NCBI RefSeq assembly: GCF_024498255.1
Contig: NZ_CP101808.1
Span: 124,001 to 188,000 of the forward strand
DNA: 64,000 nucleotides
Direction: 5' to 3'
Source of the DNA: Mycoplasmopsis equigenitalium
GTDB lineage: Bacteria > Bacillota_I > Bacilli_A > Mycoplasmatales > Metamycoplasmataceae
Positions 1 through 64,000 of this stretch are shown here, one piece after another; within the stretch, counting starts at the first letter, position 1, and each line of letters opens with the position of its first letter. Both the position numbers and the translations under genes were made by a program. The notes beneath the pieces were generated by a model, which did no database searches, was not told the DNA's origin, and saw only the letters and a program-made list of their open reading frames with translations.

Positions 1-1
1 A

Positions 2-190
2 GATGTTGCTCTTTATTTAGGTAAACACAATGTGTATGTTCGTAGCGGTTTTTTCTGCGCGCAATATTTACAACACGTTAAAACAGAACCTGGCTTTGTT
101 CGTGTTTCGCTAGGAATTTATAACACAAAAGCTGATATTGACCATCTTGTTGATGTGCTATCAAAAGCAAAAAGTTATATAAATGTTTAA
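2..190 (+). CDS. Cysteine desulfurase, C-terminal end (partial)
   Basis: The last 62 residues of a PLP-dependent class V aminotransferase-fold cysteine desulfurase (SufS/Csd group); the gene begins outside the window. The visible part holds the active-site loop RSGFFCAQ, where the Cys takes sulfur from cysteine as a persulfide, followed by the family's R-x-S-x-x-x-YNT-x-x-DID region and the helix that closes the small domain. By family, it supplies sulfur for Fe-S cluster assembly and probably works with the SufU-like scaffold encoded at 14824. The TAA stop is followed at once by the regulatory element of the next gene, so the genes are likely not co-transcribed as a tight operon. Only the family is certain; the SufS or Csd subtype is inferred. 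Confidence 0.85.
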   Translation, partial: DVALYLGKHNVYVRSGFFCAQYLQHVKTEPGFVRVSLGIYNTKADIDHLVDVLSKAKSYINV

Positions 191-247
191 TTTTTCATAA
201 TTTTTTCCGTTTTAGGCTAAAAATTCATTTCAAAATACATATATAAG
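191..247 (+). promoter_or_regulatory. Bipartite upstream element, copy A
   Basis: TTTTTCAT at 191-198 lies exactly 35 nt before AATACAT at 234-240, which runs into TATATAA. The same two blocks with the same 35-nt gap occur before the genes at 12116 and 37198 (recA), and with a 36-nt gap before 61585. It probably forms the promoter and an upstream binding site for the nuclease gene that follows. The protein that recognises it is unknown. Confidence 0.7.
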
Positions 248-260
248 TGTGATAAGAAAA

Positions 261-800
261 TTGATATTGTTTTGAACGGTATTTTTCAGTCCATTTTTTC
301 TTAGTGCTTGCTCTGTAACTAGGGCCAGTGAAGTTACCAATAGTTTTGAATATGTCGTAGTCAAGAAAGTTACTGATGGTGATACGTTTATAGATACAAA
401 AGGACAAAAATATCGGATACTAGGAATCGACGCGCCTGAAATTGGTGTTTTTAAAAATGGCAAATATGAAAAGACAACTGGTGTTAGATATTATTTTGCA
501 AATCAAGCCAAGTTAATTTTAAGTGACCTCATTCTATACAAAAAGGTTAAAATTAAGGTTATAAAAAAAGACAAGTATGGACGCAAAGTTGTACAAATTT
601 CAATAAATTCTACTGAAATATCGCAAAAAATGGTTTCATTAGGGCTAGCAAAAGTTGCTTATATTTCGAGTAATAAAAAAGATTATTTTTATTATTCAGA
701 TCAGGAATTTATTGAAGAACTTTATAAACTTCAACAACAAGCAATGCTCGACAATCTTAATATTTGATCTGCGAACATAGAACTTATATATCCAAGATAA
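261..800 (+). CDS. Thermonuclease-like (SNase) lipoprotein
   Basis: A secreted, membrane-anchored nuclease of the staphylococcal nuclease family. A hydrophobic leader ends in a lipobox-like LSAC, so the mature protein should be lipid-anchored at Cys on the outer face. The catalytic set of the family is present in order: DGDTF, then R-ILG-ID-APE (Arg, Asp and Glu) and KYGRK (second Arg). Such enzymes in mycoplasmas degrade external DNA for nucleotide supply. There is no ATG before the leader. TTG 261 (or 267) fits the promoter position, while GTG 249 would give a better charged N-terminus but overlaps the predicted promoter. The start is therefore uncertain. The gene reads through one TGA near the end to TAA at 800. 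It shares its upstream element with recA. Confidence 0.82.
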
Positions 801-810
801 AATTAATTAG

Positions 811-816
811 TATAAT
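811..816 (+). promoter_or_regulatory. TATAAT box, probable leaderless promoter of coaD
   Basis: A perfect TATAAT ends 7 nt before the coaD ATG at 824, and no Shine-Dalgarno sequence lies between. The transcript would begin at or next to the start codon. Confidence 0.6.
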
Positions 817-823
817 TAAATGC

Positions 824-1249
824 ATGAAAATAGCAATTTATCCGGGCTCGTTTGACCCCCTTCATAAAGGACATTTAGAGATTATAAAAAAGGTATTAAA
901 AATATTTGACAAGTTAATTGTTATTGTTTCGGTTAACCCAGATAAAGAAAACCAAACCCCAGTTGATGAACGTCTTAAACAAGTTTGTGATCAACTTAAA
1001 GGTTTTAAGAATGTTGAAGTTATTCCTAATAAAAACAAGTTGATTGGACATATTGCTCGTGATTTAGGTGTTGAATTTATAATTCGTTCTGCACGTAATA
1101 AAACAGATTTTGATTATGAATTGGAGTTAGCGGCAGGTAATAATCATGTTAATGAAAAACTAGAAACGATTTTGATTATGCCTGATTTTGAATACATCGA
1201 ATATTCTTCAACTCTTGAAAGACACAAGAAAAAGTTAGGGGTTAAATAA
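824..1249 (+). CDS. coaD: Phosphopantetheine adenylyltransferase
   Basis: Transfers AMP from ATP to 4'-phosphopantetheine to form dephospho-CoA, the penultimate step of CoA synthesis. The N-terminus has the nucleotidyltransferase signature YPGSFDPLHKGH, with the catalytic HxGH. The central RSARNKTDFDYE matches the CoaD R-G-x-R-N-x-x-DFxYE motif, and a late EYSST precedes the C-terminus. The 141 residues are slightly short of the usual 155-165, missing the end of the C-terminal helix. ATG 824 starts directly at the conserved beta strand; an upstream extension in frame is not needed. The stop overlaps the engB start (TAATG), so the two are translationally coupled. Confidence 0.9.
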   Translation: MKIAIYPGSFDPLHKGHLEIIKKVLKIFDKLIVIVSVNPDKENQTPVDERLKQVCDQLKGFKNVEVIPNKNKLIGHIARDLGVEFIIRSARNKTDFDYELELAAGNNHVNEKLETILIMPDFEYIEYSSTLERHKKKLGVK

Positions 1250-1809
1250 TGATATCCTTTTCTAAATCAGCTGTAGATATAAATTCATTTATTAAACATG
1301 AGGGTAGTGAGGTTGTTTTTTGAGGACGTAGTAATGTTGGTAAATCATCATTAATTAACGCAATTGCCAACAATAAAATTGCTAAGACATCATCAACGCC
1401 AGGTCGGACACAATTAATTAATTATTTTGTTAATCAAGATGGAAACTACATTGTCGATTTGCCTGGGTATGGATATGCTAAGGTTAATAAACAAACTCAA
1501 GAAAAAATCAACAAAATGATTGATGAATATCTTAATTGAAGTAACAATATTAAGTGTGTATTTTTGCTTATTGATGCTCGCATTGGTTTTCAAAAAAATG
1601 ACTTGGAAGTCATTGATTATTTAAACCAAATTAATTTGCCAATTTTTATTGTTTTTACAAAAATCGACAAGTTAAATCAATCACAAAAACATCAATTAAC
1701 TACAAGTGTCACTGACAATAAACTTAATATGTATTTACTTGTTTCCGCACTCAAAAAGCAAAATATAGCAAAATTACAAAATGTAGTAAATGATTACTTA
1801 CATATATAA
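1249..1809 (+). CDS. engB: Ribosome biogenesis GTPase EngB/YsxC
   Basis: A small GTPase of the TrmE-Era-EngA-EngB family needed for assembly of the large ribosomal subunit. Motifs are clear: G1 GRSNVGKSS, a Thr-rich G2 (SSTPGRTQ), G3 DLPGYG, G4 TKID and G5 SALK. The 186 residues match the family length of about 190-200. Two TGA codons encode Trp (FWGRSN and LNWSN). The start overlaps the coaD stop by one base. It is probably part of a coaD-engB transcript. Confidence 0.94.
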
Positions 1810-1846
1810 TATTATATATTTATGTTTAATCACTCGAAGGAGCATC

Positions 1847-3565
1847 ATGGAAAGCAATGCTAATCAAAAACAAAAAACAAAACCAAAGTGAATAGCTGCT
1901 TTTGGTAACTATTTTAAGAATTTACCAAAAAAGAAATGAATTAATTTTGGAATTGCAGCAGCACTTGTTCTTACAACAATTACTGCTGTTTCGGTTTATT
2001 TTACACACAAAAGTAGAGAGAAAGCTATTGCCGAACACGAGTTTGACAAGCTTGTTTTTAGTGTTGGTGATATGAATGAAAGTCTTGATGGTTCGGGTCC
2101 AAATGAACAAAAAATTAAAGAATTTAAAGATTCGCATTTTGCATCTGATTTTACTGGTAAAAACTATAGTAGCAAATATTGAACCGAAGTTTTTGAACCG
2201 GTAGGTGAAAAAGGAGAATCGTTTTCTCTTCAAGATTTGATGAGCCAAGATTTTATTTTAGTTGATAAAAATAATAAACCCTTTGTTCACTATGCGTATG
2301 AATTATTAGAAAAAAATTCAATTGAGTTTACTTCTTTTGCGAATGATGCAAAAGGGTTGTTGATTTTAAGATTAAAGGCCAATACAAAAGATACAAAAGA
2401 TGTGTTTGTTAACGGTCAAAAAATAACTCAAAAAGTTACAATCGAAAAATTTTATGTAATTGACGGGTTTAAGAAAAAGCAAAGCACAACCGAGCCTATA
2501 GAATTTAGATTTTTAATACCAAACAGATATCATAGATTTTTAAGACCAAACGATAGTGGTGAGTGAGTAAAAAACAAAGAAGATTTTTTAGCAAAAGTCA
2601 ATGCTTTTTCTGAAAAGGAAAAGAAAGATGAAGTAGATGATTTATTCGAAAATTGAGAATCTAATAATATTTTTCTTTTCAAAAATCTAGTTATTGAAAA
2701 CGACAATCTTTATGCCGTTGTTGATTATGATAAAGTTGTTAAATCATACGACTTAAAAACACTTAATGGCAAACAAATTCTTGATGAAAAAATTGATAAA
2801 AAAGAATTTAGAGACCAGAGAATTCCTATCGATAAAGAATTTTTTGATTCGAACAACGATTTTCAAACAATCAAAGCGGTTTTCAAAGACACGGAAGATG
2901 TTGATAAGTTGCTTTTACCTTCTGAAATCAAAAAAGAAGATCTTGAATACAAAGATGGTAAACCAAATCCAATTACTTCAAATACATCAAAAATTTATTT
3001 AACAGGAAATGTCGACAAATTTAATATTTCATTTTTATCAAAAACTTATGAAGCAAATAATGACAATGGTACTCTTAAATTCTCTGTACTTTTAATTGAC
3101 AAAACACGTAATTTTACTTGAGAATACCGTTTTGAAGATAAAACTAGATTTAAATCTAAATTAGAAGAAGAAATTAAAACAGATTTAATCAACAAGGTTA
3201 AAGTTCGTGTTAAAGAAGATTTTAAAGCAACTCTTGCTAAATACACATGAGAACAAATTATTGCTAACAAAGCAAGTGATGGAAAGAAAATCTTTAAGAC
3301 ATCACAAGATGAAAAAGCAACGCTTGAAGATATGATGTGAGATATTTCATTAATGTTAGAAATGGTTATTGAAAACAAAGAAAAACCAGGCGAATATATT
3401 GTTTATAGCAATAAAAATGGTGATATAAAATTAATTAATTTTGATGCTAAAAGTGATATTCCAGTCTTTGACAAAGTAACTTTAAAATTAAAAGTGCAAA
3501 TTTCAAGCACGCTTAAAACAAATAGTAAGCGAACTTATGTTTCGCCAGCAATTGAAGTGATGTAA
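1847..3565 (+). CDS. Large membrane-anchored protein of unknown function
   Basis: 572 residues with a good ribosome site (AAGGAG, 6 nt before ATG 1847). I do not recognise the family. Residues 1-31 are basic and lysine-rich, and one transmembrane segment follows at about 35-53 (GIAAALVLTTITAVSVYF). The rest is a hydrophilic, Lys/Glu/Asp-rich domain that is probably extracellular. There is no lipobox, so it would be an uncleaved N-terminal anchor. Coding is continuous through six or more TGA codons, and a strong terminator follows, so it is its own transcription unit after engB. A surface or adhesion-related role is possible but not shown by the sequence. Confidence 0.8.
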
Positions 3566-3577
3566 TTCAAATAATTT

Positions 3578-3603
3578 ACAGGACAAAATGTGTCCTGTTT
3601 TTT
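3578..3603 (+). terminator. Rho-independent terminator
   Basis: Perfect 8-bp stem ACAGGACA / TGTCCTGT with a 5-nt loop, followed by a T run. It ends the unit containing the membrane protein at 1847. Confidence 0.85.
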
Positions 3604-3709
3604 ATTATTGTGGAAATCTTTACACATTTTTTTATTATTTTTTTTACAACATAGCGCACTTTTATCGGGCAAAATAATGTAAAATTGAAGAGAATAAATA
3701 AGGAGAAAA

Positions 3710-5137
3710 ATGCATTTAATAGATAAAAGAAGTAAATTAATTGTTACTATTGGTCCAAGTAGTGATAATTATGAAGTTCTTAGAGAATTGATTGAAAATG
3801 GAGCAACAGCAATCCGTGCTAACTTTAGCCACGGTGACCACTCTGAACAAGTTAATAAGTTTAAACTTGCACAAAAAATAAGTAAAGATTTACACATTCC
3901 AATTTCAATTATTTTAGATACTAAAGGTCCAGAAATTAGAGTTGGAGAAATGCTTGATGGCGCACAACCAATTAGTGCAAAATCAAAAATTAAAATTTGA
4001 ACTTCTGAAGATAAATACACAAAACTTAAAGGAACAAGTAAAGAATTCGCTGTAAGTTACAATATGGCACAAGACCTTAAAAAAGGTGATCACGTGTTAC
4101 TAGATGATGGAAAACTTGACACAGTAGTTACAGATGTTAAAAAAGATCACGTGGTAGTCGAGGCCTTAAACAGCCACAAACTAAAAACAAAGAAAAGAAT
4201 TAACCTTCCTGGGGTAGACTTCTCATTACCATTCTTAGCAGAAAAAGATATTAATGATGTTAAGTTTGGTTTACAACACGGTATCACCCACGTTGCTGCT
4301 TCATTTGTTAACTCAGCAGCAAACGTTAATGAATTAAGAAAATTACTTAATGAAAATGGTGGTGAACACGTTCAAATTATTTCAAAAATTGAATCACAAT
4401 TAGGTATTACTAATATTGATGAAATTATTGAAGCAAGTGACGCCGTAATGGTTGCGCGTGGTGATTTAGGTTTAGAAATTCCTTACTACGATGTGCCTTA
4501 CTACCAAAAAATAATCGTACGTAAATGTCGTAACAAAGGTGTACCAGTTATCGTTGCTACCCAAATGTTAGACTCGATGGAAAACTCAACTCACGCAACA
4601 CGTGCTGAAGTTACTGACGTTTATGTTGCTACCGAACAAGGGGCAGACGCAACAATGCTTTCAGGAGAAAGTGCACAAGGTAACTTCCCCGTTGTTGCTG
4701 TTGCGACAATGGCCGCAATTAACAGACGTGCAGAAAAAGAATTCTACAACAAACTTTTCTATCAAGAAAATCTTCGTGAAATTAAGAAAACTATTCACGA
4801 CAGACGTTCAGAAATTGCTTACAAAATCGCTGAAGCAACCAAAGATGGTGAATACAAATTTGTTGTTGTACTATCACACTCAGGTCAAACCTTAAAAGAA
4901 GTTGCAAGATTTAGACCAAACTCAACAATTATTGGAATTGTAAGAAACGAAAAATTGATTCACTCATTCGGGATTACTTCTTCAGTATTTGTTTCATTAG
5001 ATTCGGTAAAATTAATGGATAAAATTAAAGGTCAACACAACATTGCGCAAGAAGCACTCTTACCATATGGTCCTAAAAAAGGTGATAAATTCGTTGTTGT
5101 TGATGAAGACAAATTTAGCTTCCACGTTTATAAATAA
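3710..5137 (+). CDS. pyk: Pyruvate kinase
   Basis: Converts phosphoenolpyruvate and ADP to pyruvate and ATP, the final glycolytic step and a main ATP source in fermenting mycoplasmas. The 475 residues match the family. The N-terminus has RSKLIVTIGPSSD and RANFSHG, then LDTKGPEIR, the B domain (from about residue 70 to 170), and the K+/Mg2+ site around SKIES, MVARGDLG and the ATQMLDSM block. The C-terminal regulatory domain is complete. The start follows AAGGAG. Codon use is richer in C-ending codons than in neighbours, as expected for a highly expressed gene. It has its own promoter region and terminator. Confidence 0.97.
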
Positions 5138-5145
5138 TATGTAAT

Positions 5146-5177
5146 AAAACACACTGGTTGGAGTGTGTTTTATTTTT
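5146..5177. terminator. Bidirectional terminator between pyk and fruK
   Basis: Ten-base stem AAAACACACT / AGTGTGTTTT with a 6-nt loop, T run on the plus side and A-rich flank on the other. It sits between the convergent 3' ends of pyk and fruK and overlaps the fruK stop. Confidence 0.85.
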
Positions 5178-6087
5178 TAATTTTTACAACTTTAATATGA
5201 TCTAAATAAGTATTAATATCATTTTTCTGAGCTAACCATTTTCTAGTGACGGTGCCTATTGACATAGCGCTCGCATGACTAATTACATCTTTAATATTGT
5301 AGTTTTTACTTAAAAAGTAAAAGACACTAGCAATTAATGTATCACCAGCACCTACAGCGCTAACAAGTGGTGCGTTTTTAACAATTGTTGCCTGCAGCAA
5401 GTTATTATTTTCATCAAGATAGTAACTGCCTTTAGCACCAGCTGAAATGATTGGGAAATGAACTTTTTTTGCTTTTAAATAAAGTAAAGCATTTTTAATT
5501 TCTTCATTTGTTTCTGGGATTTTGATTAGAAAATTTTTTGTTTCATGAATGTTTGGTTTATATATGTAAGGAGCAAACTCTAAATATTTGTCAATGTTTT
5601 TGGCATCGATATCAAGTGCAAACCTAATACCCTTTTCTTTTAAAAGATTAAGTGTTTCGGTTAAAACGTTTTCATCACTAATTCCCATAATGAAGACAAA
5701 ATCATCTTTCTTCATTTGTTTGATTGTTGTAAAATATTCGTTTAAATTTTGCTCATTAATAACTGGACGTGGACCATTAATTTCAAACTCAGCATTTTTG
5801 CCTAAAAATTTAACATTAACACGTGTTTCAGCGTCTGTTTTAATATTGATTGTTTTGATTTTTTCTGCTTTTAACTGACTAATTATTTTGTTTCCGATTT
5901 CGCCACCAGCAAAAATAATTGCGGTGTTGTTTAGTCCTAGTCGTTTTAAAATGACTGAAGCATTGATCCCCTTACCACCAGGAAAAAAATCAAAATCACT
6001 AATGCGGTTTAATCCGTTTTGGTTAAATTCCTTTGGTGAATTAATGACATAGTCTAAGCATGGAGCAAATGTTATTGTATAAATCAT
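5170..6087 (-). CDS. fruK: 1-phosphofructokinase (PfkB family)
   Basis: Phosphorylates fructose-1-phosphate to fructose-1,6-bisphosphate. PfkB sugar-kinase signature 1 is seen as FFPGGKGINAS (residues about 33-44) and signature 2 with the catalytic Asp as SAVGAGDTLIAS (about 240-251). The start ITFAPCLDYVI resembles FruK/LacC (the usual TLTPAxD). Length 305, normal. It lies 12 nt downstream of fruA on the same strand, which fixes fructose-1-phosphate as the likely substrate. LacC-type tagatose-6-phosphate kinase is the alternative but is less likely in this context. Confidence 0.92.
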   Translation of the reverse strand: MIYTITFAPCLDYVINSPKEFNQNGLNRISDFDFFPGGKGINASVILKRLGLNNTAIIFAGGEIGNKIISQLKAEKIKTINIKTDAETRVNVKFLGKNAEFEINGPRPVINEQNLNEYFTTIKQMKKDDFVFIMGISDENVLTETLNLLKEKGIRFALDIDAKNIDKYLEFAPYIYKPNIHETKNFLIKIPETNEEIKNALLYLKAKKVHFPIISAGAKGSYYLDENNNLLQATIVKNAPLVSAVGAGDTLIASVFYFLSKNYNIKDVISHASAMSIGTVTRKWLAQKNDINTYLDHIKVVKIKK

Positions 6088-6099
6088 ATTAATATTATT

Positions 6100-8136
6100 C
6101 TAAACTAAATTAGTTGTCTTTTTTGCTTTTGCGGCATCAAGTTTTTTGTAAAGTAGTAGTAATCCTCAAATGGTAAACATTTGAGCGATTGCGCCGGCGA
6201 TAATTGCAGCGATGTAAAGCGCAATTCCACCACCGATTTGACCACCACTAGAACTAAATAATGAGGTTTTTACAAGTGCGAAAACAAAGACCCCGCCGTG
6301 TGGAGCAGCTAATGTGATTTGGAATAAACCAACAAGTAATCCGGTAATTGCGCCACCAACCAAGTTAGCGGGAACCATTACTCTAGGTTTTGCAACTGTA
6401 AATGGAATTGCTCCTTCACTAATAAATGAAAGCCCCATTACGTAGTTAACATATCCAGATTGAATTTCTTCTTGAGAGAAGTGTTTTCTAAAGATTGATG
6501 TTGCCAACGCAATACCAAGTGGTGGTACCATTCCTGCTGCCATCGTTGCTGCCATAGCAACTGTACCATTTCCGCTTGAAATAGTTGCAATTGAGAATAG
6601 GTAAGCAGCTTTGTTAATTGGACCACCAAGGTCACTAGTCATCATTAGTCCTAAAACAAGACCAAGTAAAGGTACTAAGTAATTTTTCGATTCAATTGCT
6701 CCTAGCAATTTATTAAATCCATAATTTAAGTAAATTAAAGGAATGTTAATTACTCAGAAGACTAGTGCGATTGCAAATGTTGCAAACAAAGGAATAAATA
6801 GAATGTTTTTTAATCCTTTAAGTGAGGCTGGTACTCAGCCAAAAACATATTTAACAAAAACAATAATAAGAACGGCACTTAAAATAGCACCAATGATTCC
6901 ACCAAAGAACCCTGAACCAAGTCCTCCAGCAGGATCGAATCAGGAAATTTGACCTGTAGAAGGATCTAATTTCATTAGGAATGAACCAATTGAAATAAAT
7001 CCACAGATAAATCCAGGTAACAACCCAAAGCGTCCAACTAGACCATAGGCAATGTAAGCACTAAGAATTGGAACCATAATTCCAAAGGCAAGTCCACCTA
7101 GGTTTTTAAATCATCTAGCAACTTCGTTAACGCTACCATAGTTGGCTGTTCCAGCGTTCTTAATATCGATAAGGAAGGCAAGGGCGATCATAATTCCGCC
7201 AAAGACAACGAATGGCAACATAAATGAAACACCATTCATAATTCCTTTGTAAATTCTTTTACCAAATCCATCAAACGAAATTAAATCTTCCGTTGTTTCA
7301 TTTGAGCCAGATGCTTTTTGACCTGGTAACTTTTTACCTTCTTTATTTAAGATTTTCTTAATTTGTTCTTCAGGTTTTTTAATAGCAGTACCTGTTCCTA
7401 ATTCAAGAACATTTTCAAGTCCGGCAAATCTTGAAAGATCAACAACTTTATCAACGGCTAAAATTACACCCTTGGCATTGCTAATTTCATATTGTGTTAA
7501 AACATTTTTTGAACCTTCCGTTCCTTGCGTTTCCACTTTAATTGATAATCCCATTTCCTTAGCGGCTTTAGTTAAACGTTCAGCTGCCATATAAGTGTGG
7601 GCAATTCCGGTAGGACAAGCAGTAACTGCAACGATGTCATAACCATTTGTGTTCGTTTTTTCTGTAGAGTGGACTAATGTGTTTTTTTGATTTTTTTCTA
7701 AAAGTTTAATAAGTGAATCATAACTATCAACAAGTTCAAGTTCCTTTACGAAGTTTTCGTTCATAAATAATGTTGAAAGTTGTTGAATAGCTTCAAGGTG
7801 TGAAGATTCCCCATCTTTTTTCGACATAGTAATAAAAAAGACAAATTTTACTTTTTCATTATCATTTGATTTTCAGTCTAAGGCATCAGTTTTAACAAAT
7901 GTAACAACGCTTTCGTTCATTACATCATCACGAATGTGAGGAATAGCAATGGCGTTACCAATACCTGTGCTGAATTCTTTTTCTCTTTTTAAAGCAAGAT
8001 CAAGTACAGTTTCTTCGTTCTTGGCATAGTTTTTAGAAACAAGATGTTTAGCTAAATATTTTAAGCATGCATCTTTGTTTTTGAACGATTTGTTAACAAT
8101 GACTAAATCTTTTCTAAAAAATTCTTTTATATTCAT
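6100..8136 (-). CDS. fruA: PTS fructose transporter, fused IIA-IIB-IIC
   Basis: Imports fructose and phosphorylates it to fructose-1-phosphate using HPr phosphate. The 678 residues carry three domains: IIA (1 to about 145, active His in AIPHIRDD), IIB (about 155-260, active Cys in ACPTGIAHTYMAAE) and membrane IIC (about 320-670, starting KGIMNGVSFMLPFVVFGG). The start ATG at 8136 follows AAGGAG. TGA codons for Trp interrupt naive reading at several places, but the frame is continuous. Operon with fruK. An A18 tract (T18 on the coding strand) lies 51-68 nt upstream of the start, and a LacI-type regulator is encoded at 18313. Confidence 0.95.
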
Positions 8137-8186
8137 AATATATTCTCCTTTCACATTAAAATAATATTTAAGTAAGAAGGCTCTGC

Positions 8187-8204
8187 AAAAAAAAAAAAAA
8201 AAAG
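8187..8204. repeat. Homopolymer tract, A18 (T18 relative to fruA)
   Basis: Eighteen consecutive A on the plus strand, between the divergent fruA and arcA starts. For fruA it lies upstream of AT-rich Pribnow-like sequence, in the position where length changes could alter promoter spacing. It is the longest homopolymer I noticed in the window. Confidence 0.95.
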
Positions 8205-8343
8205 AGTATGAAACTTTTATGAAACAAAAAAACGATATTTTGTACATATTTTTAAGAAATTGACACGTTTTTTGTAAATAATCTACAAATATAATTCCAG
8301 CATTTTTTTATATAATTTTTAGTAACAAACGGAAAGGAAAGTG

Positions 8344-9542
<1,199 letters not shown>

Positions 9543-9543
<1 letters not shown>

Positions 9544-9572
9544 AATAAGCGATATTTCGCTTATTTTATTTA
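9543..9572. terminator. Bidirectional terminator between arcA and hisS
   Basis: Stem AAATAAGCGA / TCGCTTATTT (10 bp) with a TATT loop, T-rich on both strands. It lies between the convergent arcA and hisS genes. Confidence 0.85.
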
Positions 9573-9586
9573 TAAACACTTTTATT

Positions 9587-10810
9587 CTATTTTTCTTTAT
9601 TTTTTCAACAAATTTTATTGATTTTTCCGTTTTCTTGATCTTTCTGAATTCAGGTTTTTATGCCATTTTGCAATTCTTTAAAAATAATATTTTTTGGTTT
9701 AATTGCTGAGGCCATTTTAAACATTTTGTTAATTTTAATTACTTTGTTAATTACCTCACATTTTTCTGTTTTTCTTAATTGGTTTGCAATAATATACGCT
9801 TCATCAATTTCATCTTCGTTTAGAATAAATACAAGGTTATCAAGTTGGTCATCGATAGGGTAGTTATTAAACTTAAGAATTTCAATTAAACGTTCAATTC
9901 CTGCGGCTCAACCAATAGCGCTTTCAAAGGTTTTTGTATTGAGGAAATTTTTATATCTACCACCAGCCAAAATTGTTGATTGGGCTCCAAGTGATTTCGA
10001 AGTTGAGACAAATTCAAAGACAAGATTTTCATAATAATCTAATCCCCGTACAAGATTAAAATCAACACGAAAACTAATGTTATTTTTTGTTAAAATTGTT
10101 TTTATTTTTTCAAAATATTCTCTTGATTCTTTTGATAAATATTTATCAATTTTGGGACAGTTTTTAATAAAATCCTTAACCTGTTCATTTTTATCATCAA
10201 GAATTCTTAAAACATTCTTTTCAAGTCGTGAAAGAGATTCTTTCTCTAATTTATCTTTATATTTTTCAAGATACTTTTTAAGTTCTTTGGCGTATGTTTC
10301 GCGTTCTTTAATCGTTCCAATATTATTAATTAAAAGGTCGTATTCGTTAATTTTTAAACTTTTCAAAAAATTGTTTGCAAGCGTGATTGTTTCTGCATCC
10401 GTATAAGCATCAATGTTTGATATATTTTCAATTCCCGCTTGAATGAACTGGCGATAGCGTCCTTTTTGTGGTTGTTCATAACGAAACATACTACCAAAAT
10501 ATCAATATTTGTTAAAGCGATCGATGTTAATTAATTTATTTTCTTCAAACATTCGAATAAAAGGTGCGGTTCCTTCGGGGCGAAGTGCTATTTTTTTTCC
10601 TGATTTGGAATTAAATTCGTACATTTCTTTGTTAACAATGTCACTTTCTTCGCCTGAAGAACGTTTGAAAAGCTCGATCTCTTCCATAATAGGAAATTCA
10701 ACATAAGAGTAATTAAAATTAGTTAAAAGATTAGTAAGTTTATTTCTTACTATTTGTAAAAGTTTGGCGTCGTAACCAAATCAATCCTTCATTCCTTTAA
10801 GTTTTTGCAT
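9587..10810 (-). CDS. hisS: Histidyl-tRNA synthetase
   Basis: Charges tRNA-His. Class II core: motif 1 region (FPIMEEIELFKRSSGEESD), ALRPEGTAPF, motif 2 RYEQPQKGRYRQF, the His-specific LVRGLDYYENLVFEF, then ILAGGRY and motif 3 (AIGWAAGIERL). Length 407; the C-terminal anticodon-binding domain is shorter and more diverged than in most bacteria, ending in a lysine-rich tail. ATG 10810 follows AGGAGC. It is divergent from the YitT-like gene, with overlapping AT-rich promoters in the 56-nt gap. Confidence 0.95.
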
Positions 10811-10850
10811 AATTGCTCCTATATATTTATATGTTTTTTGTTTATTACAT

Positions 10851-10856
10851 TATAAT
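10851..10856 (+). promoter_or_regulatory. TATAAT box before the YitT-like gene
   Basis: Perfect TATAAT ending 10 nt before ATG 10867 with no ribosome-binding site between. Probable leaderless transcript. Confidence 0.55.
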
Positions 10857-10866
10857 ATCATTTACT

Positions 10867-12027
10867 ATGAAAGAAACGAAAAATAACACCGAGCAAACAA
10901 CCGAAAATAACGCATCAGAACAGGATGTAAAAACACCCGATGTTGATTTAGGTTCGCTTAAATTATTTTATAGCCCTAAGGCCGACGCTAAACAATCTTT
11001 TTGACAAATTATCATTAAACACAAGTTTAATATTTTAATGATTTTCTTAGCAGCATTTATCTTTAATTTTGGAGTTGTAATTTTGCTTAGTGAATCACAC
11101 ACCATTCCTAACGGGATGATGGGATTCCCAATTATTGCTGATATGTTACTTTCAAAAGTTAAGCCGCATATACTTTTACCTTATATGGGATTGCTTTATT
11201 GAGTAATTAATGTTCCGTTTTTTATCATTTTCTGAAAAAAGATTAAAAAATCTTTTATTGTCTTTACCATGTTGTTTATGGTTTTCCAGTCAATTGTCAA
11301 CCCATTTTTAGCATGAAAACCTGTTAATGATTTTCTCCACAGTGTTATTGTGATTGAAAGAGATTGAAGAAATGTTGCTAATCATTCAGAATGACCAATT
11401 TATATTTATGGGATTTTGGGTTCAATTCTTGTAGCGATTGGGATTGGAATTAGTTGAAAATATGGCGGCTCAACTGGCGGAACCGACTTTATTGTGTACT
11501 ACTTTTCAACCAAAGCTAAAAAAGATATCAGCATCATTATGCGAATCGTAAGTTTTACATTGTTATTTATCTTCTTGAATTCGAGTTACTTTATTCAAAA
11601 TTATTATTTCTTACCAAAAAAAGGTGTGCCATATTACGACGCTAACGGTGTTGTGCAATGATATGAAGGGGGCGTAACTTACCTTTCTTCATCGGCTATT
11701 ACAACTATTATTTATGTATTTATTTTAACAACGGTTGTTGATTTGATTTATCCAAAATACAAAAAAGTTCAGTTGCAAATTTATACCGACAATCCACAAG
11801 ATATTGTTAGATATTTTGATTATATTAATTATTGACACGCATATACAATTACCGAAGGAATTGGTGGATATACTAAAAAAACAAAATATATTGTTACTAC
11901 TGTTGTCTTATTATTAGAAGCAAAACATCTGGTAAGAGACCTTAAAACAGTTTCGCCAAAACTTTGATTTAGTGTTTCGCCAGTACGAAATACTGAAGGA
12001 CTTTTTAACACAAACAAGATTGATTAG
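10867..12027 (+). CDS. YitT-family membrane protein
   Basis: 386 residues. After an acidic, Asn/Glu/Thr-rich cytoplasmic N-terminus (about 40 residues) come five or six transmembrane segments. The C-terminal soluble domain from about 300 contains YTDNPQDI and TEGIGGYTKK-type motifs, like the DUF2179 domain that follows YitT (DUF161) membrane domains. The GGSTGGTDFIVYY stretch is the YitT hallmark glycine-rich loop. Function of the family is not established; transport is suspected. In mycoplasmas these proteins are commonly longer than in Bacillus (about 280), as here. The start choice agrees with the TATAAT position. Confidence 0.85.
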
Positions 12028-12043
12028 TTTGATTTTTACGCTA

Positions 12044-12102
12044 TTTTTCATAAAATAGTTTTTTTTGAGCATTTTTTTGCTTCCAGAATACATCTATATA
12101 TT
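12044..12102 (+). promoter_or_regulatory. Bipartite upstream element, copy B
   Basis: TTTTTCAT at 12044-12051, then exactly 35 nt, then AATACAT at 12087-12093 followed by CTATATA. It ends about 14 nt before the start of the small membrane peptide gene. The AGCATTTT block between the two parts matches copy D (61521) in both sequence and position. Confidence 0.75.
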
Positions 12103-12115
12103 GGAGGCAAATAAA

Positions 12116-12355
12116 ATGAATAAATTAAAACCAATTTCGAAAGAAAAACAATTACAAACTTATGGTGCTGGAATTGTTGCGACTTTAGTCACATTAATTC
12201 CATTCGCTATCAAGGCAATTAGTGGCGCTATTGCGTTAACGAAGCTAATTAAGTCTAGAAAAGGTGAAGTTAAAGATAAAACAACAAGCGTTAAATTTGA
12301 CACCACCGACAACGACAATGGTGTAAAAGTTGTTGAACGTTTTCTTTCGTATTAA
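12116..12355 (+). CDS. Small membrane peptide of unknown function
   Basis: 79 residues. The start follows TTGGAGG, a strong ribosome site. After a basic N-terminus (MNKLKPISKEKQ) comes a Gly/Ala-rich hydrophobic helix at about 17-43 (GAGIVATLVTLIPFAIKAIS and on), then a charged tail. The helix has small-residue spacing typical of membrane-inserting peptides, for example small toxins, holin-like or bacteriocin-like peptides, but I cannot assign a family. It has its own terminator, so it is a single-gene unit. The promoter shares the bipartite element with recA, suggesting co-expression with recombination or DNA uptake. Confidence 0.75.
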   Translation: MNKLKPISKEKQLQTYGAGIVATLVTLIPFAIKAISGAIALTKLIKSRKGEVKDKTTSVKFDTTDNDNGVKVVERFLSY

Positions 12356-12356
12356 A

Positions 12357-12383
12357 AAACAAGGTCTTTTGGCCTTGTTTTTT
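12357..12383. terminator. Terminator after the small peptide gene
   Basis: Stem AAACAAGG / CCTTGTTT with a short loop and T7. It lies between convergent genes and abuts the stop of the mutase gene on the other strand. Confidence 0.85.
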
Positions 12384-13885
12384 TATAACATTTTTTTAAT
12401 TTGATCTAGTAAGAAGGTAGCGCGGGCATCTGCTTTTTCTTTGTTATCTCCAAATCCAAAAATGTAGAATTTAATTTTAGGTTCTGTTCCTGAAGGTCTT
12501 AGCGCGATTCAAGAGTGGTCAGAAAATTGAATTTTTAGCATATTGGTTGGTATTTGTGGATCGAGGTTGTAATCAGTAAACACACTGTCTTTTTCCTTGA
12601 TATTTTTAAAACCTTTTTGTAAGTTAATAAGGTCATATTTTTCGGTGCCAATATTTAAAACTTTCGAAGCAACATAGCCATATTTTTTATAAATATTTTC
12701 TAACACATCTAAAAGGTTTAGACCTTTTTCCTTGTAGTATGATGCAATTGTTGTAAGGATAACGATTGATTGAATTGCATCTTTGTCAAATGCAAGCGTT
12801 TCATCAATAAGCGAACCATAACTTTCTTCAAATGAGAATAGGTGTTCTAACTCTGGGTGAGTTTTTTTATTGTCTTGAATTAATGCTCCAATTCATTTGT
12901 ATCCTGTAGGTGTTTCATAAACTTTGATGTTGTTTTTTTCAGCAATGATGCGAGGAACGTTTGAAGAAACGTATGAATAGATTAAGTATTTATTTTTTAA
13001 ATTTTTTGTTGTTTCAACAAGATAGTTCATAATCAAAGTTGCTGTTTCATTACCAGTTAAAAGCTCATATTTGTTATTATTTTTAACACATAGTCCTACC
13101 CTGTCACTGTCAGGGTCAGTTACTAATAAAATATCAGCATTTTTTTCTAAACCTAGTTTGATTAATTCTTCATAAGTTTCAGTGTTTTCTGGGTTAGGGC
13201 TTTTAACATTACTGAAGTTTGAATCGTTAATCATCTGTGCTTCTAAAAAGTAAGAGTTTTTTGATAGTTTTGGTAATAAATATCTTACATATTTTGCGCC
13301 AGTTCCGTGCAATGGTGAGTATGCAACACTAATGTTATTGCAATCACGTTTTTTTGCTAATTTCAAAACTTTTTCAAGATATTTATTGATATTCTCTTGA
13401 TTTACGTTTTTAATAAATTTGTCGTTTTTTGTTTCTAAGTCAAAGTTTAAATACTCTGAATAATCTTTAAAATACTTTAATAACTCATCAATTTCATCAG
13501 GTAAACTTTGATAACCAAACTGGTTATAAACTTTAACACCATTGTATTCTTTTGGATTGTGACTAGCGGTAATATTAACACCTGCAGCAGCCTTATATTC
13601 TTTAATAAGAAAACTTACAAATGGTGTTGGAGAAATATCCTCGCTAAAAATAACTTTAATTTCATTTCTTGATAAGATATTTCTTGTTAAAATCGCAAAC
13701 TCCTTTGACATAATTCTGTTATCTCTTCCGATAACAACAATGCGATCCTTTTCTTTAAAATTATGTTTTAAATATGAGACCAATCCGTCAGCGATACGAG
13801 CGACATGAGCAGTATTTAATTCGTGTTCTGCAGGTCCTACAATACCTCTAATTCCGGCTGTCCCGAATTCTAATTTTTTATTCAT
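12383..13885 (-). CDS. manB: Phosphoglucomutase/phosphomannomutase
   Basis: Interconverts hexose-1- and 6-phosphates. Alpha-D-phosphohexomutase domains: N-terminal FGTAGIRG, active-site serine loop TASHNPKEYNGVK (about 140), metal-binding loop DPDSDRVG (about 285) and the sugar-binding NETATL and GYKW region (about 330). Length 500, typical of mycoplasma enzymes that serve both glucose and mannose phosphates. The C-terminal domain has the phosphate-binding SGTEPK-like segment near the end. Substrate preference cannot be read from sequence, so the symbol is tentative. Confidence 0.9.
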
Positions 13886-13942
13886 AATAGTATATATTAT
13901 ATAAAATAAATAATTTCGTGAACCAACTACTTGTACTACTTA

Positions 13943-13948
13943 TATAAT
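13943..13948 (+). promoter_or_regulatory. TATAAT box before the ECF-like gene
   Basis: TATAAT ending 6 nt before ATG 13955, without a ribosome site. Probable leaderless start. Confidence 0.6.
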
Positions 13949-13954
13949 AACTAT

Positions 13955-14818
13955 ATGAATATTGTTTGAGTTAGAACTAAGTCAGCCTTTAAATTTAATG
14001 TTTTTGAAATTGCAATTAGCGGTATGCTTCTTACAATGTTTTTGCTTGCAACTGCGATTGCTAAATTATCACTTGGTAGAATTATTAACTTATCTATTGA
14101 AATTCCGTTTTGAATTATTTTTGGAATTTTATTAGGGGCTATTAAGGGTTCTTTCTTAGCGGTGATTGCGGATACTTTATCGATGATGTTACTTTCGCCT
14201 TCAGGTTTGGCGTTTTGGATGATTGAGTATGCAATTGTTCCGCCAGCAATCGTTATTATTTCAAGTGTTTTGTTTTATTTTTATACCAAGCATAAGGTGC
14301 CAACAACGCTTGTTATTTCTAGTATTTTGTATCTTGTGTTAGCTATTAATATTGCAATTCTTGTTACTAATCAGAATCGTATTTATAAATCAGATAATTC
14401 TGATAGTTTTCCTCGCGCGCTAATTCTTTGATTAACTGTTGGCTTTAGTTTGTTAATTGCCTTTTTTACCTGTTTTATGGTAGTTGGGTATTTCGTGACT
14501 AAAAAAATAAACGAGAAAATTATTAAATATTTATTTTTGTTTGCAATTGTTTCGGTAATTATTGTTATTTTTAGATGATTGTATGGACCATATGTATTTA
14601 TTGTGTACTGGAATCGATTTATGGCGAACACGTCTACCAGCAGTGGTAAATTACGGCTAGAAAAAGATTATAGTCTTTACGCTTTTTATCAAACACGAAT
14701 TATTTTAAAATCAATGATTGAAATTCCATTTTTTACTTTAGTGATGATTCCAATTTCAAGCGTTCTTTTGATTCTTAAGGAAAAAACTTATAATAGCATA
14801 TATGAAAATAAATGGTAG
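13955..14818 (+). CDS. Membrane protein, ECF-transporter S-component-like
   Basis: 287 residues with six or seven predicted transmembrane segments. The first half (FNVFEIAISGMLL, then FGILLGAIKGSFLAVIAD and the Pro-containing helix AIVPPAIVIIS) resembles substrate-binding S components of energy-coupling factor vitamin transporters, which have the G-x-L-x-G-x-x-x-G-x-x-x-D pattern. Such a subunit would need the EcfA/EcfT module encoded elsewhere. The C-terminal half carries a long loop and two more helices that are less typical. The substrate is unknown. It runs directly into sufU. Confidence 0.65.
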
Positions 14819-14823
14819 GTTAT

Positions 14824-15231
14824 ATGAAGTGCAACAAACAGCAATTAATAATGGAACATTATTCAAATCCTAAGTTTCTTAACAATTCTCTTGATGAAGA
14901 GAAAGATTTTACAATCTATAGCGAACACTGCGTTGATAAGATTACTTTTGGTTTACAAAGCCAAGATAATAAAATTTCTATCTGTCATAAAACTGTAGGT
15001 TGTGCGGTTTGTGTTGCTTCGACTGATATGTTAATAGGACTTATTAATAATCATGATAAAAAAACGATATTAGAGTTAGTTAACAAGTATCAAAAATTAA
15101 TTAATCAAGAAATTAAAGAAGATGATGATTTAAAAGAGCTTAATATTTTTTGTGATGTCAAAGTTCATCTTAATCGTTTTAATTGTGCAAATTTAATTGC
15201 TAAAGGACTAATTCAACTTTTGGAGCAGTAA
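14824..15231 (+). CDS. sufU: SufU/IscU-like iron-sulfur scaffold
   Basis: 135 residues. Conserved cluster or zinc ligands of the NifU_N/SufU family are all visible: Cys36 with Asp38 (EHCVD), Cys60 (VGCAVCVAS) and Cys121 (RFNCANL), preceded by the usual MEHYSNPK. It accepts sulfur from a cysteine desulfurase such as the one at the window's left edge. The Cys63 right after the GCxxC position is an extra cysteine. ATG 14824 is chosen because it matches the family start; ATG 14812 inside the end of the previous gene is an in-frame alternative. The stop overlaps the polymerase start (TAATG). Confidence 0.88.
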   Translation: MKCNKQQLIMEHYSNPKFLNNSLDEEKDFTIYSEHCVDKITFGLQSQDNKISICHKTVGCAVCVASTDMLIGLINNHDKKTILELVNKYQKLINQEIKEDDDLKELNIFCDVKVHLNRFNCANLIAKGLIQLLEQ

Positions 15232-16487
15232 TGAGAGTTATTTTTCATATTGATTTCGATAGTTATTTTGTTAGTGCAATTCGTACAAAAAAACCATGGT
15301 TAATTGGTAAAGAAGTAGCAATTGGTAATAAAAATTCTAACAGCATTGCGTCAGCGCTTAGTTATGAAGCAAAAAATAAAGGAGCAAAAACAGGCGACCC
15401 AATGTTTTTGATACGTAAAGTTTGTCCAAATATAATTGTTGAAAGTGCAGACTTTCCGCTTTTTATCGAAATTTCAACTAACATTTTTGATTGAATAATT
15501 AACAATATTTCAAAAATAATGGAAGTCGGTTCAATTGATGAATGTTATGTTGATGTGACAAAAAAAATAGATCTGCAAAATTGAGAAAAAAGCGCTTTAG
15601 ATCTTGCAAGATATATTCAGTCATCAATTAAGTCAATATTTAAGATTCCGATTTCAATTGGAATTTCATACAATAAATTCTTAGCAAAAATGTCGACATC
15701 ACTTGGAAAACCATATGGGATTACACTAACACGAAGAGAGGACATTGCTAAACATTTCTATCATTTACCAATCGGAAATTTTTTCGGAATTGGTAAATCT
15801 TCAACTGCAAAGTTAATAAAAAATAATATTAATACAATTAATGATTTATATTTAAATCGTCATAATATTCCCTTGCTTGAAAGCGTGTTTAAACGAAGTT
15901 ATTTTAATATAATAGAATGTTTATTAGGCAACAGTACGGATTTACTCAACTTAGAACAAAACGAATATAAATCAATTGGACATATGAAAACTTTTGAATA
16001 TATAGGGCCAAAAAATTATGAGGAAATTTTAATTGAACTTAAATTACTTGTCGAACGAACGGTATACCGAATGAAAAGCAGGGGGCTATTAGGTCGTCTT
16101 TTGGTAATTGAAATTCGATATAAAAATACCAAGTTTTTATCACGCCAACAACCATTAACAAATTTTACTTATGATGAACAAGAAATTTTCGAACAAGCAA
16201 GGGATATGTTTGATAAATTTTGAACAAGGGAACCAATTAAAGGTGTTGGCGTAAAGATCACAGATCTAGGTAAAAAAGGAGAAATCTACTTTCAACCAAA
16301 AATTGAGGAAAATTCAACAAAAAATGTTGAAAAATACAAAATTGTGGATTTAATTAATAGTCAATTAAAGACAGGAAAAGTAATGTTGGCTTCAGATTAT
16401 GAAAAAGTTAAAAACATAAAAAATACGCAAACAAAATTTTTGAAAGAAGATAAAATCGTTTTCAAAAAGAACAAGTATACAGAGTAA
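15231..16487 (+). CDS. dinB: Y-family DNA polymerase (DinB/UmuC type)
   Basis: Translesion DNA polymerase, 418 residues. Catalytic carboxylates are present in HIDFDSYFVS (residues 6-15) and GSIDECYVD (about 102-110). IPISIGISYNKFLAKMSTSLGKP is the palm/fingers motif, and a helix-hairpin-helix (FFGIGKSSTAKLI) follows, then the little-finger domain. The C-terminus is basic and lacks an obvious beta-clamp QLxLF motif. It is translationally coupled to sufU. The fingers have T-G-DPMF where DinB usually has a GM motif, so the enzyme is diverged. Pol IV or the mycoplasma UmuC-like branch are both possible. Confidence 0.92.
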
Positions 16488-16526
16488 AATTATTGGTTTC
16501 TATGTTTATAAAAATATATAAATTGA

Positions 16527-16532
16527 TATAAT
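16527..16532 (+). promoter_or_regulatory. TATAAT box before nadD-yqeK
   Basis: TATAAT ending 7 nt before ATG 16540; no ribosome site. Probable leaderless transcript. Confidence 0.6.
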
Positions 16533-16539
16533 TAAACTT

Positions 16540-17607
16540 ATGAAAATTGGTATTTTTGGTGGTAGTTTTGACCCTATTCATAAAGGTCACGTTAAAATTG
16601 CAAAAACAGTTATTGACGAGTTAAATCTCGACAAGTTGTTTTTTGTACCCGCTTACCAAAACCCATTTAAAACAAAAAAACCTACAGATCCCCAACATCG
16701 TGTAAATATGATTAAACTTGTAATGCCGGAAAAATCAGAAATTTCAATGTTTGAAATCAATCGTAAAGGTAAAAGCTATTCATTTGAAACTGTAAATTAT
16801 TTTGCTAACAATTTTCCTAAGGACGAATTATTTTTTATTTTAGGAAGTGATAATTTAGGAAAACTTCACAAATGAGAATTTATTGAAGATATCGCAACCA
16901 AAACAAAGATTGTTATTTATAAACGAACAAAAACTTTTAATAAAACAAACGTTAAACGTTTTAATTGTTTGGTTTTAAATAATGATCTTACTGAACAATC
17001 AAGCACGAGTTATCGTGAAGGAAATTTATCAATGGTTGATAAGGTTGTGCAGGAATATATTGGGAAAAATTTGCTTTATATTCCTGAATTAGTTACTAAC
17101 TCTGTTTCACACGCTCGAGCACAGCATATGTTAGCAGCTGGTGATTTTGCCAGAAATTTAGCGCGTAAACACGGGTTCGATGAAGAAGTTGCTTATGCCG
17201 CCGCTGCATTTCATGATATTACTAAAGAACTTACGCCAGAGGAACATAAAAAAATAATTAAGAGATATTTAAATATTGATAACCTTAATCCAATTGAGTA
17301 TCATCAACTTTCGGGTTCGCTTTGATTAAAACATAAATATTTGGTTCAAAATGATGAAATCGTTCATGCTGTTTCTGTTCACACAAAATTAGCACTCGAA
17401 CTTAATTGACTTGATAAAGTTGTTTATATGGCTGATAAATTGTGTAAGGGACGCCGTTGAGCGGGCATTGAAAAGGTGCGCGAATTAGCGTTTAGTGATT
17501 TTGAAAAAGGTTTTAGAAAGACAGTTGAAGCATCGTATAACCACATTGTTTCGGCTGGGAAAAAGATAGAAAATGAAGAACATTACGAAAAATGAATTAA
17601 AGGTTAG
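16540..17607 (+). CDS. nadD: Fused NadD nicotinate-nucleotide adenylyltransferase and YqeK HD hydrolase
   Basis: 355 residues with two enzymes. Residues 1 to about 180 are NadD, which makes deamido-NAD from NaMN and ATP (FGGSFDPIHKGH with HxGH; SSTSYREG near the end, matching ISSTxIR). Residues about 185-355 are a YqeK-type HD-domain protein (HARAQHML, FHDITKE with the HD pair, AVSVHTKLA, KVVYMADKLCKGR). YqeK family members hydrolyse diadenosine tetraphosphate. In Bacillus these are adjacent separate genes; fusion is common in mycoplasmas. The last 35 nt overlap rluB in another frame. Confidence 0.93.
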
Positions 17608-18295
17608 GGTTCAAAAAATTATCGCCGAATCAGGTCTTTGCTCACGTCGAAAAGCAGAAGAATTAATTACTCAAGGTTCAGTGACAATTAATGGCAAAAT
17701 TGCAAAATTAGGCGATTTAGCTAGTTATCAAGATATTGTATTAGTCAATAAAAAACGAATATTTCTTGAAGAAAAAGAGTATTTTTTGTTAAACAAACCA
17801 AAGCATACAATTTGTTCAAATGATGACAAACAAAATCGGAAAAAAGTTATTGATCTTATACCATCTACGAAACGACTTTACACAGTGGGCAGATTAGATT
17901 ATGATACAACCGGTGCGATTATTATTACTAATGATGGTGAATTGTGTCACAAACTTTCACACCCTTCATTCGAAATTGAACGTGTTTATAATGTAGAAAT
18001 TAATACACCACTAACAAGTAAAGAAATGATATTAATTAACAAAGAAATGGTTATTAATGACAAACCAAGTTTTCATGAAGTTAAACATTTAAATCTAAAT
18101 TTTTATCAGATAAAATTACATCAAGGCAGTAATCATCATGTTAAAAAAGTTTTTGAGTCTTTAGGGAAAGAAGTAATTAATTTACATCGTTTATCATATA
18201 GTTTTCTAAATGTTGATCATTTACAACTTGGTAAGTTTCGGCTACTTAAGCCATTTGAGATTAAAAAACTAAAATTTTTAGCGAAAAAAAGTTAA
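17573..18295 (+). CDS. rluB: rRNA pseudouridine synthase (RsuA/RluB family)
   Basis: 240 residues. An N-terminal S4 RNA-binding domain (RVQKIIAESGLCSRRKAEELI, about 10-70) is followed by the synthase domain with catalytic Asp in GRLDYDTTGAIIITNDG (about 105-121). RsuA/RluB enzymes isomerise a specific uridine in 16S or 23S rRNA; subtype cannot be fixed from sequence alone, RluB being favoured by similarity to Firmicute enzymes. It starts inside the nadD-yqeK gene, so the two are co-transcribed. Confidence 0.88.
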   Translation: MKNITKNELKVRVQKIIAESGLCSRRKAEELITQGSVTINGKIAKLGDLASYQDIVLVNKKRIFLEEKEYFLLNKPKHTICSNDDKQNRKKVIDLIPSTKRLYTVGRLDYDTTGAIIITNDGELCHKLSHPSFEIERVYNVEINTPLTSKEMILINKEMVINDKPSFHEVKHLNLNFYQIKLHQGSNHHVKKVFESLGKEVINLHRLSYSFLNVDHLQLGKFRLLKPFEIKKLKFLAKKS

Positions 18296-18316
18296 GGACT
18301 TACCTTAACTTTTTAT
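18288..18316. terminator. Terminator between rluB and the LacI-type gene
   Basis: Stem AAAGTTAAGG / CCTTAACTTT with 5-nt loop and T-rich tail, overlapping the rluB stop. It serves the two convergent genes. Confidence 0.85.
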
Positions 18317-19248
18317 ATTACTGATGCTGGAATTACAACTGGTTGAATATCTTTTGATGCTTCCGTTAGCTTAGTAATCATTACGCCTAGAAGGTGATAA
18401 TCGATAAAAATTTTGTTGCGATATTTTTTGTTGTAGTCATAGATTGACTCGTAGCCGATGTCTGTTAAGTTTAGATTAAATGTGGTGTCTGCTTTTGCTA
18501 ATAAGTTTACAAATGTCTCGTGAGTAGAACAAACAATGTCATAGATATTATTACTTTTTACATATGCTAAAAATTCGTTAACATCAGCGTCTCTATGATT
18601 GTTTAATGTGTATTCTAATCCATCAATGTCATATTCAATTATTGCTTTTTTAAACGATTTGCTTCAGTCAACATTTTGCTTCTCGGTAAGTTTTTCACTT
18701 TTTAAAAACAGTAATTTTTTCACAGGACGGCTGTGGTAATAGGTTTTAACAAGTTTGTAAAACATGTCTTTGTCATCATATTTTGCGAATTTAGCGTGGT
18801 TTGTTTCAAAGCCGTAAACGACAATGTTCATATCTTGGTGTTCTTTAAGGAAAGCGTCAATTTTTTCGTCGTAATATGGTAAGAATAAAACGATTGATCC
18901 TGGTTTTCACGAGTTGATATATTTTGTTTTTTGGATAAAGCTCTCGGTGTTGGCTTTGGCGTGGGTAACAAATACATGCTTCCCTTTTAGCGAAGCTTCA
19001 GCCTCGATTCCGCCGACGATATCACTGAAGATATCTTCGGCAAAATCGGGAAGAATCACATAAATAATGTTTGTTTGCCCCCGAATTAGACGCGCTCCAC
19101 TATTGGGAACAAAATCATATTGATCAACTACTGCCTTTATCTTAGCCTTATTAGCGCGACTAACATATCCATTGTTATAGTATCGTGAGATGGTGCTTAC
19201 GCTTACGCCCGCTTTTTTCGCAATATCTTTGTAAGTTAAATTTAGCAT
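18313..19248 (-). CDS. LacI-family transcriptional regulator
   Basis: 311 residues. The N-terminal helix-turn-helix and hinge are clear (TYKDIAKKAGVSVSTISRYYNNG, then VSRANKAKI and a VPNSGARLI hinge). A periplasmic-binding-protein-like effector domain follows (IIYVILPDFAEDIFSDIVGGIEAEA), ending in LTDIGYESIYDY-like sequence. These proteins bind a sugar or sugar phosphate and repress catabolic genes. Regulators of this family are few in mycoplasmas; possible targets here include the fructose operon, but no operator match was established. ATG 19248 is chosen because a TATAAT lies 6 nt upstream (leaderless). Confidence 0.88.
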
Positions 19249-19254
19249 GTAAAT

Positions 19255-19260
19255 ATTATA
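19255..19260 (-). promoter_or_regulatory. TATAAT box before the LacI-type gene
   Basis: TATAAT on the minus strand, 6 nt before the ATG at 19248. No ribosome site is present. Confidence 0.55.
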
Positions 19261-19271
19261 TATAAAAAAAT

Positions 19272-19299
19272 ATAAATGTGGAACTTGTTGCACATTTAT
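19272..19299 (-). terminator. Inverted repeat at the end of recO (terminator or operator)
   Basis: Perfect 9-bp arms ATAAATGTG / CACATTTAT around a 10-nt centre, overlapping the recO stop. On the minus strand it is followed by ATTTTTTTATA, so it can be the recO terminator. It also lies about 12 nt upstream of the -10 box of the LacI-type gene, where an autoregulatory operator would sit. The sequence alone does not decide. Confidence 0.6.
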
Positions 19300-19964
19300 C
19301 GATATCCATTTTCAAACAAGAAATTTTTAATCTCTTTCAAAATTCGGTTGTTATCTGAAATTGAACACATTTCTAGATATTTATAGATATCTGTAAAAAG
19401 GTAATAATATAGCCAAAGATCTTTTTCGCTAGTATGTTTAGTTGTGTGATTTTCACAAACCATTCCACCTTCGTGTCAGGAGAAATATTGTAAATTTTGA
19501 TTTGAATTGCAAATATAACAATGATTAAACGCTGGTTTAATTGGCTTCATCATAATTGAATTTGCATATAATCAAGCAAGTCAGAAATTAGTGTGTTTAT
19601 CACCAATCTTACTGAGAAATAGTTCGTATTTCTCCAAAAAATCATTACTTATATATTCGCTATTACGCATAATAAAAGCAATGTCTTCATTAATCATCAA
19701 ATTATATTTATTAGTGTAATCAAAATTGGTACTTGCAACGGCCTTTTTTAACTTTGATAATTTATTGGTTAGCGTTGCTAAAAAAACTTCGCATTCAACT
19801 ACTGCATACAAATTTAAATTTGTTGCATTTTTGCTTTGGGGTTTTCTAATTCCGTTAGCTAAAAATGCTAGACGACGCTTATTTGTTAATAAGGTTACGA
19901 TCATATCGTGTTCAGCATAATCGATTTTATCGACCACAATTCCTTTTTTTCTTTCTAAGCCCAT
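19296..19964 (-). CDS. recO: DNA repair protein RecO
   Basis: 222 residues. The N-terminal OB fold (KGIVVDKIDYAEHDMIVTLLTNKR) is characteristic of RecO, followed by helical regions and a zinc-like CYIC in the C-terminal part with a later Cys-x-x-His (VCENH). RecO loads RecA onto SSB-coated DNA together with RecR and promotes annealing. In frame TGA codons encode Trp in the C-terminal third. Slightly shorter than the usual 240-250. It diverges from lysS. Confidence 0.85.
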
Positions 19965-20027
19965 ATATAATTAATATACAATATTTAATATAATAAAATA
20001 ATTAATAATGTTAAAGGAGAATCAGGA

Positions 20028-21503
20028 ATGATTAAACTTAATGATCAAGAACTCGCAAGACGCGAAAAATTAAACTATTATAAAGAAAAAAATGTTGAGG
20101 CTTTTCCTAAAAGTTATGGCTTTGAAAATCGAATTTACTCAACCGAGCTAAAGGCAAAATTTGCTAATTTAACCAAAGAAGAAATCGAAGCTAAAAAACC
20201 AGTAAATGTGAATATTTCAGGTCGAATTATGACAAAACGTGGGTCATTTTTAGTTTTACAAGATACCAAAGGACAAATTCAGGCTTACTATCCTAAGAAA
20301 GAACTAGAAGCGTACAATCATATTTTTGATAAACTTGATATCGGCGATATTATTTATGTTTCAGGTATTGTTATGAAAACACACACGGGTGAAGTAACAG
20401 TGCGTGTAAATGCACTTAAACTAGTGACAAAATCACTTAAACCACTTCCAGAAAAGTTTCATGGACTTGTTGACCCAGAAGAAAAACTTCGAAAAAGATA
20501 TCTTGATACGATTATGAATGAGGAAACAAGAAACCGTTTTATTATTCGTAGTAAGGTAATTAGCCTAATTCGTGAATATTTTGATAAAAATGATTATCTT
20601 GAGGTTGAGACACCATTACTTCATGATTATTTAGGTGGCGCCAGCGCCAAACCATTTAAAACACATCATAACGCTTTGAATCAAGATTACTATTTACGGG
20701 TAGCGACCGAATTACCACTTAAAAAGCTACTTGTTGGTGGTTTTGATCGTGTATATGAAATGGGTAAAGTTTTTCGTAATGAAGGGATTGACACGACACA
20801 TAATCCTGAATTTACTTCGATTGAGTATTATGAAGCATACTCAAATATGTATGGGATGATGGAACATACTGAAAAAGTGATTAAACATATTTGTAAATAT
20901 TTAGGAATTAAATTATTTAAATTTGGTGATGTTGAATTCCCACTAACCAAACCATTTAATCGTATAGATATGGTTGATGCAGTTTCGAAATCAACCGGTG
21001 TTGATTTTCGCAAGGCAAGTTTTGACAAAGCTAAAGAAGCGGCAAAAAAATACAAAATTAAGGTTGAAAAATACTTTACAACAGGACACATTATTAATGC
21101 TTTATTTGAAGAATTAATTGAACACACATTAATTGAACCAACATTTGTAATGGGACATCCAATCGAAATTTCTCCACTTTCGGCTAAAGCGAAAGATGGT
21201 CGTTTTACTGAGAGAGCAGAGTTATTTATTAATAAAAAAGAGTATGCAAATATGTATACCGAGCTTAATGATCCAATTGACCAACTTGCTCGTTTTGAAG
21301 AACAAGTAAAAGAAGCAAAGGCGGGGAACGAAGAAGCGAATGAAGTTGATTACGACTTTGTTACAGCGCTTGAGTACGGGATGCCTCCTGCTGGTGGTTG
21401 CGGAATTGGGATTGACCGACTTATTATGTTGTTAACAAAACAAGATAGTATTCGTGAAGTATTGCTTTTCCCAACCTTGAAACGTAATAGAAATAAGGAG
21501 TAG
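20028..21503 (+). CDS. lysS: Lysyl-tRNA synthetase (class II)
   Basis: 491 residues. N-terminal OB-fold anticodon domain ([19 protein letters not shown], about 60-150), then the class II core: motif 1 in the [19 protein letters not shown] stretch, motif 2 [22 protein letters not shown], and motif 3 [14 protein letters not shown] near the C-terminus. The start follows AAGGAGAATC. No TGA codon is used. It is followed within 3 nt by a HAD phosphatase gene. Confidence 0.97.
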
Positions 21504-21505
21504 AA

Positions 21506-22339
21506 ATGCGAAAAGTTTATGCGTTTGATGCTGACGGAACGCTGTTAAGAAAAGACAGTACAGTTCACCCTAAAACAAAACAAGTTTTAAAAAAGATTTC
21601 AGAACAAGGTGGAATTTTAATTGTTGCCACAGGAAGAGGACTGCCAACTGCAAAACAAGTTTTAGAACAAGTACCATTTTTCGATTATATAGTATGTTCA
21701 AATGGGGTTGTTGCATATGATGTAAAAAAAGATAAATTCATTATTCATGATGCACTTAATCCTGATCATATTCAATATTTTATGGATCTAAAAAATAATC
21801 ACGATTTGGTTTTAACAATTGATACACCTCCACGTAACTTTACACTCGTCAAAGATGATGGCGACAAGTTGCCTGATTGATTTGCTACCGAAGCCTTAAC
21901 TACAGGGTTTGATAATCGCGCCTTTGCTAAAGAGCAAGAGGTTTGAGATTATATGAGTCAAGGTAATAATAAAAATATGATTGTTAAGTATGCATTAAGA
22001 ATCAAGGAAGCAGAAAACCAAAAATGATTTAATGCAGTTAGTGAACACGTTAAAGATGCAAAGGCATACATTACTAATCGTTTCTTTATTGATGTAAATC
22101 CAACAGGCACTTCGAAGTACAATGGAATTGAATTTATTCTTAAGAAGATTGGCGAAACCGTTAATCATTTAACTACTTTTGGAGATAGTAATAATGATAT
22201 GGAAATGGTGGAAAATGCACATGTTGGTGTTGCGATGGGTAATGCAACTGATGAATTAAAAGCAGTTGCTGATGTTATTATTGGCGACCATGATACTGAT
22301 GCAATTGCCAAGTTTTTAGAAAATGAGATTCATGACTAA
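21506..22339 (+). CDS. Cof-type HAD hydrolase
   Basis: 277 residues. HAD motif I is DADGTLLR (residues 8-15; the nucleophile is Asp8), motif II is the VATGRG Thr, motif III is a late Lys, and motif IV is FGDSNNDMEMV (about 228). The cap is type C2, the Cof/YidA subfamily, which dephosphorylates sugar phosphates, PLP or FMN. The substrate cannot be inferred. It sits between lysS and an unknown gene with which it overlaps by 8 nt, suggesting a single operon. Confidence 0.92.
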
Positions 22340-22958
22340 AGATCCATTTTGAGAACGTTTACATGATCTTGAAAAGCTAGAAAAATGAGAAGAGCTTTTT
22401 AAAGAAATAAATGAGTTAAATGAAAAGTATTTTCTTTTTAATGATATTGTGAATGAACTGGCGCAGTATAAAGAAGCAATCATTAAGAAAGTTACAAAAT
22501 CAAAGCAAAATGTAGATAAAAATGTCTTAATAATGAAAAACATAAAGAATGATTTTTCTGTAGAAATTGTTGATTTTTCTTGAGAAAATGACCAAGATAT
22601 GGTTGAAATTTATATCACTAGTATTTACAAAAAACTTAAAGATGAAAGCACACCACTTGATAAAAAAATATCACTTTACAATTCATTAGTTTTCAATAAA
22701 ATTAATCGTGATTTTACAATAAAAAAATTTAATATCAACCCTCAGAAAATAGGTTATTGATACAGAACCAAGGAGTTAGAAAGTTTTCTAAAAAAATTAG
22801 AGTCAGCGACTCTTAAAGATATTTCGGTAGGCAGAATTGCAGCGATGTTAGCACTAAATACCTATGATGAACATTTTCCGAATTATCAAATAGATGACTA
22901 CGCTAGTCTTGAAGACATTATTGCGAGTGCAAAAACAATGCTTAATGTTGAAAAATAA
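22332..22958 (+). CDS. Hypothetical soluble protein
   Basis: 208 residues; I do not recognise it. The N-terminal 60 residues are highly charged and likely helical (LEKLEKWEELFKEINELNEKY), possibly coiled coil. The remainder is a mixed charged domain with no membrane segment or signal. It starts within the HAD gene (8-nt overlap, ATG in another frame) and contains several TGA Trp codons (WERL, KWEE, FSWEND, GYWYR), which supports real coding. A cytosolic role linked to the upstream phosphatase is only suggested by the overlap. Confidence 0.7.
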
Positions 22959-23009
22959 AAAGATTTATATATATAATAATATTTATTTAAGTAAATAGAA
23001 TGGAGATTT

Positions 23010-24335
23010 ATGCCAAAAGCTACATATAATGAAAAGAATTCTACGCTTGTTGTTACCGTAGAAGCAAATAAAAAAGATTGAATTGAAAAACAAGAAAAAG
23101 CAGTTGTTTATCTACAATCACAACAAAATATTCCAGGTTTCCGGAAAGGAAAAGCGCCCGCTCATTTACTAAAACCAGTTAACCGCGGCGAAGTAGTAAA
23201 TCGTGCTCTAAACAAAATTTTTCCAGATGTTGAAAAAGAAGCGCTTGCTGAAGGACGTAAAAAACATACCCTTATTGGTCAACCAAAACTTAACATCCTT
23301 AAAGCCGAACCAGAAGAATTGCTTGTTGAATTCATTTACCCAGTTTTACCAAAGCGTTTTGATTTAGATTATTCAAAACTAAACTTTAAGCTTAAAGATA
23401 AAGTTGTTTCAAAAAGTGATGTTGAAAAAGCAATCAAACTTTCATTTAGATCAATGGGGCTTTGAAAACCAGCAACTAAAATTAGTGAAACTAGCAAGGT
23501 AAATATTTCATTCAATGGAATTATTGATGGTAAGAAGTTTGAGGGTGGTGATGCTGAAGAGTTAGAAATCGAACTTGGTCAAAACAATTTCCTTCCTGAA
23601 TTTGAAACTAAATTAATTGGTCTTAAAAAAGACGAGAAGAAAAAAATTAAAGTTAAGATGCCTGAAAATTATTACCGTTTAAATTTAAATGGTAAAGAAG
23701 CAGAATTCGATGTTAAAGTTAACGATATTCAAGATCTTGAATTTCCTAAATTCGATGACAATTTTGTTAAGTCACTAAAAAGCCCACAATACAAAACATA
23801 TGACGAACTTTTTGAAAGTTTTAAAGAACAAACTTTACAAGCAGAATTAGTACACGCAAAAGATAAAGTGGTTAATGACGCAATTGCGAAGTTAGCTGAA
23901 AAAAATACAATCCCTGTTCCAGAACCATTACTTAAACAAGAACTTGCTTCTGTAAATCATATCTTTGATGAAAAACTAAAAAAATCAGGTTTTACTCGTC
24001 AAGAATATATCGAATCAAGTGGTTATGCTGCCGATAAATTAAACAAGGATCTTGAAGAAGAAGCAAGTAAAAATGTTCAAAAACGTCTTGTTAATTCTTG
24101 ACTAATCGAACAACTTAAAATTAAAGTTACAGACGCTGAAATCGAAAAATACTACAAGGATTTAGCTAAGAAATACAATTTAGAAGACAAAATTGATGAA
24201 ATTAAAAAAGCACAACCAATTTCGTATGTTAAAGAAATTATTACAACTGATAAGTTTTTTGATGTATTTCTTAATGAACTTGATGCCGCTGGAAGTAAAA
24301 AAATCAAAGAAAACAAATTAATTGTTTATAAATAA
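23010..24335 (+). CDS. tig: Trigger factor
   Basis: Ribosome-bound chaperone that receives nascent chains. The ribosome-binding signature is present as NIPGFRKGKAP (about 41-51, the FRK loop). A peptidyl-prolyl isomerase (FKBP-like) domain follows at about 150-240 (ETSKVNISFNGIIDG to ELGQNNFLPEFE), then the C-terminal substrate-binding arms. 441 residues, normal. It has its own AT-rich promoter and a terminator directly at the stop. Confidence 0.95.
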
Positions 24336-24353
24336 TGCCGTAAGGCATTTTTT
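24334..24353 (+). terminator. Terminator after tig
   Basis: Short stem AATGCC / GGCATT with a 4-nt loop and T6, overlapping the tig stop codon. Confidence 0.75.
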
Positions 24354-24365
24354 AGATTGGAGAAA

Positions 24366-25700
24366 ATGACATTAGATACAATTACTGCAATTAGTTCTGG
24401 CCGCAATGTAAATCAACCAATAGGGATCGTCAGAATGTCTGGCGCTGATGCTATTAAGATTTTGTCCAAAGTTTTTAAGGGTAAGATTGTTGATCCAAAA
24501 CAAGAAAAAGGGATTAGTTATGGCTATATTTATGATAAAAATCAGCTAGTAGATGAAGTGCTAGTGATGTTTTATTATGGCAATAAAACTTACACTGGCG
24601 AAACAATGGTTGAAATTAATTGTCATGGCGGTCATGTTGTTACGAATTGAATTTTAGAATTATTAATTGAAAATGGGGCTCGACTTGCTAAAAACGGTGA
24701 GTTTTCTGAGCGAGCTTTTTTCAATAAAAAAATCGACTTGACTAAGGCGGATGCAATTCATGATCTGATTATGGCTAAAACTAAGTCGCAAGTTTTACTT
24801 TCGGCTAATAAATTTACCCAAGGTACATATCATTTTTTAAGTAAGATTATTAGTGAACTAGAGTTATATATTGGTAATTTGGAAGCGAACATTGATTATC
24901 CGGAATATGAAGATATTGAAGATATTAACAACATTAAGTTTTTAGAAATTTTAAAAGACATTGCCAAAAAATTAGAAGTTTTAGTAACGAAATCTGAACG
25001 TAATATTAAGTTGTTTGAAGGTATAAAAATTTTAATTTTAGGCAAACCAAATGTTGGCAAGTCAAGCTTATTAAATGCTTTGAAAAAAGAAGACAAAGCA
25101 ATAGTTACCGATATCGCGGGAACAACTCGCGATATCATCGAAACTGAAATCCAAATCAATAACATTTTATTTAAGATTATAGATACTGCTGGGATACGTA
25201 AGGCAAGAAATAAAATTGAAGAAATAGGAATTAATAAAGGATTGGATTTAATCCCCAAATCAGATGTTATTATTCACTTAATTGACGAGCGCAAAAAAGA
25301 CGAATTTGACAATAAAATTGTTGAATTAGCGTTGAAAAACAATAAAAAATGTATTGAAGTTTTAAACAAAAATGACATTATTAAATCGAAGAAAAGTGTT
25401 ATTAAAATTAGCGCGATCAACAATGATGTTGAAGAATTAGAAAATGCTTTAATTAAAGATCTTAAAGATATTAATTTCAATGATGATGATACTACAAATA
25501 ATGTCCGTCAACTTTCGTTAATAAAAAAGAGTTTAAATCATATTAATGAAGCGATTGTAGCGATGCAAAATATGCAAACAGCAGATGTGATTATTATCGA
25601 TGTTGTGGCGGCTTGAGAAGCATTAAAAGAAGTAACAGGACAAGTGAATCGCGAAGAGTTAATTGATGCTATTTTTAGAAATTTTTGTTTGGGGAAGTAA
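24366..25700 (+). CDS. mnmE: tRNA modification GTPase MnmE
   Basis: With MnmG it installs the cmnm5U modification at U34 of tRNAs. 444 residues in the expected order: N-terminal folate-binding domain (VNQPIGIVRMSGADA to NCHGGHVV), helical domain, then the inserted G domain with G1 GKPNVGKSS (about 224), G2 TTRDI, G3 DTAG and G4 NKND. The C-terminal FCLGK has the catalytic Cys of the family C-[IL]GK motif. ATG 24366 is preceded by TTGGAG; a TTG at 24357 overlaps that site and is rejected as start. Confidence 0.96.
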
Positions 25701-25794
25701 TACGTTTATCCAAAATAAAAGTTTTTACAATGCAAGAATAATAAAATCTATAACAGATATTTAAAAAATATACTTGATAAAAAGGTTAGTGTTC

Positions 25795-25823
25795 TTGACT
25801 TTGGTTGATGTTTTTAATATAGA
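25795..25823 (+). promoter_or_regulatory. Promoter of tatD: TTGACT-N17-TATAGA
   Basis: A near-consensus -35 (TTGACT, 25795-25800) is followed by a 17-nt spacer and TATAGA (25818-25823), then 6 nt to ATG 25830. No ribosome site is present, so the transcript is probably leaderless. Confidence 0.65.
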
Positions 25824-25829
25824 ATTAAT

Positions 25830-26600
25830 ATGATGAAATTAATTGATATACATTGTCACCCGTTAAAAGAATATTATGACAATCCTAAAAAAGTTGTAAA
25901 GCAAGCAATTAGTAATAATGTTGCTATTTTTGGTATTTGCGGTTGTGATATAAAAGAAAACGATGAAGTAATTTCATTGGTAAATGAATTTCCAAGTTAT
26001 ACTTTTGCCGTTGTAGGCATTCATCCTTCGCAAGTGTGAAATGAACAAGATTTAGATATTCTTGCAAAACAAGCAAAGAATAAAAATGTAAAAGCGATTG
26101 GTGAAATTGGATTGGATTTTAGTTATGAAACAAATCCAAACAAAGAACAACAAATTCAAATGTTTAAAGCGCAAATTGAAATTGCTTTGCAAAATAATTT
26201 ACCAATTGTAATTCATTTACGGGATGCTGCAAAAGAATTACTTGCTGTTTTAAAAGAATATAAAAATAGGAATCTTCGTTTTGTAATTCATACATATAGT
26301 CAAGATTTAGACTTTGCAAAAGAAATATATGAATTAGGTGGCAATTTTTCATTCAGCGGCACTCTGCTTTTTAACAATAAAAAAGCACAAGAAGTTGTGA
26401 AGTGATTACCTATTGAGCGTATTTTTACGGAAACTGACTCGCCTTATTTAGCGCCACCTCCACATCGCGGCGAGATAAACTATCCAAATTATGTTAAGTA
26501 TGTTTTGTTTTTTATAGCTGGTTTAAAAGAGCTTGCGCCTGATAAGTTAGCTGAAAAAATTTATAAAAACACAAAAAGGTTCTTTAATTTAAATGACTAA
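25830..26600 (+). CDS. tatD: TatD-family metal-dependent hydrolase
   Basis: 256 residues, amidohydrolase-type TIM barrel acting as a metal-dependent DNase in the family. Metal ligands: DIHCH near the N-terminus, GEIGLDF (Glu, about 92), VIHLRDA (His), IHTYS (His) and ETDSPYLAP (Asp, about 207). The two adjacent ATGs (25830, 25833) are both possible starts. The 3' end overlaps rsmA by 8 nt, the usual Firmicute neighbourhood (tatD near rsmA). Confidence 0.93.
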
Positions 26601-27360
26601 AATAGTAGCGAAAAAGAAATTTGGACAAAATTTCTTAATTGATGAAAATATAAAAAACAAAATTGTCGCAAGCGCTAATATATCAACAGACGATGTGGTG
26701 GTTGAGATAGGACCTGGAACAGGTGCTATTACAAAAATGATGTTGCCAAAGGCTAAAAAAGTTATTTCATATGAAGTTGATACACAACTTGTTGAGTTAT
26801 TGAAAACTCAAATTAAGGCTGAAAATTTTGAACTAGTTGAAGGAGATTTTCTTAAACAAAATCTACCTAATTATAAATACAAAGTAGTTGCTAATATTCC
26901 CTATAATATTACGAGTGATATTCTTTTTAAATTGTTTAAAAATCATAAAAATATTGATACAGCGATTATCATGATGCAAAAAGATGTAGCAGATCGTATA
27001 CTTGCAAAATTCGGGAGTTCAAATTATTCAAAATTATCAGCAACAACAATGTTATTTACTGATGTAAAAAAACTTTTTGATGTAAGTCCTAGCTCATTTT
27101 CTCCTGCGCCAATGGTTACGTCTTCTGTAATGGAATTTAGATTTAAAAATGAAGTGCATAAAAACGCATTTGCAATTGTTAAATTTATTGCATTGTGTTT
27201 TCAATTTAGAAGAAAATTTTTAACTAAAAATTTAGAAAACACTTACGGCAAAGAGCAAGTAATTCAATTGTTAAAAGAGTTAGATTTACCTTTAACTTGC
27301 CGAGCGCAAGAGTTATCTTTACAAACATTTATTTTATTGTTTGAGGGCTTAAATAAATAA
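26593..27360 (+). CDS. rsmA: 16S rRNA dimethyladenosine transferase RsmA (KsgA)
   Basis: Dimethylates A1518 and A1519 in the 16S rRNA 3' hairpin. SAM motif I is VVEIGPGTGAIT (about 37-48), acidic motif SYEVD, and the catalytic NIPYNIT (about 102-108) is the adenine-methylating motif. FGQNFL near the N-terminus is the family start. 255 residues, normal. It overlaps tatD and is followed by a terminator. Confidence 0.96.
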   Translation: MTKIVAKKKFGQNFLIDENIKNKIVASANISTDDVVVEIGPGTGAITKMMLPKAKKVISYEVDTQLVELLKTQIKAENFELVEGDFLKQNLPNYKYKVVANIPYNITSDILFKLFKNHKNIDTAIIMMQKDVADRILAKFGSSNYSKLSATTMLFTDVKKLFDVSPSSFSPAPMVTSSVMEFRFKNEVHKNAFAIVKFIALCFQFRRKFLTKNLENTYGKEQVIQLLKELDLPLTCRAQELSLQTFILLFEGLNK

Positions 27361-27386
27361 ACATGCTTTAGTTAAAAATCAAGAAA

Positions 27387-27413
27387 AAATCAACAAATTC
27401 TGTTGATTTTTTT
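27387..27413 (+). terminator. Terminator after rsmA
   Basis: Stem AAATCAACA / TGTTGATTT with a 5-nt loop and T-rich tail. Confidence 0.85.
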
Positions 27414-27426
27414 AGTATTTAGTTTT

Positions 27427-27451
27427 AATAAAAAAGCCCCAAAAGGGCTTT
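27427..27451 (-). terminator. Terminator after upp
   Basis: Stem AAAGCCC / GGGCTTT with T-run on the minus strand, just after the upp stop. Confidence 0.85.
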
Positions 27452-27460
27452 ATTAAATTA

Positions 27461-28087
27461 TTATTTTGTTCCGAAGATACGATCTCCAGCATCACCCAAA
27501 CCAGGTAGAATGTAGTTATTTTCATTTAATTTTTCATCAAGTGCTGCAAGGTAAATATTTAGTTTATTACCATATTTATCACGTACTTTTTTAACACCTT
27601 CTGGTGAACCTACAAGACATACAAGTTCAAGATTTGTGTAACCATCTTTTCTTAATTTTTCAATTGCATCAATGCTACTATTTCCTGTTGCTAACATTGG
27701 ATCAACAATAATGATTAGACTATCTTTTGGTACGTTAGGCATTTTGTAAAAGTATGTATGTGGTTTGAAGGTTTTTTCATCACGATACAAACCAATGTGT
27801 CCTGTTTTTGCTTGAGGTACAAGGTCTAAAATCCCTTGTGTCATTCCTAAACCAGCACGAAGAATTGGTACAATTACAATTTCTTTATCAAATTCTGAGC
27901 CAATAAATTTATCGGCAACTGGGGTAGAAATTTGTTTTGGTTTTGGTTTGTAATCACGTAAAATTTCATAAACCATTAGCGAGGCAATTTCGTTCAGGTT
28001 TTTACGGAATAAAGTATGATCACTGTTTTTGTCACGCATTACAGTTAACTTGATATCAATGAGTGGGTGATTAATAATTTTGAGCAT
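27461..28087 (-). CDS. upp: Uracil phosphoribosyltransferase
   Basis: Salvages uracil with PRPP to UMP. The PRPP-binding loop IIIVDPMLATGNSSIDAI (about 125-142) and the uracil-binding C-terminal LPGLGDAGDRIFGTK are diagnostic. 208 residues, normal. The start overlaps the deoC stop, so upp and deoC form a nucleotide-salvage operon. Confidence 0.97.
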   Translation of the reverse strand: MLKIINHPLIDIKLTVMRDKNSDHTLFRKNLNEIASLMVYEILRDYKPKPKQISTPVADKFIGSEFDKEIVIVPILRAGLGMTQGILDLVPQAKTGHIGLYRDEKTFKPHTYFYKMPNVPKDSLIIIVDPMLATGNSSIDAIEKLRKDGYTNLELVCLVGSPEGVKKVRDKYGNKLNIYLAALDEKLNENNYILPGLGDAGDRIFGTK

Positions 28088-28758
28088 TAGTAGCTGTCCT
28101 TGCTTTCTGTTCCTTCTAATATTGCTACTGATCTTGATGTACCAAATCTGGTTGCTCCAGCTTTATACATCGCTTCTAAATCGTCAGCATTTGCAATTCC
28201 GCCAGCTGCCTTGATAGCAATTTTACCTTTGGTTACTGAATGCATCAATTTAACATCTTCAAGTGATGCACCACGGTATGAGAAACCGGTTGATGTTTTG
28301 ATAAACTCGGCGCCTGAGTTAAGAACAATTTCAGTTACTTTAAGAATTTCTTCATTTGTTAAAAGGGCTGTTTCAACAATAACTTTTAAGATATGTTTTC
28401 CACATTCTTTTTTAACAGCTTTAATGTCGTTAAGAACATATTCATATTCTTTTTCTTTAAGCTTACCGATGTTAATAACCATATCGATTTCATCTGCACC
28501 GTGAGCAATAGCAAGTTTTGCTTCTTGTGCTTTTGATTGAGTAATGCCAGCACCAAGTGGGAAACCTATTACTGAAGTAATTCCGGTACTTGTCCCATCA
28601 GTTTTAGTTTTGACATATTTAACTCACGACGAGTTAACACAAACAGTTTTAAATTCATATTGAAGTGCTTCAGCAACTAATTTGTCAATATCTTTTTTTG
28701 TTGCTTCAGGTTTTAAATATGTGTGGTCAATTAATCTGGCCATTTCTTTCTTTGTCAT
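28087..28758 (-). CDS. deoC: Deoxyribose-phosphate aldolase
   Basis: Cleaves deoxyribose-5-phosphate to acetaldehyde and glyceraldehyde-3-phosphate. Class I aldolase: [12 protein letters not shown] at the N-terminus, EIDMVINIG, and the Schiff-base lysine in FIKTSTGFS (about 150); KAAGGI holds the second conserved Lys. 223 residues. It is first in a two-gene salvage operon with upp, and the ATG follows AAAGGAGATAA. Confidence 0.97.
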
Positions 28759-28785
28759 TTTATCTCCTTTGTATAATATTGTAAA

Positions 28786-30054
28786 TTATTTTGTAATAGA
28801 TTTTTTACCAAAATATGTTCAAAGTGCTTTTGGGATAGTAATTGAATTTGTTTTTGCGTCATAATTGTTTTCGATAATAGCGGCAATTAGACGATCAATT
28901 GCTAATCCTGAACCATTGATAGTAAATGCATATTTATTCTTACCATCTAAATCTTTGTAACGAATCATTGCTCGGCGCCCTTGGAAATCTCCGAAGGTTG
29001 AAACACTAGAAATTTCACGATATTTGAATTCGCTTGGCATTCAAACCTCTAGGTCAATTGTTTTTTGTGAACTAAAACCTAGATCTCCGGTGCAAAGCAT
29101 TACTTCGCGAAAAGGTAATTCAAGTTTTTCTAAAATGTTTTTTGCATCTGCTAATAATAAATTGAATTCATTAGGAGCATCTTCTTCTTTCGCGATTTTA
29201 ACAAGCTCTACTTTTTTAAATTGATGGTTACGAATGATACCTTTTGTATCTTTGCCACCACTACCAGCTTCAGAACGGAAACATTCGGTGAAGGCAGTAA
29301 GTTTAATTGGCTTTGTTAAGTCAATGATTTCGTTATTGTAGATGTTAGTTAAACTTACTTCAGCAGTAGAAATTAAATATAAGTTGTTTGTTAATTTAAA
29401 AAGATCTTCTTCAAATTTAGGAAGTTGTCCAGTACCGTACATAATATTTTCTTTTACAAGCACTGGTGTGTTGTATTCAACATAACCACGAGCAATATGT
29501 TCATCAAGCATAAAGTTTTGCAGTGCGCGAATTAGTTTTGCTCCATCTTTTTTAAACAACACGAATCTTGAACCTGATAGTTTAACAGCGCGTGGCAAAT
29601 CAAAAAGTTCAAATTCAGCACCAAGGGTATCATGTGAAACAGGTTGATTTACAAGACCCTTCCCAAGTTTTGAGTGTTCAGCAATTACAACATTAGCATT
29701 TTCGTCAGCGCCAATAGGAACTTCTGCTAATGGAATGTTAGGAATACGGTCTAAATTAAACTTGACAAAATCGTTTAATTTTTCTTCATTTTTCTTTAAT
29801 TTTTGTAGAGTATCTTTAATTTTTGTAATTTCATTTTTTAGCTTTTCTATTGCTTTTTTATCGTTTTTGTTTTTACCAATTTCAGCGGACAATTTTTTGA
29901 TTTGTGCTTGCATTTCTTGATTTTTAAACATAATTTGACCAAGATCTTTTGCTTTTGTTACTAGTTCATCAATGATCGTAGCATCAAAACCTCTTTGGTT
30001 TAATTTTTCTTTTACGTATTTTTGCTGTTCGATTACAAATTTGATATCTAACAT
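28786..30054 (-). CDS. serS: Seryl-tRNA synthetase
   Basis: 422 residues. The N-terminal long antiparallel coiled coil (about 25-105; [20 protein letters not shown] and on) contacts the tRNA variable arm. Core motif 2 [23 protein letters not shown] and motif 3 [19 protein letters not shown] identify a class II serine enzyme. The ATG follows AAGGAGATGT. Downstream, deoC begins 28 nt later on the same strand. Confidence 0.96.
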
Positions 30055-30150
30055 ACATCTCCTTGCAAATAATATTCAATATTTATATAATTTTATATTA
30101 TAATAATGATTATAATTTTAATTTAACATAAATAATGCAGGGAGGAAAAC

Positions 30151-30573
30151 ATGGATCATTTGATTAAATTGCACGCTAGTTTAGAAGTTTTAGCGCACAA
30201 ACTTAAGAATTTTCACTGACATGTTGTTGGTTATGATCATTTTGAAGCGCATGATAAATTAGATGATTTGATTCATAAGTGTCACAATTCCATCGATGAA
30301 GTTGCCGAGTTAATAGTGCAGTTAGGTGAAGTTGCAACTTGTGATTTGCAAACGTTAAAATCATTGTCGATTATTGCACAAATCGAGGCTAAAAGATACG
30401 ATTCGTTATTTGTTGCTTCAGTGCTTGTTGATGATTTTGACAAAATTTTAGATTTTACAACAACAACCAAATGAGATATGCTAAGCCAACCAATTATTGA
30501 TAATGTTAATAAATGAGTTTTAAAAGCAAGATGACAATTCCAAGCGGTAATTACTGACGCTGAGGAAATTTAG
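30151..30573 (+). CDS. dps: Dps-like ferritin
   Basis: 140 residues, DNA-binding protein from starved cells family. The ferroxidase signature is visible: [21 protein letters not shown] (His and Asp) and the Glu in SIDEVAEL. The helical bundle has the expected length, but with no long basic N-terminal tail for DNA binding. It would oxidise and store iron and protect against peroxide. A strong GGGAGG ribosome site is present. It sits alone upstream of rpmH, an unusual neighbour. Confidence 0.88.
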
Positions 30574-30583
30574 AAAGGAAAAA

Positions 30584-30727
30584 ATGAAAAGAACATATCA
30601 ACCAAATAAACTAAAACACATCAAAACTCACGGTTTTCGTGAAAGAATGGCAACAGCCGGCGGAAGAAAAGTTTTAGCAGCACGTCGTGCTAAAGGTAGA
30701 GCACAACTTACAGTTTCTGATAAATAA
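30584..30727 (+). CDS. rpmH: Ribosomal protein L34
   Basis: 47 residues with the diagnostic [12 protein letters not shown] start, HGFRERM and the ARRAKGRA basic end. It has an AAAGGAAA ribosome site. The stop overlaps the rnpA start (TAATG), the classic rpmH-rnpA pair. Confidence 0.97.
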
Positions 30728-31068
30728 TGAAAAAAGAATATCGAATACGAAAGAATTGGGAATTCCAAGCGATTATCGAAGCGAAAAACCAAGTTCTTAA
30801 TAGAGAACTAATTTTGTATTTCAAAAAAGCTGATTCATTTAAGATTGGGATTTCTATTCCTAAAAAATTTGCGAATGCTGTTCAAAGAAATTATTTAAGA
30901 CGACAAGTTCGCAGTATTTTATTAAAGCTTAATGTTTTCGAGTTCGCTTACCATTTTGTAATTATTGTCAGAAAACAATTTTTAGAATTAGATTTTAATA
31001 CCAAATTAGAATCTGTCAAAAAATTGTTTGGAAAGGTGGAAAAGTATGGGAAATCAACATCGCTCTAG
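30727..31068 (+). CDS. rnpA: Ribonuclease P protein component
   Basis: 113 residues. The protein subunit that helps RNase P RNA bind and cleave pre-tRNA 5' ends. The RNR-box appears as KKFANAVQRNYLRRQVRSIL (about 46-65), the family signature with R-N-x-x-R-R. It is coupled to rpmH and overlaps yidC by 23 nt. Confidence 0.94.
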   Translation: MKKEYRIRKNWEFQAIIEAKNQVLNRELILYFKKADSFKIGISIPKKFANAVQRNYLRRQVRSILLKLNVFEFAYHFVIIVRKQFLELDFNTKLESVKKLFGKVEKYGKSTSL

Positions 31069-33061
31069 TCACTTAGATTATTTTTCAAATAATAGTAGTG
31101 CGACACCAGAAAAAAACAAAAACCCCAAAAAGAAATGGGCTTTAGTTTGAAAAATTCTTAAAGCAATCATTTATTTTATTCTTTTTGGTGTAACCATGAC
31201 TGGTTGCGTGCAAACGTTTATTTTCAAAACAGATGCGGTTTCTGGTAGTGGGCAAGAGTTTTATCTTTCAAAAAATAAGGTTACTCCAACTGTTACTGTC
31301 ATGAAATACGACGAAAGTAAAAATATGTACGCACCAACTGGTGATAATAAATATTTAAAAAATTCTGAAGTTATTAAAAAGTTGCGTGAACAAACAAATA
31401 ATAATCTAGGTTTTACGCCTGAGGCAGACCAAGAAATTTATGGTCATAAAAACAGTGCTTCTCTTACTTTTTTTGAAAGTGGAATGCAAAAAAGTGTAGA
31501 CGATATTTACAACAAAAATGGTAAATATTTATATAAAAATGAGGCTCAAAAAACTTATACATTAGTTAATGATTTGTCAGAAATTTTAGTGCCAGCACCA
31601 CTTTTTAGTAAAAAAACAGTTGGTGGTGTGCCGCTTGTCGCTGAAAATGGAAGTCTTATTTTCGATACTAATCTTGATGAAAATTACCGTAAAAACTACT
31701 CGAATGGCGAAGATAATCAATTTTTAGGATATGAATTCGCTCACGAAAAAGTGGTTGAAGACGGGAAGGAAGTAATTAAATTTAATAATAAGTTACTTAA
31801 GATTCATTATTTAAAAATTAGCAACGTTGTTGATGACACAGTCAACTACAATGCAAAATACGCTCGCGATGTTTTACAAGCACTTTATGAAAAAACTTTT
31901 AATGCAAGCGCAGACCAATTAGCATCTGAAGGTCGCGAGAAAGACTACTTTAAGGAGTTATTGGCCAAAACTGGTGATGCAGATATTAATAGTTTTTTAC
32001 TAAGAATAGCACAAAAACAAGGCGATGGAAGTTACAAACCAATTAATCGTGATTTAACAAACGAAGAAAAAGAATTACTTGAAGCATACGATTTCACTAT
32101 TAAAAATTACTTATTAATGAGTAAGTTTGGTATTAATCGTTACACAAATGAAATTGTGTTTGGTAGTGAAAGTAATCTTAAGAGCCCAATCAGCGCCAAA
32201 GGTACTAGTTATGAAAACTTAATTTATGCTTCAAGCAACGATCAAGCACCGCTTACCAATTGGGGCGAAGCATGAAAACTAGGACCATTTTATGGTTTAG
32301 TTGTTTGACCACTCGCCGCAATGATGATCGGAATTAGTGATGCAATGCCAGAAATTCATGGTTGAGAAAGTTTAATTGTTATTATTATCGCGATTGTAAT
32401 TACTCGTTCTTTATCATTAATCTTTACTTATAAATCATTATTTACAACCCAAAAACAACAAAATCTAAATGCCCAAAAAGCAAAGATTGAAGCTAAATAT
32501 ATTAACTATAAAGGTAACAAGATGATGGAAAATCGTAAACGTGTCGAAATCCAACAACTTTACCGGAAAAATGGGATTAGCCTACTTGATCCATTTATTA
32601 ACATTATTATTTCAACACCTATTTTCATCGGGATGTGAAAAATCATCCAAGCGATGCCATCAATGAAGTCGACAAGTTGACTTGGTATAAGTTATGCTAA
32701 CACTTCATGACAAAGTTTATTTGGTGGCCAGTTTGCTTACTTACCAATTTTAATTGTAACGATCGGTATTCAAATTGCTTCGCAATTATTACCGCGAATT
32801 CTTTCCAACAAGCGGCTTAAAGAACGAACAAACGCTATTGAAAAAGCAACAATGAAAAAACAAAACAAAACACAAAACATTATCTTGATTGTGTTTGTTG
32901 TCTTCACTGTAATGCTTACCGCTGGTGTTCAAGTTTACTGAATGGTTGGTGGTACCTGAACACTTATTCAAACTTATGTTGTTCACAAAATCTTGGTTTC
33001 GAAATGATATCGTGAACGCCAAGAGAAGAAAAAACTTGAAAAGCAAGAACAAGCGTTATAA
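31046..33061 (+). CDS. yidC: Membrane protein insertase YidC
   Basis: 671 residues. The signal/anchor at about 35-52 ends in a lipobox-like VTMTGC, as in lipoprotein-type YidC/SpoIIIJ of Firmicutes. A large extracellular insert of about 350 residues, rich in Lys/Asp/Glu, follows and is typical of mycoplasmas, not of Bacillus. The conserved core starts at about 410 (GPFYGLVVWPLAAMM). It contains the groove arginine in ITRSLSLIF, the cytoplasmic helical hairpin (QKAKIEAKYINYKGNKMMEN) and five membrane segments, and ends in a basic tail for ribosome contact. It follows rpmH-rnpA and begins inside rnpA. Confidence 0.95.
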
Positions 33062-33086
33062 AAAAATCAGCGACTGCTGATTTTTT
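33061..33086. terminator. Bidirectional terminator between yidC and tsf
   Basis: Stem AAAAAATCAGC / GCTGATTTTTT with a GACT loop, T8 beyond. It separates the convergent yidC and tsf genes. Confidence 0.87.
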
Positions 33087-33087
33087 T

Positions 33088-33966
33088 TTATTTCTTCATT
33101 TGTGCTGCGACTTCGTCAGCAAAATTGGTTACTTGTTTTTCAACACCTTCAGCTAATTCATAACGAACAAAACTAATTAATTTTGTGTTGTGTTGTGCAA
33201 GGTATTGTTCAACTTTCATTCCGCTTTCCATTACAAAGTCTTGTTTTTCAAGAACGAATTCTGAAAGTTCTTTGTTAATCTTACCATCAACAATTTTTTG
33301 TTGAATTTGTGCTGGTTTGTTAGCTAAGGTTGGATCTTTTTTGAATTCATCTTCAAGTTTTTTAATTTCTTTTTTAGGAACATCGCTTACTAAAGCGTAT
33401 TGTGGGTTCATTGCAGCAATTTGCATTCCCACGTTTCTTAGAACGGTTTCGTCTTTTCCTTCACCAATAACGATAACGGCGATTTTGTTATTATTGTGTG
33501 TGTAACCTGTTACAAGGCCTTTGTTAGCAGGTAATTGGATCGCTCTACGAAGAGCGATTTTTTCACCAATAACACCGGTTGCTTCATCACAAAGAAGTTT
33601 TAAATCTTTTTTGTCTTTAGTTTTTAATTTTAATAATTCTGCTTCATTGCTGAATTTGTTAGCAAGTAGAACTTCTTCAATTTTCTTGCTTAATTCAATA
33701 AATTTTTGATTTTGTACAACGAAGTCAGTTTCGCTATTTAGTTCGTAAAGAACTGCAAATTTACTGTTTTTAACGAATTTAACAATTCCTTCAGCAGCAA
33801 TTCTGTTTGATTTTTTAGCAGCTTTTTTAAGTTTGTTTTCGTTTAATCATTGAATTGCTTTGTCAAGATCTCAGTTTGATTCTTCAAGTGATTTTTTGCA
33901 ATCTAACATTGGAGCATCAGTGATTTCTCTAATTTTTTTAATTAATTCTAATTTGTTGTCAGCCAT
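33088..33966 (-). CDS. tsf: Elongation factor Ts
   Basis: 292 residues, exchange factor that releases GDP from EF-Tu. Start and N-terminal UBA-like domain (LIKKIREITDAPMLDCKKSL, about 6-25) and the core with the FVVQN and NETDF-like SETDFV motif are conserved. It follows rpsB directly; the ATG overlaps the rpsB stop (TAATG). Confidence 0.95.
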
Positions 33967-35075
33967 TATTTTCCCCCATTTTCTTCTGTTTTTGCTTGAC
34001 GAGCACCTTTTCAATTACTTGATTGTTTTTGGTTTGAATTGAAAGGTTTTTTTGTAAAAGTTTTCTTGTCTTTTGTTTCTTTTTCTTCTTCCGCATCAAA
34101 TACAATTTTTTCATCTGGTTCGTAAGCAAATTTTGCTTTTTGACCTTGTGCTGTTGCGATAGCATCTGCTAGAACAGTAATAATTAATTGAATTGATTTT
34201 GCTGAGTCGTCGTTAGCAGGGATAGCAACATCTAAGAGGTTAGGGTTAAAGTTGGTGTCGGCAATACCGATAATCTTGATACCTTTTTGTCTTGCTTCAC
34301 GAATTGCGTTTCTATTTTCAAGTGGGTCAGCAATAATCATGAAGTGTGGAAGGTATTTCATTTTTCTAATCCCGGTTAGGTTAGTTCTTAATTTTTCAAG
34401 CTCTTTAGTTTTATCAAGTGCTTCTTTTTTGGTATAACCAGCAAATCCATTCTTTTCAAGTTCTTCTAGGTTTTCAAGGTAACCAACTCTTTTGAAAATT
34501 TCGTTGTGGTTAGTAAATGTTCCACCAAGTCATCTTTCAGTAACGTAGAATGAGTTTGTTCTGATTGCTTGTTCTTCGGTTACTTTTTTGGCTTGTTTTT
34601 TAGTACCAACGAAGATGAATGAAGCATTTTTTTGTGCGGCTTTGTTGATGATTTTGTATGCGAATTCTAGAGCAATGGTTGTTTTAGTTAAATCGATGAT
34701 ATGAGTACCAAATTTAGCCATGTGAATGAATTGTTGCATGCTTGGATTTCTAAATGATGTTTTGTGTCCAAAGTATGCTCCAGATTCAAGAAGTTTTTCT
34801 TTTGAAACAATTTTTTTAGTTGTTTCACCTTCTTCTTTTGAGTGTGAATTTTCATGTGTTTCTTTAAGCACTCTTGCCATTTTGGCTTCACGGTTTTCTC
34901 TAGGTTCTCTAGCAGGTTTTGTTGTTTTTTCTTCAGTCTTTTTAAAGGCTGGTTTTGCAGGTCTGTCTGCTGCTGTTTTAACAGCATTTTCTTCTTTTTT
35001 AACCTTAACAAGTTTAGGAGCGCTTTCAGCGGTCTTTACCTTAACTTGCTTGGTTTCCTTTGTTTTGTTTTCCAT
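33966..35075 (-). CDS. rpsB: Ribosomal protein S2 with long terminal extensions
   Basis: 369 residues against about 240-260 for most bacteria. The S2 core begins near residue 90 ([23 protein letters not shown]) and runs to about 300 ([18 protein letters not shown]). The first 90 residues are Lys/Glu/Ala-rich, and the last 45-50 contain a second charged tail. Both extensions are low-complexity and probably disordered. Similar extensions occur on L3, L4, L22, L23 and S5 in this window. First gene of the rpsB-tsf operon. Confidence 0.93.
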
Positions 35076-35403
35076 AATTTATGTTCCTTTTTGTTTTATT
35101 CTTCCTAATATTTCGAAACGTTGGACTTCTTCTCGAAGCACACCAAAGCAATTCATATTAGTGTTTGATTATTAATTAATCCTAAATATTTTAACATTTT
35201 TTATATATAAATAAATATATATTTTTAATGTGTTACTTTTTAGTAAAGCGTAACGCAAAGAACAAAAAAACAAAAAAATAATATTTTCAATCATAAATCA
35301 ATGTTTTTTACTGAATATTTTATAGATATGGTTTCTATTTTTTTACATATTTTGACTAAAAATTAATACTCATTAATTTATAAGAATATATAATATTAGC
35401 ATT
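35076..35403. other. Intergenic region: rpsB leader and AT-rich divergent promoters
   Basis: The part next to rpsB (35076-35180) is its probable leader, with short inverted repeats including TTCGA / TCGAA around 35108-35140 and a TAAAAT-type box farther out. A second inverted repeat GTTAC / GTAAC lies at about 35230-35255. The remainder is very AT-rich. No coding sequence is evident. Confidence 0.5.
35389..35394 (+). promoter_or_regulatory. TATAAT box before the membrane protein at 35404
   Basis: TATAAT ending 9 nt before ATG 35404, without a ribosome site. Probable leaderless or near-leaderless transcript. Confidence 0.5.
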
Positions 35404-37059
35404 ATGTGAGACCCATTTTACTGATCGAAAATAAAGAAATTAAGAAACCAAAAAAAAGAAAATAAGCGCTTGTTGCGTGATGAAAATAAAGAAATAAACT
35501 GAGAAAATTACAATTTATTTTGTGCATGATTTCGTGAACAAATGAGTAAGATAAAAAACATTAAATTGTTGAATATTGTTCCCGCTGAATTGGGAAAATT
35601 CTTAGATTTACCATTTGAATTAAAGAGTACAAAAACAGGTAAAAATTTTGCCAGAATTTCCTATTTTTTAAAGAAAGAAATTGAGTTATTAAAAAACAAA
35701 AATAACATTCAAATAGAATACAATCCAAAACACAGCTTTGTGGATTATTTACCTAAACAATATACAGCAAATTTACAGGAGGCAAACTTTGATTCTAAGG
35801 AATTAATGTTTAATATTTGAACTCTTGAAAACGGTAAGTCAAACACATTTTATTCAGTGTTTGAGACAGGAATTATTAATTTAAATTATATGTATTCAAT
35901 TGAGGATTTGTTAGCGGACAAAGACGAAAAAAATGTTTTTTTACGTAGTCTTTTCGCCTTGACTTTCAATAAGGTTTTCTTATCAGATTCATTAACAAAA
36001 GACTTTACTAAATTATCCTTATTTGCAAAACTTAATTTTGTCAAAGAACATATTAATTTATTATTCTTAAATTACAAATCATTGTCAACAAAAGAGCAAT
36101 TAAGTGAATACGAATCATTGATATTTATTAAAAAAAGAAATGAGTTTTTAAAAAAACTTAACCGAATAAGAAGTTCGCTTTACTCACAAGGTTACCTAAA
36201 TAAAATGAAAAACGCGACTGATGAAATAATTTTTAAATCACCTCGTCGAATTGATCGCCCATTTTCACTTTCGGATAATTATTCAAAAACAGGGTTTGAT
36301 AGTTTAACTACAGTTAATACAATAATTGTTAACAATGATATAAGTAAAACATTTGATAGTAGTTATTGATCTAATTTATCTATTTATAAGGAAGTGTATG
36401 ACCCCGAAAAATGAAATGATCTTGCCAAGTTTGAAAAAGAATATAAAGGCTCGGGCGAGATTATTAGTGTAACTACCAAGTGTGTAGACAATGAAGGTTA
36501 TCTTCTTATCGACAAAGAAAATCTTTATGACATTTTTAATGATAAAAAAGACAAAGAAGTGCTTCTTACAAGAAGTTTTATTATCTTTTATAACGCTATC
36601 CAATCGTTTCGTACTTTGTCGGATTCGATTGTTTATAACTTGTCATATGTTGAGTATGATTTTTATGGTTTGAAAAATATTATTCCAATTTTAAAATATT
36701 ACAAAAATCGAATTAAGGAATTTCATCTTTTCACTAACGATAAAACACAGTTTGAATTAAAAGACGAAATTTATACAAATTCTGAAATCGAATTTAAAAT
36801 TGATTATTGCATTTCGGCACTTGAAACTAAATTTGCTTTAGAAGATGGAAAACGTGAAAAGAAAAAGGCAATCAATTCAGGAATCTTGCAATTTACTGTT
36901 TTAATTTTTACTGGAATTGCTGCTTTTAGTGTCTTGTATCGTTTCCTTGGTCCGGGCGGCAATTTTGAGTTACCTTATTTTGTATACTGGGGACCATTTG
37001 TTATTCTTGTTGTGTTACTTACAGCAGCGCTTGCGTCATATTTTGATAAGAAACGCTAG
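35404..37059 (+). CDS. Hypothetical C-terminally membrane-anchored protein
   Basis: 551 residues, family not recognised. The large hydrophilic part (1 to about 480) has no signal peptide and is Lys/Asn/Phe/Tyr-rich. Two transmembrane helices close to the C-terminus (GILQFTVLIFTGIAAFSVLY and FVILVVLLTAALASYF) flank a short Gly/Pro loop (FLGPGGNFELPYFVYWG), so the bulk would face the cytosol. This resembles the general architecture of helix-hairpin membrane-tethered proteins, but no enzyme motif is seen. It reads through several TGA codons (WDPFYW, NLSIY preceded by W). It ends 52 nt before the recA regulatory element. Confidence 0.75.
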
Positions 37060-37111
37060 TTTTATTTCGTCATTATTAAGGCTGGTTTTTAAATTAATCT
37101 ATAAAGCTACT

Positions 37112-37183
37112 ATGAAAAAATGCTAATTTTTCATATATTTTTATTTTTTTAGTGTTTTTTGTCGTTCAGAATACATATATAAT
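37112..37183 (+). promoter_or_regulatory. Bipartite upstream element, copy C (recA)
   Basis: ATGAAAAA (37112-37119) and TTTTTCAT (37127-37134) form a perfect inverted repeat with a 7-nt centre. AATACAT (37170-37176) starts exactly 35 nt after it and runs into ATATAAT; the recA ATG is at 37198. The inverted repeat is the clearest of the four copies and suggests a dimeric DNA-binding protein. Confidence 0.75.
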
Positions 37184-37197
37184 TGAGGTGACAAAAA

Positions 37198-38169
37198 ATG
37201 GAAAATAAAATTAGTAAAGAAATTGAGTTAGCAATTAAAGAAATTACCAAGAAATTTGGTAAGGAATCTTTAATGTTACTTGGTGAAAAACAAGAATTAA
37301 GTGTTGAAACGTTTTCGACGGGTTCAATGCTTTTAGATCGTGCCTTAGGTTGTGGCGGATGACCGAAAGGAAGAATTGTTGAAATTTATGGGCCCGAATC
37401 ATCAGGAAAGACAACCCTTAGTTTACATGCGATTGCAGAAATTCAAAAACAGGGCGGGGTGGCAGCGTTTATCGATGTTGAGCACTCGATCGATCCCAAT
37501 TATGCTCGAAACTTAGGAGTGGATATTGACAAATTGCTTTTATCCCAACCTGATAGCGGTGAACAAGCAATGGAAATTGTTGATATTTTAGCGCGCTCAG
37601 GTGCTGTCGATTTAATTATTGTTGATTCGGTTGCTGCCCTTGCTACTGAGGCTGAGCTTGAAGGCGAAATGAAGGATCAAACAATCGGTGGTCAGGCGCG
37701 TTTAATGTCAAAAGCACTTCGCAAAATTACCGGTAATTTATCAAAGAATAAAACAACAATTATTTTTATTAATCAAATTCGAGAAAAAATTGGCATTATG
37801 TTTGGTAACCCTGAAACAACTCCGGGCGGAAGAGCGCTAAAATTTTACGCTACAATTCGTTTAGAGGTAAGAAAAGCAGGACAAATCATTAGTAATGCTG
37901 AAGCTACTGGGAATGGTATTCGGATGAAAGTTGTAAAAAACAAACTTGCCGCACCATTCAAAACTGTTGATTCGGAAATTATTTATTCGTTAGGAATTAA
38001 TAAGATTGGTGAGGTTGTTCAGCTTGCCTTAGAACAAAATATTTTACAGCGCAAAGGTGCATGATACGCTTATAAAGAAGAGAATATAGCCCAAGGAATG
38101 GCTAATTTAATTGTTGTTCTTAAAGAAAATACAAAAATGTATGATGAAATACTAAGTTTGATCAAATAA
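37198..38169 (+). CDS. recA: Recombinase RecA
   Basis: Catalyses strand exchange and homologous recombination. 323 residues, a little short at the C-terminus. Walker A is GPESSGKTT (about 63-71), Walker B is [10 protein letters not shown] (about 139-148), loop L1 includes the EMKD stretch and loop L2 [18 protein letters not shown] (about 201-218). The usual E-H-A-LDP region is EHSIDP here. The start follows TTGAGGTGAC. Its promoter carries the bipartite element found before three other genes. A regulon role is inferred from that. Confidence 0.97.
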
Positions 38170-38173
38170 CTTA

Positions 38174-38179
38174 TATAAT
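38174..38179 (+). promoter_or_regulatory. TATAAT box before ymdB
   Basis: TATAAT ending 6 nt before ATG 38186, directly after the recA stop. It can start a leaderless ymdB transcript independent of recA. Confidence 0.55.
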
Positions 38180-38185
38180 AAACCT

Positions 38186-38983
38186 ATGAACAAAAAATTA
38201 AATGTTTTGTTTTTGGGTGATATTTTTGGTCTACCAGGTATAGAAGCTGTAGAACGGGCATTGCCTGAATTAATCAAAACGCACAAAATTGATTTTGTTA
38301 TAGCACAAGCCGAAAATGTTTCGGGTAGAAAAGGATTTGTAAAATCTGATTATTTACGCCTAAAAAAAGCCGGAATTAATGTTTTTACGTTAGGTAATCA
38401 TGTTTGAGCTAAAAAAGAGATTTTAGCAATTATTGAAAATGCGGACATCGTGCGCCCCGCAAATGTTGATATTAAATATCCTGGTTTAGGCTCGCGAGTT
38501 TTTGTGATTGATGACAAAAAAATTCGCATTTCATCATTGATGGGAATTACTTTTAATAAGCTTTCAACACCATGAGAAGAAGAGTATGCGAACTCGTTTT
38601 TTGATGCGGCTGATGCATTAATTGAAAATGATAAAACTGATTTTCATATTATTGATTTTCATGGTGAGACCACCAGTGAAAAAAATGTTTTTGCGCTTTA
38701 TGTTGATGGAAAAGTAAGTGCTGTTTTAGGTACGCACACTCATGTGCAAACTAACGATGAAAGACGACTTCCAAACGGTACTTTATTTATCTCTGATGCC
38801 GGAATGTGTGGTCCTCAAAATGCAGCAATTGGTGCAAATTTTGATGAAGTATATCAACATATGAGATACGGCAGTCATGTTAAATTTCAAGTCTCAAAAA
38901 ACAAGCCGCAAGTTAATGGTGTGGTCTTAAATTTAAGCACAAATAAATCAAATAACAAGATTAAAAAAATAAAAATTCTGTAA
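38186..38983 (+). CDS. ymdB: YmdB-family metallophosphoesterase
   Basis: 265 residues. The TIGR00282/YmdB family hydrolyses cyclic nucleotides and cyclic dinucleotide-type phosphodiesters in Bacillus. Metal ligands are visible: FLGDIFG (Asp), QAENVSGR (Glu and Asn), LGNHVW (Asn and His), DFHGE (His and Glu) and GTHTHVQTND (two His). This gene usually follows rny; here it follows recA. A weak terminator lies after the stop. Confidence 0.93.
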
Positions 38984-39037
38984 GTTTTTGAACAAAAAAT
39001 TATTATTTATTCTTTACTTTTTATTTGACAAAAAGTT

Positions 39038-39069
39038 AAAAATAGGTCAAAATTTGGGCTATTTTTTTT
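39038..39069 (+). terminator. Probable terminator after ymdB
   Basis: Stem AAAAATAG / CTATTTTT with a long (13-nt) loop followed by T-rich sequence. It has a low GC content, so confidence is moderate. Confidence 0.55.
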
Positions 39070-39119
39070 ATTTTTTATAACTCATATTAATATATATAGG
39101 ATTTTTTTTCTTTTTAATA

Positions 39120-39242
39120 TATAATTCATAGGCTACTAAACTTTGAAGCATAAGGTTGCTGATACACTAGAATTAGTTGTTGAGAGTGTAATTCAGGTTT
39201 TTATGTGGAGTTAGTTCAGCAAAGAACGAAGGAGACAACAAA
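39120..39242 (+). promoter_or_regulatory. Promoter and structured leader of the S10 operon
   Basis: TATAAT at 39120-39125 is followed by about 115 nt of leader before rpsJ. The leader is richer in G and C than its flanks and contains the sequence AAGGTTGCTGATACACT, similar to the conserved leader before rpsJ in many Firmicutes, with TACACT / AGTGTA pairing across a 16-nt loop. It probably folds and may mediate autoregulation. The GAAGGAGAC ribosome site sits at its end. Confidence 0.55.
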
Positions 39243-39542
39243 ATGAAAAAAATTACAATCAAAATTAAGGGATTTGAACACGAACTTGTTGATATGACAG
39301 CAAAAAAACTTGTAACAATCGCACAAGATGCAAAATGCAAGTTTTCAGGACCAGTTCCATTGCCAACTAAACGTGAAATCTTCACAATCTTACGTTCAGT
39401 TCACATTAACAAAAAATCTCGTGAACAATTTGAACAAAAAACACACCAAAGATTACTTATACTTATCGAACCAAGTGCAAAATTGGTTGAAAGTTTAAGA
39501 CACACAGAACTTCCATTTGGTGTTGAAGTTACAATCAAATAA
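39243..39542 (+). CDS. rpsJ: Ribosomal protein S10
   Basis: 99 residues, first gene of the S10-spc-alpha cluster. Key parts are IKIKGFEHELVD at the N-terminus and GPVPLPTKREIFTILRS in the middle, with the C-terminal FGVEVTIK. It contacts 16S rRNA in the 30S head and is also the NusE factor in antitermination. The cluster from here to rplQ is almost gap-free. Confidence 0.97.
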   Translation: MKKITIKIKGFEHELVDMTAKKLVTIAQDAKCKFSGPVPLPTKREIFTILRSVHINKKSREQFEQKTHQRLLILIEPSAKLVESLRHTELPFGVEVTIK

Positions 39543-39569
39543 CAAATCCATTAATAAAAAGGAGAAACT

Positions 39570-40406
39570 ATGAAAGGAATCTTAGGACGCAAAGTAGGAA
39601 TGACTCAGATCTTTGCTGCTGATGGTAAATCACTACCAGTAACAGTTATCGAAGTTCAACCTAATGTTGTAACAGCTGTTTTAAGTCAAGAAAAAAACGG
39701 TTACGTTGCTACTCAACTTGCAGCTTTTGAACAAAAAGAAGCAAGAGTAAGTAAGCCCGTGCTTGGAAAACTTAAAAAAGTTAACACAACACCTAAGCGC
39801 TACATTAAAGAAATTCGTAACATGCAAGGTTATGAATTAGGGCAAGAAATTAATGCCTCAATATTCAAAGAAGGTGATTTGATTGATGTCACCGGAACAT
39901 CAAAAGGTAAAGGTTTTGCCGGAACCATTAAACGTTGAAACCAAGCCATCGGACCTAAATCACACGGTGGTGGTGGTGGTTCTCAACCCGTAAGACAAAC
40001 TGGTTCTCTTGGGGATATCTCAGGAAACAAAGTTGTTAAAGGGATGACAATGCCTGGACACCTTGGTCATGAAAAAACAACAGTACAAAATTTAGAAATT
40101 GTTAAAGTTGATTTAAAAAATAATGTAATCGTTGTGAGAGGATCAATTCCTGGACCTAAAAAATCACTTGTAGTACTAAAAGAAGCAATCAAACCAACAA
40201 ACAAATCAAAAGATGTAATTCAACTCGTTGATGTTAAAACAACTCAATTAAGAAACGACTTACTTGAGGAAGCAAAACACTTAAAAGTTGAAGTTACTGT
40301 TGAAATGTCAAATGAAGATATTCAACAAGCAATTGAAACCGCTAAAGCAAATGCTGAACAAGAAAAAGCTGCCGAAGCTGCTGCAGAAAAAGAAGGAGAT
40401 AAATAA
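39570..40406 (+). CDS. rplC: Ribosomal protein L3
   Basis: 278 residues, about 65 longer than usual. The core has the KVGMTQIF start and the [12 protein letters not shown] and [15 protein letters not shown] motifs. After the core (about 215) comes an acidic-to-charged tail ([20 protein letters not shown] and on), likely disordered. It follows rpsJ by 27 nt with AAAGGAGAAA; the stop overlaps rplD. Confidence 0.96.
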
Positions 40407-41086
40407 TGGCTGAAACAAAAGTAACAAAAACCACTGCTGTTAAAAAACCAGCAGCTCCTAAAACTACAAAAGTTAAAAAAGAAACCAAGCCAGCAGTAAA
40501 AGCATTAAGCAAAGACTTGCCAGCATCATTATTTGGCAGCGAAAAAATTTACAAACAAGCAATTTTTGATGTTGTTATTAGTGACCGCGCTTCAAAAAGA
40601 CAAGGTACACACAAAGTAAAAAATCGTGGTGAAGTATCAGGAACAGGTAAAAAACCATGACAACAAAAAGGTACTGGTAGAGCAAGAACCGGTTCGTTAA
40701 AAACTCCAGTATTCGTAGGTGGTGGTAGAGCATTTGGTCCTACCCCAGATCGTAATTACAAATTAAAAGTAAACAAAAAAGTTAGAAAAAATGCCCTTAT
40801 TTCTGCATTAACATTACTTGCACAAGGTGATAAAGTACTTGTTTCAGAAATTAAAATGGACAAAATTTCAACTAAAGAATTAGTAGCACAATTGACAAAA
40901 CACAAAGCAAATAATTTAAAAACTTTAATCGTTACTAACGAAACTAATGTTTTTCTAAGTGCGCGTAATTTGCCTAGAACCATTACAACAAAAGTAACTT
41001 CGATTTCAGTTGAAGATTTATTATGAGCTGACAAATTAATTATTAGCAAACAAGATATTGCATACTTAGAAGGGTTGGTGAAATAA
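40406..41086 (+). CDS. rplD: Ribosomal protein L4
   Basis: 226 residues. The first 35 are Lys/Thr/Ala-rich and additional to the family. The core has [21 protein letters not shown] and the loop [21 protein letters not shown] that lines the exit tunnel. L4 binds 23S rRNA and in some bacteria regulates its operon. Start and stop both overlap neighbours (TAATG). Confidence 0.95.
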
Positions 41087-42204
41087 TGCATTATACAGAA
41101 GTTATCAAGTCACCAATCATGACTGAAAAAACCAACTTACTTGCTGCTAACAACAATGAATATGTTTTCAAAGTTGACATCAACACAAACAAAATTGAAG
41201 TTAAAAAAGCAATTGAATTTATTTATAAAGTAAAAGTTGCAAGAGTTAACATTATTCGTCTTGAAAAACAGCCTACTTCACTTGGAAGATCAAAAGGATG
41301 AACTGATCGTTACAAAAAAGCAATTGTTAAGTTAATTGAAGGTGACACCATCAACTTCATGCCAGAAGATGACAAAACCAAGGCAACAAAAGCAAAAGAT
41401 GAAAAAGCTAAAAGTAAAGTTGACAAAAAAACACAACAAGAAACAAGCGAAAAATTAAAAGCAGTTGAAGCAAAAATCGCTGCTAAAAAAGAAAAAGCTC
41501 AAAAAACTAAAAATCCAAAAATTAAAGTTGAAGACGAAGCTCCAAAAGCACCAGAAGCAACCTTAATTATTAAGGATCAACCTGCTGAAAAACCAAAAAG
41601 AGCAAGAAAAGTAACTAAGAAAATTGCTGAAGAAATTATTGCCGAAGCAGATGAAAAACAAAAGAAAGCAGCAAAAGCAAAAAAAGTAGCAGCTCCTAAA
41701 GCAGAAAAAACTGCTGAAGAAAAACCAAAAAGAGCAACTACCAAAAAAGCCAAACCTGCTGAAGCTACTTTAATTATTGAAGACAAACCTAAGAAAACTG
41801 CTAAAAGAGCAACTAAAAAAGATGTCGAAGCAATCGTTGAAGAAAAACCAAAAGCTAAAAAAGTAACTACCAAAAAAGCCAAACCTGCTGAAGCTACTTT
41901 AATTATTGAAGACAAACCTAAGAAAACTGCTAAAAGAGCAACTAAAAAAGATGTCGAAGCAATCGTTGAAGAAAAACCAAAACCAAAAAGAGCTAAAAAA
42001 CCAACCAAGCTTCAAGCACAATTAGAAAGTGCTGGCGCAGGCGAAGACATGCTTGAATTGGCTGAAATTCTTGAATCAGCAAGAAAGAAAATTAAAACCG
42101 TTGAAAACAAAATTGTTAAAGAAGCGATTACAAAATCAATCAACGAGACAGGTGAAATTCCTATCAAAAAAACAAGAAGAACTAAAAAAACAAAAGAAGA
42201 ATAA
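41086..42204 (+). CDS. rplW: Ribosomal protein L23 with a 280-residue extension
   Basis: The L23 domain occupies residues 1 to about 92 (EVIKSPIMTEKTN, then YVFKVDINTNKIEVKKAIE and the RSKGWTDRYKKAIVKL end). It normally ends there; this protein continues for about 280 residues of Lys/Ala/Glu/Thr-rich sequence with repeated segments (PAEATLIIEDKPKKTAKRA, EKPKPKRAKK). L23 lies at the tunnel exit, where it contacts trigger factor and SRP, so the tail would reach into that space. The reading frame stays open through one TGA (Trp). A 129-nt period duplication lies inside. No separate start or domain marks the tail as another gene. Confidence 0.92.
41737..41982 (+). repeat. Direct repeat in rplW, period 129 nt (43 codons)
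   Basis: Two 117-nt stretches, 41737-41853 and 41866-41982, appear identical, each encoding TTKKAKPAEATLIIEDKPKK, then TAKRATKKDVEAIVEEKPK. Identity at the DNA level, including third positions, points to a recent in-frame duplication. Confidence 0.9.
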
Positions 42205-42273
42205 TTAATATAACGCGGAACATAACTGCTTAAAAGAGAAATCCGCAATTATTTTTAAGCAAAGGAGACAAAT
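42205..42273 (+). promoter_or_regulatory. Possible pseudoknot or switch before rplB
   Basis: The only long gap early in the operon. GCGGA (42215-42219) can pair with TCCGC (42242-42246), and TGCTTAAAA (42227-42235) with TTTTAAGCA (42253-42261). The two stems are interleaved, giving an H-type pseudoknot or two exclusive hairpins. The second stem ends at the AAAGGAG ribosome site of rplB. A leader-type control of L2 translation is possible. Confidence 0.5.
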
Positions 42274-43119
42274 ATGGCTTTGAAACATTTTAAGCCTACA
42301 ACCAATGGTCGTCGTAATATGTCTCAACTTGATTATTCAGTAACACTTTCAGGTCATGAGCCAGAAAAGTCATTACTTACCATTCTAAAAAAGAAATCAG
42401 GTCGTAATAATCAAGGAAAAATTACAGTTCGTCACAAAGGTGGAAGAGTAAAACGCTTTTACCGTGTAATTGACTTTAAACGTAATAAAGATAATATTCC
42501 AGCAATTGTCAAGACAATTGAATACGATCCAAACCGTTCAGCAAATATTTGCTTATTGGCATATGTTGATGGTGAAAAAAGATATATTTTAGCACCTAAG
42601 GGAATGAAATTAGGGACTAAAGTTGTTTCAGGAGATAACGTTGATATTCTTGTTGGTAACGCTTTACCACTTGCAAATATTCCTGAAGGTACAGTTGTAC
42701 ATAACGTTGAAATGCAACCAGGAGGAGGAGGTGTTATTGCTCGTTCAGCGGGTAATAGTGCGCAAATCCTTGGTAAAGATGATGATGGTAAATACGTTGT
42801 CTTGAGATTGAAATCAGGCGAAATGCGTCGGATTTTAGCAAGATGTCGTGCAACCATCGGTGAAGTTGGAAACGAAGAACACTTACTAGTTAATGTTGGT
42901 AAAGCCGGAATTAATCGCCACAAAGGGATTCGTCCAACTGTTCGTGGTTCGGTAATGAACCCTAACGACCACCCACACGGTGGTGGTGAAGGTAAACAAC
43001 CAATTGGACGTAAGTCGCCACTTACACCTTGAGGTAAAAAAGCTCTTGGTGTTAAAACAAGAAACAACAAAAAAGCTTCAACTAAATTGATTTTAAGAAG
43101 AAGAAAGGAAACTAAATAA
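42274..43119 (+). CDS. rplB: Ribosomal protein L2
   Basis: 281 residues. It helps form the peptidyl transferase centre and the B7b bridge. Conserved parts: [24 protein letters not shown] and the C-terminal [20 protein letters not shown]-like region (here [17 protein letters not shown]), with the essential His. No extension. Coupled to rpsS. Confidence 0.97.
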
Positions 43120-43397
43120 TGGCAAGAAGTTTAGCTAAAGGCCCATTTGCAGACGAACATTTACTTAAAAAAGTCGATGCGATCGTTAACAAAAAAGCGC
43201 CTAAAAAACCAATCAAAACATGATCACGTCGTTCAACAATCTTCCCTGACTTTATTGGTTTAACTTTCCTAGTTCACAATGGAAATAAATTTATTGAAGT
43301 GTATGTAACAGATGATATGGTTGGACACAAACTTGGTGAATTTAGTCCAACAAGAACCTTTACAGGTCATGGTGCTGACAAAGGTAAGAAGAAATAA
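43119..43397 (+). CDS. rpsS: Ribosomal protein S19
   Basis: 92 residues: [10 protein letters not shown] start, [17 protein letters not shown] and the C-terminal [13 protein letters not shown]. It binds 16S rRNA in the head near the A-site. The stop and the rplV start overlap. Confidence 0.97.
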
Positions 43398-43912
43398 TGA
43401 AAAACAATACAGTTTACGCACATACAAAAATGCAAAGAATTTCAGCTCGTAAAGCACGTTTAGTAGCGGATTTATTCCGTGGCAAAACTGTTGCACAATC
43501 AGTTGATATTCTTAGAAATACTCGTAAAAAAGCATCATTATTATTCATCACATTACTTAACTCAGCGATCGCTAATGCCGTTAACAACCACGGATTAGAT
43601 GCATCAAAATTAGTTGTTTCTGAAGTCCTTGTTAATGAAGGACCAACCCTTAAAAGATTCCAACCTCACTCACGGGGAACCGCTAAACCAATTTTAAAAA
43701 GAACTTCGCACTTAACGATTGGCGTTAGCACACCAAAACAAGAAGAAAAAACCACTAAACCAGTTACCAAAGAAGTAAAAGAACCTAAACAAAAAGTTGC
43801 TGATAAAAAACCTGCTAAAGCTAAAACAACAGCAGCAAAATCAACGACAAAAAAAGAAGTAAAAGTTAAAGAAAAAACAACAAAAACAGCTAAAGCAAAA
43901 GGAACTAAATAA
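43397..43912 (+). CDS. rplV: Ribosomal protein L22 with C-terminal tail
   Basis: 171 residues; the L22 domain ends near 113 (RGTAKPILKRTSHLTIGVS). The tunnel loop (LKRFQPHSRGTAKP) is conserved. The last 55 residues are Lys/Thr/Ala-rich, low complexity, on the model of the L23 and S5 tails. Coupled to rpsS and rpsC. Confidence 0.95.
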   Translation: MKNNTVYAHTKMQRISARKARLVADLFRGKTVAQSVDILRNTRKKASLLFITLLNSAIANAVNNHGLDASKLVVSEVLVNEGPTLKRFQPHSRGTAKPILKRTSHLTIGVSTPKQEEKTTKPVTKEVKEPKQKVADKKPAKAKTTAAKSTTKKEVKVKEKTTKTAKAKGTK

Positions 43913-44586
43913 TGGGACAAAAAGTTAATCCAAATGGCTTCCGTTTCGGAATCACAAAAGAACACAACTCAAAATGATTTGCCGAAAAAGCAAACTTTAG
44001 TAACTTACTTTTAGAAGATCAAAAAATCTACAAATTCTTTAATAACTTGGTTCGTCAATACCAAATTGGTAAAGTGGAAATTAAACGTAATAAAGAAAAC
44101 AAAGTACTTGTTAGAGTACACAGTGCTAAATCAGGTGCTTTATTAGGTCAAAATGGTGAAAATATTAAATTAGTAACAGCTAAACTACAAAAAACCATTA
44201 GAAACCGTAAATTAGAAATCACAATTGATGTGCAAAACATTGCTAAACCAGAATTAAACGCTCGTTTAGCAGCGGAACAAATTGCCGTTAAATTAGAAAA
44301 TCGTGAAAGCTTTAGAATTGCGCAAAAATTTGTAATTAGAAATGCAATGAAAGCCGGCGCAAAAGGAATTAAAACTTCAGTTTCAGGCCGTCTTAACGGA
44401 GTTGATATGGCTCGTACCGAAGGATATAGTGAAGGTGAAATGAAACTTCACACCCTAAGACAAAAAGTGGATTATGCAACCGCTACTGCTCGTACAACTT
44501 ATGGAGCAATTGGGGTTAAAGTATGAATTTCACTTGGCGAAATTCTTGAAGGAGGTAACAAAGATGTTACAACCCAAAAAGACTAA
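43912..44586 (+). CDS. rpsC: Ribosomal protein S3
   Basis: 224 residues with the KH domain ([21 protein letters not shown], about 63-83) and the C-terminal domain ([20 protein letters not shown]). It forms part of the mRNA entry channel and helicase. One TGA encodes Trp near the end (KVWISLGE). It overlaps the start of rplP by 23 nt. Confidence 0.97.
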
Positions 44587-44995
44587 ACACAGACGTGTAT
44601 TTAGAATTCCTCACGACAAAACTAAAGCATTTAAAGGAAATCGTGTTTCATTTGGTGAGTATGGTTTACAAGCACAAACCAGCGCTTGAATCTCAGCACG
44701 TCAAATTGAAGCAGCTCGGATCGCGATTACCCGTCACATGGGGAGAGAAGGTCAAGTGTTCATTCGGATTTTCCCTCACCTTTCATTAACATCAAAACCA
44801 ATTGGTGTTCGGATGGGTTCAGGTAAGGGTTCACCAGAAAAATGAGCAGCAGTTGTTAAAGTTGATACCATGATGTTTGAAGTTAAAGGTGTTAACGAAA
44901 CTGTTGCTCGTGAAGCGTTACGTTTAGGTGGACACAAACTCCCTGTTAAATTTAAAATTGTGAAAAAAGAAACACAAATTGATGGAGGTAAATAA
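44564..44995 (+). CDS. rplP: Ribosomal protein L16
   Basis: 143 residues: [14 protein letters not shown] start, [22 protein letters not shown] and the C-terminal [14 protein letters not shown]. It organises the A-site tRNA region of 23S rRNA. It starts within rpsC. Confidence 0.97.
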
Positions 44996-45192
44996 TGAAA
45001 TACAAAGTTTTCAGCGAAAAAAGTAAACAAGAACTTGAAACTCTTGTTGAAGATCTTAAAGCAAAATTATTTACCTTAAGATTTAAAAATAAAACTGGAC
45101 AAGCAGATCAAACACACCACATTCAAGCAATTAGAAGAGATATTGCAAGAGCCCTAACTGCTCTTAATGCTCTTGAAAAAGGAGATAAATAA
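44995..45192 (+). CDS. rpmC: Ribosomal protein L29
   Basis: 65 residues, helical hairpin (ELETLVEDLKAKLFTLRFKN, IRRDIARALTALN). It sits at the tunnel exit beside L23. Starts and stops overlap the neighbours. Confidence 0.95.
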   Translation: MKYKVFSEKSKQELETLVEDLKAKLFTLRFKNKTGQADQTHHIQAIRRDIARALTALNALEKGDK

Positions 45193-45458
45193 TGCGCGAA
45201 ACCTCAAGAAAAACGCTTGTTGGGAAAGTAGTTTCAACCAAAAACGCTAAAACTATTATTGTTGCTGTTGATACTTACAAAAACCACCCAACTTACCAAA
45301 AACGTTTCAAATCAACAAAACGTTTTGCTGTACATGACGAAAAACAAGAAGCTAGTTTAAATGATATTGTTTCAATTATGGAAACTCGTCCTGTTTCAAA
45401 AACAAAACATTTCCGTCTTGTAACAATTAAAGAAAAAGCACTTCAAGGAGCTGAATAA
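45192..45458 (+). CDS. rpsQ: Ribosomal protein S17
   Basis: 88 residues, OB fold: [19 protein letters not shown] and the signature [20 protein letters not shown]. It binds the 5' domain of 16S rRNA. Coupled on both sides by TAATG. Confidence 0.97.
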
Positions 45459-45826
45459 TGATTCAAGAATTATCAGTTGCAAATGTTGCCGATAACTCAG
45501 GCGCAAAACTTGTAAGAGTGATTCGTAATGTTGGTGGTAGCGTTAAAAAATCTTCATACATTGGTGATATTGTTACATGTTCAGTAATTAAAGCACAACC
45601 TGACGGTCTTGTTAAAGAAGGACAAGTTGTTAAAGCGGTTGTTGTACGTAGTAAATACGGAATTCGTCGTAGCAATGGTTCATACATTCGTTTCGATGAT
45701 AATGCTGTAGTACTTATTAAAGAAGATAAAACGCCTCGTGGTACTCGTGTGTTTGGGTCAGTAGCACGTGAATTGCGTGATTTAGGGTTTGCTAAAATTG
45801 TTTCATTAGCACCCGAAGTATGATAG
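45458..45826 (+). CDS. rplN: Ribosomal protein L14
   Basis: 122 residues. [17 protein letters not shown] at the N-terminus and [26 protein letters not shown] in the second half are diagnostic. The gene ends GTA TGA TAG, so a Trp follows the usual SLAPEV end before the stop. Confidence 0.97.
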
Positions 45827-45834
45827 GAGTAACG

Positions 45835-46164
45835 ATGAAAACAAAGCTTAAAAAGAATGATGAAGTCGTTGTTCTAGCCGGTAAAGAAAAAGGCAAAAGT
45901 GGTCGGATTTTAGCTATTCAAGCTAAAAACAATACCGCAACCGTGCAAGAATTAAATATGTTAACCAAACACAAAAAACCTTCACAACAAAACACTGAAG
46001 GTGGCATTGTTACCTTTGAAGGACCAATTCATCTTTCAAACCTAGCACTTGTTGTTAAAAAAGCTGCTAAAGGTAAACCTGCTATGCACTCAAAATTAGG
46101 TTTTAAAGTTGATAAAGAAGGTAAAAAAATAAGAATCGCTCGTAAGACAGGAAAAGAGGTGTAG
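45835..46164 (+). CDS. rplX: Ribosomal protein L24
   Basis: 109 residues, KOW-motif protein (KKNDEVVVLAGKEKGKSGRIL). It initiates 50S assembly. ATG 45835 is preferred because AGGAG lies 5 nt before it; the ATG at 45820 lies inside rplN and would add residues not seen in the family. Confidence 0.96.
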   Translation: MKTKLKKNDEVVVLAGKEKGKSGRILAIQAKNNTATVQELNMLTKHKKPSQQNTEGGIVTFEGPIHLSNLALVVKKAAKGKPAMHSKLGFKVDKEGKKIRIARKTGKEV

Positions 46165-46167
46165 ATA

Positions 46168-46713
46168 ATGAGATTACAAAAATTATATGAATCTAAAGTT
46201 CGTAATGAATTGTTTAAAGAATTTAACTATACTTCTGTAATGCAAGTGCCTCGGATTGAAAAAATTATGCTTAATATGACCGCGGGCAAGGAAGTTACAA
46301 ACTCAAAAGCGATTGAAGAGGTTCTTAATGAACTTAAACAAATTACTAGTCAAAAACCTTACCAAACCGTTGCGAAAAAATCACTTGCTTCATGAAAACT
46401 TCGTGAAGGAATGCCAATGGGTGGTAAAGTAACCCTAAGACGTCAAAAAATGTGAGACTTCTTAGAAAAATTAATTCACGTAGCAATGCCTCGGATCAGA
46501 GATTTTCGTGGTGTTAACCCTAAAGCCTTTGATGGTCGTGGTAACTTTGCGCTTGGAATTAAAGAACAAATCATCTTCCCAGAAATCGAATTTGATAAAA
46601 TTCGTAAAATTAAGGGACTAGATGTAATTATTGTTACAACAGCAAATAGTGATAAAGAAGCAAAAGCATTACTAGAAAAATTAGGAATGCCATTTGCAGG
46701 AAGTGAGAAATAG
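46168..46713 (+). CDS. rplE: Ribosomal protein L5
   Basis: 181 residues: [13 protein letters not shown] and [25 protein letters not shown], plus the C-terminal [25 protein letters not shown]. It binds 5S rRNA and the P-site tRNA. Confidence 0.97.
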
Positions 46714-46714
46714 A

Positions 46715-46900
46715 ATGGCAAAAACATCATTAAAGGCAAAAGCAGAAAAACACCCAAAATTTTCAACACGCGCTTACACTCGTTGTCAATTATGTGGTCG
46801 TAACCATGCTGTTATGCGTAAATTTAAAATTTGTAGAATTTGTTTCAGAAATCTTGCCCACGAAGGCAAAATTCCTGGCGTTAAGAAAGCGAGCTGATAA
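46715..46900 (+). CDS. rpsN: Ribosomal protein S14, zinc type
   Basis: 61 residues with two CxxC pairs (RCQLCGR and CRICFR) that bind zinc, the short type common in Gram-positives. The native C-terminal VKKASW uses TGA for Trp before TAA, a direct sign of code 4. Confidence 0.97.
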
Positions 46901-46902
46901 TT

Positions 46903-47304
46903 ATGGCTTTTATCACAGATCCAATTTCAGATATGATTGTTCGCATTAAAAATGCGTCACAACGTAAACACAAACAAGTTTCTATGCCTCACTCAACCAA
47001 AAAAGAAGCAATTCTAAAAATTGTTAAAGAACAAGGATTTATTAATGATTTTGAAGTTGTAACAACAAAAGATAAGAAAAAAGAATTAACCGTAAGTCTT
47101 AAATATAAAGGTAACACCCCAGTTATTACTGACATCAAACGTATATCAAAACCAGGTTTACGTGTTTATGTCGAAGCCGCAAATGTACCAAGCGTGCTTT
47201 CAGGATACGGTGTTGCAATCATCTCAACCTCAAAAGGTCTTTTAACAGATAAACAAGCAAGAAAGGAAAACGTAGGTGGTGAAGTCATCGCCTTCGTATG
47301 ATAA
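46903..47304 (+). CDS. rpsH: Ribosomal protein S8
   Basis: 133 residues: [14 protein letters not shown] at the N-terminus and [22 protein letters not shown] towards the C-terminus. It ends in the family's VIAFVW, where TGA encodes Trp before TAA. It binds helix 21 of 16S rRNA, and in E. coli it regulates the spc operon. Confidence 0.97.
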
Positions 47305-47305
47305 T

Positions 47306-47845
47306 ATGTCGCGGGTAGGAAATCGAATTTTAACTATTCCAGCGGGAGTAGAAATTATCAACAACAACAATTTTGTAACTGTTAAAGGCCCAAAAGGCGA
47401 ATTGTCAAGACAATTTAGTAATTTAATTACCATTAATGTAAATGGAACTGAATTAACAACCAAACGTCTTAACGAAGAAAAACACACTAAACAACTTCAT
47501 GGTACAACCAACTCACTATTAGCAGCGATGCTAACTGGAGTTACAACTGGTTTTAAAAAGGAACTAGTTCTTAAAGGGGTTGGTTACAAAATGGCTCTTA
47601 AAGGCAACCAACTTGAAGTATTAGCCGGTTATTCACACCCAGTACTTTTAGATATTCCAGAAGGAATTAAACTTGAAGTACCTAAACCTCTTGAAGCAAT
47701 TGTTTCAGGAATCGATAAACAAGCAGTTGGTGAATTTGCAGCAAAAATTAGAAAAGTTAGAACCCCTAACCCATACTCAGGTAAAGGGATGGCCTACAAA
47801 GATGAAGTGATTAAAACTAAAGAAGGGAAAACTGCTTCGAAGTAA
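47306..47845 (+). CDS. rplF: Ribosomal protein L6
   Basis: 179 residues: [15 protein letters not shown], a duplicated fold and the C-terminal [16 protein letters not shown]. It starts one nucleotide after the rpsH stop with no clear ribosome site, so translation is probably coupled. Confidence 0.97.
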
Positions 47846-47863
47846 GCAAGATAAGGAAGATAT

Positions 47864-48211
47864 ATGCAATTATCAAGAAATCAAGCACGTCAAATCAAGC
47901 ATGCCAGAATCAGAAGAAATCTTTCTGGTACAAAAGCCGTACCTCGGATCAGTGTTTTCAAATCACTTACTAATTTCTACGCTCAAGCCATTGATGATGA
48001 ACATGGGGTAACATTAGCATCATCAAACACTGCAAAAAATAAAACATACGGCGGAAATATTGCCGCAGCTTCAGCACTTGGTTCAGAATTTGGTAAATTA
48101 CTAATTACCAAAAAGATTAAAAAAGTAGTTTTTGATCGTTCAGGTTACATTTACCATGGTCGTGTTAAAGCCTTTGCCGATGCAGTAAGAAAAGAAGGAG
48201 TGAAATTCTAA
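47864..48211 (+). CDS. rplR: Ribosomal protein L18
   Basis: 115 residues: [39 protein letters not shown] at the C-terminus. It binds 5S rRNA with L5. Coupled to rpsE by TAATG. Confidence 0.97.
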
Positions 48212-48897
48212 TGGAAGAAAAGAAAGAATTTAAACAACCAGCTGCTGCTACCAAAGTAATTAGCGCAAGTAAAAAAGAAGCTGACAAAAACAAAAAAGAT
48301 GCGATTGTTGAAAATCATGACCAAAAAAACGAAAAATCAGCAACCAGCACTCGTACCCCACGGGCACCACGTGATAAACAACGTGATACTAAACCACAAC
48401 TTCGTAAAAAAAATGATAATGAATTTTCAGAAAAAGTTATTGACATTGCTCGGGTAACTAAAGTTGTTAAGGGTGGTCGTAACTTCTCATTCTCAGCCTT
48501 TGTAGTTGTTGGAAACAAAAAAGGTAGCGTTGGTTACGGTCATGGAAAATCAAAAGAAGTTCCAGATGCAATTAAAAAAGCAGTTAAAGACGCTCGTAAC
48601 CACCTTGTTGAAGTGCCTTTGATTAAAAACAAAACTACTATCCCTCACGAAATCACCAGTAAGTTTTTATCTTCAAAAGTGATTTTAAAACCAGCACCAA
48701 AAGGGAAAGGGATTATTGCTTCAGGATCAGTTCGTGCCGTTGTTGAGCTAGCAGGTTACAGTGACATTGTTACTAAAACTTATGGCTCACGTTCAAAAGC
48801 AAATGTTGTTAAAGCAACATTAAAAGCGCTTAAAATGTTAAGAACACCTGAACAAATCGCTGCACTTCGTGACAAAAAACTTGAGGAAATTATTTAA
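48211..48897 (+). CDS. rpsE: Ribosomal protein S5 with N-terminal extension
   Basis: 228 residues; the S5 domain begins at about 75 ([23 protein letters not shown]) and includes [17 protein letters not shown]. The first 70 residues are Lys/Ala/Asn/Asp-rich and not part of the family. L30 (rpmD), which follows rpsE in most bacteria, is absent here. Confidence 0.95.
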
Positions 48898-48905
48898 GGA
48901 GCATC

Positions 48906-49343
48906 ATGGAATTACATCATTTAAAAGCAACAGATAATGCTCGTCCAGAAAAACACCGTAAAGGGCGTGGTCACGCTGCAGGTAAAGGGAAACAAGCTGG
49001 TAAAGGTCAATCAGGTCAAAACAAACGTAAAGGTCACAGACTAGGTTTTGAAGGGGGTCAAACTCCTTGATTTAGAAGAATTGGTAAACGTGGATTTAAC
49101 AACGTTAATCACATTGAATACCAAGTTATCAACCTTAGTGATCTTGAAAAACACTTCAAAGCAAACGAAGTTGTAACAATCGAAAAGCTTAGATCTTTAA
49201 GATTGGCAACAAAAAATTATCAAGATATAAAATTATTAGGTAATGGTAAATTAACCAAAAAACTAACCGTGCAAGTGCACGCGGTTTCTAACTCAGCACA
49301 AGCTGCTGTTGAGAAACTCGGAGGAAAAATCGAGGTAATTTAA
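48906..49343 (+). CDS. rplO: Ribosomal protein L15
   Basis: 145 residues: the Gly/Lys-rich N-terminus ([20 protein letters not shown]) threads into 23S rRNA, and the C-terminal fold has a KLGGKIEVI end. The start follows AAGGAGCATC. Its stop overlaps secY. Confidence 0.97.
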
Positions 49344-50722
49344 TGAATAAAAATAACTTTTTTAGCAACCTTGGCTTTGCCATTTCTAAAGCATTCTATT
49401 TCTTTAAAAAGAAATGGGATCATTTTTGAGGCAACCACCCAATTCTAAAAAAGAGTATTTTTACCTTTTTATTACTGCTTTTATTCATCATCGGAACGCA
49501 AATTCGGATTCCTTATGTTAAAATTGGCGCCGGCGTTGAAAATAGTACATTCTTTAGCACCTTAAATATGGTTTCAGGCGGAGGATTGAAACAGTTTTCA
49601 TTAATGGCGCTTGGGATTAGTCCTTTCATTTCAGCAAGTTTAATTATGTCCTTGTTGCAAACTAGATTATTCCCACCAATTTTAAAGTTAAGTCAATCTG
49701 GTCCACAAGGACGGAAAAAAATTAATGTCATCACCAGAGTTTTAACCTTAATTATTTCCTTTCCCCAAGCAATTTTGTTAGCTAAATCATTGCAAGCAGG
49801 GCAAATTATTCAATTTAGCACTGATAACAATTTTGTAATTTATGGTTTTATTCCTTTTATTCTTGTCGGTGGTTCATTAATTGCCCTATTTCTAGGGGAA
49901 GAAATCACTGCTAAAGGAATTGGAAACGGAACCAGTTTAATTATTTTTGTTGGAATTGCAATGGGATTACCAGCAACTTTCCAAATGGCATTTCGTCATT
50001 ATGTTGGCGACCTTAATTCACCAGGTTTACTTAACGGAATTATTAAATTTATTACTTATTTAGCTGGATATTTAATTTTAATTGTGGTGATTATTTTCTT
50101 TTATCTTGCAGAACGTCATATTCCTATCCAACAAATTGGAGCAGGACGTAGTAGTCAAGTAAAAGAAATGGGTAAATTACCAATTAAGGCTAACCCAGCC
50201 GGAATTATGCCAATTATTTTCGCTTTTATGGCGCTTTCATTTCCGAACATGATCGCTGGCCTTTTAAGTGATACTAACTATGGTAAATTTTGAATTCAAA
50301 ACAATTTACAATTCCACCAACCAATCGGGTTTAGTTTGCTTGTAATTGTAACGTTTATATTTTCAATTATTATTGGTTTACAACAACCCCGGATTGATAA
50401 AATTGCTGAGGATTTTGTTAAATCAAGTACCTTTATTCCTGGAATTCGTCCAGGTGAAGATACAGAAAACTACTTAATTGGTGTTGTTTTCCGTTTGTCA
50501 ATCTTCTCTGCGTTCTACTTAACCACCTTAGCAGCTATTCAATTTATAATGGTAATGCTTGGTATGCCACAAGGTATTGCCTTTGGTGGAACATCGATGA
50601 TGATTCTTGTGTCGGTTTCATTAGAAACCGTTTCACAAGTTAAAGCGCGGTTCAAATCGCAAAAAATGTCAATGAGCAATAAAAAAGCGAAGTCATTCAA
50701 AGACCATAAAGGACTATTATGA
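49343..50722 (+). CDS. secY: Protein translocase subunit SecY
   Basis: 459 residues with ten membrane segments, the channel of the Sec translocon. Conserved parts: FSLMALGISPFISASLIM near TM2, RLTRVL-like RVLTLIISFPQA, GNGTSLIIF, and the C-terminal loop GIRPGEDTENYLIGVV. The N-terminal cytosolic segment (40 residues) is a little longer than usual. It overlaps adk by 4 nt. Confidence 0.97.
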
Positions 50723-51363
50723 TAAATATTTTATTTTTAGGTGCGCCCGGCGTTGGTAAAGGTACCGTCGCCTCAATCATCGCTAAAGAAAAAAACATCG
50801 AACACATCTCAACGGGTGTTCTTTTCCGAAACGAAATTGCCAGTGGATCAGAACTAGGTTTAAAACTAAAAGCGATCGTTGAAGCTGGAAATTACGTTGA
50901 TGACGAACTAACAAACGCGCTAGTTAAAAAAGTTACACTTAAACTGAAAAAAGAATCAAAAGCCTTTATTCTTGATGGTTACCCACGTACCATCAACCAA
51001 GCCGAATTTTTAACTTCGCTTGAACTCGAAGGCGTTAAAATTACTAAAGCTATTTTGCTCGAAGCACCACACGATGTGCTAATTGAGCGACTTAGTGGAC
51101 GTCGTTTTTGTCCAAAGTGTCAAAAAAATTATCATCTCAAGTTTTTTCCAAGTAAACTAGTTAATAAATGTGAAGTTGATGAAACTTTACTTCTCCAACG
51201 TAAAGATGACACTCCTGAAGCAATTAAAAAACGTCTTGTAGTTTACGAAAAACAAACCCTTCCGCTTATTAATTACTATAAAGAACACAATCTTTTAGTG
51301 ACATACAGCGGCGACAATAAATCAGAGAAAATCGCATCAGCCATTATGAAGGATCTTTATTAA
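50719..51363 (+). CDS. adk: Adenylate kinase
   Basis: 214 residues. P-loop GAPGVGKGT, LDGYPRT, and a zinc-type LID domain with Cys pairs (CPKCQKNYH, then NKCEVD), the last ligand being Asp, as in several Gram-positives. It maintains adenine nucleotide balance. It starts within secY. Confidence 0.97.
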   Translation: MINILFLGAPGVGKGTVASIIAKEKNIEHISTGVLFRNEIASGSELGLKLKAIVEAGNYVDDELTNALVKKVTLKLKKESKAFILDGYPRTINQAEFLTSLELEGVKITKAILLEAPHDVLIERLSGRRFCPKCQKNYHLKFFPSKLVNKCEVDETLLLQRKDDTPEAIKKRLVVYEKQTLPLINYYKEHNLLVTYSGDNKSEKIASAIMKDLY

Positions 51364-52112
51364 TGGCCTTGATCAAAACTAAAGACGAGATCGCGAAAAT
51401 CACCAAATCTTGTCAAATCCTGGCCGAAGTTAAACAAATACTTTACGACCTCGTAAGTCCAGGAATTTCTTTAGAAGCACTAGATGCGATTGCTTTTAAA
51501 GAAATTACTAAACGTGGAGCCAAACCTGCTTTTTTAGGTTTATATGGTTTTCCCAAAACAATTTGTATTAGCGTTAATGACGAGTTAATTCACGGTATTC
51601 CTAGTAATTACATCATTCAAGAAAATGATGTTGTAAAAATTGATGCCGGATGTATTTATGAAGGATACAACTCCGATTCGGCTTTTACCAAAATCGCTGG
51701 TGAAGGTACTTACGCTGATAAAAAATTAGTTGAAGTTGCAAAAAACGCTTTTTATGCAGGCTTTAACGCCATCAAAAAAGGCGCTCGCGTTGGCGATATT
51801 TCGCACGCTATTGGTACATACATTAAAAAACAAGGTTACTTTACTCCGAAAGAATTCACAGGACATGGGATTGGTAAAAAATTACATGAAGATCCTTATG
51901 TACCCAATGACGGCAAACCAGGAACCGGAATGCTTTTACAAGATGGGATGGTAATTTGCATTGAACCAATGATTTTGCAAAATTCACCTAAAATTAAAAT
52001 CGCACAAGATGGCTGAACTGTATCGAGCCAAGACAAAAAAAATACAGCCCACTATGAACATACCGTTTTAATTAAAGATGGTCATGGCATAATCTTATCG
52101 AAAGGAATTTAG
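51363..52112 (+). CDS. map: Methionine aminopeptidase, type I
   Basis: 249 residues, removes initiator Met. The five metal ligands of the family are present: DAG and NSDSA (two Asp), GHGIGKKLHE (His), CIEPM (Glu) and YEHT (Glu). It overlaps adk and is followed by infA. One in-frame TGA (DGW). Confidence 0.97.
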
Positions 52113-52328
52113 ATGGCAAAAGATGCAATTAAAATGCAGGGTAAAGTAACCAAAATGCACTCAAATGAGAGCTATGAAGTTACTTTAGAAAATGGCATGG
52201 TAATCAATTGCCATATTTCTGGTAAAATCCGGCAATTTCATATCCGGATTCTTCCAGGCGATACAGTCGATATTGAAATTAGTCCTTACGACTTACAAAA
52301 AGGACGAATTACTTACAGACACAAATAA
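52113..52328 (+). CDS. infA: Translation initiation factor IF-1
   Basis: 71 residues, OB fold: [21 protein letters not shown] and [34 protein letters not shown] end. It binds the A-site of 30S. It begins immediately after the map stop. Confidence 0.97.
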
Positions 52329-52337
52329 GGAGACATT

Positions 52338-52454
52338 ATGAAAGTAAGAGCAAGTGTAAAAACAATTTGCAAGGACTGTAAAATTATCAAACGTAATAGT
52401 GTGATTAGAATTATTTGTAAATCTAATCCTAAACACAAACAAAGACAAGGATAA
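52338..52454 (+). CDS. rpmJ: Ribosomal protein L36
   Basis: 38 residues, zinc type: Cys11, Cys14, Cys27 and His33 in [16 protein letters not shown] and [15 protein letters not shown] good ribosome site (AAGGAGACATT) precedes it. It is too short for most ORF screens. Confidence 0.97.
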
Positions 52455-52456
52455 AT

Positions 52457-52825
52457 ATGGCGAGAATTTTAAACGTTGAAATACCTAATGACAAAAGAGT
52501 TGTAATCTCTTTAACTTACATTTACGGAATTGGTAAAACTTTAGCACAACAAATTCTTAAAAATGTTAAAGTTGATGAAAATATCCGTGTCAAAGATCTT
52601 AGTGAAGATCAACTAACAGCAATTCGTGAAGAAGCTAAAAAATACCAAACCGAAGGTGATTTACGTCGTGAAACTTCATTAAACATTAAACGTTTAATGG
52701 AAATTAAATCATACCGGGGCATTCGTCACAGAAAAGGATTACCAGTTCGTGGACAAGTAACTCAAAAGAATGCGCGAACAAGAAAAGGCCCAAGAAAAAC
52801 CGTGGCTGGAAAGAAAGGTAAATAA
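52457..52825 (+). CDS. rpsM: Ribosomal protein S13
   Basis: 122 residues: [18 protein letters not shown] and the C-terminal [22 protein letters not shown] motif. It contacts tRNA and S19 in the 30S head. Confidence 0.97.
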
Positions 52826-52827
52826 TC

Positions 52828-53241
52828 ATGGCAGCACCTAAATCAAAAGCAAAAGTTGTTAAAAAAGTTAAAAGCAAAAACATTACTTCTGGTATTGCCC
52901 ACATCCACTCAACCCACCAAAACACCATTGTGACCTTTACTGATTTAAAAGGTAATGTTATTGCTTGAAGCAGTTCAGGAGCAATTGGTTATAAAGGAAC
53001 CAAGAAAAAAACTCCTTATGCTGCTGGTCTAGCTGCTGCTGCAGCCAGTGAATCAGCTAAAGAACACGGCATTAAAGAAGTAAAAGTTGAACTTAAAGGT
53101 CTAGGTTCGGGTAAAGATGCTGCGCGTAAACAAATTGAAGTTTCAGGCATTACTGTTAAAGAAATTAAAGATGTTACTCCAGTTCCTCACAACGGAACCA
53201 GACCACCTAAAAAAGTACTTAAAAGATTAAAAGCAAGATAG
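52828..53241 (+). CDS. rpsK: Ribosomal protein S11
   Basis: 137 residues: [38 protein letters not shown] and the C-terminal [13 protein letters not shown]. It lines the platform near the Shine-Dalgarno helix. One TGA (AWSSSG). Confidence 0.97.
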
Positions 53242-53251
53242 AGAGGGAAGT

Positions 53252-54268
53252 ATGGATAAATACACAAAACTTAAATACCGTGAGACTAAAGAAAAATCAA
53301 TTTCTGAGTACCAATCACAATTTACCATCCAACCCCTTGAAAGAGGACTAGGGAACACAATTGGTGTCGCCCTTCGTCGTACCCTTTTATCTTCAATTTC
53401 AGGTATTGCACCATTTGCAATTCGTATCGCAAATGTGCGTCACGAATTTGAAACCTTACCAGGTGTTGTTGAAGATATTACTAGATTAATTCTTAACGTA
53501 CGTAAACTTAATTTCTCGTACAACCCAGAATTATTTAAAGATGGCGACATTGTTAAAGTTACTTTTAAAGCCGACAAAGCCGGTCGTCAAACATATACTG
53601 GTGATGATTTAACTATTACTGGTGAAGGCGGTGTTCAAGTTGTAAACCGTGAAACCGAAATTGCTACCGCCGATAAAGGCAAACTTGAATTCGAGTTATT
53701 CTTAACTTCTGGTCGTGGTTTTAAATCATTTGAAGAGAACAAAGAACTTGTTGAAGAAAAATCAGCTAAATTAGCAACCAGCAATTCAGCATTTCAAACT
53801 GCAAAAATTATTGCTGTTGATAGTGATTTTTCACCAATTAAAAATGTTAGCATCAGTGTCGAAGAACTTAACTCTGCTTCAGTAAAAATTGAAGAAAAGC
53901 TAACTGTTGATATCACTACCAACAATACTGTAACAGCTAAAGATGTGTTATCACAAGCAGCACAAATTCTTATTGCTCACTTCCAAGTAATTGGTAATGT
54001 TGAAAACCTTGAAGAAATCGATGTTTTTGCTACAGAAAGTACCAAAGTTACTGAATCAACATCAAATTCGCTTGAACTCAGCGAACTTAATCTTTCGCCA
54101 CGAAGCAGTAACTCACTCCGTAGACATGGTATTACTACAATTAACCAACTTACCCAAATGACATTCGAAGAACTAAAACAAGTTAAGAACCTTGGTGCAT
54201 TATCAACAAAAGAAATTGTTGACAAACTTAAAGAACATGGACTTGAACTACAAAAAGGAGAACAATAA
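53252..54268 (+). CDS. rpoA: RNA polymerase subunit alpha
   Basis: 338 residues. N-terminal dimerisation domain with RGLGNTIGVALRRTLLSSI (about 32-50) and the C-terminal domain with helix-hairpin-helix (LSPRSSNSLRRHGITTINQL and LGALSTKEI). It follows the GAGAGGGAAG site. Last but one gene of the alpha operon. Confidence 0.97.
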   Translation: MDKYTKLKYRETKEKSISEYQSQFTIQPLERGLGNTIGVALRRTLLSSISGIAPFAIRIANVRHEFETLPGVVEDITRLILNVRKLNFSYNPELFKDGDIVKVTFKADKAGRQTYTGDDLTITGEGGVQVVNRETEIATADKGKLEFELFLTSGRGFKSFEENKELVEEKSAKLATSNSAFQTAKIIAVDSDFSPIKNVSISVEELNSASVKIEEKLTVDITTNNTVTAKDVLSQAAQILIAHFQVIGNVENLEEIDVFATESTKVTESTSNSLELSELNLSPRSSNSLRRHGITTINQLTQMTFEELKQVKNLGALSTKEIVDKLKEHGLELQKGEQ

Positions 54269-54630
54269 TGGCTAATCCAAAACAACTTTATCGCCGTAAC
54301 ACAACATGAAGACACGGAGTGATGCGTTCATTAACTACTGATGTGTTAAGATACGGTAAAATCACCACAACCATTACTAGAGCAAAAGAACTTCGTAAAC
54401 ATGTTGATAAAATGATTACAAAAGCTAAAACTAACACTTTGGCTTCAAGAAGACAAGCAGCAGCATTCTTAAGAAATGTGAATGTTAGTGAAAAAGAAAC
54501 CATTCTACAACACTTATTTAGCAAAATAGGGCCTAAATATGCAAAACGTAATGGTGGTTACACAAGAATTATTAAATTACCACGTCGTCTTGGTGACAAC
54601 ACAAGAATGGCAGTAATCGAACTTGTTTAA
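54268..54630 (+). CDS. rplQ: Ribosomal protein L17
   Basis: 120 residues: [28 protein letters not shown] and [16 protein letters not shown]. It is coupled to rpoA (TAATG) and ends the operon with a strong terminator. The ECF transporter ATPase genes that usually follow in Firmicutes are absent. Confidence 0.97.
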
Positions 54631-54631
54631 G

Positions 54632-54658
54632 AAAAAAACAGCAAAAATGCTGTTTTTT
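54632..54658 (+). terminator. Terminator of the ribosomal operon
   Basis: Stem ACAGCA / TGCTGT with loop A4 and T6, directly after rplQ. Confidence 0.87.
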
Positions 54659-54950
54659 ATATCGAAACAATATAAATAGATAAGTAATTGATTCTATTTT
54701 ATGTTTATACTTTTAGTATTTCGATAATTAACAAATGTTATTTAAATACATTTTGTATTTTTGCAAGAAAGGTAAATAAAAAATAATTAAAACAAGTTTT
54801 ATTAAGAACCGAAATATTTTTACAGGAGTTTAATGATATTTGATAAAAATATTAGTTTTAATGATTATTTTGCATTATTTATATCTTATTTGAAAACAAA
54901 TATTTATATATAATATAAAAAAAGTTTAATCAAAATAAGGATGTAAATTT
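54659..54950. other. AT-rich intergenic region, left edge of the accessory island
   Basis: 292 nt of very AT-rich sequence between the ribosomal operon and the zinc-ribbon gene. The only signal seen is a TATATATAATA stretch about 45 nt before the next ATG, probably its promoter. No coding or repeat structure was found. Confidence 0.5.
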
Positions 54951-55706
54951 ATGGCGAATAAATGTTTTATGGAATTTTATTATAGTGTTGACAAAGAAAT
55001 TTATGACTTATTTGTTGTGCAAAAAGAGTATGAAAAAAACAATGGTAACATTTTGAAATACCGAGGTAAAATGTTCTGTCCAGAATGTAAAAAAGCCGAA
55101 TTAAGCTTTACTCATAAGACATCAAATAAGCGTGCCTTTTTGTCAAAGAAACCATCTTCGAAACATATTGATGGTTGTTCATTAATACATAATTATGCAA
55201 CTAATAGAGAAGTAAAACAATATATTAAAAAATTATCTGGTGAAAAAATAGATGATATGTTAGAATCGGCATTGAATTTACTACTTCCTAAAGAGGAAGG
55301 AACAAGTTTTAGTGCAACAACACACACTAAAGAAAATCCTTTAGTAATACAATCTAAAGGTAAAAACGGGAAACAGATTACAAAAACAATACCCAAAAAA
55401 TCTTTAAATAGGTTGTCAAATCAAATAGAAGAGGGTAAAGTATTTATATTTTATGGACACGTAAAGTTATATGTTGTATCCATCGATACCAAAGATGGTA
55501 TTTGTTATAAGTTAAATCTCAAAGTCAAAAAAGGCAACGAGTGAAAATGGGTTGCAAGTATTTTTAGGTATCGTAATGAAGATCAAGTTGATGAAAATAA
55601 AGTTTATGATTTAGCAGTGTTAGGTCATATCGAATTTTATAAAGGATATCCACAAATTAGAACCAAAAACTTTTCTGATATTAAATGAAGAGAGATAACA
55701 CAATAA
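54951..55706 (+). CDS. Zinc-ribbon protein of unknown function
   Basis: 251 residues; not assigned to a family. The N-terminal half has a metal-like site: MFCPECKKAELSFTH, then KHIDGCSLIH, a CPxC-H-H-C arrangement reminiscent of the N-terminus of CoiA-like proteins. A middle linker is Lys/Thr-rich, and the C-terminal 110 residues (KVFIFYGHVKLYVVSI and on) look like a beta-rich domain. There is no membrane segment. Two TGA codons near the end encode Trp. It is first in a group of accessory genes between the ribosomal operon and uvrC. A nucleic-acid role is only suggested by the ribbon. Confidence 0.7.
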
Positions 55707-55995
55707 TTATTTTAAGAAAATTGAAGTATCTTTTTAGTTAAAATGATTAATGCAACACAAATAATTAATGTTATATATTAAAATACGCTAAAATCTAATA
55801 TTTAATAACAAACAGACCGAATAAAACGTTATACATATTGACACTCTACGAAAAGAGTGAGGTAAAATACTAGCTATTATTGTTTTCTGATAGAAGGGAA
55901 AACGGTTAATTAATATAAAACTATTTGTTGCAAATAACTTTTTGCTTGAATATTTTTTATTCTAATTTAAAATTAAATTAGAAAAAGGAATCAAT
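55707..55995. other. Intergenic region with an inverted repeat inside a promoter-like sequence
   Basis: AT-rich. At 55839-55869, TTGACA is followed by a 6-bp inverted repeat CACTCT / AGAGTG (55842-55847 and 55854-55859) and TAAAAT. A second short repeat GTTTTC / GAAAAC lies at 55881-55902. The first resembles the core of HrcA-binding CIRCE elements (CACTC/GAGTG), but the spacing (8, not 9) and the outer arms do not match. No gene is evident here. Confidence 0.45.
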
Positions 55996-57183
55996 ATGAG
56001 TTTATTAGCTAAATTATTAACTAAAATTGAAGAGAAAAAGGAAGAATTAATTAAGATTCGCCACCATTTACACGCTAACCCGGAAGTTAGTTTTAAAGAA
56101 TTTAAAACCGCAAAATTTATAAAAGATTTTTACGCAAATAAAGATGTAATATTTTCACGACCTTTATCTAGTAATAATTTGGGTTTTACTATAACAATAG
56201 ATTCTAAAAAACCAGGAAAAACTATTTTAATTAGGGCAGATTTTGACGGTTTACCAATCAAGGAAACTACAACTTTGTCTTATAAATCAAAAAATGGTGC
56301 TATGCATGCTTGTGGCCATGATGTGCACACGGCGTATTTAATGATTTTGGCTGATGTTTTAATCGAGTTTAAAAACGAGTTAAAAGGTAAGATTGTTATT
56401 ATGCATCAACACGCTGAAGAAACACCACCAGGTGGTGCTAAAGAAATGATTGAAGCGGGTTTATTAGAAAATATTGATTATGCCTTAGGAATTCATGTTT
56501 TAGGCAATTATGAAACTGGAGAGGTATATTTCCGCTTCAATGAAGCACAACAAGCGCGTGATAAATATGAGATTTGCATTATTGGTAAAGGTGGGCATGG
56601 TTCGCAACCTGAAAAAGCCAATGATGCTATTGTTGCAGCATCTTACTTAGTAACTGCTTTACAAACAATCATTAGTCGCCGGATTTCATCAAATGATCGT
56701 GCCGTTTTGAGTGTGGGTTCATTTGCGGGCGAGGGTACATTTAATATTATTCAAGAAAAAGTAAATTTAGAGTGTGATGTTAGATATGCAAAGGATGAAA
56801 TAGGTGAATTAATTGCTGAAGAAATTAATAAAATAGCAAAAGGGTTTGCCTTAGCGTTAAGTCTTAAAATTAAAGTTAAGCGTCAAATTGATTATCCGGT
56901 TTTAGTTAATAATAATGAACTTACAGATTTAGCACTCAAGTCATTAAAAGAAGCAAATTTACCAGAAATAAAAGCAGTAAATGAATTGGGAGATATTTTG
57001 TCAGCAAGCGAGGATTTTGCTTATGTAGCAAATAAAGTTCCAAGCTGTTTCTTTTATGTTGGTGGCGGCATAAAGAATCATCTTTCATAGCATCACAACA
57101 GTAATTTTGTTATTACTGATGAATCGGCATTGATAAGTACTAAAGCAATGGCGGTTATTGTTACTAAATTAATGGAAAAATAA
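55996..57183 (+). pseudogene. M20-family amidohydrolase/peptidase, interrupted by TAG
   Basis: M20D-type metallopeptidase (hippurate hydrolase/aminoacylase-like). Present: RHHLHANPEVSF, the metal motif HACGHDVHTA (about 98-107), the acid pair EETPPGG and the dimerisation domain with GKGGHGSQPEKAND. At codon 365 (57088-57090) a TAG replaces a sense codon; the same frame then continues for 30 residues (HHNSNFVITDESALISTKAM and on) to TAA 57181. That end contains the family's last metal-binding His in HH-x-x-x-F. The truncated product would lack a metal ligand and is probably inactive. A one-base change such as CAG or TAT to TAG is enough. Sequencing error is possible. Confidence 0.85.
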
Positions 57184-57206
57184 AAAAACAATGATTTTGT
57201 TTTTTT
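57182..57206. terminator. Weak bidirectional terminator after the M20 gene
   Basis: Ten-base stem AAAAAAACAA / TTGTTTTTTT with a 5-nt loop, T-rich on both strands. Low GC, so strength is uncertain. It overlaps the M20 stop and could also serve the convergent DUF262 operon. Confidence 0.5.
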
Positions 57207-57323
57207 ATTACCAATTATTAAATTGTTTGTAATTCATGATTTATATGAAAAACCAATATATTTTTCATTTCTTATTTTTAATAAATAATTTTAATCTTTT
57301 ATTTGTTTGAATTAATTTATCGA

Positions 57324-58907
57324 CTATTGATCTTTTTTAATCATTATTTGTGCAAAGGGAAAATTATCATATATTATGTGTGCTATTTTTTCTTGTCTTT
57401 TATAGATATATTTTTCTTTTTCAGTTTCAAATTCATCTATATTGATTTTATTAATTTCAGTGTTTTTTAAAACTTCATCATTTTTTCAGGCTTTTTCATA
57501 TGCCGATTTTTTTTGATCAACATATTCATTTTTAATTCTTTTGTTGCATGCTTCAGGAAGAAGAAACATATTTCCGATATTTTCAATTAGTTTATTTTTT
57601 TCTTCCGAATCAGTTGGTCAACCTCCTATCATTATTCAATCAGAATTTGGATTTTGCGGGAATATATGCTCAAGATTTATATTTTTAGTGTCCACTTTTA
57701 AAGCGTTGTTTTTCATGATTATGCCAAGAAGAAGTAATGCTTTTTTATATTGAGGTTTTATTTTTGGATCTCCTAATTTATTTTTAAATTCATCAAAATC
57801 AATTTTTAACGTTACTTCATCGTTATTGATTTTGTTTATTAATAATTTAGATATTTTTTCTGCCGCCGTTCCTGTATTTATTTCTTTTATTATTTCTTGA
57901 ATTATTTGTAAAAATTTGGATGGGTTAACTTTTTTGAAAGAAAAAACAATACTTACCATCATTAATGGAAATATTATTTTTTGAAAAAAAGGATGGTCAT
58001 ATTTTAATGGTAATTTATTCTTTATGTGTAACGCATATAATACATCTAAGATTGCGGGTCTATTCATATCTTTGATAACCGTTGTAATGGGGTCGTTATC
58101 AATTTCTTTTAAATTAGAAATAATCGTATTAAAATTTTTAAAATCATCTTCGTTATTTATGACGTGTTGATTTAAAAAAGCAAACATTTCGATAGGACCT
58201 ATAGTTTTCGTGATATTTTGTGTTTTGTGTTTGTAATAAGCTAACGTTTTTTGCGTTAGTTTTGGTATTTTATTCTCTATTTTAACATCAAATTTTTTAG
58301 CACCATGATTTAGCGCAGTTGCCAAGATATCATCTTTTTGTAGTGGTTTTCCACCACTATTTATTTGTTGAAATATACTAAACGCATCGTCCGCGTTCTT
58401 ACATATTTTTTTATATATGTACATTCTGTTTTTAATAATGTCAATGATTTCTCTTATTTTGTCTTCGTGATTTAATAAAAAACTTTTAAAATTCAAATAA
58501 ATTTTTTTAAAAGGATTTTTAATTACATTATTAATAAAATGGTCTTTGTATTTTTTATTTTGCTCATATATATCGTAACTTAAATTAAACATCTCTATGC
58601 TAATATTTTTTAGTTCTTTTTCATTTATGTGGTCCTTGATTGCTTTAATTAAATTATTTATTGTCACAAGTCTTTGTTGTCCATCAGCAATCATTAGTTT
58701 ATCGTTGTTTTTGTAACAAATAAAATCAAGTAAGTAAAAATCACAATCTTTATTTTCTATACCCTTGAGTAAATCTTCTTTTATTGCTTCGATTTGTTCG
58801 ATTTTTCAAGAATAAGGACGTTGAAAAATTGGAAATGATATTTTTTCATCTTTTAAACTATAAATTTTTATATATTCATTAGAAAGGCTTTCATTTTTAA
58901 TAATCAT
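57324..58907 (-). CDS. DUF262/DUF1524 (GmrSD-like) defence protein
   Basis: 527 residues. N-terminal DUF262: ISFPIFQRPYSW (about 24-35), then MIADGQQRLVT (about 72-82), the nucleotide-binding DGQQR motif, and FQQINSGGKPLQKDDIL (about 175-191). C-terminal DUF1524 nuclease: NLEHIFPQNP (His-x-x-Pro) and IGNMFLLPEACNKRIKN, an HNH-like fold. Fused GmrSD proteins in other bacteria are NTP-dependent restriction enzymes, typically against modified phage DNA; related DUF262 proteins occur in SspE and BrxU. Third gene of an operon after a methyltransferase (59318) and a 135-residue protein (58911); 3-nt spacing. Many in-frame TGA codons. Target not inferable. Confidence 0.85.
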
Positions 58908-58910
58908 TAT

Positions 58911-59318
58911 TTATTCTCCTTTTCCTGTATTATTAAATTTCTCATTTCATTTATAAATAATTTTTTTTCCAGCTCTGACGAGATTATGTTCAGTTTTATA
59001 TTCAATTCCTTTTTGATGTATAAGTCCATCTTTATGATTTGCATTACTTGTGAATATATTTCTTAATATTACTCTATATCTTTTTTGTTTATTTGATTTA
59101 AGAGTTTCTTGAAAATATGAAGGTATATAAGACAAGTTAGAATTCAGAATTTTATAATAGCAGTCAATTAATGTTTGGCTGTCAATGGGTTTAGCAAATT
59201 CTTTAATATCTTGTACTGCAATATCTCTAATTAATCTTCAAAACGCATTTTTTGCATTCTTATTTTTTGATGTGTTTAGCAATAAAGAAAGCTCTCTTTT
59301 TAATACGTCTCCAATCAT
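58911..59318 (-). CDS. Hypothetical protein in the methyltransferase-GmrSD operon
   Basis: 135 residues, start ATG overlapping the methyltransferase stop (TAATG). I do not recognise it. N-terminal half is helical and charged (MIGDVLKRELSLLLNTSKNK), followed by YYKILNSNLSYIPSYFQETL and a basic region with RYRVILRNIF. The end is hydrophilic (KWNEKFNNTGKGE). No membrane segment, no known nuclease motif (no PD-ExK or HNH pattern seen). Possible roles are a specificity or control subunit, or a restriction subunit of a new kind; none can be chosen from sequence. Conservation of its order between the methyltransferase and DUF262 genes would support a functional link. Confidence 0.65.
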
Positions 59319-60456
59319 TACAATATCTCCTTTTTATGCACTAAAATTAAATATTCTTCAACATAAGGCTTTCTATTTTTTAAATTTCTAGATCCTCTGT
59401 AAGTAATGTAATTAAAACTTTTTATTTTAACATCGCCAATTTTTTTCAATATTTTTTCTAATTCGTCTATTTGTATAAATCCTTCTGAATTGTATGAAAT
59501 TAAAAGATATGATGCTTTAGTATCCTTGCACAATTTCTCCATTTGCTTTAGTGCAGAACTTTTCGTATTATACTTTGATTTGTTCCAATTTTGTGGTATA
59601 CCAGAAACTTTTGAAATTTTCGATGGTGATGGTTCGATATAATCATTTATTAAATTCAACATAAAATAGTTTGAACCATACGGATGCTGATTATATGGGG
59701 GGTCGATGTAAGCTAAATCGATTTTGGGTATTTGTTTACAAATTTCATTAGCATCACCTTTAAAAACGTGAACATTAGTATTAAACTTACTTAAAACAGG
59801 CTTTTTAATTTTGATATCACTCGTAATTCTATTTAACGCATATTTGCCATTACCACCAAATTGACCAGTTTTTGTATCTGAATTTTTATAAAAACCTTTA
59901 AAAATTCCGGCAGTGTTATTTTTTGTTGATGCTTCATATAATAATGGTCCTAAAAGTAATGATTTATAAGGCTCGGGAACTTTTTCGATGTATTGTCTAG
60001 CAGTATCCAAATATTTTGCATTACGAGAAGTGTAAAAGACTCTATCATTTTCTTTTATATTTTTATCATCATGAGGAGCATAAAGTTTATAAATAAAACC
60101 ATTATCAAAAAGCGGCTCATTTTCGAGCTTTTGACTGATTTCATCGTAGTACATATCAAGTTGATTTAAATCAATTTCATTTTCGTTTTTTAAATAACAT
60201 TTATTTAATGTTTCGCAATAATTTTCTAAATCATTTGTGTAAAGATTAGTAGAGTATCGTTTTAAAAATCTTGAAACAATTCCCGAACCCGAAAAAGCAT
60301 CAAACACATCGAGTTTTTCTTTATTTAATTCTTTTAAAATTGTTTTTAAAATTTCTTCTATTGATACGAGAAAAGAACGCTTATTTCCTAAATAAGTAAT
60401 TATTTGTTCTTTTAGAAATCTCTCTCTCTCTCTCTCTCTCTATGTTCTATGTCCAT
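59318..60456 (-). CDS. DNA adenine methyltransferase, phase-variable, OFF in this sequence
   Basis: Start ATG 60456, 6 nt after AGGAG, followed by GAC ATA GAA CAT and (AG)11. In this copy the ATG frame stops after 14 codons (TAA at about 60412). The methyltransferase frame (60418 onward) starts with a TAG upstream of the repeat and has no ATG or GTG before motif I, so it is not translated in full. With 10 or 13 repeats the two frames join, giving 378 residues. Features: ITYLGNKRSFL (SAM binding, D12-class), DAFSGSGIVSRFL (motif I) and IDPPYNQHPYGSNYF (motif IV DPPY), all for N6-adenine methylation. First gene of an operon with 58911 and 57324. Confidence 0.85.
60420..60441 (-). repeat. Dinucleotide tract (AG)11 in the methyltransferase 5' end
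   Basis: Twenty-two bases of perfect AG repeat on the coding strand, from the fifth codon after ATG 60456 onward. Reading-frame arithmetic: in frame when n is 10 or 13 (n mod 3 = 1), out of frame at 11 and 12. Slippage here would switch the gene on and off. Confidence 0.95.
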
Positions 60457-60510
60457 TTATTACTCCTGGGTATTTGTTAAAACAAGTGGTATTTATTCAA
60501 TACTTTCAAA

Positions 60511-60516
60511 ATTATA
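60511..60516 (-). promoter_or_regulatory. TATAAT box of the methyltransferase operon
   Basis: TATAAT on the minus strand about 55 nt before ATG 60456. No clear -35 is seen. The leader between carries the AGGAG ribosome site. Confidence 0.45.
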
Positions 60517-60596
60517 ACATAATATATACCAGATTAAGCAGGTTATACGCTTTTTTCAATTGCTGTGAAAAGAAAAATACATTCAATCATTTTTTA

Positions 60597-61135
60597 TTAT
60601 ATATGCTGTTTTATATTTGTATAAAGAATATTACTTATAAATAAACACAATTGCTTGTTGCTATTACGAAAGTTAACTCTAACATTTTGTAATAATGTGG
60701 CACTTTCATCGTTACGCTTCATAACTATTGAAAAAAGATCGGGGTTATCTTTTCAAAACATAAGTTTGTTAAATTTGCTAGAAAAACTTCTTGGTTCATC
60801 TTTGATAAATTCGTTTCGTTTCATATAATCATCAATAGTATCCACATTAAAATCATTTCAATTAGTACTAAAGTTATATTTTGGTGCGATACTTTTTTCT
60901 TATGAGGTTTAGATTGAAAAGTATTAAAAACATTTTCTTCAAATTTTACGGTTTTTGAAAATGGCTGTTTGTTGTTATTGGAATTTGTGAATTTTATTAC
61001 ATAAGGGTTATTAATGTTGTATTGATTAGAACTATTTGCTGGCTTAAAACTAATGCTAATTGTAGATATAGTGAGTGCCAACACAGCGTTTAAAGCTAAT
61101 AGGATTAGTCTACTTTTTTCATAATTTCCTTTCAT
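60597..61135 (-). pseudogene. Secreted protein gene broken by a frameshift
   Basis: ATG 61135 begins a signal-peptide-like N-terminus (KSRLILLALNAVLALTISTIS) and continues to about residue 81 (FQSKPHKKK). At the A6 run (60893-60898, T6 on the plus strand) the frame changes: one more A would continue into SIAPKYNFSTNWNDFNVDT and run to TAA 60597, giving about 179 residues. The unshifted frame instead gives an unlikely tail (VSHQNITLVLIEMILMW and on). Family unknown, probably a mycoplasma surface or exported protein. Could also be a phase-variable switch or a sequencing error. Confidence 0.65.
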
Positions 61136-61482
61136 TTGTTTTCAATAAACAAATTTATTTTAACTGTTTGCAAAAAAACAAAAAACAAAAAATGGCCAAA
61201 TATCGCCCTAAAATGAAATAAATTATTTTTTAATAGTAGTTTCAAACAACAAAAATTTTCAATAAGTTTGTGCGCTATTTGAGTGGATATTTTTAACAAA
61301 TTGATTTAAAAAAACTCATAGCATTTATAAAAATTAAATTTTATATTCAACCAAAAAATGTTTTAAAACAGACGTGGACATTAATGCAAAAAATAATATT
61401 TAGTAAGCGAGAAAATAGATAAAAAATGCACTAAATTTGTAAAATGAATGCATTTTTATTGCTAATTAATCACTAAGCCGGT
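61136..61482. other. Non-coding region, right edge of the accessory island
   Basis: About 350 nt of AT-rich sequence between the broken secreted-protein gene and the regulatory element of the coiled-coil gene. No ORF with protein-like composition, no terminator of note and no tRNA was found. Confidence 0.5.
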
Positions 61483-61555
61483 ATGAAAAAATAGCAGTTT
61501 TTCTTATTTTCTTATTTTTTGCAGCATTTTCACCCCTCCAGAATACATATATAAG
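61483..61555 (+). promoter_or_regulatory. Bipartite upstream element, copy D
   Basis: ATGAAAAA (61483-61490) and TTTTTCTT (61498-61505) form a near-perfect inverted repeat with a 7-nt centre. AATACAT (61542-61548) follows after 36 nt and runs into ATATAAG. The AGCATTTT and CTCCAG blocks between match copy B closely. It precedes the coiled-coil gene at 61585. Confidence 0.75.
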
Positions 61556-61584
61556 TGGTTATAAAAAAAGAAAGGAGGTGAATT

Positions 61585-62019
61585 ATGTCCCAAAATAAAA
61601 ATGCACTTTATAATTTAATTAAAGATGCAACTAAACTAACCAAGAAGGAGGTAATGTCTATTTTAAAACGTTACTCGGATGTTGATATGTTTCAAATGAT
61701 GTTTGAAAATGAACCTAATATCCTTTGATTAATTGCAAGAATAGATCAAAATAATATGAAACAAAAAACAGAAAATGACAAATTCAAACAAATAGATCAG
61801 AAATTTGATCAAATTGATAAGAGATTTGATAGCTTTGAAACGAGATTTGAAGAAAAGTTTGAGACACTTACTAAAACCCTCCTTGGTGCAATTGCTGGAG
61901 TTGAAACTAGATTATCAAACAGATTAGATAAACTTGAAAAAGATGTTGCCGAACTCAAAACAGATGTCGCACAACTCAAAACAGATGTTTCAGTTCTTAA
62001 ATCATTTCACAATATTTAA
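61585..62019 (+). CDS. Coiled-coil protein of unknown function
   Basis: 144 residues with a very strong ribosome site (AAAGGAGGTGA). Residues about 60-95 contain FKQIDQKFDQIDKRFD-type heptads, and 115-140 contain DVAELKTDVAQLKTDVSVL, three exact seven-residue steps, so a parallel coiled coil is likely. Segments of this style occur in DUF16-type proteins of mycoplasmas, but assignment is uncertain. No signal peptide. The upstream element is shared with recA, the nuclease lipoprotein and the small membrane peptide. A role linked to those is inferred from that alone. A clear terminator follows. Confidence 0.75.
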
Positions 62020-62040
62020 TATTTTGAAAACAACACAAAA

Positions 62041-62068
62041 ACAGCATTCAAAAAGAATGTTGTTTTTT
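62041..62068 (+). terminator. Terminator after the coiled-coil gene
   Basis: Stem ACAGCATTC / GAATGTTGT (one G-T pair) with A5 loop and T6. Confidence 0.85.
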
Positions 62069-62273
62069 AGAATCGCCATAAAAAGAGTAATACAATATAT
62101 AAATCAGAAATGCTTTAAGTGCATAAGAATTATTATATGTAAAGATATGTTTTATGAAGTCTTGAGATTTTATTGATCGAATGTATTTTAGTGTTATGTT
62201 TAAACATATAAGTTGTATATCAATGTGTAAAAAATATTTCAAAACTTTTGTATAGGTATGTTGGATTTATGAA

Positions 62274-62301
62274 AAATAAAAAAGACGATGAGAACCGTCT
62301 T
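62274..62301 (-). terminator. Terminator after tRNA-Trp
   Basis: On the minus strand, stem AAGACG / CGTCTT with 8-nt loop and T-run, beginning 10 nt after the tRNA 3' end. Confidence 0.8.
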
Positions 62302-62310
62302 GCTTTTATC

Positions 62311-62384
62311 TGGCGGGGGTTGTAGGAATCGAACCCACACAAACAGGTTTGGAATCTGTAGTACTGCCACTATACTAAACCCCC
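62311..62384 (-). tRNA. tRNA-Trp (anticodon CCA)
   Basis: 74 nt including encoded CCA. Acceptor stem GGGGGTT / AACCCCC is perfect, D-stem GTAT / GTAC, T-stem GTGGG / CCTAC and T-loop TTCGATT are regular. The anticodon loop TTCCAAA gives CCA, which reads UGG. The discriminator base is G, as for tryptophan. One A-C mismatch lies at the base pair next to the anticodon loop (position 31-39). A second tRNA-Trp (UCA) to read UGA must lie elsewhere. Confidence 0.92.
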
Positions 62385-62420
62385 AGTTATTTTATTTTAA
62401 CATAATAAAACATAGGTGGT

Positions 62421-64000
62421 TTATTTCTTAAACAAAAAGTGTTCATAAACGTTTTTAGCATCTTTTTTTGAAAGCGTTTCCTCCAACTCTTTTAGTGATG
62501 CATTTTTAATATTTTCATAGCTTTTAAAATAATTTAATAATTGTTTTATTTTTTGTTCGTTAATATTTGGTATTTCTTTGAGTGAATCAGTCATAATTAG
62601 TTTGTGGTTTGCTTTGTTTAATTTAATTTTAGCGCGAGCATCAACTTGCTCTTGAATTCTTCTTAAATAATCAAGTGAGCTTTGATTAGTTAAGTAAATT
62701 TCTTTATTATTAAAAATAATATGACTAGTCATATGAGCATCATTTTTAACTAAACCAACAACATTTATATCAATGTTGTTAGTCTTTAATATATCTTTTA
62801 TAGCAGTAATTTGCGGTTTTCCTCCATCAACAAAAATTACATCTATTTCTATGTTTTTCAACATTTTATACTCAATTATATTGTTTATTGTTTTTCGCAT
62901 TAGAGTAAAATCGTCTGTTGAATTGCTGCTTAATTTATAGTAGCGATGAAGAGGTTTATATTCTTTGCCGTTCAAATAAAAATTTACAGCACCAATTTTA
63001 TTTTCCTGGCCCGTGTGAGAAATATCCAAAATAACAAAATTAGCAAGTTTTTCAATATTTAAATCATTAGCAATATCTGTTAATGAATTGCGGATTTCGT
63101 TTTCGCTTTGCAGATATGTTTCAATATTAATTTTTATTGAATCTTCTAAGTAATTCATCACAGCTTTTAATTCGCCTTTTTGAGGAAACAAAAATTTTGT
63201 ATCCATTATGTCTAAATTAGGATTCTGAAAATCCTCGTTGAGCACAACGTATTTAGGCAATAAATAACGGGTATAGAAATGTTTTAAAAAACTTTCTGTC
63301 GCCGTTTTAAGATCAGCGCTAGAATTGCCATTTTCGAAGATTTGTCCCACCTGTAATCCATTACGGTAGAAAATTCCCTGCACGTAAAATTTATCGTTAT
63401 TTTGTTTAAAGCAAAAAGCATCAAAATTATCTACTTTGTTAAGTATAAAAAATTGCTTACTTTCAAAATCACTAATCGCATTTAATACTTTTTTAATACG
63501 GTTTGATTCTTCAAACATATATTTTGTAGCATATGTTTCTTCTTTGGCTACGAGTTCATTTTTAAAGGTTTTAATATTTTTTAAGATATTTTTTGCCTGT
63601 TCAAATTTTGTTTTTCAAAATTCATTATCTTTGCGTTTTATAAACAACCCGTTTTCAGTACAAACAATTGATTCTAGAATTTTACCTAATTTGCTAGCAC
63701 CAAAACTTGGAACAAAAGGTCCGACAATAATGGTTGTTTCATCATCTTTGGTTGGTGTATAAATTTTTGTAAATGATAGTCCATTATCTTTTTGTTTAAT
63801 TTTCAAGTATGGATAAGAACGATCATCCATTAGTAAGATGTTATATTTTGGTCGTAATTTTTTTATATAGCTTTGTTCTAGTAATAAGGCATCTTTTTCA
63901 TTTTTGGAAATAATAAACTCGAAACCATAAATATGTTTTAGCATTGATGTAGTTTTGTAAGAATTAATACTGCCTTTGAAGTATTGCATCATACGTTTTT
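62421..64000 (-). CDS. uvrC: Excinuclease ABC subunit C (partial, N-terminus outside)
   Basis: 526 residues in the window; the start is beyond 64000. The visible part begins in the GIY-YIG nuclease domain (KRMMQYF, MLKHIYGFEFIISKNEKDALLLE). The central region follows, then the RNase H-like nuclease domain (FVILDISHTGQENKIGAVNF and VIFVDGGKPQITAI with DGG) and the C-terminal helix-hairpin-helix (IPNINEQKIKQLLNYFKS). It makes the dual incisions in nucleotide-excision repair with UvrA and UvrB. Confidence 0.95.

What the first reader, a model, noticed from the sequence alone, without database searches (positions are those of the whole stretch)
57324..60456. Candidate new restriction/defence system: methyltransferase, 135-residue partner and GmrSD-like protein
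Three genes in tight order (TAATG overlap, then 3 nt) combine a DPPY adenine methyltransferase, a small protein of unknown family and a DUF262/DUF1524 protein with FQRPYSW, DGQQR and HIFPQ motifs. Established knowledge: GmrSD-type proteins restrict modified DNA, and SspE and BrxU use the same domains. A linked, phase-variable methyltransferase makes the logic unusual: the methyl mark may protect the host from the GmrSD-like enzyme or direct it. Because the methyltransferase is first and translationally coupled, the switch may set the whole operon.
Basis: inference. Interest (0 to 1): 0.85.

Follow-up and report, generated by a model that had tools for sequence, protein, structure and literature searches.

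The report
Methyltransferase, small protein, GmrSD operon
A mycoplasma carries a three-gene operon, also found in seven other bacterial genomes, that probably works as a restriction-modification system: a DNA methyltransferase marks self DNA, and a small probable DNA-binding protein plus a nuclease of a type normally aimed at modified DNA attacks foreign DNA, with a slippery repeat leaving the marking gene switched off in the deposited genome.

Summary
On the minus strand lie a D12-class adenine methyltransferase (59318-60456), a 135-aa protein (58911-59318) and a full-length GmrSD protein (57324-58907), spaced as described. One correction: with the (AG)11 tract as deposited, the methyltransferase is OUT of frame.

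The trio is a real unit. I recovered the same three genes, in the same order and tightly spaced, in seven other genomes of the class. Every strong homologue of the small protein sits in a complete trio. All GmrSD copies keep the NTPase and HNH motifs. The small protein matches no known family; a fair-quality AlphaFold model suggests a winged helix (not significant in Foldseek).

The methyltransferase clade also pairs with EcoRI-family enzymes (28 loci) and with a protein ending in an HNH nuclease (6 loci). So small protein + GmrSD looks like an interchangeable restriction half.

Best reading: a restriction-modification system with a Type IV-like, NTP-driven nuclease. Whether the mark protects (DndI-like) or licenses (SspE-like) is open. 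Downstream genes have their own ribosome-binding sites and the genome lacks Rho, so the claim that the switch sets the whole operon is weak. I found no published description in the papers searched.

The parts
59318..60456 (-). D12-class N6-adenine DNA methyltransferase gene (frame interrupted at the AG tract in the deposited sequence)
   Evidence: Pfam PF02086 E 3.9e-18 and PADLOC MTase_II E 6.5e-105; motif I FSGSG and motif IV DPPY; frame analysis
60419..60441 (-). (AG)11 dinucleotide tract near the 5' end of the methyltransferase; probable phase-variation switch, out of frame as deposited
59693..59704 (-). Methyltransferase motif IV, DPPY
58911..59318 (-). 135-aa protein of undescribed family, predicted winged-helix-like; probable DNA-recognition subunit
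   Evidence: conserved in all trios; AlphaFold model pLDDT 78.5, pTM 0.73; no Pfam, PADLOC, NCBIfam or PDB sequence match
57324..58907 (-). GmrSD-family protein, 527 aa: DUF262 (GmrSD_N) NTPase domain plus DUF1524 (GmrSD_C) HNH nuclease domain
   Evidence: Pfam E 2.1e-22 and 2.9e-14; family profile finds DndI 9JFL E 2.3e-20, SspE, BrxU
58671..58685 (-). DGQQR motif of the NTPase domain
57657..57671 (-). EHIFP, first part of the HNH nuclease motif (E413, H414; N446 and N455 follow)
60463..60467 (-). Ribosome-binding site AGGAG of the methyltransferase
59327..59332 (-). Ribosome-binding site AAGGAG of the small gene (own site, so coupling is not required)
58916..58921 (-). Ribosome-binding site AAGGAG of the GmrSD gene

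Best explanation
The three genes form one restriction-modification system. The D12 methyltransferase puts N6-methyladenine on a short site in self DNA (inferred from family). The small, probably winged-helix protein and the GmrSD protein together are the restriction half: the small protein supplies or helps target recognition, and the GmrSD protein hydrolyses NTP through its DUF262 domain and cuts or nicks DNA through its HNH domain. The methyl mark spares self DNA, either by blocking recognition or by triggering release as phosphorothioate (PT) does for DndI. A slippery AG tract switches the methyltransferase on and off. Shown: gene content, order, conservation, intact catalytic motifs, interchangeable partners, the tract and its frame effect. 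Inferred: substrate, site, role of the small protein, protective sense of the mark, defence function, actual switching.
For: Trio in the window plus G202, G276, L066, L080 (same contig as G516), G622, G458 and G581 (two identical copies), spaced from about -20 to +19 nt. Every strong small-protein hit in the order, class and phylum genome samples (320, 395 and 392 genomes, overlapping) lies in a full trio. NTPase and HNH motifs kept in 8 of 8 GmrSD proteins. Relatives of the methyltransferase (at least 408) pair instead with EcoRI-family enzymes (28 loci; example Pfam E 1.3e-16) or with a protein ending in an HNH nuclease (6 loci). On the methyltransferase tree the trio label needs 4 changes (at least 3 forced) and trios lie among EcoRI-partnered relatives, as expected if restriction halves are swapped onto one kind of methyltransferase. 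Precedent for a Type IV-type nuclease acting on unmodified sites together with methyltransferases: an McrBC-related system (PMC12707154).
Against: Characterised GmrSD and BrxU cut modified, not unmodified, DNA. As deposited, this genome and G276 have the methyltransferase OFF with intact small and GmrSD genes; if the nuclease cut unmarked DNA without needing the methyltransferase, such cells should be damaged, and the downstream genes look independently expressible. The winged-helix assignment has no significant structural match. No activity was measured.
Confidence: 0.5

Rival explanations
1. The mark licenses the nuclease (SspE-like): the GmrSD protein is inactive unless it senses methylated self DNA or is bound to the methyltransferase, and then attacks invading DNA. 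Turning the methyltransferase off safely turns defence off.
For: SspE, a DUF262/DUF1524 relative, needs the host's PT mark for activity (PMC9646914). The methyltransferase is out of frame while the effector genes are intact in this genome and in G276. Own ribosome-binding sites and no Rho suggest the effector genes stay expressible.
Against: The PT-sensing tyrosine position is F in 5, Y in 2 and V in 1 of 8 trio GmrSDs, so a known sensing pocket is not conserved. The same methyltransferase clade sits beside EcoRI-family enzymes, whose known members are blocked by methylation. Consensus tract lengths can be culture or assembly artefacts.
Confidence: 0.25
2. The small protein is a regulator (a C-protein-like controller) and not a recognition subunit; the GmrSD protein alone is the nuclease.
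For: Many Type II systems carry a small DNA-binding controller beside the nuclease gene, and controller-nuclease fusions are known (PMC12707154). A winged helix fits a regulator.
Against: No match to XRE/HTH families. It accompanies the GmrSD in every trio and comes in a short and a long form that match short and long GmrSD forms.
Confidence: 0.25
3. The GmrSD protein is an ordinary stand-alone Type IV enzyme against modified phage DNA; the methyltransferase is a mere neighbour.
For: GmrSD genes gather in defence islands near other systems (PMC4619093); this genome has a second, solitary GmrSD_N protein (L048).
Against: Fixed order and near-zero spacing with the same methyltransferase clade and small protein in seven other genomes.
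Confidence: 0.08
4. The operon is a decaying mobile remnant whose only live role is, or was, switching of methylation.
For: GC 25.5% against 31.2% for the window, lowest 2% of windows; methyltransferase out of frame; frame broken in G276 and G202 too; patchy distribution.
Against: Small and GmrSD genes are intact here with all catalytic residues; both methyltransferase breaks lie in dinucleotide tracts typical of reversible switches; five other genomes have all three genes unbroken.
Confidence: 0.12

Closest known systems
DndI (IscS-DndBCDE-DndI), structure 9JFL
   Same: DUF262 + DUF1524 effector with DGQQR and HNH, genetically tied to a host DNA-marking module; closest solved structure to the trio GmrSD profile (E 2.3e-20). 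DndI is toxic without the mark; the mark triggers its release from self DNA.
   Different: The mark is phosphorothioate made by dnd genes (no DndC match here); no small partner protein; the trio has a single adenine methyltransferase instead.
SspE (SspABCD-SspE)
   Same: Same two domains and motifs; effector keyed to a self mark.
   Different: PT mark; SspE chain is 771 aa; its activity requires the mark; the PT-sensing Tyr position is Phe in the window protein.
GmrSD / Eco94GmrSD / BrxU (Type IV)
   Same: Same Pfam domains, mostly single chain.
   Different: They target modified phage DNA and have no own methyltransferase or small partner; profile match to BrxU is weak (E 2.3e-6).
D12 methyltransferase paired with an EcoRI-family nuclease (Type II-like loci)
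   Same: Methyltransferase of the same clade (about 45-58% identity) beside a nuclease gene.
   Different: The nuclease is a single EcoRI-family protein rather than a small protein plus GmrSD.
MmyCI Type III system of Mycoplasma mycoides subsp. capri
   Same: AG-dinucleotide tract switches an adenine methyltransferase placed first in the operon (PMC3498834).
   Different: Type III Mod and Res helicase-nuclease, an unrelated nuclease family.

Membership tests
GmrSD protein family (DUF262 + DUF1524) | Both domains above Pfam cut-off in one protein | tested here: met
   80.7 bits (cut-off 33.2) and 53.6 bits (cut-off 23)
GmrSD protein family (DUF262 + DUF1524) | DGQQR motif and E/D-H-N-N nuclease residues | tested here: met
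   D75-R79, E413, H414, N446, N455 invariant in the trio alignment; definition from PMC4619093
Type IV restriction (GmrSD, BrxU) | Cleaves only modified DNA | not testable with these tools
   Needs biochemistry
Type IV restriction (GmrSD, BrxU) | No cognate methyltransferase | tested here: not met
   A methyltransferase is fixed in the operon in all trios found; cognate function itself is inferred
PT-sensing systems (SspABCD-SspE, DndBCDE-DndI) | PT-modification genes in the genome | tested here: not met
   No DndC (TIGR03183) match in the genome; sspABCD not searched separately
PT-sensing systems (SspABCD-SspE, DndBCDE-DndI) | PT-sensing tyrosine (Y30 of SspE, Y25 of DndI) | tested here: not met
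   F28 in the window protein, P-I-F-Q-R
Type II restriction-modification | Methyltransferase of a Type II family | tested here: met
   PF02086 and PADLOC MTase_II; sequence specificity itself not measured
Type II restriction-modification | Separate nuclease cutting the unmodified site without NTP | not testable with these tools
   The DGQQR NTPase domain suggests NTP is used, unlike orthodox Type II
Phase-variable gene | Short tandem repeat in the reading frame able to shift it | tested here: met
   (AG)11, frame effect
Phase-variable gene | Observed variation in repeat number | not tested
   One assembly only; no reads or sister strains available
Winged-helix proteins (small subunit) | Helix-(strand)-helix-helix-wing fold | tested here: inconclusive
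   Predicted order H21-41, H47-60, H80-89, strands 105-112 and 117-124; Foldseek matches include PadR and other winged helices but none with E below 0.1

The most novel reading that the evidence does not exclude
A DUF262/DUF1524 effector has been rewired from reading phosphorothioate or phage base modifications to reading ordinary m6A made by its own operon, with a separate small DNA-binding subunit; because the methyltransferase is phase-variable while the effector genes stay open, cells can switch from marked and armed to unmarked and disarmed without self-damage.
Probability: 0.25. Interest if true: 0.8.

Novelty: new variant of a known kind. Interest (0 to 1): 0.6.

Why it matters
GmrSD-type nucleases are known as stand-alone enzymes against modified phage DNA or as effectors of phosphorothioate systems. 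A conserved operon tying one to a plain adenine methyltransferase and a new small protein would be a distinct way of building restriction-modification, parallel to the known reuse of an McrBC-type nuclease beside methyltransferases. It also poses a sharp question: how do cells survive with the methyltransferase switched off? Several non-mycoplasma copies read through with the standard genetic code, which makes the trio easy to test in laboratory strains.

Tried and rejected
- Single-protein searches with the 135-aa protein gave almost nothing: none in genome contigs or viral contigs, one antisense false hit in G230. Conservation appeared only through the methyltransferase and through alignments.
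- Weak small-protein hits in G449, G179 and G027: the G449 and G179 neighbourhoods have no methyltransferase or GmrSD, so rejected as chance or generic HTH; G027's was not fetched.
- Homology of the small protein to the N-terminal part of the HNH proteins (L090 family): profile comparison P 0.002-0.01, probability only 4-14%, yet top-ranked among 559 neighbour proteins after the true homologues. Kept as suggestive only.
- Structure of the HNH protein: pLDDT 55.5, not used. Foldseek of the small protein: no match below E 0.001.
- Palindrome avoidance as a hint to the recognition site, for example GAATTC 34 seen, 44 expected in 95 kb: not informative.
- Empty-site comparison in the same genus: in G001 the two flanking genes lie on different contigs and in G002 one is missing, so no empty site could be shown.
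- PT system: no DndC. Plasmids: no copy of the small protein.

Full report
Observation. The window comes from a single-contig 806,532-base genome (G000, window = C1:124001-188000) whose genes read TGA as tryptophan. Pfam gives D12 methyltransferase E 3.9e-18, GmrSD_N 2.1e-22 and GmrSD_C 2.9e-14, all above cut-off; the 135-aa protein matches nothing in Pfam, PADLOC or NCBIfam, and its family profile matches no PDB sequence.

The switch. The ATG at 60456 is followed by (AG)11, the only dinucleotide run of six or more units in 64 kb (expected 3e-10). In the deposited sequence the tract throws the frame out: a stop follows at once, and the methyltransferase frame has no ATG, GTG or TTG until 60307, which lies beyond the conserved YLGNKR stretch. 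The gene is therefore OFF as deposited. In M. mycoides the same kind of AG tract was seen to change length and to switch a methyltransferase (PMC3498834). Variation was not observed here, since one assembly is all there is.

Is the trio real? Using the methyltransferase as bait in the same order (320 genomes) and in genome contigs, and alignments of the small protein in class and phylum samples (395 and 392 genomes), I found complete trios in G202 (L052), G276 (L051), L066 (an Acholeplasmatales MAG), L080 (the same contig as G516), G622 (L218), G458 (L219) and G581 (L220 and L221, identical copies). The order is always methyltransferase, small protein, GmrSD, with neighbours overlapping by up to about 20 nt or separated by at most 19 nt. 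The small proteins are homologous: window against G202 E 4e-5, G202 against G276 E 2e-7 (small database), window against L066 51% identity. They come in a short form (125-135 aa, with GmrSD of 522-533 aa) and a long form (about 200-219 aa, with GmrSD of about 586-614 aa). All eight GmrSD proteins keep P-x-x-Q-R-x-Y-x-W, DGQQR, EHxxP and the two asparagines. The trio is rare and patchy, in roughly 1% of the sampled genomes. In the window its GC is 25.5% against 31.2%, in the lowest 2% of windows of that size, which fits horizontal gain.

Interchangeable partners. The methyltransferase belongs to a large clade (at least 408 relatives). Of the loci examined, 28 carry an EcoRI-family nuclease next to it (example PF02963 E 1.3e-16) and six carry a 348-374-aa protein ending in an HNH nuclease. 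On a tree of 117 methyltransferases the window copy groups with G622 and L066 (SH-aLRT 96), other trios fall elsewhere among EcoRI-partnered relatives, and the trio label needs four changes, at least three forced by supported branches. The simplest reading is that small protein + GmrSD is one of several restriction halves placed beside the same kind of methyltransferase.

The small protein. AlphaFold2 from three sequences gives pLDDT 78.5 and pTM 0.73, with helices 21-41, 47-60 and 80-89 followed by strands 105-112 and 117-124: the order of a winged helix. Foldseek finds PadR, a replication terminator and other winged helices among its matches, but also ribosomal proteins, and none is significant. 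Profile comparison against the N-terminal region of the HNH-fused partner gives P 0.002-0.01 and low probability, although those proteins rank directly after the true homologues among 559 neighbours. A recognition role is therefore an inference; a controller role is a live rival.

How it works. The GmrSD profile's closest solved structures are DndI (9JFL, E 2.3e-20), two 818-aa DUF262 proteins (20yv and 20yw), SspE and BrxU. DndI cuts unless PT on self DNA makes it let go; SspE is inactive until PT activates it (PMC11662687, PMC9646914). Both show that this nuclease type can be coupled to a self mark. Here no DndC was found in the genome, and the PT-sensing tyrosine is phenylalanine, so the mark is most likely the methyltransferase's own m6A. 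Whether that mark protects or licenses is undecided. For protection: the partner-swap pattern. For licensing or dependence on the methyltransferase: this genome and G276 both have the methyltransferase out of frame (G276 by an independent GA tract at another position) with the small and GmrSD genes open; each downstream gene has its own ribosome-binding site, and no Rho was found above cut-off (only sub-threshold matches, probably ATPase relatives), so they are likely still made. G202 shows the reverse, an intact methyltransferase with a frame break at an A tract in the small gene. These states could partly be assembly or culture artefacts.

Novelty. Full-text searches found no report of this trio; the library is partial. 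It is a new variant of restriction-modification and not a new principle: the nuclease family, methyltransferase family and tract switching are each known. [quoted passage not shown]).

Noticed in passing
L048:6687-7940 (about G000:C1:90686-91939): Second GmrSD_N protein in the same genome, 417 aa with a C-terminal CxxC/HNH-like end, not in an operon with a methyltransferase.
   Followed up: partly
L048:10102-10986 (about G000:C1:94101-94985): XRE-type HTH fused to a Dam-like D12 methyltransferase whose frame stops early; probably decayed.
   Followed up: partly
L220 and L221 (G581): The trio is present twice as identical copies beside a tyrosine integrase and a Zot-like filamentous-phage gene, suggesting carriage by an integrative element.
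   Followed up: no
L051:3360-3377 (G276): A GA dinucleotide tract inside the methyltransferase body, at a different position from the window's tract, also out of frame: an independent likely switch in the same system.
   Followed up: partly
L052:7800-7807 (G202): A8 tract at a frame break in the small gene, while methyltransferase and GmrSD are intact.
   Followed up: partly
L090, L092, L095, L110, L113, L118: A protein ending in an HNH nuclease directly follows the same methyltransferase clade; looks like an uncharacterised restriction enzyme family.
   Followed up: partly
L066:9057-10010: A 318-aa protein with a C-terminal NOV_C (PF13020) domain directly follows the L066 trio; possible fourth component or neighbouring defence gene.
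   Followed up: no
window 55996-57183: M20-family peptidase gene whose frame breaks near 57085; a relative in the same genus (G001) has an open frame of 402 aa.
   Followed up: partly
window 8187: A17 homopolymer, the only other long simple repeat in the window besides the AG tract (the next longest is T9 at 33081).
   Followed up: no
window 54951-55706: 251-aa protein with a CPEC motif and no family match, near the trio on the other strand.
   Followed up: partly
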